DNA of 64,000 bases from Nitrospirales bacterium. GTDB taxonomy: Bacteria; Nitrospirota; Nitrospiria; Nitrospirales; UBA8639. The stretch covers positions 1-64,000 of the forward strand of contig JAAXIB010000079.1 in the NCBI GenBank assembly GCA_012270585.1. The letters run 5' to 3'. Under the pieces are notes generated by a model, which did not search any database, was not told the origin of the DNA, and saw only the letters and a list, made by a program, of their open reading frames with translations. This document shows, piece by piece, positions 1-64,000 of this stretch. Made by a program: the position numbers and the translations under genes. The stretch's first letter is position 1. Every line of letters begins with the position of its first letter.

Positions 1-155
1 ATACCAATGACAGTTCGGGGGTGTCTGGCTATTTTCATACCAAGACAACAAGGTATAGATTGCAATATGCTATTGCCGCGAAATTTGATCATGGAAGTTA
101 CATCCCGAAGCGGCGGGTTGGAATGACAGAAAGGGAAAAGAGAGGGGCAGGGGGC

Positions 156-1349
156 TTAGCTGTTGGGTTTCTTGATAAGGTCTTCGGGTTTTTTGAGGAT
201 GGCATCGGCGCGGAATTGGGGAATCACATAGACCCATTCCGCGACTCTCTTGTTCAGGGTTTCGATTTCGACTTTGACTTCCGCTTCCGGTTTGATCTTG
301 GGTTTTTCAGCTTTGTCGGCATCTTCTCCGCCCTGAGCTTCTGATTCCGTTTGCCCATCGGCTTGGGGTTCTGAATCCTGTTCCGGTGCTGGTTCTTCTT
401 CCGGTACGGATTTCCAGATCAGATCGGCATTGAATGTCGCCGAGATCTGCACGTAATGCTTCTCGTCTTTTCGAAGCAATTTCACTCTCCCTTCGAGGCC
501 GTCAAAGGTTTCAAAAACCGCGGCCACGACTGCTTGCTCGCCGAACGGGATCTCGCTCCGTGGTTTGACGTCGTCCAACGACAGGGACGCGACCGTGGAT
601 ACCACGTTGTTCACGGTAAATTGCGATTGAATTTCCTGTTCTTCCGGTAGATTGACCACGTGATAATCGAGATCCGCCGGCTTTGCTTTCTCCAATACCA
701 GCCGGGTGTCATCCGGGTGGATCACGCGCAGACGCCTGATTCGTTTGGTTTCGATCTGTACGAGTTCCTTGTCCAACCACTCACCGGGATTCTTCTCCAT
801 CGAGAGTCGGCCTTCGACCAGCCACGTCTGAGGGTCTCCGGCCTTGCGGATAAACATCTCCTTGTATCCGCTTTTCCCTTTGGCCGGCCGATCGTTGCCG
901 ATGATGACGTCGGCCAGGATGTTGCCCGTTGCATCCTTGAGGGTCACTGCCGTGGATAACGATCCTTCCGCGTCCACGTCCTGCAACCCCAGCTTCTCGT
1001 AGAGTTCCGGTTTCCGCGTTTTGGGGTCAAGTATTTTGAGTTCCACGAGGCCGATGAGTGTTTCCCGCACTGTTCCGTGATCGGCCGGGTAGTCGTATTT
1101 TTCCTTGACCCGCCATGTGTCTGCATCCCGGTACACCGTGAGTGTGCCGCTCTGGGTCATTACGTTTAGGTGGGTCACGTCGTTGATGGCGGCCTTCAGT
1201 TCCGGGAAAACGGGTTTGCCTGCCGGCGGGGATCCGGGTTCTTGTTGTTGGGCCAGAAACACCGTCACCAGCATCAGGACCGCCGCGATGACGGCTAAGG
1301 TACTAAGGGTTTTGAGCATCATGGGCTTATGATTACTGTATGCATTCAC
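156..1349 (-). CDS. DUF4340-type protein of a Gld-like ABC operon
   Basis: A 397-residue protein with one N-terminal membrane segment (about residues 12-32, LSTLAVIAAVLMLVTVFL) followed by a large soluble region. The repeated beta-rich pattern (VTLKDATGNILADVIIGND, TWLVEGRLSMEKNPGEWLDK) is typical of DUF4340 proteins, which normally sit beside GldF/GldG-type ABC genes. The C-terminus carries a Glu/Lys-rich low-complexity stretch (about 325-365). The start is taken as GTG at 1349 because AAGGGA lies just upstream; an ATG pair at 1322/1319 has no visible Shine-Dalgarno. It is the last gene of the leftward ABC operon, separated from the GldG-like gene by 160 bp holding two small repeats. It probably sits in the envelope with the transporter. 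The exact role of such proteins is unknown. Confidence 0.75.
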   Translation of the reverse strand: MNAYSNHKPMMLKTLSTLAVIAAVLMLVTVFLAQQQEPGSPPAGKPVFPELKAAINDVTHLNVMTQSGTLTVYRDADTWRVKEKYDYPADHGTVRETLIGLVELKILDPKTRKPELYEKLGLQDVDAEGSLSTAVTLKDATGNILADVIIGNDRPAKGKSGYKEMFIRKAGDPQTWLVEGRLSMEKNPGEWLDKELVQIETKRIRRLRVIHPDDTRLVLEKAKPADLDYHVVNLPEEQEIQSQFTVNNVVSTVASLSLDDVKPRSEIPFGEQAVVAAVFETFDGLEGRVKLLRKDEKHYVQISATFNADLIWKSVPEEEPAPEQDSEPQADGQTESEAQGGEDADKAEKPKIKPEAEVKVEIETLNKRVAEWVYVIPQFRADAILKKPEDLIKKPNS

Positions 1350-1368
1350 TCATCCCTTGACTATTTCC

Positions 1369-1406
1369 ACCCTCACCCCGGCTCTCTCCCACTGGGAGAG
1401 GGAGAA
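1369..1406. repeat. palindromic CTCTCCC/GGGAGAG repeat, copy 1
   Basis: CCCTCACCCC followed by CTCTCCCACTGGGAGAG forms a short hairpin. It is one of about ten copies of the same interspersed family in the window (others near 20971, 33231, 44168, 47094, 48090, 48624, 50132, 62609 and 63546). It lies between the DUF4340 gene and the GldG-like gene. Confidence 0.8.
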
Positions 1407-1418
1407 AACAGCGCCATA

Positions 1419-1466
1419 AGGCATGTCCCTGCCCCCGAGCAGGGATGGCGCGGCTACAAATAATTT
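1419..1466. repeat. dispersed repeat, second family
   Basis: The stretch containing GAGCAGGGATGGCGCGGCTA resembles 39937-39990 (GGTCGGGGGATGGCACCGCT) in both order and spacing: a short GC hairpin followed by GATGGC-CGCTAC. It looks like a second non-coding repeat family. It was recognised by eye only. Confidence 0.45.
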
Positions 1467-1509
1467 GCGGCTCTACTCCAACTGACCTTCCCTTACCATT
1501 CATCCGCGT

Positions 1510-3429
1510 CTACTTGCCACGGACACGGCGACGCATGTTGTAGGCGCTGAGCACCACGCCACCGACGGCGATCACCAGAGGCATGAATCCTATGTTCAGA
1601 AACTTCACGACGTTTTCGAGTGTTTCGATGTTTTTCTGCAATTCATGTTGCACGCTCCGCAGTTCTTTTCTGGTCGCCACCAACTGTTGCCGGAACCCGT
1701 CGAGCGCGGCTTCCTGTTCGGCACTCAAAATGATGGTGGTTTGGTCTTCTTTGCGGCTCTGCAGATCCTGGATCTTGCGTTCGGTGTCTTTCAGGCGTTG
1801 TTGCAGGGCTTGTTCTTTTTGACGGAATTGTGCTTCGGCTTCCTGTTGAATGGCCCTGACCAACGTGAAGGGGCGGGAGAAACTCCCTCGATTCCTGACG
1901 CTGATCAGGTCATGACTGCCGGCCAGATTGTCCAAGGCATTGGTCACGAAATCGTTATTTGCGGAAGTGGGAATCCCGATCCGCTGTCCCAGGAAATTTT
2001 GGACCTGCACCCAAAACCGATCCTGCAGCATGTCGGTATCCGCCACCACGATCACGTTGATGGGGTCCGCGGATTCGGCCAGGTGCGGGGGGGGGGTCGA
2101 TTCTTTGTCGTCCCCGGTGTTCTCCGGTTTGTCCGGATCCACGGCTTCCGGCCTGCCGTCGGGAAACGCGGTTTTCACCGTGCCGGTCAGGCGCGCGGCC
2201 AACACGAGGGTTTCGCCTTCTGCCCGATAGTCACGCAGGATGCCTTCGACGTCGGGCATAAATTGCAGGCGGGCGGCATCGATTTGCATGGCCTGGTCAT
2301 CGGTTTCCACCAAAGGCGTCCACTCGATCGCGTTGTCTTCCTTCTTGCGAAGGATCCCCGCCGAGGCCATGGTGAGGTTGGGGAGTTTGGCGGTCACGAT
2401 GTCCTCGGCATTCAGTTGCCCGGGCGGCAGGTCGATCCACACGGGGTAATCCGCCACCGCCATGCGGGCTTGTTTTTGGAAGTTCACTCTTTTGGCCAAG
2501 GGAAGATCGCCCACTACCTTTCCGTCGATCAACTCGATGCCCCAGGCGTCGAAGACCCGGCCGAGATCGGAATTGCGCGGCCCTTGCATGCCCATGGGAT
2601 TTTGGGGATTGGGCGGCACGCGGTCGGCTTCACTGTGGGGATCTACAAAAACCACGGCACGACCGCCTCGCAGCACGAATTGGTCGATGGCATACAAGGT
2701 CGGGTCGCTGAGCCGCTTGGGATGCACCACCATGAGCACGTCCACGTCTTCGGGGACGTCCGTGACGGCTTTGTCCAGGACCTTGACTTCCATCACGTCC
2801 CGGATGCTGTCCATAATCATCCAGGGCGCTCCTCCTTGTGCCTGCGGAAACGGCATTTGCGGGCCGCCGTCCAGGGGGAGGGTGCTCAACAGGCCCACGA
2901 CTTTCCGTTTGGGATTAGCCAACCGGTAGACCAGCTTGGTGAGATCATATTCGAGAAATTCTTCACGACTCTGCTGGAAAAACGGAATGAGCTCCTGATC
3001 ATCCGTGGAATTGATGCCTGCCAGTCCAAAATAGAACTGCACGTTGCCCTGGTCCAGCGGCACGCCCCGGAGTCCATACCCGACGGCCCGATCTTCTTCC
3101 TCGGAAAAGGGTTCAGGGTCGATGACGTGCAGGATCAGGTTCCCCCCGGCGGCCTGATCGTATTCCTGCAACAGTTCCAGTACCCGGTTGGTGTAGCCCT
3201 GAATGCCGGGGAGTTCCACGGCCAGCTTCTTCGACAGGTAGAACCGCAGGGTGACCGGCTCATCGAGGCTCTGCAGAATGTTTCGGCTGCCCTCGGAGAG
3301 GGTATAGAGCCGTTGTTCCGTGAGATCGACGCGGGCCGAGCGCAACGCCACGTGACTCAGGACGTTCACCGTGAAAAACAACACCACCGCGACGGCCAAT
3401 CCGCTTCCCGTCAGGAGCCGGGTATTCAT
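1510..3429 (-). CDS. GldG-like ABC transporter periplasmic/membrane subunit
   Basis: The protein has about 639 residues from ATG 3429. It has an N-terminal membrane helix (LAVAVVLFFTVNVLSHVAL), then the GldG/ABC_transp_aux domain (VDLTEQRLYTLSEGSRNILQ, with the YFGLAGINSTDD region), a Ser/Pro/Asp-rich linker, a coiled coil (about 545-610, KEQALQQRLKDTERKIQDLQ) and a C-terminal membrane helix before MRRRVRGK. This is the usual layout of the auxiliary protein that partners GldF-type permeases in uncharacterised ABC exporters. The start at 3429 is preferred over the upstream ATG at 3483 because AAAGGA lies about 9 nt before it and it leaves a 13-nt gap to the permease stop. Substrate unknown. 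Confidence 0.85.
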   Translation of the reverse strand: MNTRLLTGSGLAVAVVLFFTVNVLSHVALRSARVDLTEQRLYTLSEGSRNILQSLDEPVTLRFYLSKKLAVELPGIQGYTNRVLELLQEYDQAAGGNLILHVIDPEPFSEEEDRAVGYGLRGVPLDQGNVQFYFGLAGINSTDDQELIPFFQQSREEFLEYDLTKLVYRLANPKRKVVGLLSTLPLDGGPQMPFPQAQGGAPWMIMDSIRDVMEVKVLDKAVTDVPEDVDVLMVVHPKRLSDPTLYAIDQFVLRGGRAVVFVDPHSEADRVPPNPQNPMGMQGPRNSDLGRVFDAWGIELIDGKVVGDLPLAKRVNFQKQARMAVADYPVWIDLPPGQLNAEDIVTAKLPNLTMASAGILRKKEDNAIEWTPLVETDDQAMQIDAARLQFMPDVEGILRDYRAEGETLVLAARLTGTVKTAFPDGRPEAVDPDKPENTGDDKESTPPPHLAESADPINVIVVADTDMLQDRFWVQVQNFLGQRIGIPTSANNDFVTNALDNLAGSHDLISVRNRGSFSRPFTLVRAIQQEAEAQFRQKEQALQQRLKDTERKIQDLQSRKEDQTTIILSAEQEAALDGFRQQLVATRKELRSVQHELQKNIETLENVVKFLNIGFMPLVIAVGGVVLSAYNMRRRVRGK

Positions 3430-3442
3430 GGAGTTCGATCCT

Positions 3443-4177
3443 TTACTCGGCTTTCTTCCATTCCAGCACGAGTGCCGTGGCAAATAACCAGAAACCGATG
3501 AGCGAGAGGAAATACACCAGATCGCGCACGTCGATGACCCCGCGACTCAGGGCGTTGAAATGTGTCAGGAAACTGAACGAGCTGATCAGTTCCAACACGA
3601 ATTGCGGTGCCCACCCGCTGAACACGTCCAGCACCATGGGGTAGCCGCTGAGGATGAACCCCAACCCGACCACCACACTGATCACAAAGGCGATCACCTG
3701 ATTTTTGGTGAGGGCCGACACGCATGAGCCGATCGCCATAAAGCCGCCTGCCATGAAAAAGCTGCCGAGGTAGCTTGCCAGGATCACCCCGTTATCCGGT
3801 TCTCCCAGGATGTTCACGGTCACCCATGTGGGAAAGGTCAGCACAAGCGCAATGCCCGTAAAGCACCAGGCCGCCAGGAACTTGCCGGCCACGGCTTCCC
3901 ACAAGGTTATGGGCAGCGTGAACAGCAATTCAATGGTCCCTCCTCGCCGCTCCTCAGCCCAGAGCCGCATGGCCAAGGCCGGGACCAGGACCAGATAGAG
4001 CCACGGGTGAAAGTCGAAAAAGGAGATGAGGTCAGCCTGCCCACGGGCAAAAAAGTCACCCAGATAGAAGGTGAAGGCCCCCGCCAGCATCAGGAAGATG
4101 ATGATGAACACCGCGGCGATCGGCGTCGCGAAGTACCCGATCAGTTCCCGTTTGAAAATGACGCCGATTCTGCCCAT
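3443..4177 (-). CDS. ABC transporter permease (GldF/ABC-2 type)
   Basis: A 244-residue polytopic membrane protein with about six hydrophobic helices (AVFIIIFLMLAGAFTFYLG, LYLVLVPALAMRLWAEER, VIAFVISVVVGLGFILSGY and others). The motif MRLWAEERRGGTIELLFTLP after the second helix is the signature of ABC-2 family permeases of the GldF/NosY type. It lies 15 bp downstream of the ATPase gene and 13 bp upstream of the GldG-like gene, so the three are almost certainly one exporter. It is an inner-membrane subunit; the substrate cannot be told from sequence. Confidence 0.9.
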   Translation of the reverse strand: MGRIGVIFKRELIGYFATPIAAVFIIIFLMLAGAFTFYLGDFFARGQADLISFFDFHPWLYLVLVPALAMRLWAEERRGGTIELLFTLPITLWEAVAGKFLAAWCFTGIALVLTFPTWVTVNILGEPDNGVILASYLGSFFMAGGFMAIGSCVSALTKNQVIAFVISVVVGLGFILSGYPMVLDVFSGWAPQFVLELISSFSFLTHFNALSRGVIDVRDLVYFLSLIGFWLFATALVLEWKKAE

Positions 4178-4192
4178 GAACTCCAGCCTTGC

Positions 4193-5149
4193 CTATGTGA
4201 GGGCCTGAGCGGGTATGGTCAACGAGCGAAACACTTCATCCAGGTGCCCACGATCCACAGACAACTCGACCACGTCCCAGTCTTGCCGGTGCACGCACTG
4301 GCTGACCGCACTGATGATCGGTTGCCCGTCTTTCGGCAGGATCCGATATTCATGCTCCGCCTTGTCCTCGTCGATGACTTCGGCCTTCTTGACGCCGGGC
4401 ACCCCTTCCAGCATCGCCTGCACGCCATCGGGGAGCGGCCCACGCAATCGAAGGATCACCGCATTATGATAGCGGGACCGGGCCTCCAACTCCGCCGGTG
4501 TGCCATCGGTGAGTACCTTTCCCTTGGCGATAATCATGGCACGCGTACACACCGCGTGGACCTCTTCCAACACGTGCGTGGACAGAATAATGGCCTTCTC
4601 CCGCGCCATGGTTTTGATGAGGCCGCGCACTTCATGTTTTTGATTGGGATCGAGCCCGTCGGTCGGTTCGTCGAGAATCAACACGACAGGATCGTGCACA
4701 ATGGCCTGGGCCAGGCCCACCCGCCGTTTGAATCCCTTGGACAAGGTGTCAATGGGCTGATGAGCCACACCATCGAGATTCACTTTTTCCATGGTCTCCG
4801 CCACCCGGCGATCCAACTCCGCTCCACGAAACCCGCGTATTTCGCCGATGAACACCAGAAAACTCAGCGGCGTCATCTCTCCATAAGCCGGGGCCCCTTC
4901 CGGCAGATACCCCAGGCTCTTTTTGGCCTCGAGCGGCTGCGTCTGCATATCGAAGCCATTGACCTTGACGGTGCCCTTGGTCGGGGTCAGAAACCCCGTA
5001 ATCATTTTCATGGTCGTGGATTTTCCCGCGCCGTTCGGTCCCAAAAACCCCAGCACCTCCCCTTGGCCGACCGTAAACGACACCTGATCCACCGCAACGA
5101 TCGGCCCGAACGTTTTCCGAAGCCGTCGCAGTTCAACCATCGATTCCAT
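4193..5149 (-). CDS. ABC transporter ATP-binding protein
   Basis: A 318-residue ATPase. Walker A is GPNGAGKST (about residues 38-46), followed by a Q-loop. The signature region is degenerate (TLSKGFKRRVGLAQA), Walker B is VVLILDEPTDGLDP and the switch His lies in ILSTHVLEE. About 90 residues beyond the nucleotide-binding domain form a C-terminal extension with VVELSVDRGHLDEVFRSLT, common in GldA/NatA-type ATPases. The start has GGAAAG upstream. It is the first gene of the leftward operon ATPase-permease-GldG-DUF4340, with a good promoter at 5193-5220. It energises the predicted exporter on the cytoplasmic face. Confidence 0.93.
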   Translation of the reverse strand: MESMVELRRLRKTFGPIVAVDQVSFTVGQGEVLGFLGPNGAGKSTTMKMITGFLTPTKGTVKVNGFDMQTQPLEAKKSLGYLPEGAPAYGEMTPLSFLVFIGEIRGFRGAELDRRVAETMEKVNLDGVAHQPIDTLSKGFKRRVGLAQAIVHDPVVLILDEPTDGLDPNQKHEVRGLIKTMAREKAIILSTHVLEEVHAVCTRAMIIAKGKVLTDGTPAELEARSRYHNAVILRLRGPLPDGVQAMLEGVPGVKKAEVIDEDKAEHEYRILPKDGQPIISAVSQCVHRQDWDVVELSVDRGHLDEVFRSLTIPAQALT

Positions 5150-5192
5150 TGTTCTTTCCGTTCACTTTCTTCGATTGCTTCATTTCTCTTTC

Positions 5193-5220
5193 ATAATATA
5201 AATACGTGGGTCGGAGTCAA
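5193..5220 (-). promoter_or_regulatory. sigma70-type promoter of the ABC operon
   Basis: Reading leftward, TTGACT (5220-5215) and TATTAT (5198-5193) are separated by 16 bp, about 45 bp before the ATPase start codon. The match to the -35/-10 consensus is good and the position fits. Confidence 0.6.
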
Positions 5221-5313
5221 GGGGAAGCCCGTGGATTTTTCACATCCCCGATTTTTTCTCGTCCTCTTTCGGGGTCTCGAATACTCCGCGGATTTTTGGA
5301 AAGGCGGGGGTCG

Positions 5314-5682
5314 TTAAATTTCCGAGGGACGCTCCGAATCCACGATGACCACCGTCCCACGCATGATCGGATGCAGCGTGCAATGGTACGGATACAGACC
5401 GGGTGGAAGCCCCACCAATTCGAACACGCCATCGGGACCGATGGACCCGGAATCGAAGGCGCACACGCCGGTTCCCCGGCATCCGTCGTGGGTAATGGTG
5501 TGATGCGAGCCGGTGGGATTCTCCCACCGAATCGTGCTGCCGGCCGTCACGGTGGCTGCCACCGGGGCGAAATACGGAGACCTGGATTCCATTTGAATCC
5601 TGAACGGTGGCGACACGGCCAAGACCCATGAAGCGGTCAGGAGCACCAACCCCAACAGTACACCCGATGCGGATCGTTTCAT
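5314..5682 (-). CDS. exported cupredoxin (plastocyanin-like)
   Basis: About 122 residues from ATG 5682. An N-terminal signal peptide (MKRSASGVLLGLVLLTASWV) is followed by a single cupredoxin domain. Copper ligands are visible: a His in GSHHTITHDG and the C-terminal cluster YHCTLHPIMRG, giving Cys, His and Met. It also has a Cys pair (GCRGTGVC) that could form a disulfide. The upstream in-frame extension to 5793 lacks signal-peptide character and was not used. It is probably a periplasmic electron carrier or copper protein; its redox partner is not indicated by neighbours. Confidence 0.85.
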   Translation of the reverse strand: MKRSASGVLLGLVLLTASWVLAVSPPFRIQMESRSPYFAPVAATVTAGSTIRWENPTGSHHTITHDGCRGTGVCAFDSGSIGPDGVFELVGLPPGLYPYHCTLHPIMRGTVVIVDSERPSEI

Positions 5683-5852
5683 AACTTCACTTCGTTTCTG
5701 TATTCTTCGGCTTTTCGACGTCACGTTGCTACGAAGAACGGCTCTCCATATTGACAGTATACACCACGGTTCAAACAGCGCGCCAAATTTCACAATGTTC
5801 TGTTTTTCAATAAGAATTGCAAGAGAGGGATGCGGAAAACCGTTTTTATACG

Positions 5853-7007
5853 TTACCCTTTTTTCAGTTGACGTAATTCATAAAAGGTGCCGCGCCAGAC
5901 GATGCCGCCCCGCCAGAGCGCCAGAGCCGTGGCACGGCATTGGATATAGACCAACAGACCGATCGTGAGGGGAAGCAACAGGCCTTGCCGGAATTTCACC
6001 CCGAACGGCGCCATGGCGACCCCAAAGCTGCCGACCATCATGACCACGGTCACGGCGTACCAGGCTTGGGGCCATCCGTCGGCAACCCAGACCCCGACCC
6101 ACGGCCAGATGTGCATGAGCAGGGCGGCGAATGTCGCTCCCATCACCAACGAGACGCGGTACTCCATCCCCGCAAACATATTTTTCATAAGGCCGTCGAT
6201 GAGTTCCCCGACCGACCGGTACCATTCCACCTCGACCATTCCCTTCCCGTTCAGCACGTCCTGCCTGTAGCCGTGATCTTTCACCAGCTTTCCGAACTTG
6301 AGATCGTCGTCCGGCCGCAGGGCCACCGGTTGATGGCCGCCCATGGCCCGATAGGCCGACGTGCGGATCAAATTAAACGCCCCGACGCCCATGTAGCACC
6401 CGCTCCGCGGATTTCGTGCTTTCCACGGCTTAAAGATAAGAAACATGAAGATACCGAAGGTGGCAGACAGCGTTCTCAGGAACACCCCTGTCATGGCGCC
6501 TTCCGGGATTAAGGTCACGTGATCGAATTGGTTCGCCTGAACGTGCGCCACGGCTTTTCTGACCGCGAACGGATGAAATACGATGTCCGCATCGGTGAAC
6601 AGGATGAAGTCGCCTCGGGCTCGTTGCGCGCCCATGTGTAACGCGTACGGCTTTCCGATCCAGCCGGTCGGCAGGCTGTCAATCGTCACCACGGTGAGGC
6701 GCGGGTCTTGCACCGCCATTTTTTCAAGGATTGCTCCCGTACGGTCGGTCGACCGGTCATTGACTACGATGATCTCCAGGTCCGGATAGTCTAATGCCAG
6801 GACGGATTCCAAGGCCTGTTCCAGGTCCCGTTCTTCATTTCGAGCCGGGATCACGATCGACACGGTCGGGAAAGGTCGATCGTCTTCGACCGGGACGGAC
6901 GCCAGGACCGTTAAGGCGTGCCTGTTGAGCATGAGCCAGATGCCGGCCGGCACCCAAAACCCCGCAGACAGAATCGCCAGACTGAAATGGATGGAGTGAG
7001 TATTCAT
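5853..7007 (-). CDS. family 2 glycosyltransferase, membrane-anchored
   Basis: About 384 residues from ATG 7007. It has one N-terminal hydrophobic segment, then a GT-A fold beginning PTVSIVIPARNEERDLEQAL. The nucleotide-sugar signatures are VVNDRSTDRT and the DXD motif in ILFTDADIVFH; the acceptor-side motif is RPDDDLKFGKLVKDHGY. Three C-terminal membrane helices follow (VGVWVADGW region, VTVVMMVGSFGVAMAPF, LLLPLTIGLLVYIQC). This is the layout of processive or lipid-linked GT2 enzymes acting at the inner membrane. AAAGGC precedes the start. No neighbouring glycan genes help to assign the sugar or acceptor. Confidence 0.85.
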   Translation of the reverse strand: MNTHSIHFSLAILSAGFWVPAGIWLMLNRHALTVLASVPVEDDRPFPTVSIVIPARNEERDLEQALESVLALDYPDLEIIVVNDRSTDRTGAILEKMAVQDPRLTVVTIDSLPTGWIGKPYALHMGAQRARGDFILFTDADIVFHPFAVRKAVAHVQANQFDHVTLIPEGAMTGVFLRTLSATFGIFMFLIFKPWKARNPRSGCYMGVGAFNLIRTSAYRAMGGHQPVALRPDDDLKFGKLVKDHGYRQDVLNGKGMVEVEWYRSVGELIDGLMKNMFAGMEYRVSLVMGATFAALLMHIWPWVGVWVADGWPQAWYAVTVVMMVGSFGVAMAPFGVKFRQGLLLPLTIGLLVYIQCRATALALWRGGIVWRGTFYELRQLKKG

Positions 7008-7084
7008 GCCTTTGGTGGCCGAAAATGCTTGCCTCCGCGTGGTTTCAAGCCTCAAACACCAATGCTTGCACTAAATCCAATAAT

Positions 7085-7101
7085 GGTATATTTTTTATAC
7101 C
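7085..7101. promoter_or_regulatory. palindrome before brnT, candidate operator
   Basis: GGTATATTTTTTATACC is a perfect 6-bp inverted repeat around five T residues, ending directly against the GTG start of brnT. BrnTA modules are autoregulated by the BrnA antitoxin, and this palindrome is placed where such an operator or the -10 region would be. Confidence 0.45.
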
Positions 7102-7374
7102 GTGTTTACTTTTGAGTTCGACGAACGGAAAAGTCAGATTAATCTGAAAAAACATGGGATTGACTTCGGCCAAGCCCAAGCTCTGTGGAACGATTCCCGT
7201 GTCGTCGAAATCCAGGCAAAAACAGAGGATGAAACAAGGGTTTTGGTCATAGGCCGCATCAAGGGCAAACACTGGTCAGCTATTGTCACCCCGAGAGGTA
7301 GCCGTATCCGAATTATTTCCGTTCGCCGGTCTCGCGTAGAGGAGGTATTGATCTATGAAAGCCAAGAAATTTGA
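7102..7374 (+). CDS. brnT: BrnT-family toxin
   Basis: A 90-residue protein starting with GTG and FTFEFDERKSQINLKKHGID, the conserved BrnT opening (FxWDxxKxxxNxxKHGIxF). It continues with RVLVIGRIKGKHWSAIVTPR and IRIISVRRSR, the RelE-like beta-sheet residues. BrnT is a ribonuclease toxin that inhibits translation and is bound by BrnA. Its stop overlaps the downstream antitoxin gene by 20 nt, so toxin precedes antitoxin as usual for this family. It lies about 460 bp beyond the 3' end of cas2, where a CRISPR array would often be found. Confidence 0.92.
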   Translation: MFTFEFDERKSQINLKKHGIDFGQAQALWNDSRVVEIQAKTEDETRVLVIGRIKGKHWSAIVTPRGSRIRIISVRRSRVEEVLIYESQEI

Positions 7375-7603
7375 TTCAGACTTTGATGGAGGCAAAGACG
7401 TCTCTCATGCGCTGGATGTATCAAAAGCCCGAAGACCACTGCAAGAACAAAAAAGAGTCAACGTTGATTTTCCCGTTTGGATGATCGATTCCCTGGATAA
7501 GGAAGCCGGTCGACTCGGCGTGACGCGCCAATCCATTATTAAAGTCTGGTTGGCCGAGCGTCTTGAGCAATCAGCCTCCAACAACTCGCACCGGCTTCAA
7601 TGA
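7355..7603 (+). CDS. brnA: BrnA-family antitoxin
   Basis: An 82-residue protein whose C-terminal half, RVNVDFPVWMIDSLDKEAGR followed by LGVTRQSIIKVWLAERL, is the ribbon-helix-helix DNA-binding domain of BrnA/CopG antitoxins. The N-terminal part is charged and probably binds the toxin. It starts inside the end of brnT (20-nt overlap), which suggests translational coupling. GAGGAGG upstream is a strong ribosome-binding site. Confidence 0.9.
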   Translation: MKAKKFDSDFDGGKDVSHALDVSKARRPLQEQKRVNVDFPVWMIDSLDKEAGRLGVTRQSIIKVWLAERLEQSASNNSHRLQ

Positions 7604-7605
7604 GG

Positions 7606-7625
7606 CCGAGGCAATATTGCCTCGG
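7606..7625. terminator. perfect 20-bp palindrome after brnA
   Basis: CCGAGGCAATATTGCCTCGG begins three bases after the brnA stop codon and can fold as a hairpin. There is no T tract, so calling it an intrinsic terminator is uncertain; it could be a protein-binding site. The 213 bp from here to the cas2 stop shows no direct repeats and no CRISPR-like pattern. Confidence 0.35.
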
Positions 7626-7838
7626 AAATGGTGCCCTTCGATCTCCTTGTGTGAATTGGCTTATTTCGACGCGTTGCGAGCGCTGGATTCTATTCTCCCT
7701 AAGAGTACCTAAACTTTTTTGAAAGATCCACATAGATCTCGAGTATCCCCTTATCATACAAGAGAAAAATGCGATGCGAGGACTGCCCATCATTTCGGGG
7801 GGACCAAAGCACTCGCAGGAGGTTCGGCACAGCGGAGC

Positions 7839-8132
7839 TTAGACAATTGTCGCCTTCCTGGTCGGCATTTCATAACTCTTGCCCAAGCTCTCGACGTGAG
7901 GATCAACTCGATCGGCGAGGCCTAAATCAAGGATCAGAACGTGATCCTCCACCAATTTAATCAAGCCTTCCAAGCGTGCGGTCATTTCGGCATGTCGCCG
8001 GGCCGTCAGCCGACATTGAAAGACCGACAATTGCAACCAGTGACCGTAGCCCTTCATTGCCTTGAATACCCGACGCCAGCGCTTCGGTTCGGCTATGTCA
8101 TAAGTCACGATGTAGAGACGTTCCTCGGCCAT
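7839..8132 (-). CDS. cas2: CRISPR adaptation nuclease Cas2
   Basis: A 97-residue protein beginning MAEERLYIVTYDIAEPKRWR, the Cas2 ferredoxin-fold first strand with its conserved Asp, then VFKAMKGYGHWLQLSVFQCRLT and the dimer-forming strand VEDHVLILDLG. Cas2 dimers bridge two Cas1 dimers in the spacer-integration complex. The gene is 5 bp downstream of cas4-cas1 and is the last gene of the leftward cas cluster. No CRISPR array follows it. Confidence 0.96.
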   Translation of the reverse strand: MAEERLYIVTYDIAEPKRWRRVFKAMKGYGHWLQLSVFQCRLTARRHAEMTARLEGLIKLVEDHVLILDLGLADRVDPHVESLGKSYEMPTRKATIV

Positions 8133-8137
8133 GCCGG

Positions 8138-9850
8138 TTACCTGGGTAAATAGTGCGGATAAGTGGGGATTTCGCCTTGCAAATATCGGGCGAACAGCCG
8201 CGCCTGGACATCGATCAACCGGCGCATGGAGACGCGGTAGCCAAAAAGCGGATGAGTGGTCTCCTGTTCCATGCGGCGCTCGAACGCTGCCATAAACGCC
8301 TTGCGGCCTCCTGGTTTCAGCGCACAGGCGGGTCCGTTGAAAACAAAATCTCCAAGCTTGACCTCACCGTTGTTGACGGCTTGGATCACACAAGAATCGG
8401 CAACGATAGGACGAAACGGCTCCATCAAGTCGAGGGCCAGTGCCGGACGGCCGTGGCGGGGACGGTGGTACAGGCCCATGTAAGGGTCCAGCCCCGTCGC
8501 CGAGATTGCCGTAGCAAAGGTCCTGGTCAACAGCGCATATGCCAACGACAGCATCGCGTTCACGGGGTCCGTGGGCGGACGCCGGTTGCGCGTCGAGAAG
8601 GAAAACGCGGCCAAGCCTTCTTTTGCGTCAGTGGCGAGCATGTTCTCGAAACAAGCGAAGTAGACTGTCGCGGCCTCACCTTCAATGCCTAAGAGCTGTT
8701 GGGAATCCGTGGCGTGGGGCGCCTGCTGAGCTATGCGCCTCAGTCGAGTCAAGGTCTCTTCTTTGGTGTCTGTGTCCCGTTCAGCGCGCCAATTGCGGCG
8801 CAGCAACGTGCGCGAATTACGTATCTTGGCCTCCACCAGATCACATGAAAAAGCGAGGCAGCGAGATTCATCGAAGACGAGGCGGTATTGGGCCTCGCGC
8901 ACCGCGACGTTGCCGTTGCCGGTCCCAACCGTATGGCCAAGGAACCAGCCTCCGGTGGAGAACCATGACACTGGAACCTCGGCGCGCATCAGGGCGTGCA
9001 GCGCCGGCGTCGTCACCGAGACCGGGCCGATCAACGCCACCTGCGACACGTTGATCATCGGCACTTCCACCTTCTCCTCTTCAGTCTCGACGATCAATTG
9101 TTCACCGCTCTTGCGCAGCCGCGCGCCAGGCGTCTGCACGTAGAGCGGCAATGCCGGATCGTCGGAGGGGTTGAGCGGCCGAGGGGGATACCCTTTTCGG
9201 AACAGGTTGGTCTCATCCGGCAGGCAGATGCCGGCGAGCGAGCAGCGCGGGCACTTGGGGCTGTTTTCGAGCGGCGGTGGTCGATGCCCGGAGGCGGCAG
9301 CCGAGCGAAGGCCGAAGATAGCCTCCAGCGTCAGGGCGCGGAGTTCCTCATCCAAGACGACCGGCACCTTCTCACGCGAGCCAGCGTACCACAACGCACC
9401 CCGCTCCACCTTATATCCGTTATCTTCGAGGATCATGGCTTGGGCGCAAACCTGAACCCGCTCTGGTTCATAGGCACCTGCCGCGACATGGGGCCGCTTG
9501 CCCTTCTTGAAATCCACGGGCATCGCCATTTCTCCATCAGTCTCCACGACGTCCATTTTGGCGATAATGCCAAGACGCTCAGAGGAAAGAGTGACCGCCT
9601 TGGCCCGAGCCATTTCTTCGTCAAGATCTTCCGGTGCAGGCAAATGCCCCCCACCCTCATCCACCCGGGCATGAACGCGCCTCCCTTCCGCCGTATCCCC
9701 ACTCTCTGCCCATTCACCTTCGACCCACTCCAGATAGGCGAGCCTCGGGCAATAGACCCACTCATTGACCATGCGCACCGGGATGAGCGGCGCGTCCCCG
9801 TCATCCGAAGGTGGTGGTAAGGCAAGGGAGAGTTGACGTTCGTTATTCAT
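8138..9850 (-). CDS. cas4-cas1: Cas4-Cas1 fusion protein
   Basis: About 570 residues from ATG 9850. The Cas4 part (1-215) has Cys34 in NEWVYCPRLAYLEW and the cluster CPRCSLAGIC (Cys200, 203, 209) for the iron-sulfur centre, plus the RecB-type nuclease residues Asp100 and VDFKKGK (112-118). The Cas1 part (about 235-570) has catalytic Glu390 in GIEGEAATVYF, His466 in HGRPALALDLMEPFRP and Asp485. Cas4 trims prespacers and sets PAM and orientation; Cas1 integrates them. Such a fusion is characteristic of type I-G (I-U) loci. The start is uncertain: no clear Shine-Dalgarno, and the frame is open back to 9967. Confidence 0.95.
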   Translation of the reverse strand: MNNERQLSLALPPPSDDGDAPLIPVRMVNEWVYCPRLAYLEWVEGEWAESGDTAEGRRVHARVDEGGGHLPAPEDLDEEMARAKAVTLSSERLGIIAKMDVVETDGEMAMPVDFKKGKRPHVAAGAYEPERVQVCAQAMILEDNGYKVERGALWYAGSREKVPVVLDEELRALTLEAIFGLRSAAASGHRPPPLENSPKCPRCSLAGICLPDETNLFRKGYPPRPLNPSDDPALPLYVQTPGARLRKSGEQLIVETEEEKVEVPMINVSQVALIGPVSVTTPALHALMRAEVPVSWFSTGGWFLGHTVGTGNGNVAVREAQYRLVFDESRCLAFSCDLVEAKIRNSRTLLRRNWRAERDTDTKEETLTRLRRIAQQAPHATDSQQLLGIEGEAATVYFACFENMLATDAKEGLAAFSFSTRNRRPPTDPVNAMLSLAYALLTRTFATAISATGLDPYMGLYHRPRHGRPALALDLMEPFRPIVADSCVIQAVNNGEVKLGDFVFNGPACALKPGGRKAFMAAFERRMEQETTHPLFGYRVSMRRLIDVQARLFARYLQGEIPTYPHYLPR

Positions 9851-9970
9851 GTGGCCCACTCGTGTACCAGCAGTTGGCACCCACCTTGTGGAACTGGTTA
9901 TCAGTCTCTGTTCATTCGACCAGGGTGGAAAACCGACAAGACGCGGAGGTCGGCACGGGGTCGCCAAACA

Positions 9971-10396
9971 TCATCCAGACCAAGGATTGAAGACTTGGAT
10001 GTTGGTCTTACGAAAGTCCTTCTCATTACGAGTACAAAGCGTCAGGGAATGCACCTGCGCGGTAGCGGCGATAAAGAGATCCGGTTGGCTGAAAGTAACG
10101 GCCTTTTTTCTGCCCCGCGCGACCATGCGGCGCCATTCCAAGATGACCTCTTCGTCCACGGGCAAAATACGCCCGGCAAACCAGGGTCTCAGCCGGTGGG
10201 CAAGCCAGGCTTCGAGTTCCTCACGAAGTATGGGGTCTGTTTGGCACTCGATCCCGAAACGGATTTCGGCAAGGGTGACGCTGCTGAGAAAGAAGCTATC
10301 CGCAGCCTGTGCGTCGGACCACGCCTTCACGCGGCGGTTGGGCCGGATCTTACGCAACTCGGACACGACGTTGGTGTCGAGCAGCCATCCATTCAC
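9971..10396 (-). CDS. VapC/FitB-like PIN-domain toxin
   Basis: A 141-residue PIN ribonuclease: the first acidic residue is in WLLDTNVVSELRK, the next in SSVTLAEIRFGIE, and the C-terminal acids in FSQPDLFIAATAQVHSLTLC. Pairs with the upstream gene, which it overlaps by 4 nt (ATGA). The toxin cleaves RNA when the antitoxin is lost. It is oriented with the cas genes and ends about 120 bp before the cas4-cas1 start, so readthrough transcription between toxin and adaptation genes is possible. Confidence 0.9.
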   Translation of the reverse strand: MNGWLLDTNVVSELRKIRPNRRVKAWSDAQAADSFFLSSVTLAEIRFGIECQTDPILREELEAWLAHRLRPWFAGRILPVDEEVILEWRRMVARGRKKAVTFSQPDLFIAATAQVHSLTLCTRNEKDFRKTNIQVFNPWSG

Positions 10397-10689
10397 AACT
10401 CGACCTCACGGACCGGACTCTGTAAGCCCTCATCGCCAAACTCCAAGCGGTTCAAGGGCGACTGAGACAACAGATCGTGCAGGCTGGCCGATGTCCCCCG
10501 CGCACGAAGGCGTTCGAATTCGGACGCCTCCACGATGACGACCGTCTCCTTACCGCGAACCGTTACACGTTGCGGCTGGCCGGAGGCAGCCAAGCGAACG
10601 ACGTCGCTGAACTTCGCCTTGGCCTCCCCCAACTTCCAGCCGTGAAGCCGCGTCGAACCGGCCTGCTTGGCTTGACGGGATCTCCCCAT
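10393..10689 (-). CDS. Phd/YefM-type antitoxin
   Basis: About 98 residues from ATG 10689, which has a strong AAAGGAGG six to seven bases upstream. The motif HGWKLGEAKAKFSDVVRLA with RVTVRGKETVVIVEASEFER is the Phd/YefM DNA-binding fold; the C-terminal tail (LLSQSPLNRLEFGDEGLQSP) would wrap the toxin. It precedes and overlaps the PIN toxin gene. Antitoxins of this family repress their own operon. Confidence 0.88.
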   Translation of the reverse strand: MGRSRQAKQAGSTRLHGWKLGEAKAKFSDVVRLAASGQPQRVTVRGKETVVIVEASEFERLRARGTSASLHDLLSQSPLNRLEFGDEGLQSPVREVEL

Positions 10690-10784
10690 ACGGGTTTCCT
10701 CCTTTATGACCAACTTAGTCAAGATACACGGAAGGAAGCGCCTTTTCAAGCCCGTGGCACTTGCCATATAGATAAGATAGAAAT

Positions 10785-10844
10785 CTCCGGAAACAGGCGC
10801 ACTGGGATGAACGGTGCGTCCTCGTCGAGCATCGGTATGGGTAG
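10785..10844 (-). pseudogene. remnant of a second Cas4 N-terminus
   Basis: Read leftward, this stretch encodes LPIPMLDEDAPFIPVRLFPE, which matches the opening of the nearby Cas4-Cas1 (SDDGDAPLIPVRMVNEW). At DNA level 10797-10826 matches 9774-9803 with four mismatches in 30, all transitions. Two are synonymous. The frame closes shortly afterwards, so only this scrap survives. It lies between the two toxin-antitoxin pairs, next to the effector module, which suggests that another cas4-cas1 gene once started here. Confidence 0.6.
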
Positions 10845-10915
10845 AGTGCAGGCGTTCTCATGAATGAATACATCGGCATCTTGACATCCAAAATTCCGAG
10901 CACTATGATGCCATC

Positions 10916-11176
10916 ATGAGAACGACCCTGACACTAGATGATGACGTTGCGGATTTTTTGAAAGAACAAAGTCAGCTTCACAACAAGCCGTTCAAACAGG
11001 TTGTCAACGAGGTGCTGCGTCGCGGCATGGCACCCGGCTTAAAAGGATCTGAATCTCCCAGATTCCGGATTGTTCCGAATCGCAGCAGACTTTTTCCCGG
11101 TGTGGACCCCAGGAGGCTCAATCAGTTCAACGACCAGCTTGAGGCCGAGGACTTTGCTCGCGAAAGCTCACAATGA
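10916..11176 (+). CDS. VapB-like antitoxin (DUF2191 type)
   Basis: An 86-residue protein starting MRTTLTLDDDVADFLKEQSQ, a ribbon-helix-helix opening seen in VapB antitoxins of the DUF2191 group, followed by KPFKQVVNEVLRRGM. The C-terminal region (FPGVDPRRLNQFNDQLEAED) is the toxin-binding part. It runs rightward, divergent from the Phd-type pair, and overlaps the following PIN gene by 4 nt. Confidence 0.85.
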   Translation: MRTTLTLDDDVADFLKEQSQLHNKPFKQVVNEVLRRGMAPGLKGSESPRFRIVPNRSRLFPGVDPRRLNQFNDQLEAEDFARESSQ

Positions 11177-11598
11177 TCGTGCCGGACATCAACCTTCTGA
11201 TCTATGCCTACAACGATGGCGCACCGTACCACACTGCGGCCAGACAATGGTGGGAAGGATTGATCAACGGCAGAGAAAGAGTTGGCGTGTCATGGGTCGT
11301 CTCGACTGGATTCGTGAGATTGATGACCCATCCCCGTGCGTTGACGTTTCCCATGTTGCCCTCGCAAGTCGTTGATTGTGTAACGGAGTGGTTTCAATAT
11401 GCCCACGTGACACCGGTCAACCCCGGGGCCGAGCACCTGATTCACTTTCGGCGGAATCTTGACGCGGCCGGTGCCGCCGCGAACCTCGTGACCGACGCGC
11501 ACATCGCTGCACTGGCGATAGAGTACCAGGCAGAAGTGCATTCCAACGACACGGACTTCAGCCGTTTTCCCGGTCTCCGATGGCGCAACCCTCTCTAG
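11173..11598 (+). CDS. vapC: VapC-family PIN-domain toxin
   Basis: A 141-residue PIN ribonuclease. Acidic residues are visible in MIVPDINLLIYAYNDGAPYH, in NLVTDAHIAALAIEYQAEVH and in SNDTDFSRFPGLRWRNPL. This TA-type PIN subgroup (with PDINLLIYA and DTDFxRFPGLRW) is normally paired with exactly this kind of antitoxin. It converges on the 3' end of csb2, 58 bp away, and is the only part of the cas region on the plus strand together with its antitoxin. Confidence 0.92.
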   Translation: MIVPDINLLIYAYNDGAPYHTAARQWWEGLINGRERVGVSWVVSTGFVRLMTHPRALTFPMLPSQVVDCVTEWFQYAHVTPVNPGAEHLIHFRRNLDAAGAAANLVTDAHIAALAIEYQAEVHSNDTDFSRFPGLRWRNPL

Positions 11599-11656
11599 CC
11601 GGGAACATCCGCAGACCGCCTCAGCTTCAACAAGACCAAAGCAGTCGGACAGTTCT

Positions 11657-13849
11657 TTATTGGTCCATAAGCGTTGGCTGATTCACGGCGGCGAAAAGGC
11701 CGCCACCCATATGGCTGTCGCGACCGAGTAGCAGCGGGCCTTCAACCGCCACGGCAAAGCGAAGTCGAAGGTGGCCGGCTAAATTACCACCGTTTGGACC
11801 GGCTTTAAATTCCAACAACTCAACCTCAGGCCTAGGCAGCCTGCGACGCTCGCATTCAGAGATCAAATCATGCACGACGGCGGCGTCCATATCCTTGCCC
11901 CGCCCTGCGTGGCGCGTCGGATGGTAAGGAGTGCGGCTATCCCACACGCGAGCAGGGCCGATGAGCGGGTCACCGGCCGCCAAGGTACACGCAGGGCCAA
12001 GCGTGATGATGCCGAGCCTACCGGCCCGAACATTGGTCAACTTCCTAGACACCTTATCGAAGCACGCACGGTCCTCGCGGTTTACTTTTGTGGTGTGGTC
12101 ACAGGCCCACGGTGCAGCCACAATCAGGCGGTCAATGCGCCCATCTCCGTCGGCATCATCCGCAATGAGAAAAACATGCTCGTGCCCACCTGCCCCCGCC
12201 GGCATTCCATCGGGTTCGTGTCCAGAGAAAAGCCGAGGCACATGGCCGTTATCATCCTTTGAAAGCGACATCAGCGCACGTCTAACCGCGCATAGCAGCG
12301 GTACAGAATCGGCAGTGGCAATGCTTGTCTCTGACGCTATCGAGAAGACCAGCATGTCGAACGAAACATCCTTTCGCGGAGCCATCAAACCCAGGCCGAG
12401 ATAGCGCCCGTTCCCAATGACGAGGGGACCGCACACGGCTTGTGTAAACGCAATCTCCACATGATGCAGGCCACGAGCAACAAACCGCTCGGGCATGGCA
12501 AATTCTTCTACTCGGGTACCATTGTGGTCGAACGGTTCGCGCTGTACGCGAATAGATTCTACCTGTGCTGCCACTCCCGCGTGACGCAATGCCTGCCTGA
12601 CAGCATGGACCATCTTTACTTCTCCTGTAGCACGTTTAGTCCCGGTTGCTCGACGGACCATCCGCGCAACTGGCAGGGCTACTGGCGTAATTGTTCTCCA
12701 GACGCGAAAGTCCTGCTGTTTGCTGTCGCCAGCACCATAGTGATCGAGCATTCCCCGCTCTTCGGTCCGAACGAGGTTCCACAGGATTTCCCTGGTTTCG
12801 GGATCAATCTCTTCAATCCCGGAAAACGCCCAAGCCACATCATCGACCCGCAGTGAGCAGTTCGGCGGAATCTCGATCAATACGCGGCGAACAGAATGAT
12901 CCGCATGTTCGTGACCAATAGACGGAAGCGGCAGAATTCGTATCCGAGCAGCCTTATCTGCTTCCGTAGCATCGCGTCCGATGAGTACACGGTCAATCTT
13001 TCCAGTCTCTCCGGGCAGTGCCTCTTTCAGCCGGCCGGCTACCTTGTCCCGCAAAGCCACGACGAGTTCTACCGCCTTAGTGGACGGCCATAGTACGAAG
13101 GGCTCGTCGGAAGTGGCCATCCGTATCTCGAATAGAAAGCGATGTGGCGGTGTGTCGTATGCAATCTTGGCGAAACGGGGCTTCGGCGATTGAGAGAAAA
13201 GTTGCTGGACCTTCCCGCCCTTCTTCACATAGGTGAAGCGCGTTCCGTTTGCATCGTATCGCTCTTTGAGGCTTGCAAGCGATCCTTTCTTTGGACAGAG
13301 CAACGCCTTACCGCTCCCACCTTCGTTCGGGCGATGCACCACACCACTATAATGGGTGAGACGTGCTTCCACTTCGCCTGTGTCCAGAAGCTCTGCCCAC
13401 GCCCAAGCCATATCGACGCTCCGCCCCAACTGGTAGAGCCGCTCCGCAATCTGGCAGACGGTTCGAGCATTGTCTTCAACGCTCCCCTTGTCATTGAACG
13501 TCCAGATAAATAGCAACGGAATCTTCGTGTCGAAAATATGCGGACGGATGTTCTTGGGAGTACGAATCTCCGAGATTCGTCTCGGATCACCTTCAACCCA
13601 ATCGAGATCGTTATTTGGCACATAATTCTTGAAGGCTTGGCCTTCGCGAGCGGCTGGTGCGGCAATCACCGGAGCACTAAGCGTCTCCAGCCATTCAAAT
13701 GCGGATTTGTCAACATCTGACAGTTTAGTGCCTTTGGCAGCCCCGGCTACCAGTGCCTGAAACAACCGCGCCGGTGCAGGCGGCCAACCTCCGGCCCCGT
13801 GATACCGTCCATCGAGAAAATGGATTGAGAGAAGAAGTGTGCGGTTCAT
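11657..13849 (-). CDS. csb2: type I-G Cascade subunit Csb2 (Cas5-Cas6 type)
   Basis: A 730-residue protein of the GSU0054/Csb2 family. The N-terminus RTLLLSIHFLDGRYHGAGGW followed by PPAPARLFQALVAGAA is the diagnostic opening; a second RAMP-like region near the C-terminus has LRLRFAVAVEGPLLLGRDSH with GGGLFA, a glycine-rich loop. In type I-G systems Csb2 is described as a Cas5-Cas6 fusion that processes pre-crRNA and caps the crRNA 5' handle. It follows csb1 by 5 bp. Confidence 0.92.
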   Translation of the reverse strand: MNRTLLLSIHFLDGRYHGAGGWPPAPARLFQALVAGAAKGTKLSDVDKSAFEWLETLSAPVIAAPAAREGQAFKNYVPNNDLDWVEGDPRRISEIRTPKNIRPHIFDTKIPLLFIWTFNDKGSVEDNARTVCQIAERLYQLGRSVDMAWAWAELLDTGEVEARLTHYSGVVHRPNEGGSGKALLCPKKGSLASLKERYDANGTRFTYVKKGGKVQQLFSQSPKPRFAKIAYDTPPHRFLFEIRMATSDEPFVLWPSTKAVELVVALRDKVAGRLKEALPGETGKIDRVLIGRDATEADKAARIRILPLPSIGHEHADHSVRRVLIEIPPNCSLRVDDVAWAFSGIEEIDPETREILWNLVRTEERGMLDHYGAGDSKQQDFRVWRTITPVALPVARMVRRATGTKRATGEVKMVHAVRQALRHAGVAAQVESIRVQREPFDHNGTRVEEFAMPERFVARGLHHVEIAFTQAVCGPLVIGNGRYLGLGLMAPRKDVSFDMLVFSIASETSIATADSVPLLCAVRRALMSLSKDDNGHVPRLFSGHEPDGMPAGAGGHEHVFLIADDADGDGRIDRLIVAAPWACDHTTKVNREDRACFDKVSRKLTNVRAGRLGIITLGPACTLAAGDPLIGPARVWDSRTPYHPTRHAGRGKDMDAAVVHDLISECERRRLPRPEVELLEFKAGPNGGNLAGHLRLRFAVAVEGPLLLGRDSHMGGGLFAAVNQPTLMDQ

Positions 13850-13854
13850 AGAGT

Positions 13855-15009
13855 TCAGGCCGTGTCTTCCTCATCTTCGGTCTTCTTGGAGAGCAGCTTC
13901 TTGGCCTCTTTCAAGTCAAACTTGTAGATCAACTCCTCGGGCCATTCCTTACTGAAAGATTTGACGGCATTCTCGGCGTAAGCAAGTAGGGTTTTCTGAG
14001 CGTCCTCCGATGACAAATCAATGGGTTCTATCTCACCTCGCCGAGGGATGATGTTCCAACGATCATCGGCGGCGTAGCGTAGGTGACATCCCTCTCGGAG
14101 GAACAAATCGATTTCGGCTGTTGCTGCAAGCAGCGTAAGTGCCAGAAGATATCGACGTATAGATTTCGTTTTCTCTTCATCGGCACCATTGATTGCACGT
14201 AGGGCAACGAGGTTGGCCGTTATTTCACGTTCAATTCGGTCGTGTACAATAATCCCACCGAGGACCCGTGCGTCGGGATTGGGAGACCCATCGCGGTACT
14301 GCTGTACTTTCGTGTTCCGAAAGACTGCCGGAGTGTCCGCGAAGCCTTTCTCAGATAGTTTTGTTTTCTTAGCTTTCGCTTCCTTCTTCAGTTCATTTTG
14401 CTGGTTCTCATCGAGTGCTTTCCACACGGAGTTGAATTGCGCTGCCGCATGAAGCGGTTGGACATTCCAAGCGCGAATAATTGAGCGCACCAAACGAGGA
14501 TGCTTTTCGCTTGATTCACCCCGTGAGTCCCAGAAGCCGAACACAAGAGAGGTAGGTGCCAACTGGCACAGCGGACCAGCATCGCCACGTTGCTTCAGGG
14601 TGCGGAAAGCCTTCTCTATGGAAGGTGCAAGATCCGGGCACGAATACACAACAGCGTCGGCGCTCCGGTGGGCGAGGTTGAGAAGAGAACGCCTTTCAAT
14701 GTGCTTCTCGCCGTCATATTCTTTGGCATGCAACTCGATTTCGATCTGCGGAACGAGTTTCGCGTAGGGTTCACGCTTGAAAATCGGTTCCATACGGTTG
14801 GCCTGGGAACCCACGCTATCAATTAGCGTAACCTTCGTTCCGTCGGAGAGCGTATCGATGTTGTAGCCGATATCCGCGTAGGTCGGAGGGGAAATGACAC
14901 CGCCTTCACCTTCAACGGGCAGAAGTTTCTGTTTCAGATGCAGCGCCACGGGGCCTTTTTCATCGTCGGCCCAAGCATTGATGGTTTCGCGCGTAAGAGA
15001 ATCAGCCAT
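13855..15009 (-). CDS. csb1: type I-G Cascade backbone subunit Csb1 (Cas7)
   Basis: About 384 residues from ATG 15009, of the GSU0053/Csb1 family. Recognisable parts are EGEGGVISPPTYADIGYNID with LIDSVGSQANRMEPIF near the N-terminus, and the middle segment SLVFGFWDSRGESSEKHPRL. Csb1 polymerises along the crRNA as the Cas7 of type I-G. The start inside the end of csb3 gives an 8-nt overlap, consistent with translational coupling. The C-terminus is charged (KKTEDEEDTA). Confidence 0.92.
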   Translation of the reverse strand: MADSLTRETINAWADDEKGPVALHLKQKLLPVEGEGGVISPPTYADIGYNIDTLSDGTKVTLIDSVGSQANRMEPIFKREPYAKLVPQIEIELHAKEYDGEKHIERRSLLNLAHRSADAVVYSCPDLAPSIEKAFRTLKQRGDAGPLCQLAPTSLVFGFWDSRGESSEKHPRLVRSIIRAWNVQPLHAAAQFNSVWKALDENQQNELKKEAKAKKTKLSEKGFADTPAVFRNTKVQQYRDGSPNPDARVLGGIIVHDRIEREITANLVALRAINGADEEKTKSIRRYLLALTLLAATAEIDLFLREGCHLRYAADDRWNIIPRRGEIEPIDLSSEDAQKTLLAYAENAVKSFSKEWPEELIYKFDLKEAKKLLSKKTEDEEDTA

Positions 15010-15973
15010 GGATAGTCTCCTCTTCTGCAAAAGTCACGACTTTGTTTTTACCTGACATGTCCAGCTCAAAGCGGAATCGTTTCATAGGTAGTACAGCGAT
15101 GCCGCCAACAAGAGCGACGCGGGCCAGCATGGGCGGAAGGGCGAGCCCCCACGCCGCGTAACGGACTTTGCGTGTCTCGAATTCGTCGGGGCGAGCGCTC
15201 TCCAAACCCCAAGCCGCAAGAAATTCAGCGACCGGAGAAGCCGAGACTTCGTGCTTTTGATCGTTCGGCGAATAACCTGCGTCGATCGCCGTCCACGCCC
15301 CTCTCGGGTCAAAATTGAAACTGCCACCCATGGGTGGGGTTAATTCGAAAGGTTGATCAATGAGATCTTTTTTCCGTTTTTCCCAAAGCTGGGCAATGCC
15401 GCTCGTCCTCAATGTTCCGACATTTTGCCCTTTCTTGGACTTGTCAAAGGTTCCCGAGAGCATCGCGGTTGAGATGTCAAGAGCAGAACGGTTACCCGAA
15501 TAGAGCTTGAAGTCGTTGCGACTAGAGCCGTCAGCCCAGTGCCCCAGCACGACCTGCTTGCTGCTGTTAGCAATTTGAATGGGCATTGCTGAGCTTGTCT
15601 CAGGCGAGGCACTGGGAAATGCTCCGGCCTTCTCCTGTTGGCTTAACTCTTCTTTCAGCTTTCTCTTGGCCTGTTCCCATCTCTTTCTGTCTTTATCATT
15701 TTTCGGTTCTTCCTTCTTGGTAGGATCGTCCTTGGGACGCCAATTCCTAGGCGCTACAGCTTTTATCTTCGCTCCAGCTAAAAACTTCAACACCGCCTCG
15801 AAGGGATTTTCGTTGCCGGCCGTTCGCAAGCAAAACCTCACATCCAATTCATCACTCCAATCGAACCCACCTTCGGCGTCGCCACATAGCATGTCAGCAG
15901 CTTCCAAGAAACCGAGACAGGCGAAGACTTGGCCTGGATTAAAGAGATCCACAGGAATAGAAGATTCAGCCAT
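15002..15973 (-). CDS. csb3: type I-G subunit Csb3 / Cas8g candidate
   Basis: A 323-residue protein in the position between cas3 and csb1 where type I-G loci carry Csb3 or the Cas8 equivalent. It opens IPVDLFNPGQVFACLGFLEA and has a highly charged Lys/Glu/Asp-rich segment at about 95-125. Further conserved-looking parts are LGHWADGSSRNDFKLYSGNR and PMGGSFNFDPRGAWTAIDAG. By analogy it would be the large-subunit-type component for PAM recognition. The family call rests on sequence flavour and gene order; the Cas8 role is inference. Confidence 0.8.
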   Translation of the reverse strand: MAESSIPVDLFNPGQVFACLGFLEAADMLCGDAEGGFDWSDELDVRFCLRTAGNENPFEAVLKFLAGAKIKAVAPRNWRPKDDPTKKEEPKNDKDRKRWEQAKRKLKEELSQQEKAGAFPSASPETSSAMPIQIANSSKQVVLGHWADGSSRNDFKLYSGNRSALDISTAMLSGTFDKSKKGQNVGTLRTSGIAQLWEKRKKDLIDQPFELTPPMGGSFNFDPRGAWTAIDAGYSPNDQKHEVSASPVAEFLAAWGLESARPDEFETRKVRYAAWGLALPPMLARVALVGGIAVLPMKRFRFELDMSGKNKVVTFAEEETIHG

Positions 15974-15996
15974 CAGGCATCCTCCCAGCGTCGTGA

Positions 15997-18702
15997 TTAA
16001 GGCTTCCCGCGCTCATCGTTATCCCGCGAGGCTTGCTGGTCTGCCGCACGCAACAATGCCTCCCACCACGCCAGTCCCCACGGCCCCCATCGCTTTTGAA
16101 GTCGTGCAAAACGTAGCGCGATGTCACGGGCGTGCTCTTCCAAAACGGAGGGTGGCGCATCACATCCGCTTGTTGAGATGATCGGGCGTGCCCAACCGTG
16201 ATGCGCCACGACGAGATGTAGAGCGAGTTCCTGAAGGTGAGCAGGCAACGCTCTGAAACCTTCATCCTTCTCGACATAGGGAAGCGAACCAAACTCATGG
16301 CGGTAGCCGTCAAGCAGCTTGGTATTCATCCACTTGTTTGTCTTGGCATAGATTTTTCCGTCAGGTGGGACTTTGGCTGCCCGTTGCCAGAGTGAATGCC
16401 GCTTACCCTCGTCATGCGATCGGGCAGCGGTGGCGAGCATGTCGGCATACTCACCCGGCAAACCAATTACGTCAGCCAAAGTGCGTGCCTTGCCTTCGGT
16501 CCAAGCATGATGCTCTGCCAGTTCTTGCAGACGCCCGACGGAGCGGTCGTCCTCGGTTTCCGCATCATGACGCCACTTCTCAACGAGTAGAAAACCACGC
16601 ACTTCTCCTTCGTCCGATTGCTCAGTAGTGAAACGGTATCGCTCCCGCCAATCTTCGTTCGATGCCAGGCTCTCTTCTCCAGTGATGGAGCGCACGCGAA
16701 ACCGAATGACAGGCTTATCATCTTGTGGAGGCAGCCATCCCTGACCGTTGTCGATTGTACGTGGAGAACTGTCGGCATTCTCGTCAAGCATGCCTTCCTC
16801 AGAGAGGCCGCCGAAGCGCAGGTCAACAACCAATGTGCTACCTACTAGATTTTTCTCCAAATCTGCCTTGGATTTTTTCTGTTCTTTATTGTCCTCTCGC
16901 ACAAGACTGTACCCGTGTATCGTGTACAGTAAATCCCTTGAGGGAGACAAAATGTAAGCAATGACCTTCTCCCGTCTCAATTGATCGCCAACCCCTTCTT
17001 GAGACTGGTCATTGAAGATTTTTGGGGCGCGTTTGACAAGCCAGTCCACCACTTTGTAGGTCTCGGTTTCAAGCTTCTCACTGGCATGAGGCGGTGCTGC
17101 TTCAAAGAACGCTTCGATCTCTTTTTTCGTTGCCTTTGTCCTACCTCTGCATACCGGCAGATACTTGCGCCAGACGACTGTGGTTTGCGGCTGTTGGTCC
17201 TCTTCCCATCCGCGCAACCAGGGCTGGATATCGTCCGGGCGCCCCGTATGCTTGTCCAACGAAGTCAGCGACCACGCATCGACGAGGGCACGGGTCAGCG
17301 CGGGACGGAGTGGCGTCGGTGTTGTTGCCGCTTCAATCGCTTCTCGCAGCTCCGAACAGCTTTCTGCACGTTCTTTGAGTTCCAGGATCGCGCCAGGGCT
17401 TGCGTCCCGTTCGTCTTGTGCGCCGACACGACGCAGGCTGTCCAACGGTTTGCGGAGACGGGCCAATAGTTCTTTCCACTCCTTTTGCCATTCCCTCGAC
17501 TTTTGCTCCTCACCAGGTTTGTTTGTTCGTGGCGCGGCGATAACCTCGACGCAAGCGTTTCCATTACCGCGTCGATTCACACGGCCAAGCCGCTGCACCA
17601 TGCGTTCCCACTCGACCAAATCACAGACCATGTGATCGGCATCGAGATCAACGCCCACTTCGCCCGCAGAGGTTGCAATCAGAAAAGTAGGCTGCTCAGG
17701 CAACGCCTCGGCGTCACCTAGAAAACCGTGCCGCTTTAACCAATCAGAGAGTGCTTCTCGCTCATACACGCGCCGCCCGCCAACCAAGAGTTGAGAAACA
17801 GCTTCCATTCTCTGGTTCTTGCTTTTCTCATTGATTTTGTTTTTCACCTTCAGGGCGTCTTCTCGGCGGTCGCAATAGATCAGTACGCGAGCCGGTCCCT
17901 GCTTATTGCTAAGATTCCACGCCTGTTCGACAAGCTTCGGTACCAGATCTGGTGCATCATCGAGCACCTGAATAGTAAGCCGTTTACGTGCTTCAAGACG
18001 CTTCCTGACAACCCCGTTTGTTTGATCTTCAGGCAGAAGCCGAAAGACCTTTTTTTCGTTCAATCTATCTGAGCTATCTTCGCGCCCCGTAGCTGACAGC
18101 GAGAGCAGCTTGAATGGCGGTATGATCTCCCGGTCTTTGTACTCACACGGGCCGAATGCTTCGGTCCCGTTTGCAATCGCTTCGAGAAGTTTCTCGCACG
18201 GTGGAACCAAATGCGCTTCGTCAAGCACAATAAGCGTATCCGCACCAAGCAAGCCCGCGTGATAGGGCCGCATCTTGCGAGATACTCCATAACCCGAGAA
18301 CAAAAGCCGCGAACCGATCATATCTACAGTGCCGACAACGATGACCGGAGCGGCTGGGTCAGCCAGCCATTCCCGGTTGTCCACATGCTGGCCGCGTAGC
18401 GTACTCACCCGGAGCGTGTCGTCTCTTGATCTCTCCTTAATTTCGTCAGCGACCGTCGTTGCTTGATCGACCACTGCCCGCCTGTCAACCACATAGACCA
18501 AACGCCGAGGTACTACGGCCCCGGCCTTCAGGGCCAGATACCAGATCGTTATCACCGAGGTTTTGCCAAGACCCGTCGCAACATCGAGCATGGAAGGAAT
18601 ATCCCCGTTGCGAAAGTCACGGTAAAGACGTTTCTGCCACTCGAACGGAGGAAACCCGGTTAGTTCTTCAAAATTTTTTCTAAAATCGTCATTCACGACC
18701 AT
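15997..18702 (-). CDS. cas3: CRISPR effector helicase-nuclease Cas3, HD domain at C-terminus
   Basis: A 901-residue Cas3. The SF2 helicase comes first: ATGLGKTS (Walker A), LIVLDEAHLVPP (DEAH, motif II), LSATGRE (motif III), then EVGVDLDADH and QRLGRVNRRGN (motif VI). The HD nuclease is at the C-terminus, with HDEGKRH (His763-Asp764), VAHHGW (about 832) and LLRAADQQ. This reversed order, helicase before HD, is typical of type I-G. Cas3 degrades target DNA recruited by the Cascade. It is first in the cas operon; GAGAAG precedes the ATG. Motifs are intact, so the enzyme looks functional. Confidence 0.96.
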   Translation of the reverse strand: MVVNDDFRKNFEELTGFPPFEWQKRLYRDFRNGDIPSMLDVATGLGKTSVITIWYLALKAGAVVPRRLVYVVDRRAVVDQATTVADEIKERSRDDTLRVSTLRGQHVDNREWLADPAAPVIVVGTVDMIGSRLLFSGYGVSRKMRPYHAGLLGADTLIVLDEAHLVPPCEKLLEAIANGTEAFGPCEYKDREIIPPFKLLSLSATGREDSSDRLNEKKVFRLLPEDQTNGVVRKRLEARKRLTIQVLDDAPDLVPKLVEQAWNLSNKQGPARVLIYCDRREDALKVKNKINEKSKNQRMEAVSQLLVGGRRVYEREALSDWLKRHGFLGDAEALPEQPTFLIATSAGEVGVDLDADHMVCDLVEWERMVQRLGRVNRRGNGNACVEVIAAPRTNKPGEEQKSREWQKEWKELLARLRKPLDSLRRVGAQDERDASPGAILELKERAESCSELREAIEAATTPTPLRPALTRALVDAWSLTSLDKHTGRPDDIQPWLRGWEEDQQPQTTVVWRKYLPVCRGRTKATKKEIEAFFEAAPPHASEKLETETYKVVDWLVKRAPKIFNDQSQEGVGDQLRREKVIAYILSPSRDLLYTIHGYSLVREDNKEQKKSKADLEKNLVGSTLVVDLRFGGLSEEGMLDENADSSPRTIDNGQGWLPPQDDKPVIRFRVRSITGEESLASNEDWRERYRFTTEQSDEGEVRGFLLVEKWRHDAETEDDRSVGRLQELAEHHAWTEGKARTLADVIGLPGEYADMLATAARSHDEGKRHSLWQRAAKVPPDGKIYAKTNKWMNTKLLDGYRHEFGSLPYVEKDEGFRALPAHLQELALHLVVAHHGWARPIISTSGCDAPPSVLEEHARDIALRFARLQKRWGPWGLAWWEALLRAADQQASRDNDERGKP

Positions 18703-18779
18703 GATCTTCTCATGCTTTCGGCCATTCTATCACCCTTGGCTGCCGGTGCCGTTTTTTGTAAGAGACCTTTCCCTTGCCA

Positions 18780-20015
18780 TCAACTCGGGATCAGGTATTT
18801 CACCAGTTTTTCCATGGTCAGGCCTTGGACCACGATGGAGAACACCACCACGACGTAGGTCATGGCCAGGATCACGTCGCGGTCCGGTCCGGGCGGCAAT
18901 GACAGGGCCAGGGCCACGCTGATGCCGCCCCGCAACCCGCCCCACGTCATCAGCCATACCGCGCCTGGCGTAAATGAGCGCACGCGACTCAGCAGCGCGA
19001 TCGGCACCCCGATCGCCAGCAGGCGGGACAGGAGAATGAGCGGAATCATCAACGTGCTCGCGAGGAGATAGTCTCGGGTAAACGTGAGGACGAGCACTTC
19101 CAGACCGATCAGCACGAACAGGACCGCATTCAGAATCTCGTCGATCAGCTCCCAGAACGTGTCCAGGTGTTCGCGGGTTTTTTCCGACATCGCCAGCACG
19201 CGACCTTGATTGCCGACCATCAAGCCGGCCACCACCACGGCGATGGGACCCGAGAGGTGCAACGCGCCCGCCAGGGCATAGCCGCCGGTGACGAGGGCCA
19301 GGGTGATCAGGACTTCGATCTGATACTGGTCAATACTTTTCAAAAGCCAATAGGCCAGATAGCCCAGCCCCAGTCCGAAGACGATCCCACCCACGGCTTC
19401 TTGCGCAAACAACCCGGCGACGTAGCCAACGGTGGGCTCATGTGTCCCGGCCGCCACTTCGACTAGGACCAAGAAGACCACGACCCCCACGCCGTCGTTA
19501 AAGAGCGATTCTCCCGTAATCTTCACTTCCAGGCTTTTGGGGGCGTTGGCGTTTTTCAGGATACTCAGGACCGCAATAGGATCGGTCGGTGAAATCAGGG
19601 CCCCGAACACCAGACAGGTGAGGTAGGAAAGCGGAATGCCGATGAGGTCCAGCACCCACCAGGTGAAGGTGCCCACCAAAAAAGTGGACAGCAGGATGCC
19701 GATGGTGGCTAAGGATCCAATGGCCCATTTCTGGTTGAACAGGTCGTTGAGATTCACGTGCAAGGCTCCGGCAAAGAGTAAAAAACTCAACATGCCGTGA
19801 AGCAGCGTTTTATTGAAGTCGATGGATTCAAGCCACCCGGTTGCCTGGGCCTCCACGTGAAACTCCAACAGATCGATGCCGTGCAGCAGGAGAGAACCGA
19901 CCAGGGCGATCACCATCACGCCGATGGTGACGGGCAAACGAATGAACCGGTAGTTGAGATACGAGAATCCGGCAGTCAGCGTGAGGACGATGGCGAGGAT
20001 GTCGAACAAATCCAT
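18780..20015 (-). CDS. CPA1-family Na+/H+ antiporter (NhaP-like)
   Basis: A 411-residue protein with 11-13 predicted membrane helices. The CPA1 signatures are GALISPTDPIAVLSILKN and the ion-binding motif GESLFNDGVGVVVF with Asn-Asp; WGGLRGGISVALALSLPPG is the conserved helix with Arg. It exchanges Na+ (or K+) for protons across the inner membrane. It is 77 bp from the cas3 start but on the other side of the cas promoter region. No cytoplasmic regulatory tail is present. Ion specificity cannot be read from sequence. Confidence 0.93.
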   Translation of the reverse strand: MDLFDILAIVLTLTAGFSYLNYRFIRLPVTIGVMVIALVGSLLLHGIDLLEFHVEAQATGWLESIDFNKTLLHGMLSFLLFAGALHVNLNDLFNQKWAIGSLATIGILLSTFLVGTFTWWVLDLIGIPLSYLTCLVFGALISPTDPIAVLSILKNANAPKSLEVKITGESLFNDGVGVVVFLVLVEVAAGTHEPTVGYVAGLFAQEAVGGIVFGLGLGYLAYWLLKSIDQYQIEVLITLALVTGGYALAGALHLSGPIAVVVAGLMVGNQGRVLAMSEKTREHLDTFWELIDEILNAVLFVLIGLEVLVLTFTRDYLLASTLMIPLILLSRLLAIGVPIALLSRVRSFTPGAVWLMTWGGLRGGISVALALSLPPGPDRDVILAMTYVVVVFSIVVQGLTMEKLVKYLIPS

Positions 20016-20044
20016 GGGAAATAGGGAGGGAAAGGGGAGGGAAA

Positions 20045-20824
20045 TCAGGAGCCCTGAAAGATTTCATTAAAAAAGAGTTGCATGTGTTTCCAGGACCGTA
20101 CATCGGCTTGGCGATCGTATTTCAAGGCGTCTATGCCATGGGCATCAGCACCGGGGTTGGTGAAACTGTGCCGCGCTCCGGCGTACACCACCATGTGCCA
20201 ATCGAGGTTCGCGGCATCCAATGCATGTCGGAATTTGCGAACGTGCTCCTCGTTGAGAAACGGATCGGCATTGCCGTGGGCAATGAGGATTTTCGCCTTG
20301 GGGCCTTGGGCTTGGGAAGGCAACGGTAGTGCGCCGTGAAAACTCACCACGCCCTTCACGTCGGCCCCGCTATAGGCTAATTGAAGCACCGTGGCGCCGC
20401 CGAAGCAGTAGCCGATCGCCGCAAGGTGCTGCGGATCGACCACATCCTGACTCCGCAGCACGGCCAAGCCTTCGAGGGCTCGAGCCTGCCATTGCTTCAC
20501 GTCGGCCTGGACCTGTTTCATCCAGGTGGCTGCCTGATCCGGGTGGGTGGTGACCTGGCCTTTTCCATACATATCCACGGCAAAGGCCACATATCCGAGT
20601 GCTGCGAGTTGCCGGGCCCGGTCACGGGCGTACTCATTCAATCCCCACCATTCATGCACCACCAGGACACCCGGTCGCTTCCCCGTTCGGGCATCATCCC
20701 ATGCCAAAAATCCTTCGAGTTGCACGCCGCCGTGTTGATAGGGAATCGTCTTGGTTTGAATTTCGGCAAGACACAGGGAGGGGAGAAGCAGAACCAGCAT
20801 GAATACGCCGAGTCGGTGTCCCAT
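20045..20824 (-). CDS. exported dienelactone-hydrolase family protein
   Basis: About 259 residues from ATG 20824, which has AAAGGAG five bases upstream. The signal peptide is GVFMLVLLLPSLCLA. The alpha/beta-hydrolase core follows, with VLVVHEWWGLNEYARDRARQ. The catalytic triad is visible: nucleophile Cys in GYCFGG, Asp in HGNADPF and His in GARHSFTNP. Cys rather than Ser at the nucleophile position is the hallmark of this family. It is likely periplasmic, acting on an ester or lactone; the natural substrate is unknown. Confidence 0.9.
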   Translation of the reverse strand: MGHRLGVFMLVLLLPSLCLAEIQTKTIPYQHGGVQLEGFLAWDDARTGKRPGVLVVHEWWGLNEYARDRARQLAALGYVAFAVDMYGKGQVTTHPDQAATWMKQVQADVKQWQARALEGLAVLRSQDVVDPQHLAAIGYCFGGATVLQLAYSGADVKGVVSFHGALPLPSQAQGPKAKILIAHGNADPFLNEEHVRKFRHALDAANLDWHMVVYAGARHSFTNPGADAHGIDALKYDRQADVRSWKHMQLFFNEIFQGS

Positions 20825-21510
20825 CGTCGCTCCTTTCACCATGGGAGTAGGGACAACCCCCTGTGGCTGTCCTCCTGTCGGACGTTATACCGAAAAACCG
20901 TTTTTCTCACAATGGATGGATTCGTTCAGTTCCTATGGGACGGTCGGGGCGAGACCAGGTAGGGGGTCATCCCCTCACCCCAACCCTCTCCCACATGGAG
21001 AGGGAGAAAAGCAAAGGCGAAAGACAAAACAAAGACCCTGGATTCCTTTATAGATTGTCTGGATCCCCGATCGAGTCGGGGACAAGCGTCGGGAATTGTA
21101 AATGTTCACTCATTCGTTGACAATTTTCGCCGGTTCCTTCTGTCATCCTCGATCCCCGATTAAGAACGTCGGGGACAGGCTATTTGTAATCGAGGATCCA
21201 GTGTCGTTGTTTTTTCTACGGTTGCGAGGAGAAAGACCCTGGATTCCCGCTTTCGCGGGAATGACAGCAAGGGGGCAAGGATGACAGAAAAAGCAATCGG
21301 GAGGCTTTATCTGTCAACGAATTGCTGAACACATACAGGAATGACAAAAGGAGGTCATTTTCATACCAATGACAGATGGGGGAGAGGGTGTATTTAGTAC
21401 AGGAACACGTGAACAAGCCCGTTCTGATGGTGGCGTGTTCTACTTTCCAAGCACTTGCTAACTAATCTCCTGACCAAATGTTGCCGGAAGCCCCCTATCA
21501 GCGTTGATCT
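20825..21510. repeat. 686-bp intergenic region packed with dispersed repeats
   Basis: No credible gene is present. Visible elements are a CTCTCCC/GGAGAGG palindrome (20971-21010), GATCCCCGAT-TCGGGGA hairpins (about 21058-21085 and 21150-21180), a TTCCCGC-GCGGGAA hairpin (about 21243-21262), and two copies of a third family based on TCAACGAAT-GTGAACA (21309-21354 and, inverted, about 21096-21128). A TTTTCATACCAATGACAG block (21360-21377) also occurs at the window start. The dense mix suggests a landing zone for small non-autonomous elements. Confidence 0.7.
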
Positions 21511-22026
21511 TCATAGCTTCTCCACCTCTTTTTCAGGCTGCTTCGAAAATGGGATGACCACGCCCTTTGAAGCGTAGCGAATAGACTCCAGCACGACCGC
21601 CTTCACAGTTTCTGCCTCTTCAAGGTCTCTCGGTGCGTAAACCATGACTTCAAGCACACCACGATCGTACCAGGGGTGACGTTCGCCCCATCCTTTGTCG
21701 AGAATCTCTGAGACCAGCGTTTCATCAACAAGGAAGTGCCAACTTCCGTCCGCGTGCAGATGGGCAAACTCCCGGCTGCCGGGAGGCGGCATGAATCCAG
21801 CAGGGTTTGCGTCCACGCTTTCGTTGAGCCACAAGGCTCTTGTCGACGGAACTGAGATATGTGTTGGTTCTTCCCTCACCTCGGGGGTTGCCGCAGGTAA
21901 CGCGACCAGGGCCCAATATGACATGTGGTCGTGAACGTCTTTCGGGCTTTGATCGCTGAGTTGCAAATGCGGAAGGACCGACCCGGTAACCGGGCGGTTT
22001 CCCTTGCGTCTTTCCAGTTTCATCAT
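21511..22026 (-). CDS. luciferase-like-domain protein (DUF5519)
   Basis: A 171-residue protein from ATG 22026, chosen because AAAGGA lies six bases upstream. The opening RKGNRPVTGSVLPHLQLSDQ, the middle VPSTRALWLNESVDANP and SREFAHLHADGSWHFLVDE, and the end KGWGERHPWYDRG with VMVYAPRDLEEAETV match the DUF5519 'luciferase domain' family. The name of that family does not imply light production and its activity is not established. The frame is open upstream into the remnant of a symporter gene, so a longer fusion product is possible but unlikely. Confidence 0.8.
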   Translation of the reverse strand: MMKLERRKGNRPVTGSVLPHLQLSDQSPKDVHDHMSYWALVALPAATPEVREEPTHISVPSTRALWLNESVDANPAGFMPPPGSREFAHLHADGSWHFLVDETLVSEILDKGWGERHPWYDRGVLEVMVYAPRDLEEAETVKAVVLESIRYASKGVVIPFSKQPEKEVEKL

Positions 22027-22259
22027 TCGTTCCTTTATTTCCTTTATCTGGGGTCGTCTCGGTTCATCGGACAGCGTGCCATCCAACAATGGCTTTGGGT
22101 AGAACGGGCACAGCCGCGGCTTGCGGAACGGCACACCATGCAAGAGTATCAAGCTGAGACCCGTACTCGCAAGGCCGTCGCTGAGCCCATCCGGGACTGT
22201 AGCTCTGAATCCGTTGGCGGAGCGATCGAGTGCATGGACGAACCGGCTCCCGCCAACCA

Positions 22260-22558
22260 AGCATTCACCGGCTTCGCCGGCTGCCGGATTGAGATGCCGC
22301 TTGTACACGTCGATCGACCACAAGGTCGCCAGCGAATTGAACATGGAATCCACGGAACTCATGAGCGAGGCAAACAACCCCACAAGTATGATGCCCCTCA
22401 AGCCCGGAGGGAGGAGGGTATCGATCAGGACGATATAACTCTGGTCGGGGTCCTTCAGAGGGTTGTCGAGTAACATTCCAGCCAGGGCCACCCCGGGGAT
22501 AATGATGATCGCGGCCATGACGTATTTGAGGGCCCCGATCCGGAAACAGGGGGATGCC
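22260..22558 (-). pseudogene. remnant of a sodium:solute symporter
   Basis: Translation leftward gives ALKYVMAAIIIIPGVALAGM followed by SYIVLIDTLLPPGLRGIILV and SVDSMFNSLATLWSIDVYKR, the conserved core of SSS-family (SglT-type) symporters. A complete gene would be about 500-600 residues; only about 95 survive, with both ends missing. It is squeezed between the amt stop codon and the DUF5519 gene and is in frame with the latter through about 75 residues of unrecognisable sequence. It is not expected to be functional. Confidence 0.75.
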
Positions 22559-22559
22559 C

Positions 22560-23837
22560 CTATATCCTGGGCTTGAGCTCATCGAGATCGTCAGAATCGG
22601 GAATCACCCGGAATTCGGGATACGCCTCGATGCCCAACTCCACCACGTCTTTACCGAGCACCTCCACATCGTGCGAAACCCGCGCCTTGATGGTTTTGTC
22701 GATGACCAGCCACAGGACCCATGACGTGCCAAACACAAACGCCCCGATCGTCAGGAGCCCCAGGAGTTGCACGCCCAGATTGCCGCCGGCCGCGATACAC
22801 ACGGCGAGCGTGCCCCACATCCCCCCGATGAGGTGGGCCGGAATCGCCCCGACGCCGTCGTCGATTTTCACGGCTTCCAGCAGCTTGATCCCGGCCGTAC
22901 TCAGCACCCCGCCCATGGCCCCGATGAGGATCGCCCAGTGATGCTCGACCATGTCAGGTCCCGCGGTAATCGACACCAGCCCGGCAATCGCCCCGTTGAG
23001 CGCGGCAAACAGATCGTAGCGGCCCAAAATGGGTTTGGATACGGAGATCGCCGCCATCACCCCTGCCGCTGCCGCCAGATTCGTATTCACCAGGACGATG
23101 CTCATGGCCAGGGCATCGCTCACCCCCGCCAGCGCCAGTTGCGAGCCCCCGTTGAACCCGAACCAGCCCAGCCAGAGGATGAACACCCCGAGGGTCACCG
23201 CAGGGACATTCGATGGAGGCGTGGACTTGACGGTGCCGTCCGGCCGGAACTTTCTGAGTCTCGGCCCGACGACAATGGCTCCGGCCAAGGCCGCCCACCC
23301 GCCGGTCGAATGCACGATGGTCGAACCGGCAAAGTCCTTGAACCCCATGTGATTGAGCCAGCCACCACCCCACGTCCACGCGCCGACCATGGGATAGATG
23401 AACGCGGTGAAGATCGACGTAAACAGGAAGAACGACCAGAGTTTGACCCGTTCGCCCAACGTGCCCGACACGATGGAGGCCGCGCCGGCCACGAACACCA
23501 TCTGAAAGAACCAATTCGACATGACGGCATGACCGGTTCCGGCGACCGCTTGTGCTGCTGACGCATCACCCTTGAGCAGGGCGATTTCCGCAGCGGAAGG
23601 ACCGTAGAGGAATTTGAAGGAACCAATCCACGACCCGACGTCCACGTACATCAGGTTATATCCGATAGCATAGTAGGTGAGGCCGGCAATCGAATACAGG
23701 CCGATGTTTTTCAGGCAGACGACGGACGTGTTCTTGGTGCGCACGGACCCGGACTCGAGCATGGTGAAGCCGGCACACATCCACATCACCAGTATTCCCC
23801 AGATTAAGAACGAATAGGTGTTAAGGACGAAACTCAC
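22560..23837 (-). CDS. amt: ammonium transporter, copy 2
   Basis: A 425-residue Amt-family channel with about 11 membrane helices. Signatures are MLESGSVRTKN, DFAGSTIVHSTGGWAALAGA with the first pore His, FNGGSQLALAG, and AIPAHLIGGMWGTLAV with the second pore His. The acidic C-terminal cytoplasmic tail (about 385-425) would be the contact for PII regulators, but no glnK gene is nearby. It is 227 bp downstream of a close paralogue in the same direction. It imports ammonium, relevant to a nitrogen-cycling organism. Confidence 0.94.
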   Translation of the reverse strand: MSFVLNTYSFLIWGILVMWMCAGFTMLESGSVRTKNTSVVCLKNIGLYSIAGLTYYAIGYNLMYVDVGSWIGSFKFLYGPSAAEIALLKGDASAAQAVAGTGHAVMSNWFFQMVFVAGAASIVSGTLGERVKLWSFFLFTSIFTAFIYPMVGAWTWGGGWLNHMGFKDFAGSTIVHSTGGWAALAGAIVVGPRLRKFRPDGTVKSTPPSNVPAVTLGVFILWLGWFGFNGGSQLALAGVSDALAMSIVLVNTNLAAAAGVMAAISVSKPILGRYDLFAALNGAIAGLVSITAGPDMVEHHWAILIGAMGGVLSTAGIKLLEAVKIDDGVGAIPAHLIGGMWGTLAVCIAAGGNLGVQLLGLLTIGAFVFGTSWVLWLVIDKTIKARVSHDVEVLGKDVVELGIEAYPEFRVIPDSDDLDELKPRI

Positions 23838-24064
23838 CTTTGCTCCTCTTCTCCCTGAGCACAGGCATCATGGCAGACGGCCTGACCTGCATGCGTCGGA
23901 CCATGGCTTACCGGATCAGGCCCTGTCAGGCAACTTTGGCTGTCGATAGAAGCAGCGGTGAGATGTTCTAAAAGGGGTAGTCCGAGCCGAGAGGATATTT
24001 CCGTAGAGAAGACAGGAGGGATCTGGCCTTATCTCCGGGTCATCCGAATGGAGAACGAGCGCTC

Positions 24065-25363
24065 TCATTTCTCCCAGAGAGGCTTCTCTTTCTTTGGCTT
24101 GAGTTCATCGAGATCGTCGGGATCGGGTATCACCAGAAATTCGGGATACGCCTCGATGCCCAGTTCCGCGACATCCTGGCCGAGTTCCTCCACCTGCGGC
24201 GAGACCCGCGCCCTGATGGTCATGTCGATAACCAGCCACAGAACCCATGAGGTGACAAACACAAACGCGCCAACCGCCGCTACCCCCAGGAGTTGGACTC
24301 CCATGTCGCCACCGGCCGCAATACACACGGCCATGGTCCCCCAGATCCCGGCCACGAGGTGGGCCGGCACCGCTCCGACGACGTCGTCAACCTTGACGAT
24401 TTCCAGCAGCCTGATCCCCGCGGTACATAGGACCCCGCCCACGGCCCCGATGAGAATCGCCCAGTGATGTTCCACAATATCCGGTCCCGCGGTAATCGAG
24501 ACCAACCCGGCAATCGCCCCGTTGAGGCCGGCAAACAGATCATAGCGGCCCAAAATGGGTTTGGACACGGAGATCGCCGCCATCACTCCTGCCGCTGCCG
24601 CCAGATTCGTATTCACCAGGATGATGCTGATGGCCAGGGCATCGCTCACCCCCGCCAGCGCCAGTTGCGAGCCTCCGTTGAACCCGAACCAGCCCAGCCA
24701 GAGAATGAACACCCCGAGGGTCACCGTGGGGACATTCGATGGAGGCGTGGACTTGACGGTGCCGTCCGGCCGGAACTTTCTGAGTCTCGGCCCGACGACA
24801 ATGGCTCCGGCCAAGGCCGCCCACCCGCCGGTGGAATGCACGATGGTCGAACCGGCAAAGTCCTTGAACCCCATCTGATTGAGCCAGCCGCCACCCCACG
24901 TCCAAGCGCCGACGATGGGATAGATGAACGCGGTGAGCAGCAATGTAAACAGGAAGAACGACCAGAGTTTCACCCGTTCGGCCAGCGTACCCGACACGAT
25001 GGAGGCCGTGGTCGCCACGAACACCATCTGGAAAAACCAGTCCGACATGACGGCGTAGCCGTTCTCGGCAACCGCTTGTGCTGCTGACGCATCACCCTTG
25101 AGCAGGGCGATTTCCGCAGCGGAAGGACCGTAGAGGAATTTGAAGGAACCAATCCAGGACGCGACGTCCACGTACATCAGGTTGTAGCCGACCGCGTAAT
25201 AGGCGAGGCCCGCAATCGCGTACAGGCCGATGTTTTTCAGACAGATGACGGACGCGTTCTTGGTGCGGACGGACCCGGACTCGAGCATGGTGAAGCCCGC
25301 GCACATCCACATCACCAACGCGCCCCAGATCAAGAACGAAAAGGTATTCAGGACGAAACTCAC
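24065..25363 (-). CDS. amt: ammonium transporter, copy 1
   Basis: A 432-residue Amt with the same signatures as its neighbour (MLESGSVRTKN, GSTIVHSTGGWAALAGA, AVPAHLVAGIWGTMAV). The central third is almost identical to copy 2 at DNA level while the last 100 residues diverge more, suggesting gene conversion. The C-terminal tail ends in KPKKEKPLWEK. No glnK is adjacent. The two genes may be separately transcribed, because a 227-bp gap separates them. Confidence 0.94.
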   Translation of the reverse strand: MSFVLNTFSFLIWGALVMWMCAGFTMLESGSVRTKNASVICLKNIGLYAIAGLAYYAVGYNLMYVDVASWIGSFKFLYGPSAAEIALLKGDASAAQAVAENGYAVMSDWFFQMVFVATTASIVSGTLAERVKLWSFFLFTLLLTAFIYPIVGAWTWGGGWLNQMGFKDFAGSTIVHSTGGWAALAGAIVVGPRLRKFRPDGTVKSTPPSNVPTVTLGVFILWLGWFGFNGGSQLALAGVSDALAISIILVNTNLAAAAGVMAAISVSKPILGRYDLFAGLNGAIAGLVSITAGPDIVEHHWAILIGAVGGVLCTAGIRLLEIVKVDDVVGAVPAHLVAGIWGTMAVCIAAGGDMGVQLLGVAAVGAFVFVTSWVLWLVIDMTIRARVSPQVEELGQDVAELGIEAYPEFLVIPDPDDLDELKPKKEKPLWEK

Positions 25364-25419
25364 GTTTGCTTCCCCCTGTTCCCGTGATTGCCGTCATCAT
25401 AGCAGAAGGGATTGCCTTG

Positions 25420-26226
25420 TCAATAAGTTGGATGGCGTTCTCTGTATAATGCGTAATCCACTTCAGCCGGGACCTCGATCATGGCGAGACGAAGCGGACC
25501 GGCTTCCTTCGCATGGATCGCGACCGAGCCGTTCTTCCCGGCGTGGACGACCGCAAAATATCTTGGCGCAAGCTGATGTTGTTCCGAATCGGCTTCATCG
25601 CTCAACGCTCCTTCTCCATGGATCACCACCATGGCCAAGGTTCGATTCGCGGCAAGTTCGCGCCGGTACTCCTGGCTGGATGCCATGAGAATATCCTGCA
25701 TGGCCGCCTCCGCCACGAGCGATACCGGCGCGCCGTTCCCAATGACGTGTTTCAGGGTCACCCCGTCACGCACCTCAACGGGAAAGTCTTCATGGCGAAA
25801 CTCGGCATACGTCGGGGTTTGGCGGACGGTTTCCTTCAGGTCGGGCTCGAACCAGATTTGAAATAATTCGTTGTGCTCGCCGACCGTTTCCTCTTCATGA
25901 GAGACGCCGGAACCCGTCTGCATCACCTGCGCGCCTCCGGCTTTCACCCGGCTTCGATTGCCCATGGTATCGTAGTGGCCGATCTCTCCTTTCAGGGCAT
26001 AACTCATGATTTCAAAGGCCCGATGAGGGTGGAGGCCGATTTTCCCGTAACCCTTGGCCGTGGCCCAGGCCCAGTAAAACAAGGGACCCGTATGGGGAAC
26101 GGTGAGACCTTCTCCGGGAAACCCGAGAGGCTTGATTTCGGTGATCCTCCCGCCATCGAATTCTCCGATCCCCTGGACGTCGGGAGGATAAATGCTGATG
26201 TCCAGGGATTTCTCTATTCGATCCAT
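25420..26226 (-). CDS. pirin family protein
   Basis: About 268 residues from ATG 26226, which has AAAAGGAAG upstream. A bicupin: the N-terminal half has GLHPHRAFEIMSYALKGEIG and VSHEEE, giving the His-His-His-Glu metal site of pirins, then the C-terminal cupin (VSLVAEAAM onward). Bacterial pirins include quercetin dioxygenases and redox-sensing regulators; the substrate here is unknown. It ends 56 bp before the amt start, same strand. Confidence 0.9.
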   Translation of the reverse strand: MDRIEKSLDISIYPPDVQGIGEFDGGRITEIKPLGFPGEGLTVPHTGPLFYWAWATAKGYGKIGLHPHRAFEIMSYALKGEIGHYDTMGNRSRVKAGGAQVMQTGSGVSHEEETVGEHNELFQIWFEPDLKETVRQTPTYAEFRHEDFPVEVRDGVTLKHVIGNGAPVSLVAEAAMQDILMASSQEYRRELAANRTLAMVVIHGEGALSDEADSEQHQLAPRYFAVVHAGKNGSVAIHAKEAGPLRLAMIEVPAEVDYALYRERHPTY

Positions 26227-26613
26227 TGGCGCTTCCTTTTCAATCATCCGGTTAAGAATCCCCTGCACACCGGTTCGATAAGATTGATTTCGGCAAGGGA
26301 CTTCGCCCTTCCCTTGTCATGTTAGCAGCAATCCCTTTCAGAAGCATAGAATGCTCTTTACTTCATGGCTCGCTCTGAGGGAACCCAACCCTCAGAGCGG
26401 AAGCTTATACTCTGTCCCCCGGGCGTATCTGACCGCCTTTTCAGAGGTTCATAGGAAATGTTCTGTCATCCTATTTCTGAATATATGATAAACAAGCTAG
26501 AAATGAGTTGATTTTTTGTTTGATTAAAATAGTATATTTTATTTTAAAAACAAATAATTATGAAAAATGTTTTAAAAATTGAAATGGAAATGACATGAGA
26601 ATATAATAGATCT
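26227..26613. other. 387-bp AT-rich intergenic region with hairpin
   Basis: Contains a perfect 11-bp stem (26371-26381 with 26389-26399, CGCTCTGAGGG) around a 7-base loop. No T tract follows on either strand, so it is not a standard terminator. From 26460 to 26613 the sequence is strikingly AT-rich compared with neighbours, including TTGATT (26508) and TATATT (26533), a possible weak promoter for the Fic gene. No gene seen. Confidence 0.5.
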
Positions 26614-27807
26614 ATGATTAAATATGAAACGCCAAGAAACTGGTTTCAATTTGATAAGGATAGCCGGGACCTGACAGGGATCTATGTGGAAGCGAAGGCC
26701 GCGATCCTTTCCCTGCAAACAGTCCCCTATCAACGTCGTTGGGTGGAGGCACTACAAGACGTTGAATTAAAGCGCGAAGTCGCCGGGACCTCACGGATTG
26801 AAGGGGCCGAATTTACAGAGCAGGAATTCGAGCTGGCCTTCCAGGAAAACCCTGCCCAACTGCTCACGCGCTCCCAGAGACAGGCCCATGCCGTCGTCCA
26901 GACCTATCGCTGGATTGCCGCACTTCCCCAGGACCGACCCATCAACGCAGATCTGATTTCTCATATTCACCGGACTATTGTGACGGGTGCGGACGATGAT
27001 CATTGTCCGCCCGGGCAATTAAGGAAGGAAAATCAGAACGTTAACTTTGGGATGCCCAGGCATCGAGGCGCCGAAGGAGGTGCAGAGTGCGTATCAGCCT
27101 TTCGACAATTCAGCGAGGCCATTCAAAGAGAGTATCAGGACCAGGACCCGATCATTCAAGCATTAGCGGCCCACTATCATCTGGCGGCTATGCACCCCTT
27201 CCTTGATGGAAACGGCCGGACCGCCCGAGCCCTGGAAGCCCTTATGCTCCAACGGGCCGGGCTTCGTGACACCTGCTTCATTGCGATGTCAAACTACTAT
27301 TACGATGAGAAGAATGCGTATCTTGCCGCCCTAGCAGAAGTCCGCCAGTCCGGCCATGATCTGACGGCTTTCCTCATTTTCGGGCTCAAGGGCATTGCCC
27401 TCCAAAGCAAGCGAGTCCTTGCCCAAATTCAGCGTCACATCTCCAAGGTACTCTATCGGGACCTTATGTACGAACTCTTTGGCAGACTGAAATCAAAGCG
27501 GAAACGGTTCATTGCGCAACGGCAGTTGAAGATTCTCGACTTGTTACTGAACGCCGATTCCATGGAATTTGACCTGTTGAGAAAAATGACCGAGAGTACC
27601 TACAGCAAGCTAAAAAACCCCGTGGGAGGCTTGGTTCGCGACCTTCTTAACCTGGAAGCTTTGAACGCGATCGCGATCAAACAAATCGGAGAAAATCGAT
27701 ATGAAGTTACCGTCAGACCGGAATGGCCGACACGTCTTACCGAGACCGACTTCTTTGCAAAAATAAAGCAATACCCCAAGGCAAAAACGCATTCGTTGCT
27801 GCGCTAA
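26614..27807 (+). CDS. Fic-domain AMPylating enzyme, class II
   Basis: A 397-residue Fic protein. The catalytic motif HPFLDGNGRTAR (194-205) is complete, and the N-terminal inhibitory helix has TSRIEG (59-64), matching (S/T)xxxE(G/N), so it is self-inhibited (class II). About 170 residues C-terminal to the Fic fold form a winged-helix-like part (RKMTESTYSKLKNPVGGLVR). Fic enzymes usually transfer AMP from ATP to a target protein hydroxyl. The target is unknown. It is embedded in AT-rich DNA, suggesting transfer, and its 3' end overlaps the next frame. Confidence 0.93.
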   Translation: MIKYETPRNWFQFDKDSRDLTGIYVEAKAAILSLQTVPYQRRWVEALQDVELKREVAGTSRIEGAEFTEQEFELAFQENPAQLLTRSQRQAHAVVQTYRWIAALPQDRPINADLISHIHRTIVTGADDDHCPPGQLRKENQNVNFGMPRHRGAEGGAECVSAFRQFSEAIQREYQDQDPIIQALAAHYHLAAMHPFLDGNGRTARALEALMLQRAGLRDTCFIAMSNYYYDEKNAYLAALAEVRQSGHDLTAFLIFGLKGIALQSKRVLAQIQRHISKVLYRDLMYELFGRLKSKRKRFIAQRQLKILDLLLNADSMEFDLLRKMTESTYSKLKNPVGGLVRDLLNLEALNAIAIKQIGENRYEVTVRPEWPTRLTETDFFAKIKQYPKAKTHSLLR

Positions 27808-28736
27808 GAACGTCAGGGGGACTTTTTCTCGCACGAAGAAGGCGGCGGCTAGTGGCTGTCGGGGCGATTTTTCTTGTCATGACCGGAACAATCACGTATA
27901 AATTTGCAAGTCACTTCTGTCCTGCTGACCACATGCCTCCCCTTCCTTCAGTCCATGGACAAACGCAAACTCTTTGGGAAAGAGAATCCGCTCGCCCGAT
28001 CCTGCCAATTTCTCAAAAGGTTACGAGGTTTTCCGGTCTGGAAGCCGCTCGAAATGAAACCGTAACCGGGCTTGTTTCCAAGATTTTTAACGAGAGTTTT
28101 GGCTATAGACCAGACGGAAGACCGTACCGTTTGGGCCCAAAGTCCACTGCAGAAAGGTTAGCCTCGACGGATTTTCTCTTCATCGCCGGCGATGAACAAT
28201 CAGGAATCGGGTATTTATTTGGCAAAGAGATCCCTTCCCTGAGCGGAAGAATCGCCTGGATCGAGTCAATGGCGGTCTTACCACTTTGCCGGAAACAAGG
28301 CATTGCGACTGCCTTGCTCCACAAGTTTCGCCTGGCCACCAAGGGATCATCCAAAATCGGTTGTGCGACCCCGAATCCTATTGCGGCTTTGGTGGTGACC
28401 AGAGCCATACCCGGAACCTTGTATATCGGAAATTGCAACCCACCGGCCGCGGTGCTTCACATGCTCCGCGAAATCCGACAACACTGTTTTGATCTCCGTG
28501 GATGTGCCATTCAGGAAAAAACGTTGCGAATAAAAACCGGATTCAGCCCGCTTTCTCGCTCCGATGAACGGAAATGGAATCCCCGAACGCCTTCTTCTCC
28601 ACCTTACTGGTGGAATGAGCTTGAGCATTTACCAAATGACTATGAGGCCCTTCTCGTCATCGAGAGAACAGACAGCCCATCAACATCTTGCAATGCCGTA
28701 GGGTATGCCAATGAAGCCCCTCAAACAAAAGCATGA
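27723..28736 (+). CDS. GNAT-like acetyltransferase with N-terminal membrane segment
   Basis: Up to 337 residues. A basic stretch (RRRRR) precedes one hydrophobic helix (VAVGAIFLVMTGTITYKF), then a domain with GNAT motif A: IAWIESMAVLPLCRKQGIAT followed by ALLHKF, i.e. the acetyl-CoA pyrophosphate loop. The rest (about 230-337) is not recognised. The first ATG (27723) overlaps fic by 85 nt; a GTG at 27852 just before the hydrophobic helix is an alternative start that avoids the overlap. Substrate unknown. Confidence 0.6.
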   Translation: MADTSYRDRLLCKNKAIPQGKNAFVAALRTSGGLFLARRRRRLVAVGAIFLVMTGTITYKFASHFCPADHMPPLPSVHGQTQTLWERESARPILPISQKVTRFSGLEAARNETVTGLVSKIFNESFGYRPDGRPYRLGPKSTAERLASTDFLFIAGDEQSGIGYLFGKEIPSLSGRIAWIESMAVLPLCRKQGIATALLHKFRLATKGSSKIGCATPNPIAALVVTRAIPGTLYIGNCNPPAAVLHMLREIRQHCFDLRGCAIQEKTLRIKTGFSPLSRSDERKWNPRTPSSPPYWWNELEHLPNDYEALLVIERTDSPSTSCNAVGYANEAPQTKA

Positions 28737-28867
28737 CCCATCCAGAACGTTATCAATTTCAAAGCCACTCCGGTTCCAGTGCCTCTGAATTCTCTTCGTT
28801 AGTACACGCTGTTTCTTCCATTTTCAGCAACAGCTTTGGCATAAACCCCAAGACGCAACGCGCCTTC

Positions 28868-30136
28868 TCACTCCAGTTCCAAAAGTTGGCTGGATTCTGA
28901 CTCGGGCAAGGCTTCGACTTCACGGAGTTTTTTCTCCATGGCTCTCGTGCGGACGCCGGTTTGGTCAATGGTGCCGGAAGCCGTTTCCAATTGTTTTTTG
29001 ACCTTGTCCAAAACCTCGCCGAATTTACCGAATTCCGTCTTGACCGCTGCAAGGACCTGCCAGACTTCGCTGGATCGTTTTTCTATGGCCAATGTCCGGA
29101 AGCCCATGCGCAAACTGTTCAAGATGGCGGATAAGGTTGTCGGGCCGGCGACGACGACCCGATAGGCGTCTTGCAGCCTTTCAAGCAAACCCGGCTGCCT
29201 GAGCGCTTCCGCATACAGGCCTTCAGTGGGTAAAAACAGGATGGCAAAGTCAGTCGTTGCCGGTGGCTCGATATATTTTTCCGATATGCCCCGTGCTGAA
29301 TTCTCGATCGCCCGGGTCAGAGCTTTCAGCGATTGCTCGACGGCATTCGCATCAGTGGCTTCACTGGCTTGGACGAGACGTTGATAGTCTTCCTGCGGAA
29401 ATTTTGCATCAATGGGCAACCAGACGTTCGTGTTTGCCTCACTGCCTGACCCGGGAAGACGGATGGCAAATTCGACGACTTCACCCGATGAGGGGCGGAC
29501 CTTGACGTTCTTCTCATATTGGTCGGGGGTCAGCAGTTGTTCCAAAATAGCGCCCAGTTGGACTTCCCCCCAGGTCCCCCGCGCCTTGACGTTCGTCAGG
29601 ACACGTTTGAGATCACCCACGCCGGTCGCAAGATTTTGCATTTCACCGAGGCCGCGTTGCACCGCTTCCAACCGCTCGCTGACGATTTGAAACGATTCAC
29701 CCAAGCGTTTCTCCAGTGTGCTCTGCAATTTTTCATCCACCGTTTGCCGCATCTGGTCCAGTTTCCGGTCATTACTTTCCTGCAGCGCTTTCATTTTCGA
29801 GTCCAGCGTGTCCCGAAGTCCTCCGAGTCTTGCTTCATTCGTATCACTCAGCCCCATGAGCCTTTGCTCGATTGCGGCAAGACTTTCTCTCTGCGACTTG
29901 GTCATTTCGCCGATGGCCTGAATAACGGTGACATTTGCATCTTTCTGGGTAGCGGCGAGTTCTTCACGAAGACTGCGCGCGCTTTGCATTGACTCTTCTC
30001 TGCTTGCGCGAATTTCTTCGCGTATGCTTGTCACCGCTTCGCCGCGCATTGTTGATATTGTAAAGATGACGACGCCCAGCAGGACAATGCCCAAGCCGGA
30101 CAGCACGATCGGCAGCCATATCAGCAGGTCACTCAT
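28868..30136 (-). CDS. rmuC: DNA recombination protein RmuC
   Basis: About 422 residues from ATG 30136. N-terminal membrane anchor (LPIVLSGLGIVLLGVVIFTI), long coiled coil (about 45-170), then the RmuC core: NVKARGTWGEVQLGAILEQL, VWLPIDAKFPQEDYQRL and DFAILFLPTEGLYAEALRQP. The family limits inversions at short inverted repeats and resembles PD-(D/E)XK nucleases. It ends at the left remnant of the tRNA-Arg island and is the first chromosomal gene outside it. Confidence 0.93.
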   Translation of the reverse strand: MSDLLIWLPIVLSGLGIVLLGVVIFTISTMRGEAVTSIREEIRASREESMQSARSLREELAATQKDANVTVIQAIGEMTKSQRESLAAIEQRLMGLSDTNEARLGGLRDTLDSKMKALQESNDRKLDQMRQTVDEKLQSTLEKRLGESFQIVSERLEAVQRGLGEMQNLATGVGDLKRVLTNVKARGTWGEVQLGAILEQLLTPDQYEKNVKVRPSSGEVVEFAIRLPGSGSEANTNVWLPIDAKFPQEDYQRLVQASEATDANAVEQSLKALTRAIENSARGISEKYIEPPATTDFAILFLPTEGLYAEALRQPGLLERLQDAYRVVVAGPTTLSAILNSLRMGFRTLAIEKRSSEVWQVLAAVKTEFGKFGEVLDKVKKQLETASGTIDQTGVRTRAMEKKLREVEALPESESSQLLELE

Positions 30137-30189
30137 GTCGTCTTTCTTTGCGAAGGGCAGCATCCACGGTTTCCCGCTGCCCCCCAAAC

Positions 30190-30228
30190 GTGGCGCGCCC
30201 GGAGGGAGTCGAACCCCCAACCCTCAGA
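30190..30228 (-). repeat. partial tRNA-Arg, 3' part (island boundary)
   Basis: These 39 bp are identical to 32208-32246, i.e. the 3' part of the intact tRNA-Arg: CCA end, acceptor strand, T arm, variable loop and the 3' strand of the anticodon stem. Identity stops exactly at the anticodon loop. A copy of a tRNA 3' end at a distance from the intact gene is the usual footprint of tRNA-targeted integration. Confidence 0.9.
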
Positions 30229-30301
30229 CGCTTGCCTCCTTGATGTATGGCTCCAAGATATGAAAATGAATTAACTGACACTCATCTCTAAGATGAGTGT
30301 T

Positions 30302-30733
30302 TTACGCCAAATGTCTAACAATAAGCCTCGATGCTTGCGCTAACAATAAGGCTTTCGCTCTTCGATGTTCGCTGCTCTCTTCATTTGGCCAATTGACAAT
30401 ATTGGCGTGACGAGGATGGGGCGAAGGATGTGGCACTATACGTAAATCCTGGCTGTACACCGTTTGTGCGAAGAGATCACCTCTTGCAAGGACCAAACGA
30501 TTTTTCTCAGGATTTGCGACATAGTGATCGCCAACTGACCAGATTTCAGTTTCTTCACAATTTGTGGTCCGGTAAACGGAAGTTTGTCGCTCCGGCTGTT
30601 CCGGTTTAGGGTTGGTTGGCAGAAACGCATCGACCTTTATTTCCCTCTTGTCAGACTTGATGTATCTCTTATTCAAAATATACCGGGTAATCCGTTCATC
30701 AGGACTGACATCAGAAGGCAAAAGCTCGTTCAT
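30302..30733 (-). CDS. unknown protein, third gene of the TIGR04255 operon
   Basis: A 143-residue protein with no family I recognise. It opens ELLPSDVSPDERITRYILNK followed by RYIKSDKREIKVDAFLP, and ends with a hydrophilic His/Arg-rich part containing EESSEHRRAKALLLAQASRL. No signal peptide or membrane segment. It begins 1 nt after the stop of the preceding gene, so translation is coupled. Last gene before the left tRNA remnant, inside the island. Confidence 0.7.
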   Translation of the reverse strand: MNELLPSDVSPDERITRYILNKRYIKSDKREIKVDAFLPTNPKPEQPERQTSVYRTTNCEETEIWSVGDHYVANPEKNRLVLARGDLFAQTVYSQDLRIVPHPSPHPRHANIVNWPNEESSEHRRAKALLLAQASRLIVRHLA

Positions 30734-30734
30734 T

Positions 30735-31229
30735 TCAAAAATACTCAGATAATATTTCAGTTATGTGAGGTGGAAGTTTTTCTCGATATTCTTCCAAAGA
30801 AACTCTGCCATAATGCACATGTTGGGGACCCAACGCTGCCGCATAGATCAAGACTCTGTTTTCCGCAGTGACCGACAAAATTCTATTCGGACGCGAACGC
30901 CATTCAAAAGAGAGCCCTCCTTCCGGAGAGGGTACAAGATCAGGCTGAGGTGCCCAGACCGGAATCAGTTCGATAAAATTCCTTGCATGTAAAACAGAAT
31001 CTTCGGAAAGTGGCGCGGCATCGTAACCATCCCAACCAGGCTCCGAACATTCTATATAAATTTCAAAAGCCTCGCTCACAAGCAACCGTTTCCAACCACC
31101 TGATGTGATCGGTTGGGTGGCATGAAGAGACACTTCTTTCTCCGTTTCCCTCAACTGGTTTGAATCCTCACCGACACCTTTTTCTAGGGTGTTAGAAGCA
31201 GGTGCTATTTCTAGCGTTGCAGAATTCAT
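30735..31229 (-). CDS. unknown protein, second gene of the TIGR04255 operon
   Basis: A 164-residue soluble protein with no family I can name. The first 45 residues look disordered. The rest has a compact conserved-looking block: CSEPGWDGYDAAPLSEDSVL, then LVPSPEGGLSFEWRSRPNRI, and YGRVSLEEYREKLPPHITEI. Start codon follows directly on the stop of the TIGR04255 gene and its own stop is 1 nt from the next start. The 'WDGYDAxP' motif recalls small proteins found beside TIGR04255 genes, but this is from memory and uncertain. Confidence 0.7.
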   Translation of the reverse strand: MNSATLEIAPASNTLEKGVGEDSNQLRETEKEVSLHATQPITSGGWKRLLVSEAFEIYIECSEPGWDGYDAAPLSEDSVLHARNFIELIPVWAPQPDLVPSPEGGLSFEWRSRPNRILSVTAENRVLIYAAALGPQHVHYGRVSLEEYREKLPPHITEILSEYF

Positions 31230-32006
31230 TCAAATTTCCTCCAGTCCAAAAAGTTTTTTGGCTTTTGGATGTAAACTTGCCTCAAAGACAGTATTCTTCA
31301 ACTCACGGAAGCGATCAAGGGTACTCCACAAATCAAAGCTGTCTAGTAGCATACGTTGTTCTCTTATGACATCAATATCAAGGGTGAAAGTTGGTTGACT
31401 TTGGTACGGTTGAGGTGCCGGAGCTTGGGTAATAATAATAGTGGCTTCGGGGTCAGGATTAACAACTTCTATACGACTAAAAAAATGTTTTAAAGCCTGA
31501 GGAAGTCCTTCGGGAATTCTCGGTGGTTCAGTAAAATAATCAAGGAGTTTTATTTCACCTGCAGGAATCACTATCTGATTGATGTACCGAACTGCAAAAC
31601 GTTTGAGCTCCACCGTATTCGTTACCATCACGTATTTATCCCATGCCCTTCGAGCTTCATCCCGTAGAACCTGCCATCCAGGCCATGCTGCCATAGGGTC
31701 TGGCTTTAGGAGATTGAAAGTAAAACCATCAAGTCTCATTTGAACCCATCTGTTCTCATCTGAGGACTGGAAGATATAGCCAAGAAGTTGTTTATTTTGT
31801 TCCGATGTCATGTCAGCGTTGGAAAACTTCATAGAAATCTTGCCTCGATACTGAGTTCTTATCTCAGGGTAGAGGGATCCGAACTCAGTGCCGCATTCTT
31901 TCAGTTTTGGAAGCAACTCCTCGGAAAGCTCATCTATTTGAATGTCAATGAGGGCTTCTCGAACTGGGGGGCGGGAATAAGAAGGGTCTGTTGGCTGTGA
32001 TGCCAT
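31230..32006 (-). CDS. TIGR04255 family protein
   Basis: A 258-residue protein opening PTDPSYSRPPVREALIDIQI, the hallmark N-terminus of the TIGR04255 family (xPxVxEAxxxIxF), followed by RFAVRYINQIVIPAGEIKLL in the middle and a C-terminal region ending HPKAKKLFGLEEI. The family is widespread but patchy and of unknown function. First gene of a gapless three-gene operon lying between the intact tRNA-Arg and its 3' remnant. No transposase or integrase accompanies it. Confidence 0.85.
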   Translation of the reverse strand: MASQPTDPSYSRPPVREALIDIQIDELSEELLPKLKECGTEFGSLYPEIRTQYRGKISMKFSNADMTSEQNKQLLGYIFQSSDENRWVQMRLDGFTFNLLKPDPMAAWPGWQVLRDEARRAWDKYVMVTNTVELKRFAVRYINQIVIPAGEIKLLDYFTEPPRIPEGLPQALKHFFSRIEVVNPDPEATIIITQAPAPQPYQSQPTFTLDIDVIREQRMLLDSFDLWSTLDRFRELKNTVFEASLHPKAKKLFGLEEI

Positions 32007-32208
32007 ATAGGACTTTGCGTTTGGAAGGGAATTCTTACCTTACTGGAAAGAATTTACCAAATACTTTGCTGCCTCTTCAATGAGTATCGAGTTGATTTGT
32101 AAGCCGATTCTCAATCGCCCAGTTCAAAGGGCAGGAGTTTACCGGCAGGAGACGGTTCCTCAGGGCCCGATCCCAGCACTCGATCTTGACCTAAGCTGTC
32201 GGATAGGG

Positions 32209-32284
32209 TGGCGCGCCCGGAGGGAGTCGAACCCCCAACCCTCAGATCCGAAGTCTGATGCTCTATCCATTGAGCTACGGGCGC
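32209..32284 (-). tRNA. tRNA-Arg (UCG anticodon)
   Basis: Read leftward the 76-nt gene folds into a full cloverleaf: acceptor GCGCCCG/CGGGCGC, D arm with AGCTCAATGGATAGAGC, anticodon stem TCAGA/TCTGA with loop CTTCGGA (anticodon TCG, decoding CGA), T arm with GGTTCGACTCC, discriminator G and encoded CCA. Its 5' end is only 15 nt from the higA stop, so it has no room for its own promoter and must be read from upstream. Remnants of its two halves lie on either side. Confidence 0.95.
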
Positions 32285-32299
32285 GTCCGACTGTCTTTT

Positions 32300-32617
32300 T
32301 CAAGCAATCGCCTCCAAGCCCTTCTTCTGAACCAGCGTTAAAAGTTTGAGCGAGGCACCGGCAGGATGCTTTTCTCCTCGCTCCCACTGGCTGATAAGGC
32401 CTGTCGAAACATTCAGATGCAGAGCGAACACGGCCTGGCTCACGCGCTCGCGTTCCCGGAGCGCACGAATTTCATCCGGCTGCATCGGGCACACCGGCGT
32501 GAGGCAAAGTTCATCGAACTTGCGGAGTGTCCGCTTGTCCATGAGACCCGCTTCATGAAGGTCGGACGCGGTCTCATGGATCACCCCGAGAGCATCACTA
32601 CGATACGTCTTGCTCAT
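32300..32617 (-). CDS. higA: HigA-type antitoxin
   Basis: A 105-residue protein with a helix-turn-helix (PDEIRALRERERVSQAVFAL followed by HLNVSTGLISQWERGEKHPA), the Xre-type domain of HigA/NadS antitoxins; the N-terminal part would contact the toxin. It overlaps the end of the toxin gene by 20 nt, with toxin first as normal for higBA. The stop codon lies 15 nt before the tRNA-Arg gene on the same strand. Confidence 0.9.
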   Translation of the reverse strand: MSKTYRSDALGVIHETASDLHEAGLMDKRTLRKFDELCLTPVCPMQPDEIRALRERERVSQAVFALHLNVSTGLISQWERGEKHPAGASLKLLTLVQKKGLEAIA

Positions 32618-32984
32618 GACATTTCGCCTCTACTATTGCACCGCTCTTCAACGCCCTGGAAAGAGCGGCCTTATCATAGCCAAGCATCACATCCGCCAGT
32701 TCCTTAAAGCCCTTCAATTCATCCTTCCGAATGTTGCTGCGCGCACCCTTTGAAAAGCCGTAAACGAAGAAAGCCTTGTCCTCGTAACGGAACAGCACAA
32801 TCGCTCTGAACCCGCCGGACCTGCCCTCGTTCGGGCGGGCGATTCGCTGTTTGATTACTCCGCCCCCAAGGTCGGCGTCAATCAATCCTTTCTCGGCGTT
32901 GGCAATCGCATCGCACAAGACCGTGTCTTCGATCCCGTTTTGCTGGGCAAAGCGTACAAACCATTTGTTCTTGAAAATCCTCAA
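32598..32984 (-). CDS. higB: HigB-type RelE-superfamily toxin
   Basis: A 128-residue protein of the HigB/DUF1044-like RelE superfamily: FKNKWFVRFAQQNGIEDTVL, then GGGVIKQRIARPNEGRSGGF and RAIVLFRYEDKAFFVYGFSK followed by GARSNI. Basic residues in these strands fit mRNA cleavage at the ribosome. It starts about 28 bp after a likely promoter at 33019-33047 and forms an operon with higA, located between the intact tRNA-Arg and its 5' remnant. Confidence 0.9.
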   Translation of the reverse strand: MRIFKNKWFVRFAQQNGIEDTVLCDAIANAEKGLIDADLGGGVIKQRIARPNEGRSGGFRAIVLFRYEDKAFFVYGFSKGARSNIRKDELKGFKELADVMLGYDKAALSRALKSGAIVEAKCHEQDVS

Positions 32985-33018
32985 ATTTTTGGTTTTCTCG
33001 GCTTTGGATCATATTTCT

Positions 33019-33047
33019 ATTATATAGCACCTTGTGTGATAGTTTAA
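33019..33047 (-). promoter_or_regulatory. probable promoter of higBA (and perhaps tRNA-Arg)
   Basis: Reading leftward, TTAAAC (33047-33042) and a perfect TATAAT (33024-33019) are 17 bp apart in locally AT-rich DNA, 35 bp before the higB start. No other promoter is evident between here and the intact tRNA-Arg, so this one may also drive the tRNA. Confidence 0.5.
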
Positions 33048-33060
33048 AGAAAAATCTAAA

Positions 33061-33116
33061 TCCGAAGTCTGATGCTCTATCCATTGAGCTACGAGCGCGT
33101 CCGACCGTCTTTTTCA
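33061..33116 (-). repeat. partial tRNA-Arg, 5' part plus flank (island boundary)
   Basis: These 56 bp match 32247-32302 with two mismatches. They cover the anticodon loop, 5' anticodon strand, D arm and acceptor 5' strand (33061-33098) plus 18 bp of leader. One mismatch (G to A) falls in the acceptor stem. The copy begins at exactly the base where the 3' remnant at 30228 ends in the intact gene. TTGACA (33138-33133) further upstream may be part of the original tRNA promoter, though no clear -10 follows. Confidence 0.88.
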
Positions 33117-33175
33117 CCTATTTTCAATGGTCTGTCAACCCGGACGACACGAACGACGTTTGCCGAATCAAACCC

Positions 33176-33267
33176 GATAGTCCCGCTGTCGGGTTACGCT
33201 ACGCTACAAAGGAGGGGCAGGAAAGGAACCCCCCTCACCCTGCCCTCTCCCTCGTTGGGGAGAGGGT
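33176..33267. repeat. two dispersed repeats downstream of the unknown gene
   Basis: 33176-33207 holds TGTCGGGTTACGCTACGCTA, related to the inverted repeat between the parS sites at about 43408-43460. 33231-33267 is a copy of the palindromic family (CCCTCACCCTGCCCTCTCCC then GGGGAGAGGG). They fill the space between the island and the gene at 33300. Confidence 0.7.
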
Positions 33268-33299
33268 TCTGATTTGGAGACGATCCTTCAAGGAGCGAG

Positions 33300-33740
33300 T
33301 CAGTAGGTTTCCGGAGGGGGCAGGTCCACTTCCGGCTTGCTGGCTTCCGGAAGAATCTTTTCCAGGCGTTGTTGAAACTCGCGAATGCGGTCCTGCTCCG
33401 CGGAATGAAACCGGATTTTTTCTTCTTTGTGCAGATCCACCAACCGCTCAATCCCCTGGAGCAGAGGCGGCACGGCATCAAAGATCCGCCCGGCCTCAAA
33501 GGCCTCGAGCGAATCCACGAAAAATCCGTAGAGGACCCGATACGTCGGTCCCGCTAGATTCCGAAACCGGTAGACGACTGTTTCATATTTATCGATAGCT
33601 TCTTCGGTGGGGCGGATCCCTCCGGGAAGCGCCATGAACGACTTGGCCGGTACTTTTACGGCCAACGCAGCCACCGCCGCGATTAATTCTCCGAAGGCAT
33701 CCAGCACTTGTGCTGTGTCCATTTCTTTTTTCGCGGTCAT
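33300..33740 (-). CDS. conserved-looking unknown protein beside rluD
   Basis: A 146-residue, largely helical soluble protein without a family I recognise. Parts are DTAQVLDAFGELIAAVAALA, then IRPTEEAIDKYETVVYRFRN and AEQDRIREFQQRLEKILPEA, ending in a proline-rich tail. Its start overlaps the rluD stop by 4 nt (ATGA), so it is cotranslated with rluD. No membrane segment or Cys motif is seen. Confidence 0.75.
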   Translation of the reverse strand: MTAKKEMDTAQVLDAFGELIAAVAALAVKVPAKSFMALPGGIRPTEEAIDKYETVVYRFRNLAGPTYRVLYGFFVDSLEAFEAGRIFDAVPPLLQGIERLVDLHKEEKIRFHSAEQDRIREFQQRLEKILPEASKPEVDLPPPETY

Positions 33741-34732
33741 CGTCCTCTTCCCTCTTCCACGTTCGTTGTCTCGTTCTCCCGTCTTGCTCGTAATTGGTTC
33801 GCAACCGCAGCCATATCAGCAGGCAGGGGGACGATAAAATTCATGGCCTGTTGCGAGATCGGATGGAGAAAGCCGAGCACTTTCGCATGCAGCATGACGC
33901 GAGGAATGACCACATTATCGATTGCGCCTACCTTCTTTCCCCCATATGTCGGATCCCCCAGGATTGGACACCCGATCGCGGACAAATGCACGCGCAGTTG
34001 ATGGGTCCGGCCGGTTTGAGGGAAGAGCTCCACGTGAGCCGCCAGCTTTGCAAACCGTTCCGTCACGCGGTATTTCGTTGCGGAAGCCTTGGGTCGGGCC
34101 GTGCGCGCGGAAAATTTTTTCCGGTCCCTGGTGTCCCGCCCGATTGCGACCTCTATGATCCCTTGGGATTTTTTCGGGACACCCCAGATCAACGCCTCAT
34201 AGACCCTGTTAATGGTGTGCCGCTTAAACTGGCTGACGAGGGATGCATGGGCCTGATCCTGTTTGGCCACGACCATGACGCCCGTGGTGTTCTTGTCCAA
34301 CCGGTGTACCATCCCCGGTCGTTCCTTGCCTCCAATGCCGGAGAACGACCCCGTTTCGGTTTTGAAATGGTGCAACAGGGCATTGACCAGGGTGCCTGAC
34401 CAATTGCCGGGAGCCGGATGGACCACCAGGCCGGCCTGTTTATTCAAGACCAACAGTGCGTCATCTTCATAGAGAATTTCAAGGGGAATGGGTTCGGGCG
34501 TGATTGTGAGAGGCTCGGCCCTGGGAACCCTGAGCACGATGACGTCGCCGGGTTTGATTTTGTGACTGGGCTTGGTGACCTGACCGTCGACGGTGACGTG
34601 ACCGTCGAGGATCAATCGCTGGAGGGTCGTCCGAGAGAAATCAGGGTCGCGGTTGGCCAGAAAATGGTCCAGGCGTTTGGGACCTTCGCCAAGTGAAACG
34701 ACAATCTCCGTCCGCGTTTCAACATGCGGCAT
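33737..34732 (-). CDS. rluD: 23S rRNA pseudouridine synthase RluD-type
   Basis: A 331-residue RluA-family enzyme. An N-terminal S4 RNA-binding domain (RLDHFLANRDPDFSRTTLQR, GHVTVDGQVTKPSHKIKPGD) is followed by the catalytic domain with HRLDKNTTGVMVVAK, in which the Asp is the nucleophile, and PQTGRTHQLRVHLSAIGCPI near the C-terminus. The S4-first layout fits RluD, which modifies helix 69 of 23S rRNA, but RluC-type specificity cannot be excluded. It follows atpC by 22 bp. Confidence 0.92.
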   Translation of the reverse strand: MPHVETRTEIVVSLGEGPKRLDHFLANRDPDFSRTTLQRLILDGHVTVDGQVTKPSHKIKPGDVIVLRVPRAEPLTITPEPIPLEILYEDDALLVLNKQAGLVVHPAPGNWSGTLVNALLHHFKTETGSFSGIGGKERPGMVHRLDKNTTGVMVVAKQDQAHASLVSQFKRHTINRVYEALIWGVPKKSQGIIEVAIGRDTRDRKKFSARTARPKASATKYRVTERFAKLAAHVELFPQTGRTHQLRVHLSAIGCPILGDPTYGGKKVGAIDNVVIPRVMLHAKVLGFLHPISQQAMNFIVPLPADMAAVANQLRARRENETTNVEEGRGR

Positions 34733-34754
34733 GGACGCATACGGGAAGGTTGGG

Positions 34755-35200
34755 TTACGCGTGCCCTTGCTTCTGGAGCCGCTCGGCCACTTTCTGTCGA
34801 AGTCGCGCCTTTTCCAAACTCACCCTGGCCTCTTCGACTTCCGACGGGAGTCCGCCGCGCTCGAGACGTTCTTCGGCCTGGGCCACCGCGGATTGGGCTC
34901 GTTCGACGTCGATATCTTCCGCCTTCTCGGCGATCTCTGCAAGGATGGTGACCTTGTGGGGCGTCACGTCGGCGAATCCCCACAACACCGACATGTAATG
35001 CTCCGCTTCCCCGATCCGATAGTGCAGTTCGCCGATTCGAAGCGTCGTCAGAAAATGACAATGGCCCGGCAATACGCCGAAGTCGCCTTCGGTTCCTGGT
35101 GCAGAGATTTGATCCACGTATTCACTCACCAGGAGCTTGTCCGGTGTCACCACTTCCAACAGGAGTTTGCCTGAGGGGACGGTTTTGTCTGTGGCCGCCA

Positions 35201-35201
<1 letters not shown>
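34755..35201 (-). CDS. atpC: F1 ATP synthase epsilon subunit
   Basis: A 148-residue epsilon subunit: the N-terminal beta sandwich contains KLLLEVVTPDKLLVSEYVDQ and APGTEGDFGVLPGHCHFLTT, the C-terminal helical hairpin RAQSAVAQAEERLERGGLP to the end. It regulates and couples the rotary enzyme with the gamma subunit. The last gene of the atpHAGDC cluster; its start touches the atpD stop. Confidence 0.95.
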
Positions 35202-36676
<1,475 letters not shown>

Positions 36677-36696
36677 TTATCCTGACCCTCTCGCGG

Positions 36697-37572
36697 TCAC
36701 TTCAACGCCTCTGCTCCGCCGACGATGTCCATCAATTCTTTCGTAATCGCGGCCTGCCGGGTTTTATTGTAAAACAACGTGACTTTCTGAATCAGTTCTC
36801 CCGCGTTCCGGGTCGCCCCGTCCATCGCGGTCATCCGCGCGGCCTGCTCGGCAGCCGCGGATTCCAACAACACGCGAAACGCCTGGACCTGAAAATGTTT
36901 GGGCAGCAGGGTTTCGAGCAACTCGTGCTCGTCCGGCTCGAACAGATAGGCGCCCACGGCCATGGCCGGCTCCCGGGCGGCTTCTTCAGCCAATGATTCA
37001 ATCGGCAACAGTTTCTCGACCACCACGCGTTGCTGCATCACGGATTTGAATTCGTTGTAGACCACGTACAGTTGATCAAACGTGCCGTCGTTATAGTGTT
37101 GAATGATATCCTGCCCCATGTCCAGGGCATGCTCGAAACTCAAGCGATCGAAGATGCCCGGCCATTCCTGCCGGATCGTCCACGTGCGCCGTCGGAAAAA
37201 ATCACAACCCTTTCGCCCGGCTACGGACACACTCACCCGCTCGCCGCGCTCCGCGTGCTCCTTAAGGAACTCCGCGGCCTGCCGGAGAATATTGGCGTTA
37301 AACGCCCCGCACAGTCCCCGGTCGCTTGTAATCACGAGCAATTCGGTTGTGCGCCCCTCGCGTTTGTGCAACAGCGGATGGCAGAACCGGCTCGCCCGTT
37401 CCGCAAGATGCCGCACCACCTCCCGAAGCCGGTGCGCGTACGGCCGGGAGGAGAGAATGCGATCCTGGGCCCGCTTGAGCTTGGCTGCCGCGACCATCTT
37501 CATGGCTTTCGTGATTTTCTGGGTATTCTTCACGGAAGCGATCTTCCGTCTCAGGCTCTGTAAACTTGGCAT
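36697..37572 (-). CDS. atpG: F1 ATP synthase gamma subunit
   Basis: A 291-residue gamma subunit with the conserved N-terminal coiled coil SLQSLRRKIASVKNTQKITK and AMKMVAAAKLKRAQ, the GLCGAFNANI motif and the C-terminal helix LFYNKTRQAAITKELMDIVG followed by GAEAL. It forms the rotating central stalk. It starts 15 bp after the atpA stop and is separated from atpD by 53 bp. Confidence 0.97.
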   Translation of the reverse strand: MPSLQSLRRKIASVKNTQKITKAMKMVAAAKLKRAQDRILSSRPYAHRLREVVRHLAERASRFCHPLLHKREGRTTELLVITSDRGLCGAFNANILRQAAEFLKEHAERGERVSVSVAGRKGCDFFRRRTWTIRQEWPGIFDRLSFEHALDMGQDIIQHYNDGTFDQLYVVYNEFKSVMQQRVVVEKLLPIESLAEEAAREPAMAVGAYLFEPDEHELLETLLPKHFQVQAFRVLLESAAAEQAARMTAMDGATRNAGELIQKVTLFYNKTRQAAITKELMDIVGGAEALK

Positions 37573-37587
37573 GGGACGCTGGTATGA

Positions 37588-39096
<1,509 letters not shown>

Positions 39097-39099
39097 GCC

Positions 39100-39639
39100 T
39101 TACCCCTTTACCAATTGAGCCCGCATCTTGTGGAGCCGGCCTCTGACCGTACTGTCATAGACTTTACTCCCGATTTTTATTTGGACGCCTGACAGCAAGG
39201 AAGAGTCGGATTGAAAGTCGACTTCCACCTCTCTCTTCGCCGTGGCGCCCAACTGAGCAAGAATGTCCTGTTTCATGGTGTCGTCAACCGGTTGAGCCGA
39301 GACAACGACGATCTGTTGCTTGCCGCTTTGCCGGATCATTAACGCTCTGAAGGCCTCGGCAATCTCCGGCAGGAACCCTATCCGGTTTTTTTTCACCAAT
39401 TGTTCGCAGAATCGTCCCATCACCGGCGGGCAACCCGTCCGTTCACACAACGCGGTGAGGACCTGGAGTTTTTCGTCCAAGGTAAACACCGGTGAGGCCA
39501 GGACGTGCTTGAACGTCGAAGAGTCCTTCAGCGCGTGAGACAGAGCCTGTAACCCGTCCTGAGCAGCAGGCCGGTCCTCATGGCGGACCAAGCGAAAAAA
39601 CGCCTGGGCATACCGCCGTGCTATGGCATTTTTCATCAT
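39100..39639 (-). CDS. atpH: F1 ATP synthase delta subunit
   Basis: A 179-residue OSCP/delta subunit: opening NAIARRYAQAFFRLV, then NRIGFLPEIAEAFRALMIRQ and the C-terminal SSLLSGVQIKIGSKVYDSTV followed by RGRLHKMRAQL. It links F1 to the peripheral stalk. First gene of this F1 cluster; genes for subunits a, b and c, which often precede it, are absent upstream (the next gene is mnmA). Confidence 0.95.
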   Translation of the reverse strand: MMKNAIARRYAQAFFRLVRHEDRPAAQDGLQALSHALKDSSTFKHVLASPVFTLDEKLQVLTALCERTGCPPVMGRFCEQLVKKNRIGFLPEIAEAFRALMIRQSGKQQIVVVSAQPVDDTMKQDILAQLGATAKREVEVDFQSDSSLLSGVQIKIGSKVYDSTVRGRLHKMRAQLVKG

Positions 39640-40079
39640 GAATCAGTTGTGAAGAAAAAGACAAAATCCCGGTGCTTGCGCTGGTCGCGCAAAAAACGAG
39701 GCACGGTATCACGTGGAAAATCCGGGTGTCAACCGACGGGTGGCAGGCCATATGAAACAACGCAGGCAGCCCGGGTGGGTGACTCACAGCGACTACGTGA
39801 AAAGCGTTTTCAGAAGGGGCAAGATCTCAGCGGCGATAACCAGTCCAACCATCCATTTCTATGTCCCCGCGCTGGTGGCAGGCACAGCCTCTTGGCTCTT
39901 TCTTCTTGCAGGCGGCACAGGCATGGCCCTGTCGCCGAACAAGGTCTGCCCTCGACTCCGGTCGGGGGATGGCACCGCTACACCTACGAATACCAAATAC
40001 TTTCTAAAGGCACTGGATTCCCGATTATAAACGTCGGGAATGACAGATCGAAGTTTCGTTGGCTATTTTCATATCAATG
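39640..40079. repeat. 440-bp intergenic region with repeat fragments
   Basis: No gene is seen between mnmA and atpH. The stretch holds the second-family repeat (about 39937-39990), a TTCCCGATTATAAACGTCGGGAA-type hairpin at 40018-40040, and the block GGCTATTTTCATAT (40061-40074), which also occurs at positions 27-40. The atp promoter must lie in here but I cannot place it with confidence. Confidence 0.6.
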
Positions 40080-41207
40080 TCATGTGAACGCTGTTTCGCG
40101 TAATGCCGTCGAAATCGGGTGACGTTCGAATGGCTCGATGATCCCGCCGCCCAGGACGCGGTCGCCCTGATAGAGGACCAGCGACTGGCCGGGACTCAGG
40201 GCTTGTTGCGGTTCCCGGAATTCTATGGAGAGGGTCTCGGCCGTGTGCTGCCGAGCCCGGCCGGAGACTGCCGGTGAAGCATACCGGTATTTGATGGCCA
40301 CGTCATCCAGGGTCTCGGGCAAGGCGCCAGCCAACCAATTCACATCATGCACCATGCACGCTTGCCGGGACAGGTCTTCAGCCCGTCCCAATATCACCGC
40401 GTTGGTTTCGGGGTTCACTTCTTTGACGTAGAGGCGTTCGCCACGTGCAATCCCCAACCCCTTTCGTTGTCCGGGCGTATAAAAGGCAATGCCGCGATGC
40501 TCTCCGATTGTCCGGCCATCCGGATCGAGGAAAGGACCTGGCCGTAGCGCCTGTGGCGCTTCCGTGGTCAAAAACGTGCGATAATCACCCTGGGTGACAA
40601 AACAGATTTCCTGGCTTTCTTTCATTTCATCGGCTGGCAGGTCCAACTCTTCCGCACGCGCCCACACCTCCGGTTTCTGTAGATGGCCTAAAGGAAACAG
40701 GATATGGGGAAGCCAAGCCGCTGGGAGCCGATACAAAAAATAGGATTGGTCTTTTTTGCCGTCCGCGCCTCGAAATAAGCCAACCCCTTCATCGACCGGT
40801 AACACCCGGGCATAATGCCCGGTGGCCACAAAGTCGGCTCCCCGGGATTTTGCCAGTTGGTATAATCCCCCGAACTTCACCCGTTCATTGCATCGCACAC
40901 ACGGATTGGGGGTGGTCCCACCCAAATAACCGGCAATAAAATCATCCACCACGTTTTTGCGAAAGGTCTCCTGGGTATCGACCACTTCATGCGGAATGCC
41001 TAATCGCCGGGCCACGTGCCGGGCCAAGCCGATTTTGCAGCAGCCCCGTTCTTCCCATTTTTTCGTCACTGCCGTGTTTTCATCTTCAGGTTCCCATACT
41101 TGCAGCGTCACCCCTTTTACGTCATAGCCCTGTTCCGTCAGCAGTAACGCTGCGACTGAGCTATCGACGCCTCCGCTCATCCCGAGAAGAACTGTTGGTT
41201 TGGACAT
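40080..41207 (-). CDS. mnmA: tRNA-specific 2-thiouridylase MnmA
   Basis: About 375 residues from ATG 41207, which avoids overlap with the bactofilin gene. PP-loop: LLGMSGGVDSSVAALLL. The two catalytic Cys are in NPCVRCNERVKF and SQEICFVTQGDY; ATGHYARV and DQSYFLYRL are tRNA/ATP contacts. It transfers sulfur to C2 of the wobble uridine of Lys, Glu and Gln tRNAs, using a persulfide delivered by IscS and, in some bacteria, the Tus relay; TusB/TusC-like genes lie at 52.8-53.4 kb. Confidence 0.96.
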   Translation of the reverse strand: MSKPTVLLGMSGGVDSSVAALLLTEQGYDVKGVTLQVWEPEDENTAVTKKWEERGCCKIGLARHVARRLGIPHEVVDTQETFRKNVVDDFIAGYLGGTTPNPCVRCNERVKFGGLYQLAKSRGADFVATGHYARVLPVDEGVGLFRGADGKKDQSYFLYRLPAAWLPHILFPLGHLQKPEVWARAEELDLPADEMKESQEICFVTQGDYRTFLTTEAPQALRPGPFLDPDGRTIGEHRGIAFYTPGQRKGLGIARGERLYVKEVNPETNAVILGRAEDLSRQACMVHDVNWLAGALPETLDDVAIKYRYASPAVSGRARQHTAETLSIEFREPQQALSPGQSLVLYQGDRVLGGGIIEPFERHPISTALRETAFT

Positions 41208-41224
41208 CACGTGGTCAGTTTTAC

Positions 41225-41689
41225 TTAAGTGTTGTTCTCGGCGTGCCAAGAGCCCACGGTGGACTTTTTCTCCTGGGCCGCTTCCTCACCGGATTGCGAG
41301 GAGATGTCATCAAGCCCGCTGGCGCCCATATCGCACATGCCATGGAACACGACGCCCTCTTCTACGGAAAAAGAGGGGGTGCGAACACCGCCGACCAGCA
41401 CGGCCGGTTTCAGCAATTGGATCTTTTGAGAGGCAACAACATTTCCCTCGATTTTGCCGTTGCAGATCATGTTTTCACAGGTGATCTCGCCCTTCACGAT
41501 CCCATGTTCACCAATAACGAGGGTATCTTTCGAAACAATTTGGCCGTCATAATGCCCGTCGATTCGGACACTCCCGTCGAATTTGGCTTTTCCTTTGAAA
41601 TCCACACCTTTTCCGAGAAACGTGTAGGTGCCTTCCTCAAAAATGGATTCCCACTTTTTGTCTTTTTGTTCTGATGGTGTACCCCACAT
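41225..41689 (-). CDS. bactofilin family cytoskeletal protein
   Basis: A 154-residue bactofilin. The beta-helical core spans about residues 20-105, with regularly spaced hydrophobics (FKGKAKFDGSVRIDGHYDGQ, VIGEHGIVKGEITCENMICN, GKIEGNVVASQKIQLL), flanked by a polar N-terminus and a Ser/Glu-rich tail. Bactofilins polymerise without nucleotide and often work in cell shape or chromosome/ParAB positioning; it sits directly downstream of parAB, which is a known arrangement in other bacteria. Confidence 0.9.
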   Translation of the reverse strand: MWGTPSEQKDKKWESIFEEGTYTFLGKGVDFKGKAKFDGSVRIDGHYDGQIVSKDTLVIGEHGIVKGEITCENMICNGKIEGNVVASQKIQLLKPAVLVGGVRTPSFSVEEGVVFHGMCDMGASGLDDISSQSGEEAAQEKKSTVGSWHAENNT

Positions 41690-41774
41690 TAGACTGCCCT
41701 CTCTTTACCAGGACTCGGCTTAGAGACATGGGGGGACACACAGGTCCACCCCTACTCACGGTCCTGTTGGATTG

Positions 41775-42614
41775 TTATGATAAAATCACCTCGACGATTC
41801 GTGTCAAATCCTCCTGGGAATAATAGGCGAGAACCAATTCACCCCTCTGCCGTTTTGAGCGAATCACGACTTTCGTTCCCAAATGTTTTCGGAGGCGATC
41901 TTCCACGTCGGCATGGAGGGGATTCCTTGCCGGTTGACGGAACTTCGCCTTGCCGGACCGTTTCTTAACCAATTGCTCGACCCGTCTGACGGAAAGCTGG
42001 TCGCGAAGAATTCGCTTGGCCAAAGTCAATTGGTCTTCCGCATTTTTTATGCCCAGAATCACCTTTGCATGCCCGAGTGTCAATCGATCGGAGGCCACCA
42101 TGCCCTGCACTTCAGTGGGCAAGGAGAGAATTCTGCAGATATTGGCGACCGAAGCCCGGTCGCGCCCGACCCGTTCAGCCACCGCTTCCTGGGTCACCCC
42201 CAATTCATCGATCAGTTGGCGATAGGCCTTGGCTTCTTCAACCGGATTCAAATTACTTCTTTGGATATTTTCAATTAGGGATAATGTCGTAGATTCCTCG
42301 TCGCTGGATTTTCGGATCACCGCGGGGACGGCAGGCAGTTGCGCCAATGTCGCCGCCCGGAACCGCCGCTCTCCTGCAATGAGTTCATAGAGATCTTCAC
42401 TCTTTCGCCGCACGAGGACAGGCTGAAGAATCCCGTGCTGCTTGACGGATTCCACCAATTCCCGGAGCTCTTCTTCGACAAACGTTTTTCTGGGCTGATA
42501 CCTGTTCGGCAGAATCTGCGTCACGGGAATCATGCGAATCGTTTGCCCCGTTTCCTTCGCTTCGCTCTCCGGCAAAAGGGCTGCCAGGCCTTTACCCAGC
42601 GCTTTCTTTTCCAT
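41775..42614 (-). CDS. parB: chromosome partitioning protein ParB
   Basis: A 279-residue ParB/Spo0J. N-terminal CTPase domain: [37 protein letters not shown] (GERRxRA motif) and [20 protein letters not shown]. The helix-turn-helix is [20 protein letters not shown], then a linker and a C-terminal dimerisation part. ParB loads at parS and spreads; three matching sites are nearby. It overlaps parA by 23 nt. Confidence 0.96.
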
Positions 42615-43362
42615 TCACCAAAAACTCCTTTGCAAATTCCATATAGGCCTTGGCACCTATCGACGCAGAATTATAGAGCAACCCGGGACGTCCATAACTC
42701 GGAGCCTCGGCCAATGCCACGTTTCTCGGTATGATTGATTGATACACTTTATCGGGAAAAAATTTTCTGACTTCTTCCGAGACCTGCCTGGACAGGGTGA
42801 GCCTGGCATCACACATTGTCAAGAGGATCCCCTCGATCGACAAGGCCTGGTTGAAGCTGCCACGCACCCTCTCGATCGTGGACATCAGCCTTCCCAACCC
42901 CTCCATGGCATAATATTCACATTGAACCGGGATCAGCACCGATTGAGCCGCGGTCAGCGCATTCACCGTCAGGAGCCCCAGCGCCGGAGGACAATCCAGA
43001 ATGATGAAATGATATTGACTGGTAATGGTCGAGAGTATCCGCTTCAATCGTTCCTCCCGATGCGCGACGCCCGCCAATTCCACTTCCGCTCCGGCAAGAT
43101 CAGGCCCGGACGGCAAAAGGTCCAACTGCGAGACGGCAGTGGCCATGATCGAATCGGCGGCCGGAATCCCTTTGAACAGACAATCATACAGCGTTTGCGC
43201 CGCCCGTTCGACGCCCACTCCGCTTGTAGCATTGGCCTGGGGATCAATATCGACCAGCAGGACCTTCTGTTCGCACAACGCCAGCGCTGCCGCCAGGTTT
43301 ATGGACGTCGTTGTTTTTCCGACCCCGCCTTTCTGATTCGCTACGGCGACGATTTTATCCAT
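42592..43362 (-). CDS. parA: chromosome partitioning ATPase ParA
   Basis: A 256-residue ParA/Soj. Deviant Walker [19 protein letters not shown], Walker A' [14 protein letters not shown], Walker [18 protein letters not shown]. Full family length without an N-terminal HTH, so it is the chromosomal type. It moves ParB-parS complexes over the nucleoid. A parS site lies 24 bp upstream of its start. Confidence 0.97.
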
Positions 43363-43385
43363 CGAGCGGTCTTCTCTCGTGATGA

Positions 43386-43401
43386 TGTTCCACGTGAAAC
43401 A
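43386..43401. promoter_or_regulatory. parS: parS site 1
   Basis: TGTTCCACGTGAAACA matches the consensus parS (TGTTNCACGTGNAACA) perfectly. It lies just before the parA start, in the probable parAB promoter. Confidence 0.93.
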
Positions 43402-43407
43402 TCTTGG

Positions 43408-43460
43408 AGACAGTAGGTCGGGTTAGCATAGCGTAACCCGACAGATTCCTAACCCGACCT
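43408..43460. repeat. inverted repeat between parS sites
   Basis: TAGGTCGGGTTAGCATAGCG followed by TAACCCGACA forms a hairpin, and TAACCCGACCT repeats 10 bp further on. A related sequence occurs at 33194-33207. It fills the 63 bp between two parS sites. Confidence 0.7.
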
Positions 43461-43464
43461 GGGA

Positions 43465-43480
43465 TGTTCCACGTGGAACA
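43465..43480. promoter_or_regulatory. parS: parS site 2
   Basis: TGTTCCACGTGGAACA is a perfect 16-bp palindrome and a consensus parS, 16 bp beyond the rsmG stop codon. Confidence 0.95.
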
Positions 43481-43496
43481 ATTTCCTGGGGACAGC

Positions 43497-44144
43497 CTAT
43501 GCAGGGCCTACAATGCTGAGTAACCTTTTCCCCAACCCGAACGGCAATTCGTAAGGCATTTCATTGACCACGGAAAACCCTTTCGGCACGCGGTCCTGGG
43601 GCAGGGGTTCGGCCCGGCAACACACACATTTCCCCGACGCGGACAGTACCGGGGTAACATAGGCCAAACCGACGTCGAATCTCAATGCCTTCATGAACAC
43701 CCAATCGAATTTTTCGTGATATTCCGGTTTCTTTGATAACTGCTCGATCCGGCACGGTTCCACGCGAACGTTGTTCAAGCCAAGCGAACCGATCATATGA
43801 TGAAGAAACGCCACCTTCTTCAAATTCGGTTCGAGCAGGGTGACGTCCCGTTGCGGAGAGACCATACCCATGGGAATCCCGGGAAACCCGGCCCCGGTTC
43901 CGATATCCAGAATCGAACAGGCTGCATCCGGCGGTAACACCCTGGTGCAGGCCAGGGAGTCGACAAACAGGTTGCCGACTATCTCCTCTTCCTTCTTATG
44001 GCCGGTGAGGTTCGTTTTCGCATTCCATTTCATAACCTCTTGTAAATAAGACACAAATTGATCGATCGTAGCCTGGTCACAGGCCATCCCGATGGCCGCA
44101 AACCCCTTCCGAAAGAGTTCTTCAAGCTGTTTGGGTTGCATCAT
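43497..44144 (-). CDS. rsmG: 16S rRNA m7G527 methyltransferase RsmG
   Basis: About 215 residues from ATG 44144. SAM-binding motif ILDIGTGAGFPGIPMGM, then VTLLEPNLKKVAFLHHMIGS and FDWVFMKALRFDVGL. MKWNAKTNLTGHKKEEEIV is the family N-terminal motif. It methylates G527 of 16S rRNA. The frame is open upstream to 44339, but that part is a dispersed repeat and not protein-like. The start codon directly abuts parS site 3, and no Shine-Dalgarno is visible outside it. Confidence 0.94.
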   Translation of the reverse strand: MMQPKQLEELFRKGFAAIGMACDQATIDQFVSYLQEVMKWNAKTNLTGHKKEEEIVGNLFVDSLACTRVLPPDAACSILDIGTGAGFPGIPMGMVSPQRDVTLLEPNLKKVAFLHHMIGSLGLNNVRVEPCRIEQLSKKPEYHEKFDWVFMKALRFDVGLAYVTPVLSASGKCVCCRAEPLPQDRVPKGFSVVNEMPYELPFGLGKRLLSIVGPA

Positions 44145-44160
44145 TGTTCCACGTGGAACA
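44145..44160. promoter_or_regulatory. parS: parS site 3
   Basis: TGTTCCACGTGGAACA, identical to site 2, ends at the base next to the ATG of rsmG. ParB bound here would cover the ribosome-binding and probably the promoter region of rsmG. Confidence 0.94.
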
Positions 44161-44167
44161 TGGTGTC

Positions 44168-44272
44168 TCCCTCTCCCATTGGGAGAGAGCCTGCCCCAAG
44201 CTTGTCGAAGGGGCTGGACTGAGGGTGACTTATCAACGAATGTGTGAACACATACAAATGACAGAAGGGGGA
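44168..44272. repeat. repeat pair between rsmG and mnmG
   Basis: 44168-44192 is the palindromic family (CTCTCCCATTGGGAGAGAG) with a variant tail GCTTGTCGAAGGGGC. 44229-44272 is the third family (TATCAACGAATGTGTGAACA followed by CATACAAATGACAGAAGGGG), also seen at 21309-21354. Confidence 0.75.
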
Positions 44273-44295
44273 CCTGAAGGTAACGACCTGAATAT

Positions 44296-46173
44296 CTAGG
44301 CGACGTTCGCCGATCGCTGGGAGCGTTCCAATGCCACAAGCAACAACGAAATGGCTGCGGGGGTCATGCCGGAAATTCTCGAAGCCTGGCCCACGGTGGC
44401 GGGTCGGACTTTTGACAGTTTTTCGGCAACCTCGTTTGAAAATCCGGTCACCCGGTCATAGCGGAAGTTTGCGGGAATGATTTTCCCTTCCAGCTTCTGA
44501 AATTTTTCAATCTGTTCGAGTTGCCGTTTGATATACCCATCGTATTTTATTGCAATTTCAACGGCTTCGCCGATTTCCATGGATGCCGGGTCCGTTTCGC
44601 CGGCGATCTCCATCAACCGTTCGTAGGTCACTTCCGGCCGCTTGAGCAATTGCGCCAGCGTAGCACCGGGATCGGGTAATTTGGGCTCGACCCGGCTCCA
44701 CCGCTCTGCCTGTTCCGGCGTCCATGGGAGCCGGGTCTGCGACAGGCGATGAGTTTCTTTCTCCACAACCCGTTGTTTTTCCTGAAATTTTACATACAGA
44801 TCATCCGGCACCAGGCCCAGCCGGTGTCCTGCCTCCATCAACCGCCGGTCCGCATTGTCCTCGCGCAACAGGAGCCGGTATTCCGCCCGCGAGGTAAACA
44901 TCCGGTACGGCTCCCGGGCGTCCTTCGTGATGAGATCGTCGATCAGCACGCCGATATAGGCCTGCGAGCGATCCAGGATCAGCGGCGATTCCCCTTTGAC
45001 CTGCAGGGCCGCATTGATCCCGGCCATGATGCCTTGGGCCGCGGCCTCTTCGTACCCGGAGGTCCCGTTGATCTGGCCCGCATGGTACAACCCCTTCACG
45101 TTTTTGGTTTCGAGCGTCTGATGGAGCTGGTACGGTGGAAAGTAGTCGTATTCGATCGCATACCCGGGTTTCAGCATGGTGGCGCGGTCGAGTCCGGGGA
45201 TGGTCTTCAGGATGGCGGCCTGCACGTCCACCGGCAGGCTGGTCGAGATACCATTGGGGTAGAAGGACGGGGATTCCAATTCCTCGGGTTCCACAAAGAT
45301 CTGGTGTTGGGTCTTATCCTGAAACCGGACGACCTTATCCTCGATCGACGGACAATACCGCGGCCCCGTGGAATCGATCACCCCCATGTACATCGGGGAC
45401 CGGTCCAGGTTGTTGCGGATGATGTCATGCGTCCGTTCATTCGTATACGTGAGGTGGCAGGAAATTTGCGGGTTCGTGATGCGCGACGTCCGGAACGAAA
45501 ACGGACGGGGCGGCACGTCGCCGGGCTGTTCGCCCATGACGGTGAAATCGATCGTATCCCGGTGCAATCGCGGAGGTGTGCCCGTCTTCAAGCGTCCGAC
45601 TTCAAACCCGAAATCCCTCATGCAATCAGAAAGGTATTCCGCGGGCGCCTCTCCGGCGCGCCCGCCGGGCATATGACTCATGCCGATATGAATCAACCCT
45701 TTCAAAAACGTGCCCGACGTAATAATGACCGCCTTCGCATGAACGGTTTCGCCGGCATCAGTCACCACCCCGCGGATCGCGCCGCCCTTTGTCAAAAGGC
45801 GATTGGCCGTACCCGACACGATGTCCAGGTTGGACTGGCACGCCAGCGTGTCCTGCATGGCCGTTCGATACAAGGCCTTATCGCACTGGACGCGCGTGGC
45901 CCGTACCGCCGGGCCCTTTCTCGTATTCAGCATGCGGAATTGAATGCCGGCTTTATCCGTGTTGCGACCGATTTCCCCGCCCAGCGCATCGATTTCCTTG
46001 ACCAGATGCCCCTTGCCGATTCCGCCCACCGCGGGATTACACGGCATGTGCGCGATCCTGTCCTGATCGATGGTCAGCAGGAGAACCCGGCAGCCCATCC
46101 TGGCCGCAGCCAGCGCGGCCTCGCACCCGGCATGGCCCCCGCCGATGACGACGATGTCCTGTTGAATGGACAT
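44296..46173 (-). CDS. mnmG: tRNA wobble-uridine modification FAD enzyme MnmG
   Basis: A 625-residue MnmG/GidA. FAD site [20 protein letters not shown], the signature [20 protein letters not shown], the Cys motif [31 protein letters not shown], and the second family motif [20 protein letters not shown]. Full length (usual 620-630). With MnmE it adds aminomethyl or carboxymethylaminomethyl at C5 of the wobble uridine. Confidence 0.97.
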
Positions 46174-46209
46174 GGGTATTTTTACCTATATAAATTGCCA
46201 GTCTCTGTG

Positions 46210-46679
46210 TTAGATATGGGCATATTGAAGAAATTCTTCAACCGTTTGGAACCGCTTAGCATAGGAGCTGTTCTCCTCTAACCTGAGTTGATGGATCTTA
46301 TAAACCTCGTAGCCGTCCTTGTTCGTATCGTCTACGATGGTCTCAAAGTGTTCACCGTGTACCCAAAAGCCATATTCAAAGGTTTCTTTACCGCGAAGCA
46401 AGACAACCCCCAATTGCTAGGGTGCTCTTGTCTCATTCGTTCGACTTGGCTTTTAGCTATCCCCCAGAATGGAGGCCCTTTGTGGTCGAGTGGAGTATAT
46501 TCGTGTATCAAGACGCCTACGCTTGTACCTTCCTTTTTCAGAATACGTGCATTGCCTTTTTGTGACGTAACTTCAACGCCTGCCTTCTTGAGTGCGATCA
46601 GAAACTCACCCACACGATTCTTTGTGTTTCCCAATCCACTATACTTCTTAAAACTTTCAATTAAACTTTCATCAGCCAT
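46210..46679 (-). pseudogene. unknown gene broken by a frameshift
   Basis: Two reading frames join to one protein of about 155 residues. It starts MADESLIESFKKYSGLGNTK at 46679 and runs to KSQVERMRQEHPSNWG, then must shift frame at a run of five G residues (about 46410) to continue VVLLRGKETFEYGFWVHGEH and end in AKRFQTVEEFLQYAHI. One extra G restores a smooth sequence; without it the frame closes at 46332. No family recognised, no membrane segment. Could be a true pseudogene, a sequencing error or a slippery site. Confidence 0.65.
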
Positions 46680-46775
46680 ATTAGTGTCTCCATCTCTTAA
46701 AATGCACCATCCGCTTTCTCGTCGATTTTTTCCGGCACGCATCTGAAGTTACGAACATGTAGAAATTTCCGGTCA

Positions 46776-48404
46776 TCACTTCCCAATACAAAAATCCCGG
46801 AATATCCGGTCCAAAATGTCCTCGGTGCTCACCGCGCCAGTGATTTCTCCCAGTGCGTCGAGAGCGGCTCGAATGTCCAGGGCCACGCATTCTCCGGATT
46901 CTTTTCGTTCGAGCGAATGCATGGCCTCTTCGATGGAGCGGTGCGCCTGCTCCAGGCTGGCCTTGTGGCGCAGCCGCGTCACCAGCACGGACGGCGTCGC
47001 CTCCAGCCCTTCCTTGAGGCAGACACTGTGAATGACCGAGGTCAATTGATCAAGGCCTTCGCCTGTTTTGGCCGAGACTTTCACGAACGCCGGTACTTCT
47101 CCCTTATTTGGGCTCGGAGCTTCACCCTTCTCCCTCTCCCTGGCCCGGACCCTCACCCTTTCCCTCTCCCAGAGGGAGAGGGGATTCTGGGGGGAGAGGG
47201 GAGGGGGACCCTCACCCTGGCCCTCTCCCAAAGGGAGAGGGGAAAATGAGCGGGATTCGGGGAGGTCCATTTTGTTCATCACGAGCAGATGCCGTCGGGA
47301 GCCATACGTTTCGAACAGGTCACGGTCTTCGTCGGTTATCCCCTCGGCGCCGTCCAGCACGAGCAGCAACACGTCGGCCTCTGCAATCGCGTCCTCGGTT
47401 CGACGGATGCCTTCCCCTTCGATCGCATCCTGCGTCCGTCGCAGGCCTGCCGTATCCAGCAAGCGTAAAGGGATCCCCCGGACGTTCAAGGACTCGTCGA
47501 TCACGTCGCGGGTCGTCCCGGGTTGATCCGACACGATCGCGCGGTCCAGTTTCAGCAGTGCGTTGAGCAGGCTCGATTTGCCCACGTTGGGCCGACCGAT
47601 GATGGCGACCTTGATGCCTTCCCGAATCAGGCGGCCCTCCTCATAGGACGCAATCAATTGCTCCACGGCCCGTTGCGTGTCCGTTAAGGCTTGTTGCACT
47701 TCAGCCGCTTGGATAAAGGTGATATCCTCTTCGGCAAAATCCATCCCGGCTTCCACGTGCGCCAGCACTCGAATGAGTCGTTCCCGGAGCGCGTCGATTT
47801 CTGTTGAGAGGGACCCGCGCAACAGGGATTGCGCAGCTTGTAGACTCCGCGAGGTCGTCGCCTGAATCGTATCGAGCACCGCCTCCGCCTGGGTGAGATC
47901 CATTCGGCCGTTGAGAAACGCCCGCTTGGTAAACTCTCCGGGTTGCGCCAGCCTGGCGCCGTGCCGGATCAGGCCGTGGCAGGTGGCTTGCAGGATCCAG
48001 GCCCCGCCATGGGTCTGAATTTCCACCACGTCTTCGCCTGTATACGAATGCGGCTTGCGCATGATGACGACCAAGGCTTCGTCCAAGGCCGGGCCTGGAC
48101 CCTCTCCCTTTTCCCTCACCCTGGCCCTCTCCCGGGGGGAGAGGGAAGTGGGACCCTCACCCTGGCCCCCGGATCGAGTCCGGCGCAGGCTCTCTCCCAG
48201 AGGGAGAGGGGAATCCGGATACAGAACGTCGCTCAAATACAGGCGGTGACTTTCCAGTTGTTGCAGGGGCTGCCGGTTCCGGGGACGGACGACGTGCGCG
48301 GCGACTTCAACGGCGTGCGCACCGCTGACCCGAACGATTCCGATTCCCCCTTCCCCGACGGGAGTGGCGATCGCACAAATGGTATCGTCAACCGGGTTTT
48401 CCAT
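46776..48404 (-). CDS. mnmE: tRNA modification GTPase MnmE with repeat insertions
   Basis: About 542 residues from ATG 48404; MnmE is normally about 450. N-terminal folate-binding domain, helical domain, then the G domain: GRPNVGKSS (G1), DQPGTTRDV (G2), LLDTAGLR (G3), VMNKMDLP (G4), and the C-terminal FCIGK motif with its Cys. The excess length is explained by two in-frame insertions derived from the palindromic repeat: residues about 65-105 in the N-terminal domain, and about 384-437 directly after G4. All catalytic motifs survive, so the protein is probably active. Partner of MnmG. Confidence 0.95.
   Translation of the reverse strand: MENPVDDTICAIATPVGEGGIGIVRVSGAHAVEVAAHVVRPRNRQPLQQLESHRLYLSDVLYPDSPLPLGESLRRTRSGGQGEGPTSLSPRERARVREKGEGPGPALDEALVVIMRKPHSYTGEDVVEIQTHGGAWILQATCHGLIRHGARLAQPGEFTKRAFLNGRMDLTQAEAVLDTIQATTSRSLQAAQSLLRGSLSTEIDALRERLIRVLAHVEAGMDFAEEDITFIQAAEVQQALTDTQRAVEQLIASYEEGRLIREGIKVAIIGRPNVGKSSLLNALLKLDRAIVSDQPGTTRDVIDESLNVRGIPLRLLDTAGLRRTQDAIEGEGIRRTEDAIAEADVLLLVLDGAEGITDEDRDLFETYGSRRHLLVMNKMDLPESRSFSPLPLGEGQGEGPPPLSPQNPLSLWERERVRVRAREREKGEAPSPNKGEVPAFVKVSAKTGEGLDQLTSVIHSVCLKEGLEATPSVLVTRLRHKASLEQAHRSIEEAMHSLERKESGECVALDIRAALDALGEITGAVSTEDILDRIFRDFCIGK
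47094..47255. repeat. palindromic repeat block inside mnmE, G-domain side
   Basis: About three copies of the CCCTCACCCT-CTCTCCC-GGGAGAGGGG unit in tandem. In the mnmE frame they encode FSPLPLGEGQGEGPPPLSPQ and NPLSLWERERVRVRARER. The block adds 54 codons with no stop and keeps frame. Confidence 0.9.
48090..48212. repeat. palindromic repeat block inside mnmE, N-terminal side
   Basis: Two to three repeat units, encoding PLPLGESLRRTRSGGQGEGP and TSLSPRERARVREKGEGPG between the strand ending in LYPD and the conserved LDEALVVIMRKPHSYTGED. Adds about 41 codons in frame. Confidence 0.9.
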
Positions 48405-48561
48405 CCATGGCGCCAAAATAGTATAAGAAGAGTAACAAGATTATGATGAGGATGAGACATCCCCCTCCCGATCCGCCAGGATGTTTGACGCCGCAATTCT
48501 GGCAAATCCTGGCAAATTGGGAGACCAATTTCTGGCATTCTTTACAGGGTGCTAGGGCCAT
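48388..48561 (-). CDS. small zinc-ribbon membrane protein
   Basis: A 57-residue protein too short for most gene finders. It starts MALAPCKECQKLVSQFARIC followed by QNCG, giving a CxxC...CxxC zinc ribbon (Cys6, 9, 20, 23). A Gly-rich hinge and one very hydrophobic helix follow (CLILIIILLLFLYYFGAM). Cysteine spacing and layout resemble other small zinc-ribbon/TM proteins. Its stop overlaps the mnmE start by 17 nt in another frame, suggesting coupling to mnmE. A weak ATGAAAG precedes the start. Function unknown; probably inner-membrane with the ribbon in the cytoplasm. Confidence 0.7.
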   Translation of the reverse strand: MALAPCKECQKLVSQFARICQNCGVKHPGGSGGGCLILIIILLLFLYYFGAMDGKPG

Positions 48562-48623
48562 CTTTCATCTGTGTCAGATGATAGAAAACTCTATTCACTC
48601 GCTTGTTGTTGCATGCTCCATGC

Positions 48624-48661
48624 TTCCCTCTCCCTCTGGGAGAGGGTCAGGGTGAGGGTTT
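48624..48661. repeat. palindromic repeat forming the yidC 3' end
   Basis: TTCCCTCTCCCTCTGGGAGA followed by GGGTCAGGGTGAGGG. Read in the yidC direction, its CCCTCACCCTGA supplies the last codons (PSP) and the TGA stop of yidC. Confidence 0.85.
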
Positions 48662-50377
48662 CCCCTTTTTCTTCTTGGACGGCTCTCCATTATCGGGGTT
48701 CGCCGAGGGATCTTCACCGGCCGGCACTGGTTGACCGGCGGTCGCGGGTTTTAAAATAAATCGATCCGTCACCACCTGTTGCAGGATCGTCAACACGTTG
48801 TTCGTCAACCAATAGATCACCAGCCCGGCGGGAAAGTTCAAAAAGAGAAACGTCAGAAAAACCGGCAACAACAACATCATTTTGGCTTGCGTGGGATCCA
48901 TGGTGGTGGGCATGATTTTTTGCTGGAGCACCATCGACGCGCCCATCAGGATCGGAAACACGTAATACGGGTCCGGGATCGACAGATCCGTAATCCATAG
49001 TGCGAATGGGGCTCTCCGAAGATCCACGGTCATGTACAGAATATTAAACAGCGAGATGAAGACGGGCATCTGTAACAGCATCGGCAAGCACCCGCCGACC
49101 GGATTCACTTTGTGCTCTTTGTAGAGCTTCATCAGCTCCCGGTTGAGGCGTTCCCGGTCGTCTTTGAACTTGGCCTGCACGGCCTGGATCTTGGGTTGAA
49201 TTTTCTGCATGCCCTGCATGGATTTGTAGCTCTTGTATTGCAGGGGAACGAACAACAGCTTGATGCCGCACGTTAAGAGAATAATCGCCACGCCGTAATT
49301 CTGGGTGTACTCATACAGAAATCGAAGCACGTAGAACAGCGGTTTGGCCACCGCTTTCACAACGCTCCAACTCCCGTAAATGAACCAGCCGAAATCGATC
49401 GTATCCTCCAGGCCGTGACCCAACGATCGCATGAGGTCAAACTGTTTGGGGCCGGCATAGAGCTGAAACGCCATGCGGCTGCCTTCCGCGTCAACAGGGA
49501 ACTCCACACCTGAAGTCACCACGTGTTCGGCTTCGGTTTTCGCAAAGGCCCCTTTGGCCCCGCGGGGAATCATGACGCTGATAAAATATTTATCCTGGAG
49601 GGCCGCCCACCGAACGTCCCCGGCACGCCGGATTTCTGGGTCCGGGGTTTCCTTTTCCAACGCGCCGTCAATCATCCACGCCGGCCCCAAAGCGCCGATA
49701 AAGCCTTGCCCCCATTCCACCACCCCGAAATTGGTGCCCAACAACACACCCACGCTATCGTCCAGGCCTTCAACGCGAATGGCCACGTCGACCAGATAGG
49801 AGTCATACGTAAAGGTAAATTCCTTTTCCACCAGCAGGCCTTGCTCCTCGTTCCGGTAGGAAAAGGTCAGATGGCCCGTGGGATAGACATCGTCGAGTGT
49901 TTCAAAGTCCCGGTTTACTTCAAACAGGCCGTTGTTGAGCATGGCGTTGACGGCCGGATCTTCGACCTGCAGGGACACCGGGCCGGCAAAATGCCCTTCC
50001 GGGTACACGAACTCGATGGGTTGGGGGTTCTCTTCGTCCTGGGTCAGATATTGTTTCAGTTTCCAGCTTTGAATCTGCGCGCCCCGGTTCGTGAACGCGA
50101 CCTGGTACAGCGGAGTCTCCACTTCTTCCACCAGTTCCCTCTCCCTTGACGGGAGAGAGCCATGGCGTACCGGTTCATCGCCTTGGGAACGAACCTCGGA
50201 TGAGGCGTCCTGCATACCGCCGGTGGGAGCCAGGGATTCATTCCCCGCGGGAGAGGCTTCTCGTCCCTCCTCAACCGGTGGTGGTTCCGGCACCAGCCCC
50301 AGCTCTTTCAGCAAAAAGTCGAAGCCGAAAATGATGGCGAACGAAAGAAGAAGAAAGAGAAGGATCCGTTTTTCCAT
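48647..50377 (-). CDS. yidC: membrane protein insertase YidC
   Basis: A 576-residue YidC of Gram-negative type: first membrane helix RILLFLLLSFAIIFGFDFLL, a low-complexity linker, a large periplasmic beta domain (about 85-340), then five membrane helices starting with VAKPLFYVLRFLYEYTQNYG and including LLTCGIKLLFVPLQYKSYKS, PVGGCLPMLLQMPVFISLFN and AGLVIYWLTNNVLTILQQ. It inserts and folds inner-membrane proteins, often with SecYEG. The linker contains a short repeat-derived stretch (GSLPSREREL, about 73-82) and the C-terminus ends within another repeat copy. Confidence 0.96.
   Translation of the reverse strand: MEKRILLFLLLSFAIIFGFDFLLKELGLVPEPPPVEEGREASPAGNESLAPTGGMQDASSEVRSQGDEPVRHGSLPSRERELVEEVETPLYQVAFTNRGAQIQSWKLKQYLTQDEENPQPIEFVYPEGHFAGPVSLQVEDPAVNAMLNNGLFEVNRDFETLDDVYPTGHLTFSYRNEEQGLLVEKEFTFTYDSYLVDVAIRVEGLDDSVGVLLGTNFGVVEWGQGFIGALGPAWMIDGALEKETPDPEIRRAGDVRWAALQDKYFISVMIPRGAKGAFAKTEAEHVVTSGVEFPVDAEGSRMAFQLYAGPKQFDLMRSLGHGLEDTIDFGWFIYGSWSVVKAVAKPLFYVLRFLYEYTQNYGVAIILLTCGIKLLFVPLQYKSYKSMQGMQKIQPKIQAVQAKFKDDRERLNRELMKLYKEHKVNPVGGCLPMLLQMPVFISLFNILYMTVDLRRAPFALWITDLSIPDPYYVFPILMGASMVLQQKIMPTTMDPTQAKMMLLLPVFLTFLFLNFPAGLVIYWLTNNVLTILQQVVTDRFILKPATAGQPVPAGEDPSANPDNGEPSKKKKGKPSP
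50132..50167. repeat. palindromic repeat inside yidC linker
   Basis: TCCCTCTCCCTTGACGGGAG followed by AGAGCCATGG encodes HGSLPSREREL in the yidC frame, in the non-conserved linker between the first membrane helix and the periplasmic domain. A minimal single copy of the same family. Confidence 0.75.
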
Positions 50378-50474
50378 AAAACCTTTTTGTGTCGTTAACT
50401 TGGCCCGGCGAAGCCTTCATTCCCGGATCGGATCCGGGTCCGGTTCTCTCCCTAAGACCCTTTTCGGCAGCCGA

Positions 50475-50684
50475 TCAGGGAACAGGGTCAATCCCGCCCG
50501 GATGGAAGGGATGGCACTTCAGAAGCCGACAAACCCCTAAGCACACTCCTCGAACCAGGCCATGACGGGTTATCGCTTCACTGGTATAGTGTGAGCAGGT
50601 TGGTGCAAAACGGCACTGCGGTCCCAAATACGGAGACACGATTTTCTGGTAGATGACGATGAGCCACAACGCTATTTTGCGCAT
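50475..50684 (-). CDS. yidD: membrane insertion efficiency factor YidD
   Basis: A 69-residue protein with the whole family signature: [20 protein letters not shown] followed by [12 protein letters not shown], and [16 protein letters not shown] at the end. The N-terminal amphipathic helix attaches to the inner membrane. It assists YidC-dependent insertion and lies between rnpA and yidC, as in most bacteria, overlapping rnpA by 13 nt. Confidence 0.95.
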
Positions 50685-51052
50685 GAGAGTGGGTCAGGGG
50701 AAAACATGAGCCCCTGGCTGACAAGGGTCGTTATCCAAGCTTCGTAGAGGTGTTGATGATTGAGTTCCAGCGCCGGCCGTTTGGGAAAAACTACAATGTC
50801 ATTGCCTTTCAACAGACACTGGTGCGTCTGTCTCACCAGTTCCCGAAAAATGCGTTTCCCTCTGTTTCGCACAACGGCTTTGCCCAGCCGGCGCCCCACC
50901 ACAATTCCGATCCGGGTGTTCCCGAGACGAGACTGGCAGGAAACCACGTTGAAGAATCGCGTCGTGATTCGCTTACCTTCCCGTTTGACTCGGTCGAAGT
51001 CCTCTTTTTTTTTCAAGAATAGCGGTACGCCCCGTGGGGAAACGTCACTCAT
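50672..51052 (-). CDS. rnpA: ribonuclease P protein component
   Basis: About 126 residues from ATG 51052. [20 protein letters not shown] is the RnpA opening and [20 protein letters not shown] contains the RNR motif that contacts RNase P RNA. It overlaps the 3' end of rpmH by 8 nt, the classic rpmH-rnpA pairing. Confidence 0.95.
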
Positions 51053-51191
51053 CGGATACGGTAAGGCGATGTCGGCCTTTTCGGCGACGGCGGGCAAGTA
51101 TTTTTCTCCCGTTTTTGGTGCTCATCCGCTTTCGAAATCCGTGGTCGCGTTTTCTTTTCAGATTCGACGGTTGTCGATACGTCATGGACAT
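51045..51191 (-). CDS. rpmH: ribosomal protein bL34
   Basis: A 48-residue protein [20 protein letters not shown] followed by [20 protein letters not shown]; nearly every residue fits the bL34 consensus. Start at 51191; the longer open frame upstream to 51245 runs through the promoter. First gene of the leftward rpmH-rnpA-yidD-yidC operon. Confidence 0.97.
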
Positions 51192-51229
51192 GGTAAAGAC
51201 CCTCTTTCCAACACAGTAGTAATGAAACG

Positions 51230-51259
51230 ATTGTAATTTCCCCATGTTTTGACTGTCAA
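51230..51259 (-). promoter_or_regulatory. sigma70 promoter of rpmH operon
   Basis: Reading leftward, a perfect TTGACA (51259-51254) and TACAAT (51235-51230) are 18 bp apart, about 39 bp before the rpmH start. Strong match expected for a ribosomal-protein operon. Confidence 0.75.
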
Positions 51260-51301
51260 ATCAAGTTTTTTCTCCCGGATGTTCCACGGCCGTTCATTCC
51301 G

Positions 51302-51330
51302 TTGACTCCCCGAAGTCCCCCTTCTATAGT
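51302..51330 (+). promoter_or_regulatory. sigma70 promoter of hisS
   Basis: TTGACT (51302-51307), 17-bp spacer and TATAGT (51325-51330), about 50 bp before the hisS start. With the rpmH promoter it makes a divergent pair at the point where gene direction switches. Confidence 0.7.
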
Positions 51331-51379
51331 CGGAAGGTAAGCGTGCGGCGATCTTTCTCATGTGCAAAGGACCGTCACG

Positions 51380-52657
51380 GTGATTCGAGGCATTAAAGGC
51401 ATCAAGGATATTACACCGGAACAAATGCCCAAGTGGAGCGTGGTGGAACAAACCGCGCATGCGCTGGCCCACTCTTTTGGCTTTCATGAAATCCGAATCC
51501 CCGTTTTTGAAAAAACGGAACTCTATGTTCACGGCATCGGGGGTGCCACTGATATTGTCGAAAAGGAAATGTATACCTTCCCGGACAAGGATGGAACTTC
51601 CTTAACCCTTCGTCCCGAAGGAACCGCGGGTGTCGTTCGCGCATTTATCGAACGCGGGCTGAAGACCTACCAGCCTTCGCGAAAACTTTATTACATCGGG
51701 CCGATGTTCCGCCACGAACGCCCTCAGGCCGGCCGTTTGCGCCAATTTCACCAGTTCGGGGTGGAATTTGTCGGTAGTGTCGAACCCTCCGCCGACGTTG
51801 AGGTCATCACGCTGCTCTGGAGATTTTTTTCAGCACTCCGGTTACCCGGCCTCTCCCTGGAACTGAATTCCTTGGGCGTCCTCATGGACCGCCAAACCTA
51901 CAAAAAGGATCTGGTTGCTTTTTTGAAGACGAAGGAGGACCTGCTTTGTGAAAATTGCCGGAGACGAGTGGATGCCAATCCTCTCCGAGCCCTGGATTGC
52001 AAGGTTCCTCGCTGTCGTGAGGCCACAACAGAGGCTCCATACCTGACGGACTTTCTTTCTCCGTCCTCCAAAGAACACTTCGACCGGGTGTTACAGGGAC
52101 TACAGGCACTGGCGATTCCTTATTCCATCAATCCCCGTCTTGTCAGAGGCCTGGACTACTATTCCATGACGACCTTCGAGGTCTCATGCTCCGCGCTCGG
52201 GGCTCAAAATGCGATCGGTGCCGGAGGACGATACGATGATCTTTTTGAAACCCTCGGAGGAACTCCGACTCCAGCGGTAGGTTTCGCCATTGGCCTTGAC
52301 CGGGTCATCCTCGCTCTTCCCGAAGCAACCCTGCCGGCCCGGGAGCCATGGATTTTTGTGGCATCGTTCGGGGAAAAAGGGAGGCCTGCCGGTTTATCCC
52401 TTTTGGATTCCCTGCGCTCAAAGCACGTGAAAGCCGATACGGATTACAATGCTTCCACCCTGAAGACCCTCCTTCGCTCCGCTGACCGGCTCGGGGCACC
52501 GTACGTCGTCATCCTGGGAGACGATGAGGTGACGAACAACCAGGTCATTCTAAGAAATATGGCGACAAAAGAGCAGGAAAATTATCCCCTTGATGTTGCG
52601 TCTTCAGCCATCCTGTCACGCCTCCGCTTTCAGCAAACACGTAGAAACATCAATTGA
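51380..52657 (+). CDS. hisS: histidyl-tRNA synthetase
   Basis: About 425 residues from GTG 51380, preferred because AAAGGA lies 8 nt upstream and it gives the usual opening IRGIKGIKDITPEQ. Class II motifs: LTLRPEGTAGVVRAFIERG, motif 2 MFRHERPQAGRLRQFHQFGV, the His-binding RGLDYYSMTTFEV, and motif 3 near AVGFAIGLDRVILAL. The C-terminal anticodon-binding domain ends at FQQTRRNIN. First rightward gene. Confidence 0.96.
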   Translation: MIRGIKGIKDITPEQMPKWSVVEQTAHALAHSFGFHEIRIPVFEKTELYVHGIGGATDIVEKEMYTFPDKDGTSLTLRPEGTAGVVRAFIERGLKTYQPSRKLYYIGPMFRHERPQAGRLRQFHQFGVEFVGSVEPSADVEVITLLWRFFSALRLPGLSLELNSLGVLMDRQTYKKDLVAFLKTKEDLLCENCRRRVDANPLRALDCKVPRCREATTEAPYLTDFLSPSSKEHFDRVLQGLQALAIPYSINPRLVRGLDYYSMTTFEVSCSALGAQNAIGAGGRYDDLFETLGGTPTPAVGFAIGLDRVILALPEATLPAREPWIFVASFGEKGRPAGLSLLDSLRSKHVKADTDYNASTLKTLLRSADRLGAPYVVILGDDEVTNNQVILRNMATKEQENYPLDVASSAILSRLRFQQTRRNIN

Positions 52658-52659
52658 CT

Positions 52660-52690
52660 TTCCGGGTCATTCGGAATACGATTTTTCTTT
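52660..52690 (+). terminator. weak intrinsic terminator after hisS
   Basis: TTCCG (52660-52664) pairs with CGGAA (52672-52676) over a 7-base loop, followed after four bases by a T-rich run (ATTTTTCTTTT). The stem is short, so termination is probably partial. Confidence 0.4.
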
Positions 52691-52849
52691 TACCTTTTAT
52701 AAGTAATGTTATTTAGAGCATCATTGTCCTTTGAAGCGTATCCAGCTTGACCGGCAGGGCCTCATTGAGGCGTCTTCAACAGCATTATAAGCGACAAAAC
52801 CAGGGTGTTTCGTTCGTCATAGCGCGACAAACCCCTTGTCTTTTCGACC

Positions 52850-53194
52850 ATGGGGCTCTCCATACTCGTGTTGATTCAGAGCAACCCTCTGGAAACACAT
52901 CGTCCGACCGAAGGTCTTCGCATCGCGCTCGGTCTGTCAACCGGATCCGGATCGGTCACGGTTGTTCTTCTGGGACAAGCAAGAATGTTGGTGTCTGAAG
53001 AAACGAGTGACGTTGTGGACATGGAAATCCTGGAAAGACATCTTCCCGTTATCCAAGAACTTCAACTTCCTATCGTCGTTGAGGAAGGAAGCTCTACAAC
53101 TTTTTCTTTGGATCCGGATTTCGCCGTTCGAGAAGTCTCGCAATCGGGAATAGCCTCCTTGCTTTGCCAAGCCGACCGTGTACTGGTTTTTTGA
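52850..53194 (+). CDS. DsrF/TusC-like sulfur-relay protein
   Basis: A 114-residue protein of the DsrE/F superfamily: opening MGLSILVLIQSNPLETHRPT followed by EGLRIALGLSTGSGSVTVVL, the typical first strand-helix-strand; TSDVVDMEILERHLPVIQEL and the closing DRVLVF strand. In E. coli TusBCD relays sulfur to MnmA for tRNA 2-thiolation; in sulfur oxidisers DsrEFH serves sulfur metabolism. No conserved relay Cys is obvious; TusC also lacks a catalytic Cys. No clear Shine-Dalgarno. Fourth base downstream begins the partner gene. Confidence 0.7.
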   Translation: MGLSILVLIQSNPLETHRPTEGLRIALGLSTGSGSVTVVLLGQARMLVSEETSDVVDMEILERHLPVIQELQLPIVVEEGSSTTFSLDPDFAVREVSQSGIASLLCQADRVLVF

Positions 53195-53197
53195 GCC

Positions 53198-53449
53198 ATG
53201 AGAAAGGTTCTCCTTCTATTGTCTCCTGACGCCGGATCATCCATGGCAAAACTGGTCGCGGTATCCGATTTTTCAGACTGTTCGGTGCAAGGGGTACTTC
53301 TGCAGGATAGCCGTCGTTCTAAGAGACCGCTTCCTTTTCCATGTTATTCGCTTGTTTCAGGTCAAAAAGAAGAAAGCTCGTTATATCCCTCTATTCACTA
53401 CCCTGAAGTGCTTAAAAAGATTTTCGAGGCCGATACGATTATTAGCTGA
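53198..53449 (+). CDS. DsrH/TusB-like protein
   Basis: An 83-residue protein MRKVLLLLSPDAGSSMAKLV with a middle VQGVLLQDS and a C-terminus YSLVSGQKEESSLYPSIHYP followed by EVLKKIFEADTIIS. The final block resembles the DsrH/TusB ending (sIsYeelvdLiveadkvv). Starts 3 nt after the DsrF-like gene, so the two are cotranslated. Assignment rests on this weak resemblance and on the neighbour. Confidence 0.5.
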   Translation: MRKVLLLLSPDAGSSMAKLVAVSDFSDCSVQGVLLQDSRRSKRPLPFPCYSLVSGQKEESSLYPSIHYPEVLKKIFEADTIIS

Positions 53450-53708
53450 GTTTTGAAAAGAAGAGAGGAGTAGGGACAGAAAGAGTAGTAGGGAATGTGT
53501 ATAAGGATATTTCTTTCTATCTTATTGATTATATTGATAAATAATAACAAAAAAGATCTCGAAAAGCATAGGGATAAGGAGTACAACAGTTGTGAGGAGT
53601 ATGGGAAAAAAGCGTTGGGTGTCTGAATGAAATCCAGGCATGAGAAGAGTATTTTTTTTGAAGAAGCTGAGTTATTAACAGATGTTGATAAATCTGTGAA
53701 TAATTATA
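53450..53708. other. oriC: probable origin of replication (oriC)
   Basis: 259 bp without a gene, very AT-rich. DnaA-box-like sites on the minus strand: TTATACACA (53504-53496), TTATCAACA (53691-53683) and TTATTCACA (53703-53695); on the plus strand TTATTAACA (53672-53680). An AT stretch at 53515-53560 could be the unwinding element. It lies directly before dnaA, near the point where gene direction switches, and about 9-10 kb from three parS sites. Confidence 0.7.
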
Positions 53709-55064
53709 ATGAAAAAGAGTGAAGCGAAAACACCGGGTATTTGGGAAAAGGCCTTAGGCTTTATCCAATCCCGAATGGGAAATGAAGTCATGGAAACGTG
53801 GTTTCAACCCACCAAACTGGCTGAACTGAATGGGACGAAAGCCACAATTCTCGTACCGAATAAATTTTTTGGGGAATGGCTGGGACGTAATTATCGCGAG
53901 GTGATAGGTGAAGCCTTGCAAGCGGTTCGGCCCGGTGAAGAAGGACAGGTTGCCGTAGAGTTTATTGTAGAGGAACCCTCTTCTCCCATAGTAGCCGAGC
54001 AAGCGGACAAAAAGCAGGCTGCTTCCCAGCAAAATCGAGTTCATCGGCAACTGCCGAATCCGAAATATACGTTTGAGAATTTTGTGGTCGGGGCAAGTAA
54101 CCAGTTTGCACATGCGGCAAGCTTGGCCGTTGCCGAATCGCCGGCGCTCTCATATAACCCGTTTTTTATATACGGGGTCGTGGGTTTGGGCAAAACGCAC
54201 CTTCTGAATTCTATTGGAAATTTCGTCATGCAGAAAGGAGATCTGCGGATTGCGTACCTGACGACGGAACAATTCACGAATGAGGTGATCAACTCGATAC
54301 GATACGACAAGATGGGGGAACTCCGAAAGCGTTATCGAAACATCGATATGCTCCTGATTGACGACATTCAATTCCTCGCGGGAAAAGAGAGAACACAGGA
54401 AGAATTTTTCCATACCTTCAACGCGCTGTACGAGGCAAAAAAGCAGATCGTCCTGTCCAGTGACCGGTTTCCAAAAGAAATGCCCTCGATGGAAGAACGA
54501 CTACGGTCACGGTTTGAGTGGGGCCTGATAGCTGACCTTCAACAGCCGGACTTCGAAACGCGCATCGCGATCCTGAGAAGAAAATCCGAAGAAGAAGGCA
54601 TTGCCATTGGAGATGACGTCATTCATCTTCTGGCCGAAGGGTTAAGGAGCAATATCCGCGAATTGGAAGGTGCGTTGATCCGTCTTGGAGCCTATTGCAC
54701 GCTGACCGGCCAAGCCATTACCACGGAGATGGCGAAAACCGTCCTTCGCGATCTGTTAGGAAGTAAAAAGAGGGTGATCACCTTGGAAGACGTACAAGAA
54801 GTGGTAGCCCGGCGATTTCAAGTCAAAGTATCCGAGTTGAAATCAAAGCGAAGAAACAAGACCGTGGTTCATCCCCGGCAAATAGCCATGTACCTGTCCA
54901 GAGAACTGACGGCTGCTTCTTTCCCGGAAATCGGACGCGAGTTCGGGGGAAAAGATCACACCACCATCATCCACGCGTGTCGCCAGATAGATAGAGCCAT
55001 TGAGAAAGACAATTCCTTGCGGACGACGGTGGAAAGCCTGAAAGACGAAATCAGTAAGGAGTAA
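53709..55064 (+). CDS. dnaA: chromosomal replication initiator DnaA
   Basis: A 451-residue DnaA. Domain I (1-85) ends before a linker; domain III has Walker A YGVVGLGKTHLLNSIGN and Walker B MLLIDDIQFLAGKERTQEEF, plus the arginine-finger region; domain IV has the DNA-binding signature FGGKDHTTIIHACRQIDRAI. It binds the boxes just upstream, initiates replication and normally represses its own gene. The start lacks a clear Shine-Dalgarno. Confidence 0.98.
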   Translation: MKKSEAKTPGIWEKALGFIQSRMGNEVMETWFQPTKLAELNGTKATILVPNKFFGEWLGRNYREVIGEALQAVRPGEEGQVAVEFIVEEPSSPIVAEQADKKQAASQQNRVHRQLPNPKYTFENFVVGASNQFAHAASLAVAESPALSYNPFFIYGVVGLGKTHLLNSIGNFVMQKGDLRIAYLTTEQFTNEVINSIRYDKMGELRKRYRNIDMLLIDDIQFLAGKERTQEEFFHTFNALYEAKKQIVLSSDRFPKEMPSMEERLRSRFEWGLIADLQQPDFETRIAILRRKSEEEGIAIGDDVIHLLAEGLRSNIRELEGALIRLGAYCTLTGQAITTEMAKTVLRDLLGSKKRVITLEDVQEVVARRFQVKVSELKSKRRNKTVVHPRQIAMYLSRELTAASFPEIGREFGGKDHTTIIHACRQIDRAIEKDNSLRTTVESLKDEISKE

Positions 55065-55080
55065 CAGAAGGGAGCCTCTC

Positions 55081-58756
<3,676 letters not shown>

Positions 58757-58787
58757 GCAGCAGGAACCCCCACCCTTCCGGTCCGCC

Positions 58788-61283
58788 ATGCCCACCGAAG
58801 AACGCTTCACCCAAGTCGCCATCGAAGACGAGATGCGCTTGTCGTACCTGGATTACGCCATGAGCGTGATCGTGGGTCGCGCCTTGCCGGACGTCCGCGA
58901 TGGGCTGAAGCCCGTGCATCGACGCATCCTGTACGGCATGAACCAGATGGGGTTGGCTCACAACAGAGCCTACCGCAAGTCGGCCAAGATCGTGGGCGAA
59001 ATCATGGGGAATTATCATCCCCATGGTGATTCCGCCATTTACGATACCCTGGTGCGTATGGCGCAGGACTTCAACATGCGCTATACCCTGGTGGACGGCC
59101 AGGGGAACTACGGGTCGGTTGACGGGGATCCGCCGGCAGCCATGCGCTATACCGAAGCGCGGCTGACGAAGCTGGCCGGCGAAATGCTGGCGGATATCGA
59201 AAAGGAAACGGTCGATTTCGGCCCCACGTATGATGAATCGGACGTCGAACCACTGGTGTTACCGGCCAAGGTCCCCAACCTGCTGATCAATGGTGCCGGC
59301 GGGATCGCCGTCGGCTACGCCACCAACATTCCCACGCACAACCTCGGCGAAGTCGTCACCGCGTTACTATACGTCCTCGAGAACCCTGCCGCGTCGCTTG
59401 CGGAATTGATGGACATGATCCCGGGTCCGGATTTTCCCACGGCGGGATTCATTTATGGAACCCAAGGCATCAAAGACGCCTATGAACGCGGGCGCGGGCT
59501 ATTGACCATTCGCGCCAAAACGCACGTGGAAACGGATAAGAAGCGGGATCGGGCGAGTATCATCGTCACCGAGATTCCGTACCAGGTGAACAAAGCCAAA
59601 CTGCTCGAGAAAATTGCCGAGTTGGTGCAGGAGAAACGCCTGGAAGGCATTTCCGACATTCGGGACGAATCGGACCGGGACGGCATCCGCGTCGTGATCG
59701 AACTCAAAAAAGGTGAAATCCCGCCCGTCATCCTGAACCAGTTGTACAAGCATACCCAGCTCCAAACGACGTTCGGGGTCAACATGCTCGCGCTGGTCAA
59801 TAACCGGCCGGAGATTTTGAACCTCAAACGAATTCTGGTGGCCTTTCTCGATCATCGACGCGAAGTGGTCGTTCGGCGAACCGCCTACGAGTTACGGAAA
59901 GCCGAAGAACGCGCGCATATTGTCGAAGGCCTGAACGTCGCCTTGGCCCATTTGGATGACGTCATTGCGTTGATCCGTGGGGCGGCGTCGCCCGACGAAG
60001 CCAGGACCGGCCTCACGCAACAATTTCCATTGTCGGAGATCCAGGCACAGGCCATCCTGGACATGCGGCTTCAACGGTTGACGCAGCTCGAACAACGGAA
60101 ACTCTCTGAAGAGTATGAAGAACTCAAAGCCAGGATCGCGTCGCTCCAGGCGGTCCTGGGTTCGGAGGACTTGGTCAGGCAGGTCATCAAGGACGAGTTG
60201 ATGGAGCTCAAAGCCGCCTATCAGGACGAGCGCCGCACGCGGATCGTTCCGCAGGAAGCGGAGATCAACATTGAAGATTTGATCGCGGACGAAACAATGG
60301 CGGTCAGTATCTCCCATGAAGGCTATATCAAACGCCATCCCGTCTCCGAATACCGGGCGCAGCGTCGCGGGGGAAAAGGCAAGATCGGCATGGGGGTCAA
60401 GGAAGAAGATTTCGTCGAAAAGATTTTTACGGCCTCGACGCATGATTTCATCCTGTTCTTTACGGATGCGGGAAAAGTGTATTGGCTCAAACTCCATGAA
60501 CTGCCCGAAGCCGGCCGGACCAGCAAAGGCAAGGCCATGGTCAACCTGTTGGCCCTGGGCCCGGAAGAACGGGTGACCACCACGCTTCCGGTACGGGAAT
60601 TCCGCGACGACCTGTACGTCGTCATGGCGACCCGCAGGGGCTATATCAAGAAGACCAAATTATCCGCCTACGGCAACCCCCGTCAGGGCGGGATCATCGC
60701 CCTGACGTTGGAGGAAGGCGATAAGCTCATTGGCGTTGAAATCACGGACGGCCGAAGCGACATCATGCTGGGCACCAGGGAAGGGCTGGTCATCCGGTTT
60801 CAGGAGCAGGACGTGCGGCCCATGGGCCGGACCGCTCGAGGGATCAGGGGCATTCGCCTGGACGAAACCAACCACGTGATCGGGATGGTCATTATCCAGC
60901 CCCGGGTCGAGGCCTCGATCCTGACCGTGACCGAACGGGGGTTCGGGAAACGAACGGTGGCCACCGAATACCGGACGCAAGGTCGGACGGGTCGCGGGTT
61001 GATCAGTCTCAAAGTCACCGGGAGAAACGGATCGGCGGTTTCCTTTCATCAGGTAAAGGAATCCGATGAAATCATGATTATGACTTCCGAAGGAAAAATC
61101 CTCAGGACCAAAGTCGAAAGTCTCCGGGATATCGGGCGCAATGCTCAAGGAGTGCGTCTCATCGACATGGAAGACACCGACCGGGTCGTGGACGTGGCGA
61201 AACTCGCCGAGAGTGCCGACGACGAAGGAAGCAACGGGAGCAACGGCACCGGCCATGCGGCGGAGACGAACGGGTTTTCATGA
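58788..61283 (+). CDS. gyrA: DNA gyrase subunit A
   Basis: About 831 residues from ATG 58788; the longer frame overlaps gyrB in another phase and is not used. Active-site Tyr in [15 protein letters not shown]. The quinolone-determining region reads [19 protein letters not shown], with Ser and Asp at the positions usually mutated in resistance. The C-terminal domain has six beta-pinwheel blades including the GyrA box [10 protein letters not shown]. Cleaves and rejoins DNA with GyrB for negative supercoiling. Confidence 0.97.
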
Positions 61284-61304
61284 CGGAACCTGCTTTTCTC
61301 TCGC

Positions 61305-61338
61305 GCTGTCATCCCCGACCCGATCGGGGATCCAGAGC
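61305..61338. repeat. CATCCCCGA/TCGGGGATC hairpin repeat
   Basis: TCATCCCCGACCCGATCGGG followed by GATCCAGAG forms a hairpin and is similar to the repeats near 21058 and 21150. It lies between gyrA and the IS element. Confidence 0.7.
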
Positions 61339-61345
61339 CTTTGTA

Positions 61346-62610
61346 TGTGCAAGCCGGACATGGTTTACAAAATAAACCGGACACATGGTTTACATCGCCT
61401 GCGGGTGTTCCGGTTGATGCCAGTGCCGGGCCGGGATGAGCGTCAGCGTCCGCTCCTCCAAGGTGCCCAGCGGATGAAAGCTGTAATGCACGGCCCAAGT
61501 GGTCTCCCCGATCGGGGTGAACCCCATGGGCTCCTGGGCCAAGACCTCTGATACATACAGCAGGTGCCCGCGCCACCGGATTTCGCCATTGTGCCGCACC
61601 CGCCGCACCACCGTCCCCGCCGGATACTCGAGCGGTGGCAGCTTCCCCGGATCCGGCCGGGGCGACGGCTGATACACGCTGCCCGGCGTCTGGCGCCCCA
61701 GCGCCTCATGCGAGCGGGCCCAATTATATTCCTGCACCAACGCGGCCAAGCCCCGTTGTTGCGCCGCCAAGGTCGCGGCCGGGGGCCCCACGGCCGCTTT
61801 GAGCGCTCGATGCAGCCGCTCGTGGCTGCCATTCTCACTCGGCGCCCCCGGCCGAATCCGTGCCGGCCGAATCCCTCACCGCACCCACCCCGCCGCCAAG
61901 CGACTCAGGTCGCCCAACGCCGTGGACGCAAACGGGGGGTCATGATCCGTCCGAATCGTCGCCGGGAGCCCGTATGCGTGGAACCCCCCGGTCCACCCCG
62001 GGGGGACCGCCCGCGTGGTCGGCTGGAGCAAGCCCTGACAGCGCAGCCGATACCGGCTGCCGAGATCCCTGATCGTCAAGGGATAACACCGCTGCCCAGT
62101 CCCCAAAGCAAAATCTCCCTTGCAATCCGCACGCCACGTCGGGGCGGCCACCGGGCCCGGACTGAGCCCGTGCGGATCGGCCGAATCACCCCCGCCGTGC
62201 TGTCCACCGGCCCCGCCCGCTCCGGGGCCACCGCCCGGAGCCGATCCCGAATCTTCTTCGGCCCAAAGCTCGGATGCCGGTGCTTCATCGCGAGGCTCGC
62301 CTCCACTTGCGCTGCCGGGGTCTGGTGCGGCTGCGTGTGCGGCCGCCGCGCTAAGTCCGCGAGCCCGGCCACCCCGTGGGCATGATACCGCGCCAGCCAC
62401 TTGTCCCCGGTCGGGCGGCTGATGCCATACCCGGTACATAAGTCGACCTTCGTATCCTCCCCACTTAACCAGTCCCGTACAAACTGTTCGCGTTGGTCCA
62501 TGAGCTTCCACTCCTTCCACGGCATGGGCCGGCCCTCCTTTGCCGGGCAGGGTACCAGTGTAAACCATGTCCCCGGTTTAAAATGTAAACAATGTGCCCG
62601 GTTTGTACCT
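61346..62610. mobile_element. degenerate IS481-family insertion sequence
   Basis: About 1.26 kb bounded by imperfect inverted repeats: the left end has ACATGGTTTACAAAATAAACC and the right end, read inward, ACATTGTTTACATTTTAAACC with one more copy of the ACATGGTTTACA block in each. So each end carries two tandem copies of the same motif, as expected for transposase binding. The transposase inside is broken. No clear target duplication is visible. Exact ends uncertain by a few bases. Confidence 0.8.
61390..62525 (-). pseudogene. IS481-type DDE transposase, broken
   Basis: Begins MDQREQFVRDWLSGEDTKVD with a helix-turn-helix (GISRPTGDKWLARYHAHGVA, HPSFGPKKIRDRL). A frameshift near 62170 moves to the frame with WRADCKGDFALGTGQRCYPL (first catalytic Asp) and YGLPATIRTDHDPPFAS (second Asp, with an altered motif). 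A TGA at 61878-61876 interrupts that frame before SENGSHERLHRALK, which carries the catalytic Glu; then it continues to the end. At least one frameshift and one stop, so not functional. Confidence 0.85.
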
Positions 62611-62645
62611 CACCCCAGCCCTCTCCCAGAGGGAGAGGGAGCAAA
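62609..62645. repeat. palindromic repeat abutting the IS right end
   Basis: CCTCACCCCAGCCCTCTCCC followed by AGAGGGAGAGGG directly at the IS boundary. From here to 62819 no gene is seen (about 170 bp). Confidence 0.8.
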
Positions 62646-62819
62646 CACCCGCTACAAAAGAAGGAGAAGACAGACAGCCCCTTATGCTGACGGCGAAGAA
62701 CAGCCCACGAACGTCGCCGCAACGTCTTCCTTGCTGCCTTGCGACGGGTCGGGAGCATCGTGTAATCTGGATCCAGTGATCGTGATGATGGGTTAGAGGC
62801 CGTTTCCGATGTGAGTTGC

Positions 62820-63542
62820 ATGAGCCCCGTTCAAGCTACCCCTTCAGACGTCGAATCGCTTGTCCTGGAACTCCAGGCACACCCGGTCAATACCAACGAG
62901 TTTTTCCGAACGTTCAGGTCTCGAAAGCTCCGGCCTCGACAACTTCGGGCCTTTGTCGGGCAATACCATTATTTTTGCTTCCATTTCGTCAAGGTCTTGG
63001 AAGGACTGTTATACCACACCCCGATTCACGAAATGGAAATGCGAACCGAGTTGGCCAAGACCCTGTACTCGGAGTTGGGCAGCGGGTCACCGGATCGCGT
63101 GCATATCCGGCAACTCGAGCGGTTTGCACATTCCATCGGGCTCAGACCCCAGGATCTCCAATGTACCGTTCCGATCCCCGAAGTGACGACCTACCTCGAC
63201 ACGTTGCGGCGATTATTCCTTCACTCCGGACATTTGACCGCGTTGGGCGCGGCCTTGGCCGTCGAAACCACCGCGGCGTCCGAATTCAGATATTTCGTGC
63301 CGGGCCTCGAGCAATATGAGCAGTTTCATCCCGGAGAGTTGGAATTTTTCACGTTACACCTGGCTGAAGAACAACACCACGGCAATTGGTTGGTTGAGGC
63401 CGTTCGCAAGACGGCCCGATCCGAGGACGACTCGCATCAAGTGGCCGCGGGCGCTCGGGAAGCCGCCGATGCCTGGTTGGAGTTCTGGGCGGGCATGTAT
63501 CGGATGGTCTTTGATGCCAACCCCGCCGATTCGTTTGATTGA
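62820..63542 (+). CDS. heme-oxygenase-fold (CADD/PqqC-like) putative metalloenzyme
   Basis: About 240 residues, all-helical, of the TENA/PqqC/HO-like superfamily. Likely metal ligands are Glu and His in LYSELGSGSPDRVHIRQLER, Glu in LAVETTAASEFRYF, and the His/Glu/His set in FTLHLAEEQHHGNWLV, the pattern of HO-fold diiron oxygenases. The closest remembered relatives are Chlamydia CADD and its nitrifier homologue used for para-aminobenzoate formation. GTG at 62811 is an alternative start. It is followed after 45 bp by a gene with a PqqD-like N-terminus. Substrate is inference. Confidence 0.75.
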   Translation: MSPVQATPSDVESLVLELQAHPVNTNEFFRTFRSRKLRPRQLRAFVGQYHYFCFHFVKVLEGLLYHTPIHEMEMRTELAKTLYSELGSGSPDRVHIRQLERFAHSIGLRPQDLQCTVPIPEVTTYLDTLRRLFLHSGHLTALGAALAVETTAASEFRYFVPGLEQYEQFHPGELEFFTLHLAEEQHHGNWLVEAVRKTARSEDDSHQVAAGAREAADAWLEFWAGMYRMVFDANPADSFD

Positions 63543-63545
63543 TTC

Positions 63546-63582
63546 TCCCTCACCCTACCCTCTCCCAGATGGAGAGGGGAAC
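63546..63582. repeat. palindromic repeat carrying a ribosome-binding site
   Basis: CCCTCACCCTACCCTCTCCC then AGATGGAGAGGGGAACG. The right arm (GGAGAGGGGA) ends about 8 nt before the ATG at 63588 and is the only purine-rich stretch there, so the repeat probably serves as the Shine-Dalgarno. Confidence 0.75.
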
Positions 63583-63587
63583 GAAGA

Positions 63588-64000
63588 ATGACCGCCTCCC
63601 CTGCCCCATCCCTTCAACCCCTTGCTTTGGAGGGCGAGATTCTTCAACAGCGGGCCTGGCGCATGCCGGACCTCGTGGTCTACCAGCATGAAGCGCATGA
63701 ATGGTGGGTCACGCCTCTGGATGAAGATCTGCCCCTGGTCCGACTGAACCGGATGGGCGCCTCCCTCCTTGGGGCCATGGATGGCCGCCTGTCGATCAAC
63801 GCGCTCCTCGAGCAATTCGGCAAATGGGTCTGTGGCGCCAACCAGGAAACCGGCCGGTGGTTTCTCGAACGGTGGTCCTTACCCCGCTATTCGTTGTGTT
63901 ATTTCGGGACGGATCCGCCAAGCGGACACAGCGTCAACGCGAAGTGGGACCTCCTCCTCCAGAAGGTGCGCGAACAATGGCATGAAAACGTGGCAGTCGA
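63588..64000 (+). CDS. PqqD-like N-terminal region of an incomplete protein
   Basis: Open to the window edge (137 codons, no stop). It starts MTASPAPSLQPLALEGEILQ; residues about 45-80 (LPLVRLNRMGASLLGAMDGR followed by LSINALLEQFG) resemble the winged-helix PqqD fold (vxLNxxGaxlLxlldGxxtvxel). The remainder has FGTDPPSGHSVNAKWDLLLQ. PqqD-like domains deliver peptides to radical SAM enzymes, often fused to them, so a radical SAM domain may follow beyond the window. That part is inference. Confidence 0.6.
   Translation, partial: MTASPAPSLQPLALEGEILQQRAWRMPDLVVYQHEAHEWWVTPLDEDLPLVRLNRMGASLLGAMDGRLSINALLEQFGKWVCGANQETGRWFLERWSLPRYSLCYFGTDPPSGHSVNAKWDLLLQKVREQWHENVAV

What the first reader, a model, noticed from the sequence alone, without database searches (positions are those of the whole stretch)
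30302..32006. Gapless three-gene operon (TIGR04255 plus two unknowns) as sole cargo of an integrase-free mini-island
The three genes have spacings of 0 and 1 nt, which implies fixed stoichiometry, and they alone fill the DNA between the intact tRNA and its 3' remnant. About 2 kb of tRNA-flanked DNA with no integrase is like satellite or defence-cassette cargo. TIGR04255 proteins are widespread, sporadic and unexplained. This is my best candidate for an undescribed system, perhaps phage defence.
Basis: partly seen in the sequence, partly recalled or inferred. Interest (0 to 1): 0.7.

Follow-up and report, generated by a model that had tools for sequence, protein, structure and literature searches.

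The report
Three-gene mobile cassette, candidate phage defence
A bacterium from a genus of small-genome Nitrospira relatives carries a compact three-gene cassette inserted next to a transfer-RNA gene; the same trio recurs, always in the same order, in distant bacteria and in phages, and its last two genes also sit inside DNA-restriction gene clusters, so it is probably a little-known anti-phage system, although nobody has tested it.

Summary
Three abutting genes (spacings 0 and 1 nt) lie between an intact tRNA-Arg(TCG) and an exact 38-nt copy of its 3' half, with no integrase. A congeneric genome has the empty site.

The refutation test (no co-occurrence) failed. In 25 assessable strong hits to gene 3 in Nitrospirota and Gammaproteobacteria samples, all 25 have gene 2 directly upstream and 24 have TIGR04255-gene2-gene3 in order. 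Two IMG/VR contigs carry the trio; one has clear phage structural genes.

It is not wholly undescribed. Genes 2 and 3 are remote relatives of PADLOC's unvalidated candidate PDC-M32, which sits between hsdM and hsdS. The gene 2-3 pair also lies in or beside type I restriction clusters in two further lineages.

Best reading: a horizontally moving three-component defence module. Genes 2-3 are the constant part and TIGR04255 an exchangeable recognition part. Defence is inferred; the biochemistry is unknown. Gene 3 has a confident predicted fold with only weak ADP-ribosyltransferase-like matches. Most copies lie among ordinary genes, not in dense defence islands.

The parts
31230..32006 (-). g1: TIGR04255 family protein, 258 aa, first gene of the operon
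   Evidence: NCBIfam TIGR04255 1.1e-28, 100.7 bits; conserved first gene in all complete trios
30735..31229 (-). g2: 164 aa, WDGYxAxP...PDGxxxEW family; start abuts g1 stop (TGA|ATG)
   Evidence: PADLOC PDC-M32A C-terminal region 7.4e-4 here, 11 of 13 family members match, best 1.3e-6; alignments A2, A5
30302..30733 (-). g3: 143 aa, AFxP...SVxR...RHANIVxWP family; 1 nt after g2
   Evidence: PADLOC PDC-M32B 0.0046 here, best 1.8e-4 in family; AlphaFold pLDDT 93.4
32209..32284 (-). intact tRNA-Arg (TCG), the insertion target
   Evidence: ARAGORN
30191..30228 (-). exact copy of tRNA positions 39-76 (3' remnant), junction next to rmuC
33060..33116 (-). 5' half of tRNA-Arg (positions 1-39) plus about 18 nt of its upstream sequence: second remnant
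32598..32984 (-). RelE-family toxin (128 aa), between the 5' remnant and the intact tRNA
   Evidence: Pfam PF06296 3.6e-47
32300..32617 (-). HTH antitoxin-like partner of RelE (105 aa)
   Evidence: Pfam HTH_31/HTH_3

Best explanation
The operon is a small horizontally moving three-component module, most likely an anti-phage defence system. Shown: g1-g2-g3 is a conserved, co-inherited, selected unit; in this genus it was inserted into the 3' half of tRNA-Arg(TCG); relatives ride in phage genomes; and the g2-g3 pair is the constant core that also joins type I restriction-modification operons, where TIGR04255 is replaced by restriction subunits or by a different N-terminal domain fused to g2. Inferred: g1 is the exchangeable recognition or scaffold subunit; g2 binds and controls g3; g3 is the effector, activated on infection to arrest the cell or block the phage (abortive-infection type). 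Whether g3 is an enzyme is open; an ADP-ribosyltransferase-like activity is only a weak structural lead. The overall defence role is put at about 0.5 and the specific division of labour at about 0.25.
For: Co-occurrence: 24 of 25 assessable strong g3 hits in 369 Gammaproteobacteria and 296 Nitrospirota genomes carry g1-g2-g3 in order, and all 25 carry g2. The exception (G1065, L150) has g2-g3 in an HsdM-GIY-YIG-HsdS-g2-g3-RadC cluster. Distances of the three proteins correlate across 28 operons: Mantel r 0.73-0.84, 0 of 2000 permutations. Sporadic: 22 of 296 and 6 of 369 genomes at E<=0.001. Phage carriage: IMG/VR L136 has DNA-ejection, tail-spike and structural proteins around the trio, and L041 also carries it. 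Restriction link: relatives M32A/M32B sit beside hsdM and hsdS in four genomes; L150 and L040 have g2-g3 downstream of hsdM-hsdS; a divergent TIGR04255 trio follows an hsdM-like ORF in L098. Other defence neighbours: PLD/NgoFVII and SIR2_2 (L149), DNA methylase plus DUF4062 plus UvrD (L160), DUF1828 plus UvrD (L061); DUF4062 is an experimentally supported anti-phage NADase family (PMC13174449). Relatives are a PADLOC candidate defence system.
Against: No functional test exists. Most of the 25 operons whose neighbours were scanned lie between ordinary genes, and PADLOC hits among 128 neighbours are few. No control set of neighbours was scored, so enrichment is not demonstrated statistically. 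Of other PADLOC candidates, two tested in a native host (PDC-M63AB, PDC-S04) showed no defence (PMC12409345). No catalytic motif was identified; Foldseek hits for g3 and g1 are all above E 0.001. A solitary TIGR04255 gene without a recognisable partner recurs in family-mates, so the family also has other contexts.
Confidence: 0.5

Rival explanations
1. Toxin-antitoxin or addiction module: g3 is a toxin, g2 its antitoxin and g1 a third regulatory or chaperone component; its benefit is to stabilise the mobile element that carries it rather than to stop phages.
For: Small coupled genes on mobile DNA, next to a RelE/HTH pair in the same compound island; carried by phages; g3 is broken while g1 and g2 are intact in L064.
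Against: Shared use of g2-g3 inside type I restriction operons in several lineages is not typical of plain addiction modules; no toxin family is recognised.
Confidence: 0.2
2. Restriction accessory or counter-restriction module: g2-g3 modulates type I restriction (specificity, timing, self-protection), and with TIGR04255 it does the same in trans, or protects phage DNA.
For: hsdM-M32A-M32B-hsdS order; g2-g3 after hsdS in L150; L040 downstream of hsdM-hsdS; phage carriage.
Against: The great majority of TIGR04255 trios have no restriction genes next to them; whether this genome has a type I system was not searched.
Confidence: 0.15
3. Ordinary metabolic or regulatory operon that happens to move horizontally.
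For: Most copies sit among housekeeping genes; purifying selection.
Against: Sporadic presence/absence even within the genus with an empty site in G001, phage carriage, restriction association, faster protein evolution than rmuC.
Confidence: 0.12

Closest known systems
PADLOC candidate PDC-M32 (M32A + M32B), PADLOC-DB 2.0.0
   Same: g2 is homologous to the C-terminal part of M32A and g3 to M32B (hhalign 67% and 94% probability; member hits); same gene order
   Different: M32A has an unrelated N-terminal region and no TIGR04255 gene; M32 is embedded between hsdM and hsdS; here g2 stands alone and TIGR04255 precedes it, at a tRNA
TIGR04255 (sporadTIGR04255) family
   Same: g1 is a clear member, well over the curated cut-off
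   Different: no function is attached to the family, and no paper in the searched library mentions it, so its recurring partner pair appears undescribed
tRNA-targeted genomic islands (tyrosine-integrase type)
   Same: intact tRNA, 3' direct repeat, empty site in a relative
   Different: no integrase, about 2 kb between tRNA and remnant, an extra 5' tRNA half upstream
Type I restriction-modification with embedded genes
   Same: g2-g3 relatives lie inside or beside such operons
   Different: no restriction genes at this locus

Membership tests
TIGR04255 | score over curated cut-off along the whole model | tested here: met
   100.7 bits against 30, positions 2-252 of 252
PDC-M32 (PADLOC) | M32A full-length match | tested here: not met
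   only P0002 residues 64-122 match M32A 270-330 of 375, E 7.4e-4; g1 does not match
PDC-M32 (PADLOC) | M32B match | tested here: inconclusive
   E 0.0046 for P0003, best 1.8e-4 in family, profile-profile probability 93.6%: homologous but remote
PDC-M32 (PADLOC) | embedded between hsdM and hsdS | tested here: not met
   neighbours are tRNA-Arg and rmuC; the feature holds for M32 loci fetched here
Validated anti-phage defence system | reduces phage infection when expressed | not testable with these tools
   no experiment; no paper mentions TIGR04255
Type II toxin-antitoxin | recognised toxin or antitoxin domain | tested here: not met
   no significant Pfam or NCBIfam match for g2 and g3
Type II toxin-antitoxin | toxicity of one protein neutralised by the other | not testable with these tools
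   needs expression
tRNA-integrated genomic island | direct repeat of the tRNA 3' end and empty site in a relative | tested here: met
   38-nt exact repeat; G001 has tRNA directly followed by the rmuC leader
tRNA-integrated genomic island | own integrase | tested here: not met
   none in the island; two PF00589 genes on other contigs only
ADP-ribosyltransferase fold (for g3) | significant structural match | tested here: not met
   Tpt1/KptA and AvrPphF ORF2 lead the PDB list but at E 0.3-0.4, TM 0.3-0.4; Tpt1-type again among weak viral hits

The most novel reading that the evidence does not exclude
TIGR04255-g2-g3 is an undescribed modular immune system found in several bacterial phyla and in phages: g2-g3 is a general effector/control pair that is plugged into different recognition parts (TIGR04255 proteins, type I restriction complexes, other fused domains), which would give TIGR04255 its first function.
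Probability: 0.3. Interest if true: 0.75.

Novelty: new variant of a known kind. Interest (0 to 1): 0.5.

Why it matters
TIGR04255 is a widespread, sporadic family without a function, and PDC-M32 is an untested entry in a defence catalogue. Showing that they share a gene pair joins two unknowns, gives complete trios that can be cloned and tested, and suggests that an accessory pair found in type I restriction operons also works outside them.

Tried and rejected
Plasmid and phage record collections: no relatives of g2 or g3 by tblastn, two weak TIGR04255 hits only. No sequence relative in the PDB. The g1-g2 read-through fold (TGA read as W) modelled g1 well but g2 at pLDDT below 50, because g2 rows could not be placed correctly in one alignment with g1; no inference is drawn for g2 or for a g1-g2 interface. 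An inverted repeat upstream of g1 is present in G000 and G010 but not in G006 and G008, so it was dropped as an operator. Chance co-location was rejected. M32A as a TIGR04255-g2 fusion was considered and rejected: its N-terminal part does not match TIGR04255. L056/L063 (G282) proved to be a g3 fragment beside a gene that looks like HipA and was left out of the counts.

Full report
WHAT IS THERE. The window lies in a 2.5 Mb genome (G000, contig C29). Closest named relatives of the operon are Nitrospira-labelled and Nitrospirales MAGs. On the minus strand three genes abut: g1 31230-32006 (TIGR04255), g2 30735-31229, g3 30302-30733; g1 and g2 meet as TGA|ATG and g2 and g3 are 1 nt apart. An intact tRNA-Arg(TCG) is at 32209-32284, and its positions 39-76 are repeated exactly at 30191-30228 just before rmuC. 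The two half-copies break at the same tRNA position (39, beside the anticodon), so the original gene looks split, with RelE/HTH, a complete tRNA and the operon between the halves. Whether that was one event or two is not decided.

INSERTION HISTORY. All 14 genomes of the genus keep the flanking 146-aa gene. G010, G006 and G008 have the operon after the same tRNA with an eroded 3' remnant at the same junction; G001 has the empty site, tRNA directly followed by the rmuC leader; G005, G012 and G009 have other DNA after the tRNA; the rest could not be assessed because contigs end or the tRNA was not found. RelE/HTH at this site is seen only in G000. g2-g3 of G010 and G006 differ at dS about 0.04 while rmuC differs at 0.42, so that stretch was exchanged recently; the genes are otherwise under purifying selection. 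The genome's only two PF00589 recombinases are on other contigs.

CO-OCCURRENCE. A g3 profile finds 6 of 369 Gammaproteobacteria and 22 of 296 Nitrospirota genomes. Among strong hits with enough upstream sequence (5 and 20), all 25 have g2 immediately upstream and 24 have g1-g2-g3 in order, usually with 4-nt overlaps between g1 and g2. Two IMG/VR contigs carry the trio (L041, L136); L136 also encodes DNA-ejection, tail-spike and virion structural proteins. Protein distances of the three genes correlate across 28 operons (Mantel r 0.73-0.84, 0 of 2000 permutations); shared species history contributes to this. Other TIGR04255 subfamilies, including a second locus in this genome (C85), are followed by two genes of similar size and motif layout. 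Profile comparison supports homology of g2 across subtypes A, C and D and of g3 between C and D; g3 A-D is weak and subtype B is not supported. A further locus in this genome (C68, L162) has g2-like and g3-like genes after an unrelated gene and a sub-threshold Abi_alpha match. Not all TIGR04255 genes have such partners.

RESTRICTION LINK. PADLOC PDC-M32A matches g2 through its C-terminal part only, and PDC-M32B matches g3. Fetched M32 loci show hsdM-M32A-M32B-hsdS, in line with the 'guilt-by-embedding' origin of PDC entries described in PMC12988326. The closer g2-g3 family also lies after hsdS in L150 and downstream of hsdM-hsdS in L040, and a divergent TIGR04255 trio follows an hsdM-like ORF in L098. 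The constant element is therefore g2-g3, and what precedes it varies. PDC-M32 has been reported in a Sinorhizobium prophage by annotation only (PMC12429752).

OTHER CONTEXT. Some trios neighbour other defence-type genes (L149, L160, L061, L066); DUF4062, near the L160 trio, is an anti-phage NADase family (PMC13174449). Most do not: neighbours are mainly housekeeping genes. No background set was scored, so no enrichment is claimed.

STRUCTURE. g3 folds confidently (pLDDT 93.4, pTM 0.87). The first three PDB matches are Tpt1, Tpt1 and AvrPphF ORF2, all of the ADP-ribosyltransferase fold by general knowledge, but at E 0.3-0.4 and TM 0.3-0.4; Tpt1-type proteins recur among weak viral matches. This is a lead, not an assignment. 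g1 is modelled well over most of its length without a convincing match; g2 was not modelled.

READING. Shown: a selected, co-inherited, mobile trio with a constant g2-g3 core shared with type I restriction operons. Inferred: defence, with TIGR04255 as recognition part, g2 as control and g3 as effector. PADLOC candidates as a class are mostly unvalidated, and two tested in one study showed no defence (PMC12409345; PMC12988326), so the defence reading is held at about even odds.

Noticed in passing
window 32300-33116: RelE/HTH toxin-antitoxin pair between a 5' half of tRNA-Arg (with promoter-proximal sequence) and the intact tRNA; seen only in G000. An insertion that duplicates the 5' half of a tRNA is unusual.
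   Followed up: partly
L081 (G000:C85) and L162 (G000:C68): Two more related loci in the same genome: a divergent TIGR04255 trio, and a variant with g2-like and g3-like genes after an unrelated 234-aa gene and a weak Abi_alpha match.
   Followed up: partly
L193 and L194 (G010, G006): g2-g3 nearly identical (dS about 0.04) although rmuC differs at dS 0.42: recent exchange of the g2-g3 stretch between species.
   Followed up: partly
L064 5067-8299: A trio with a broken g3 next to tRNA-Lys and an ORF that looks like a P4-type integrase (read by eye, not scanned individually).
   Followed up: no
L087, L088 and similar loci of genus g9: A shorter TIGR04255 gene without recognisable partners recurs across that genus; possibly a domesticated lineage.
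   Followed up: no
L084, L086: TIGR04255 followed by a different conserved pair (about 122-133 aa and 213-223 aa).
   Followed up: no
window 26614-27807: A 397-aa ORF that looks like a Fic protein (read by eye) a few kb from the operon; two SoFic-type hits also occur among neighbours of other trios.
   Followed up: no
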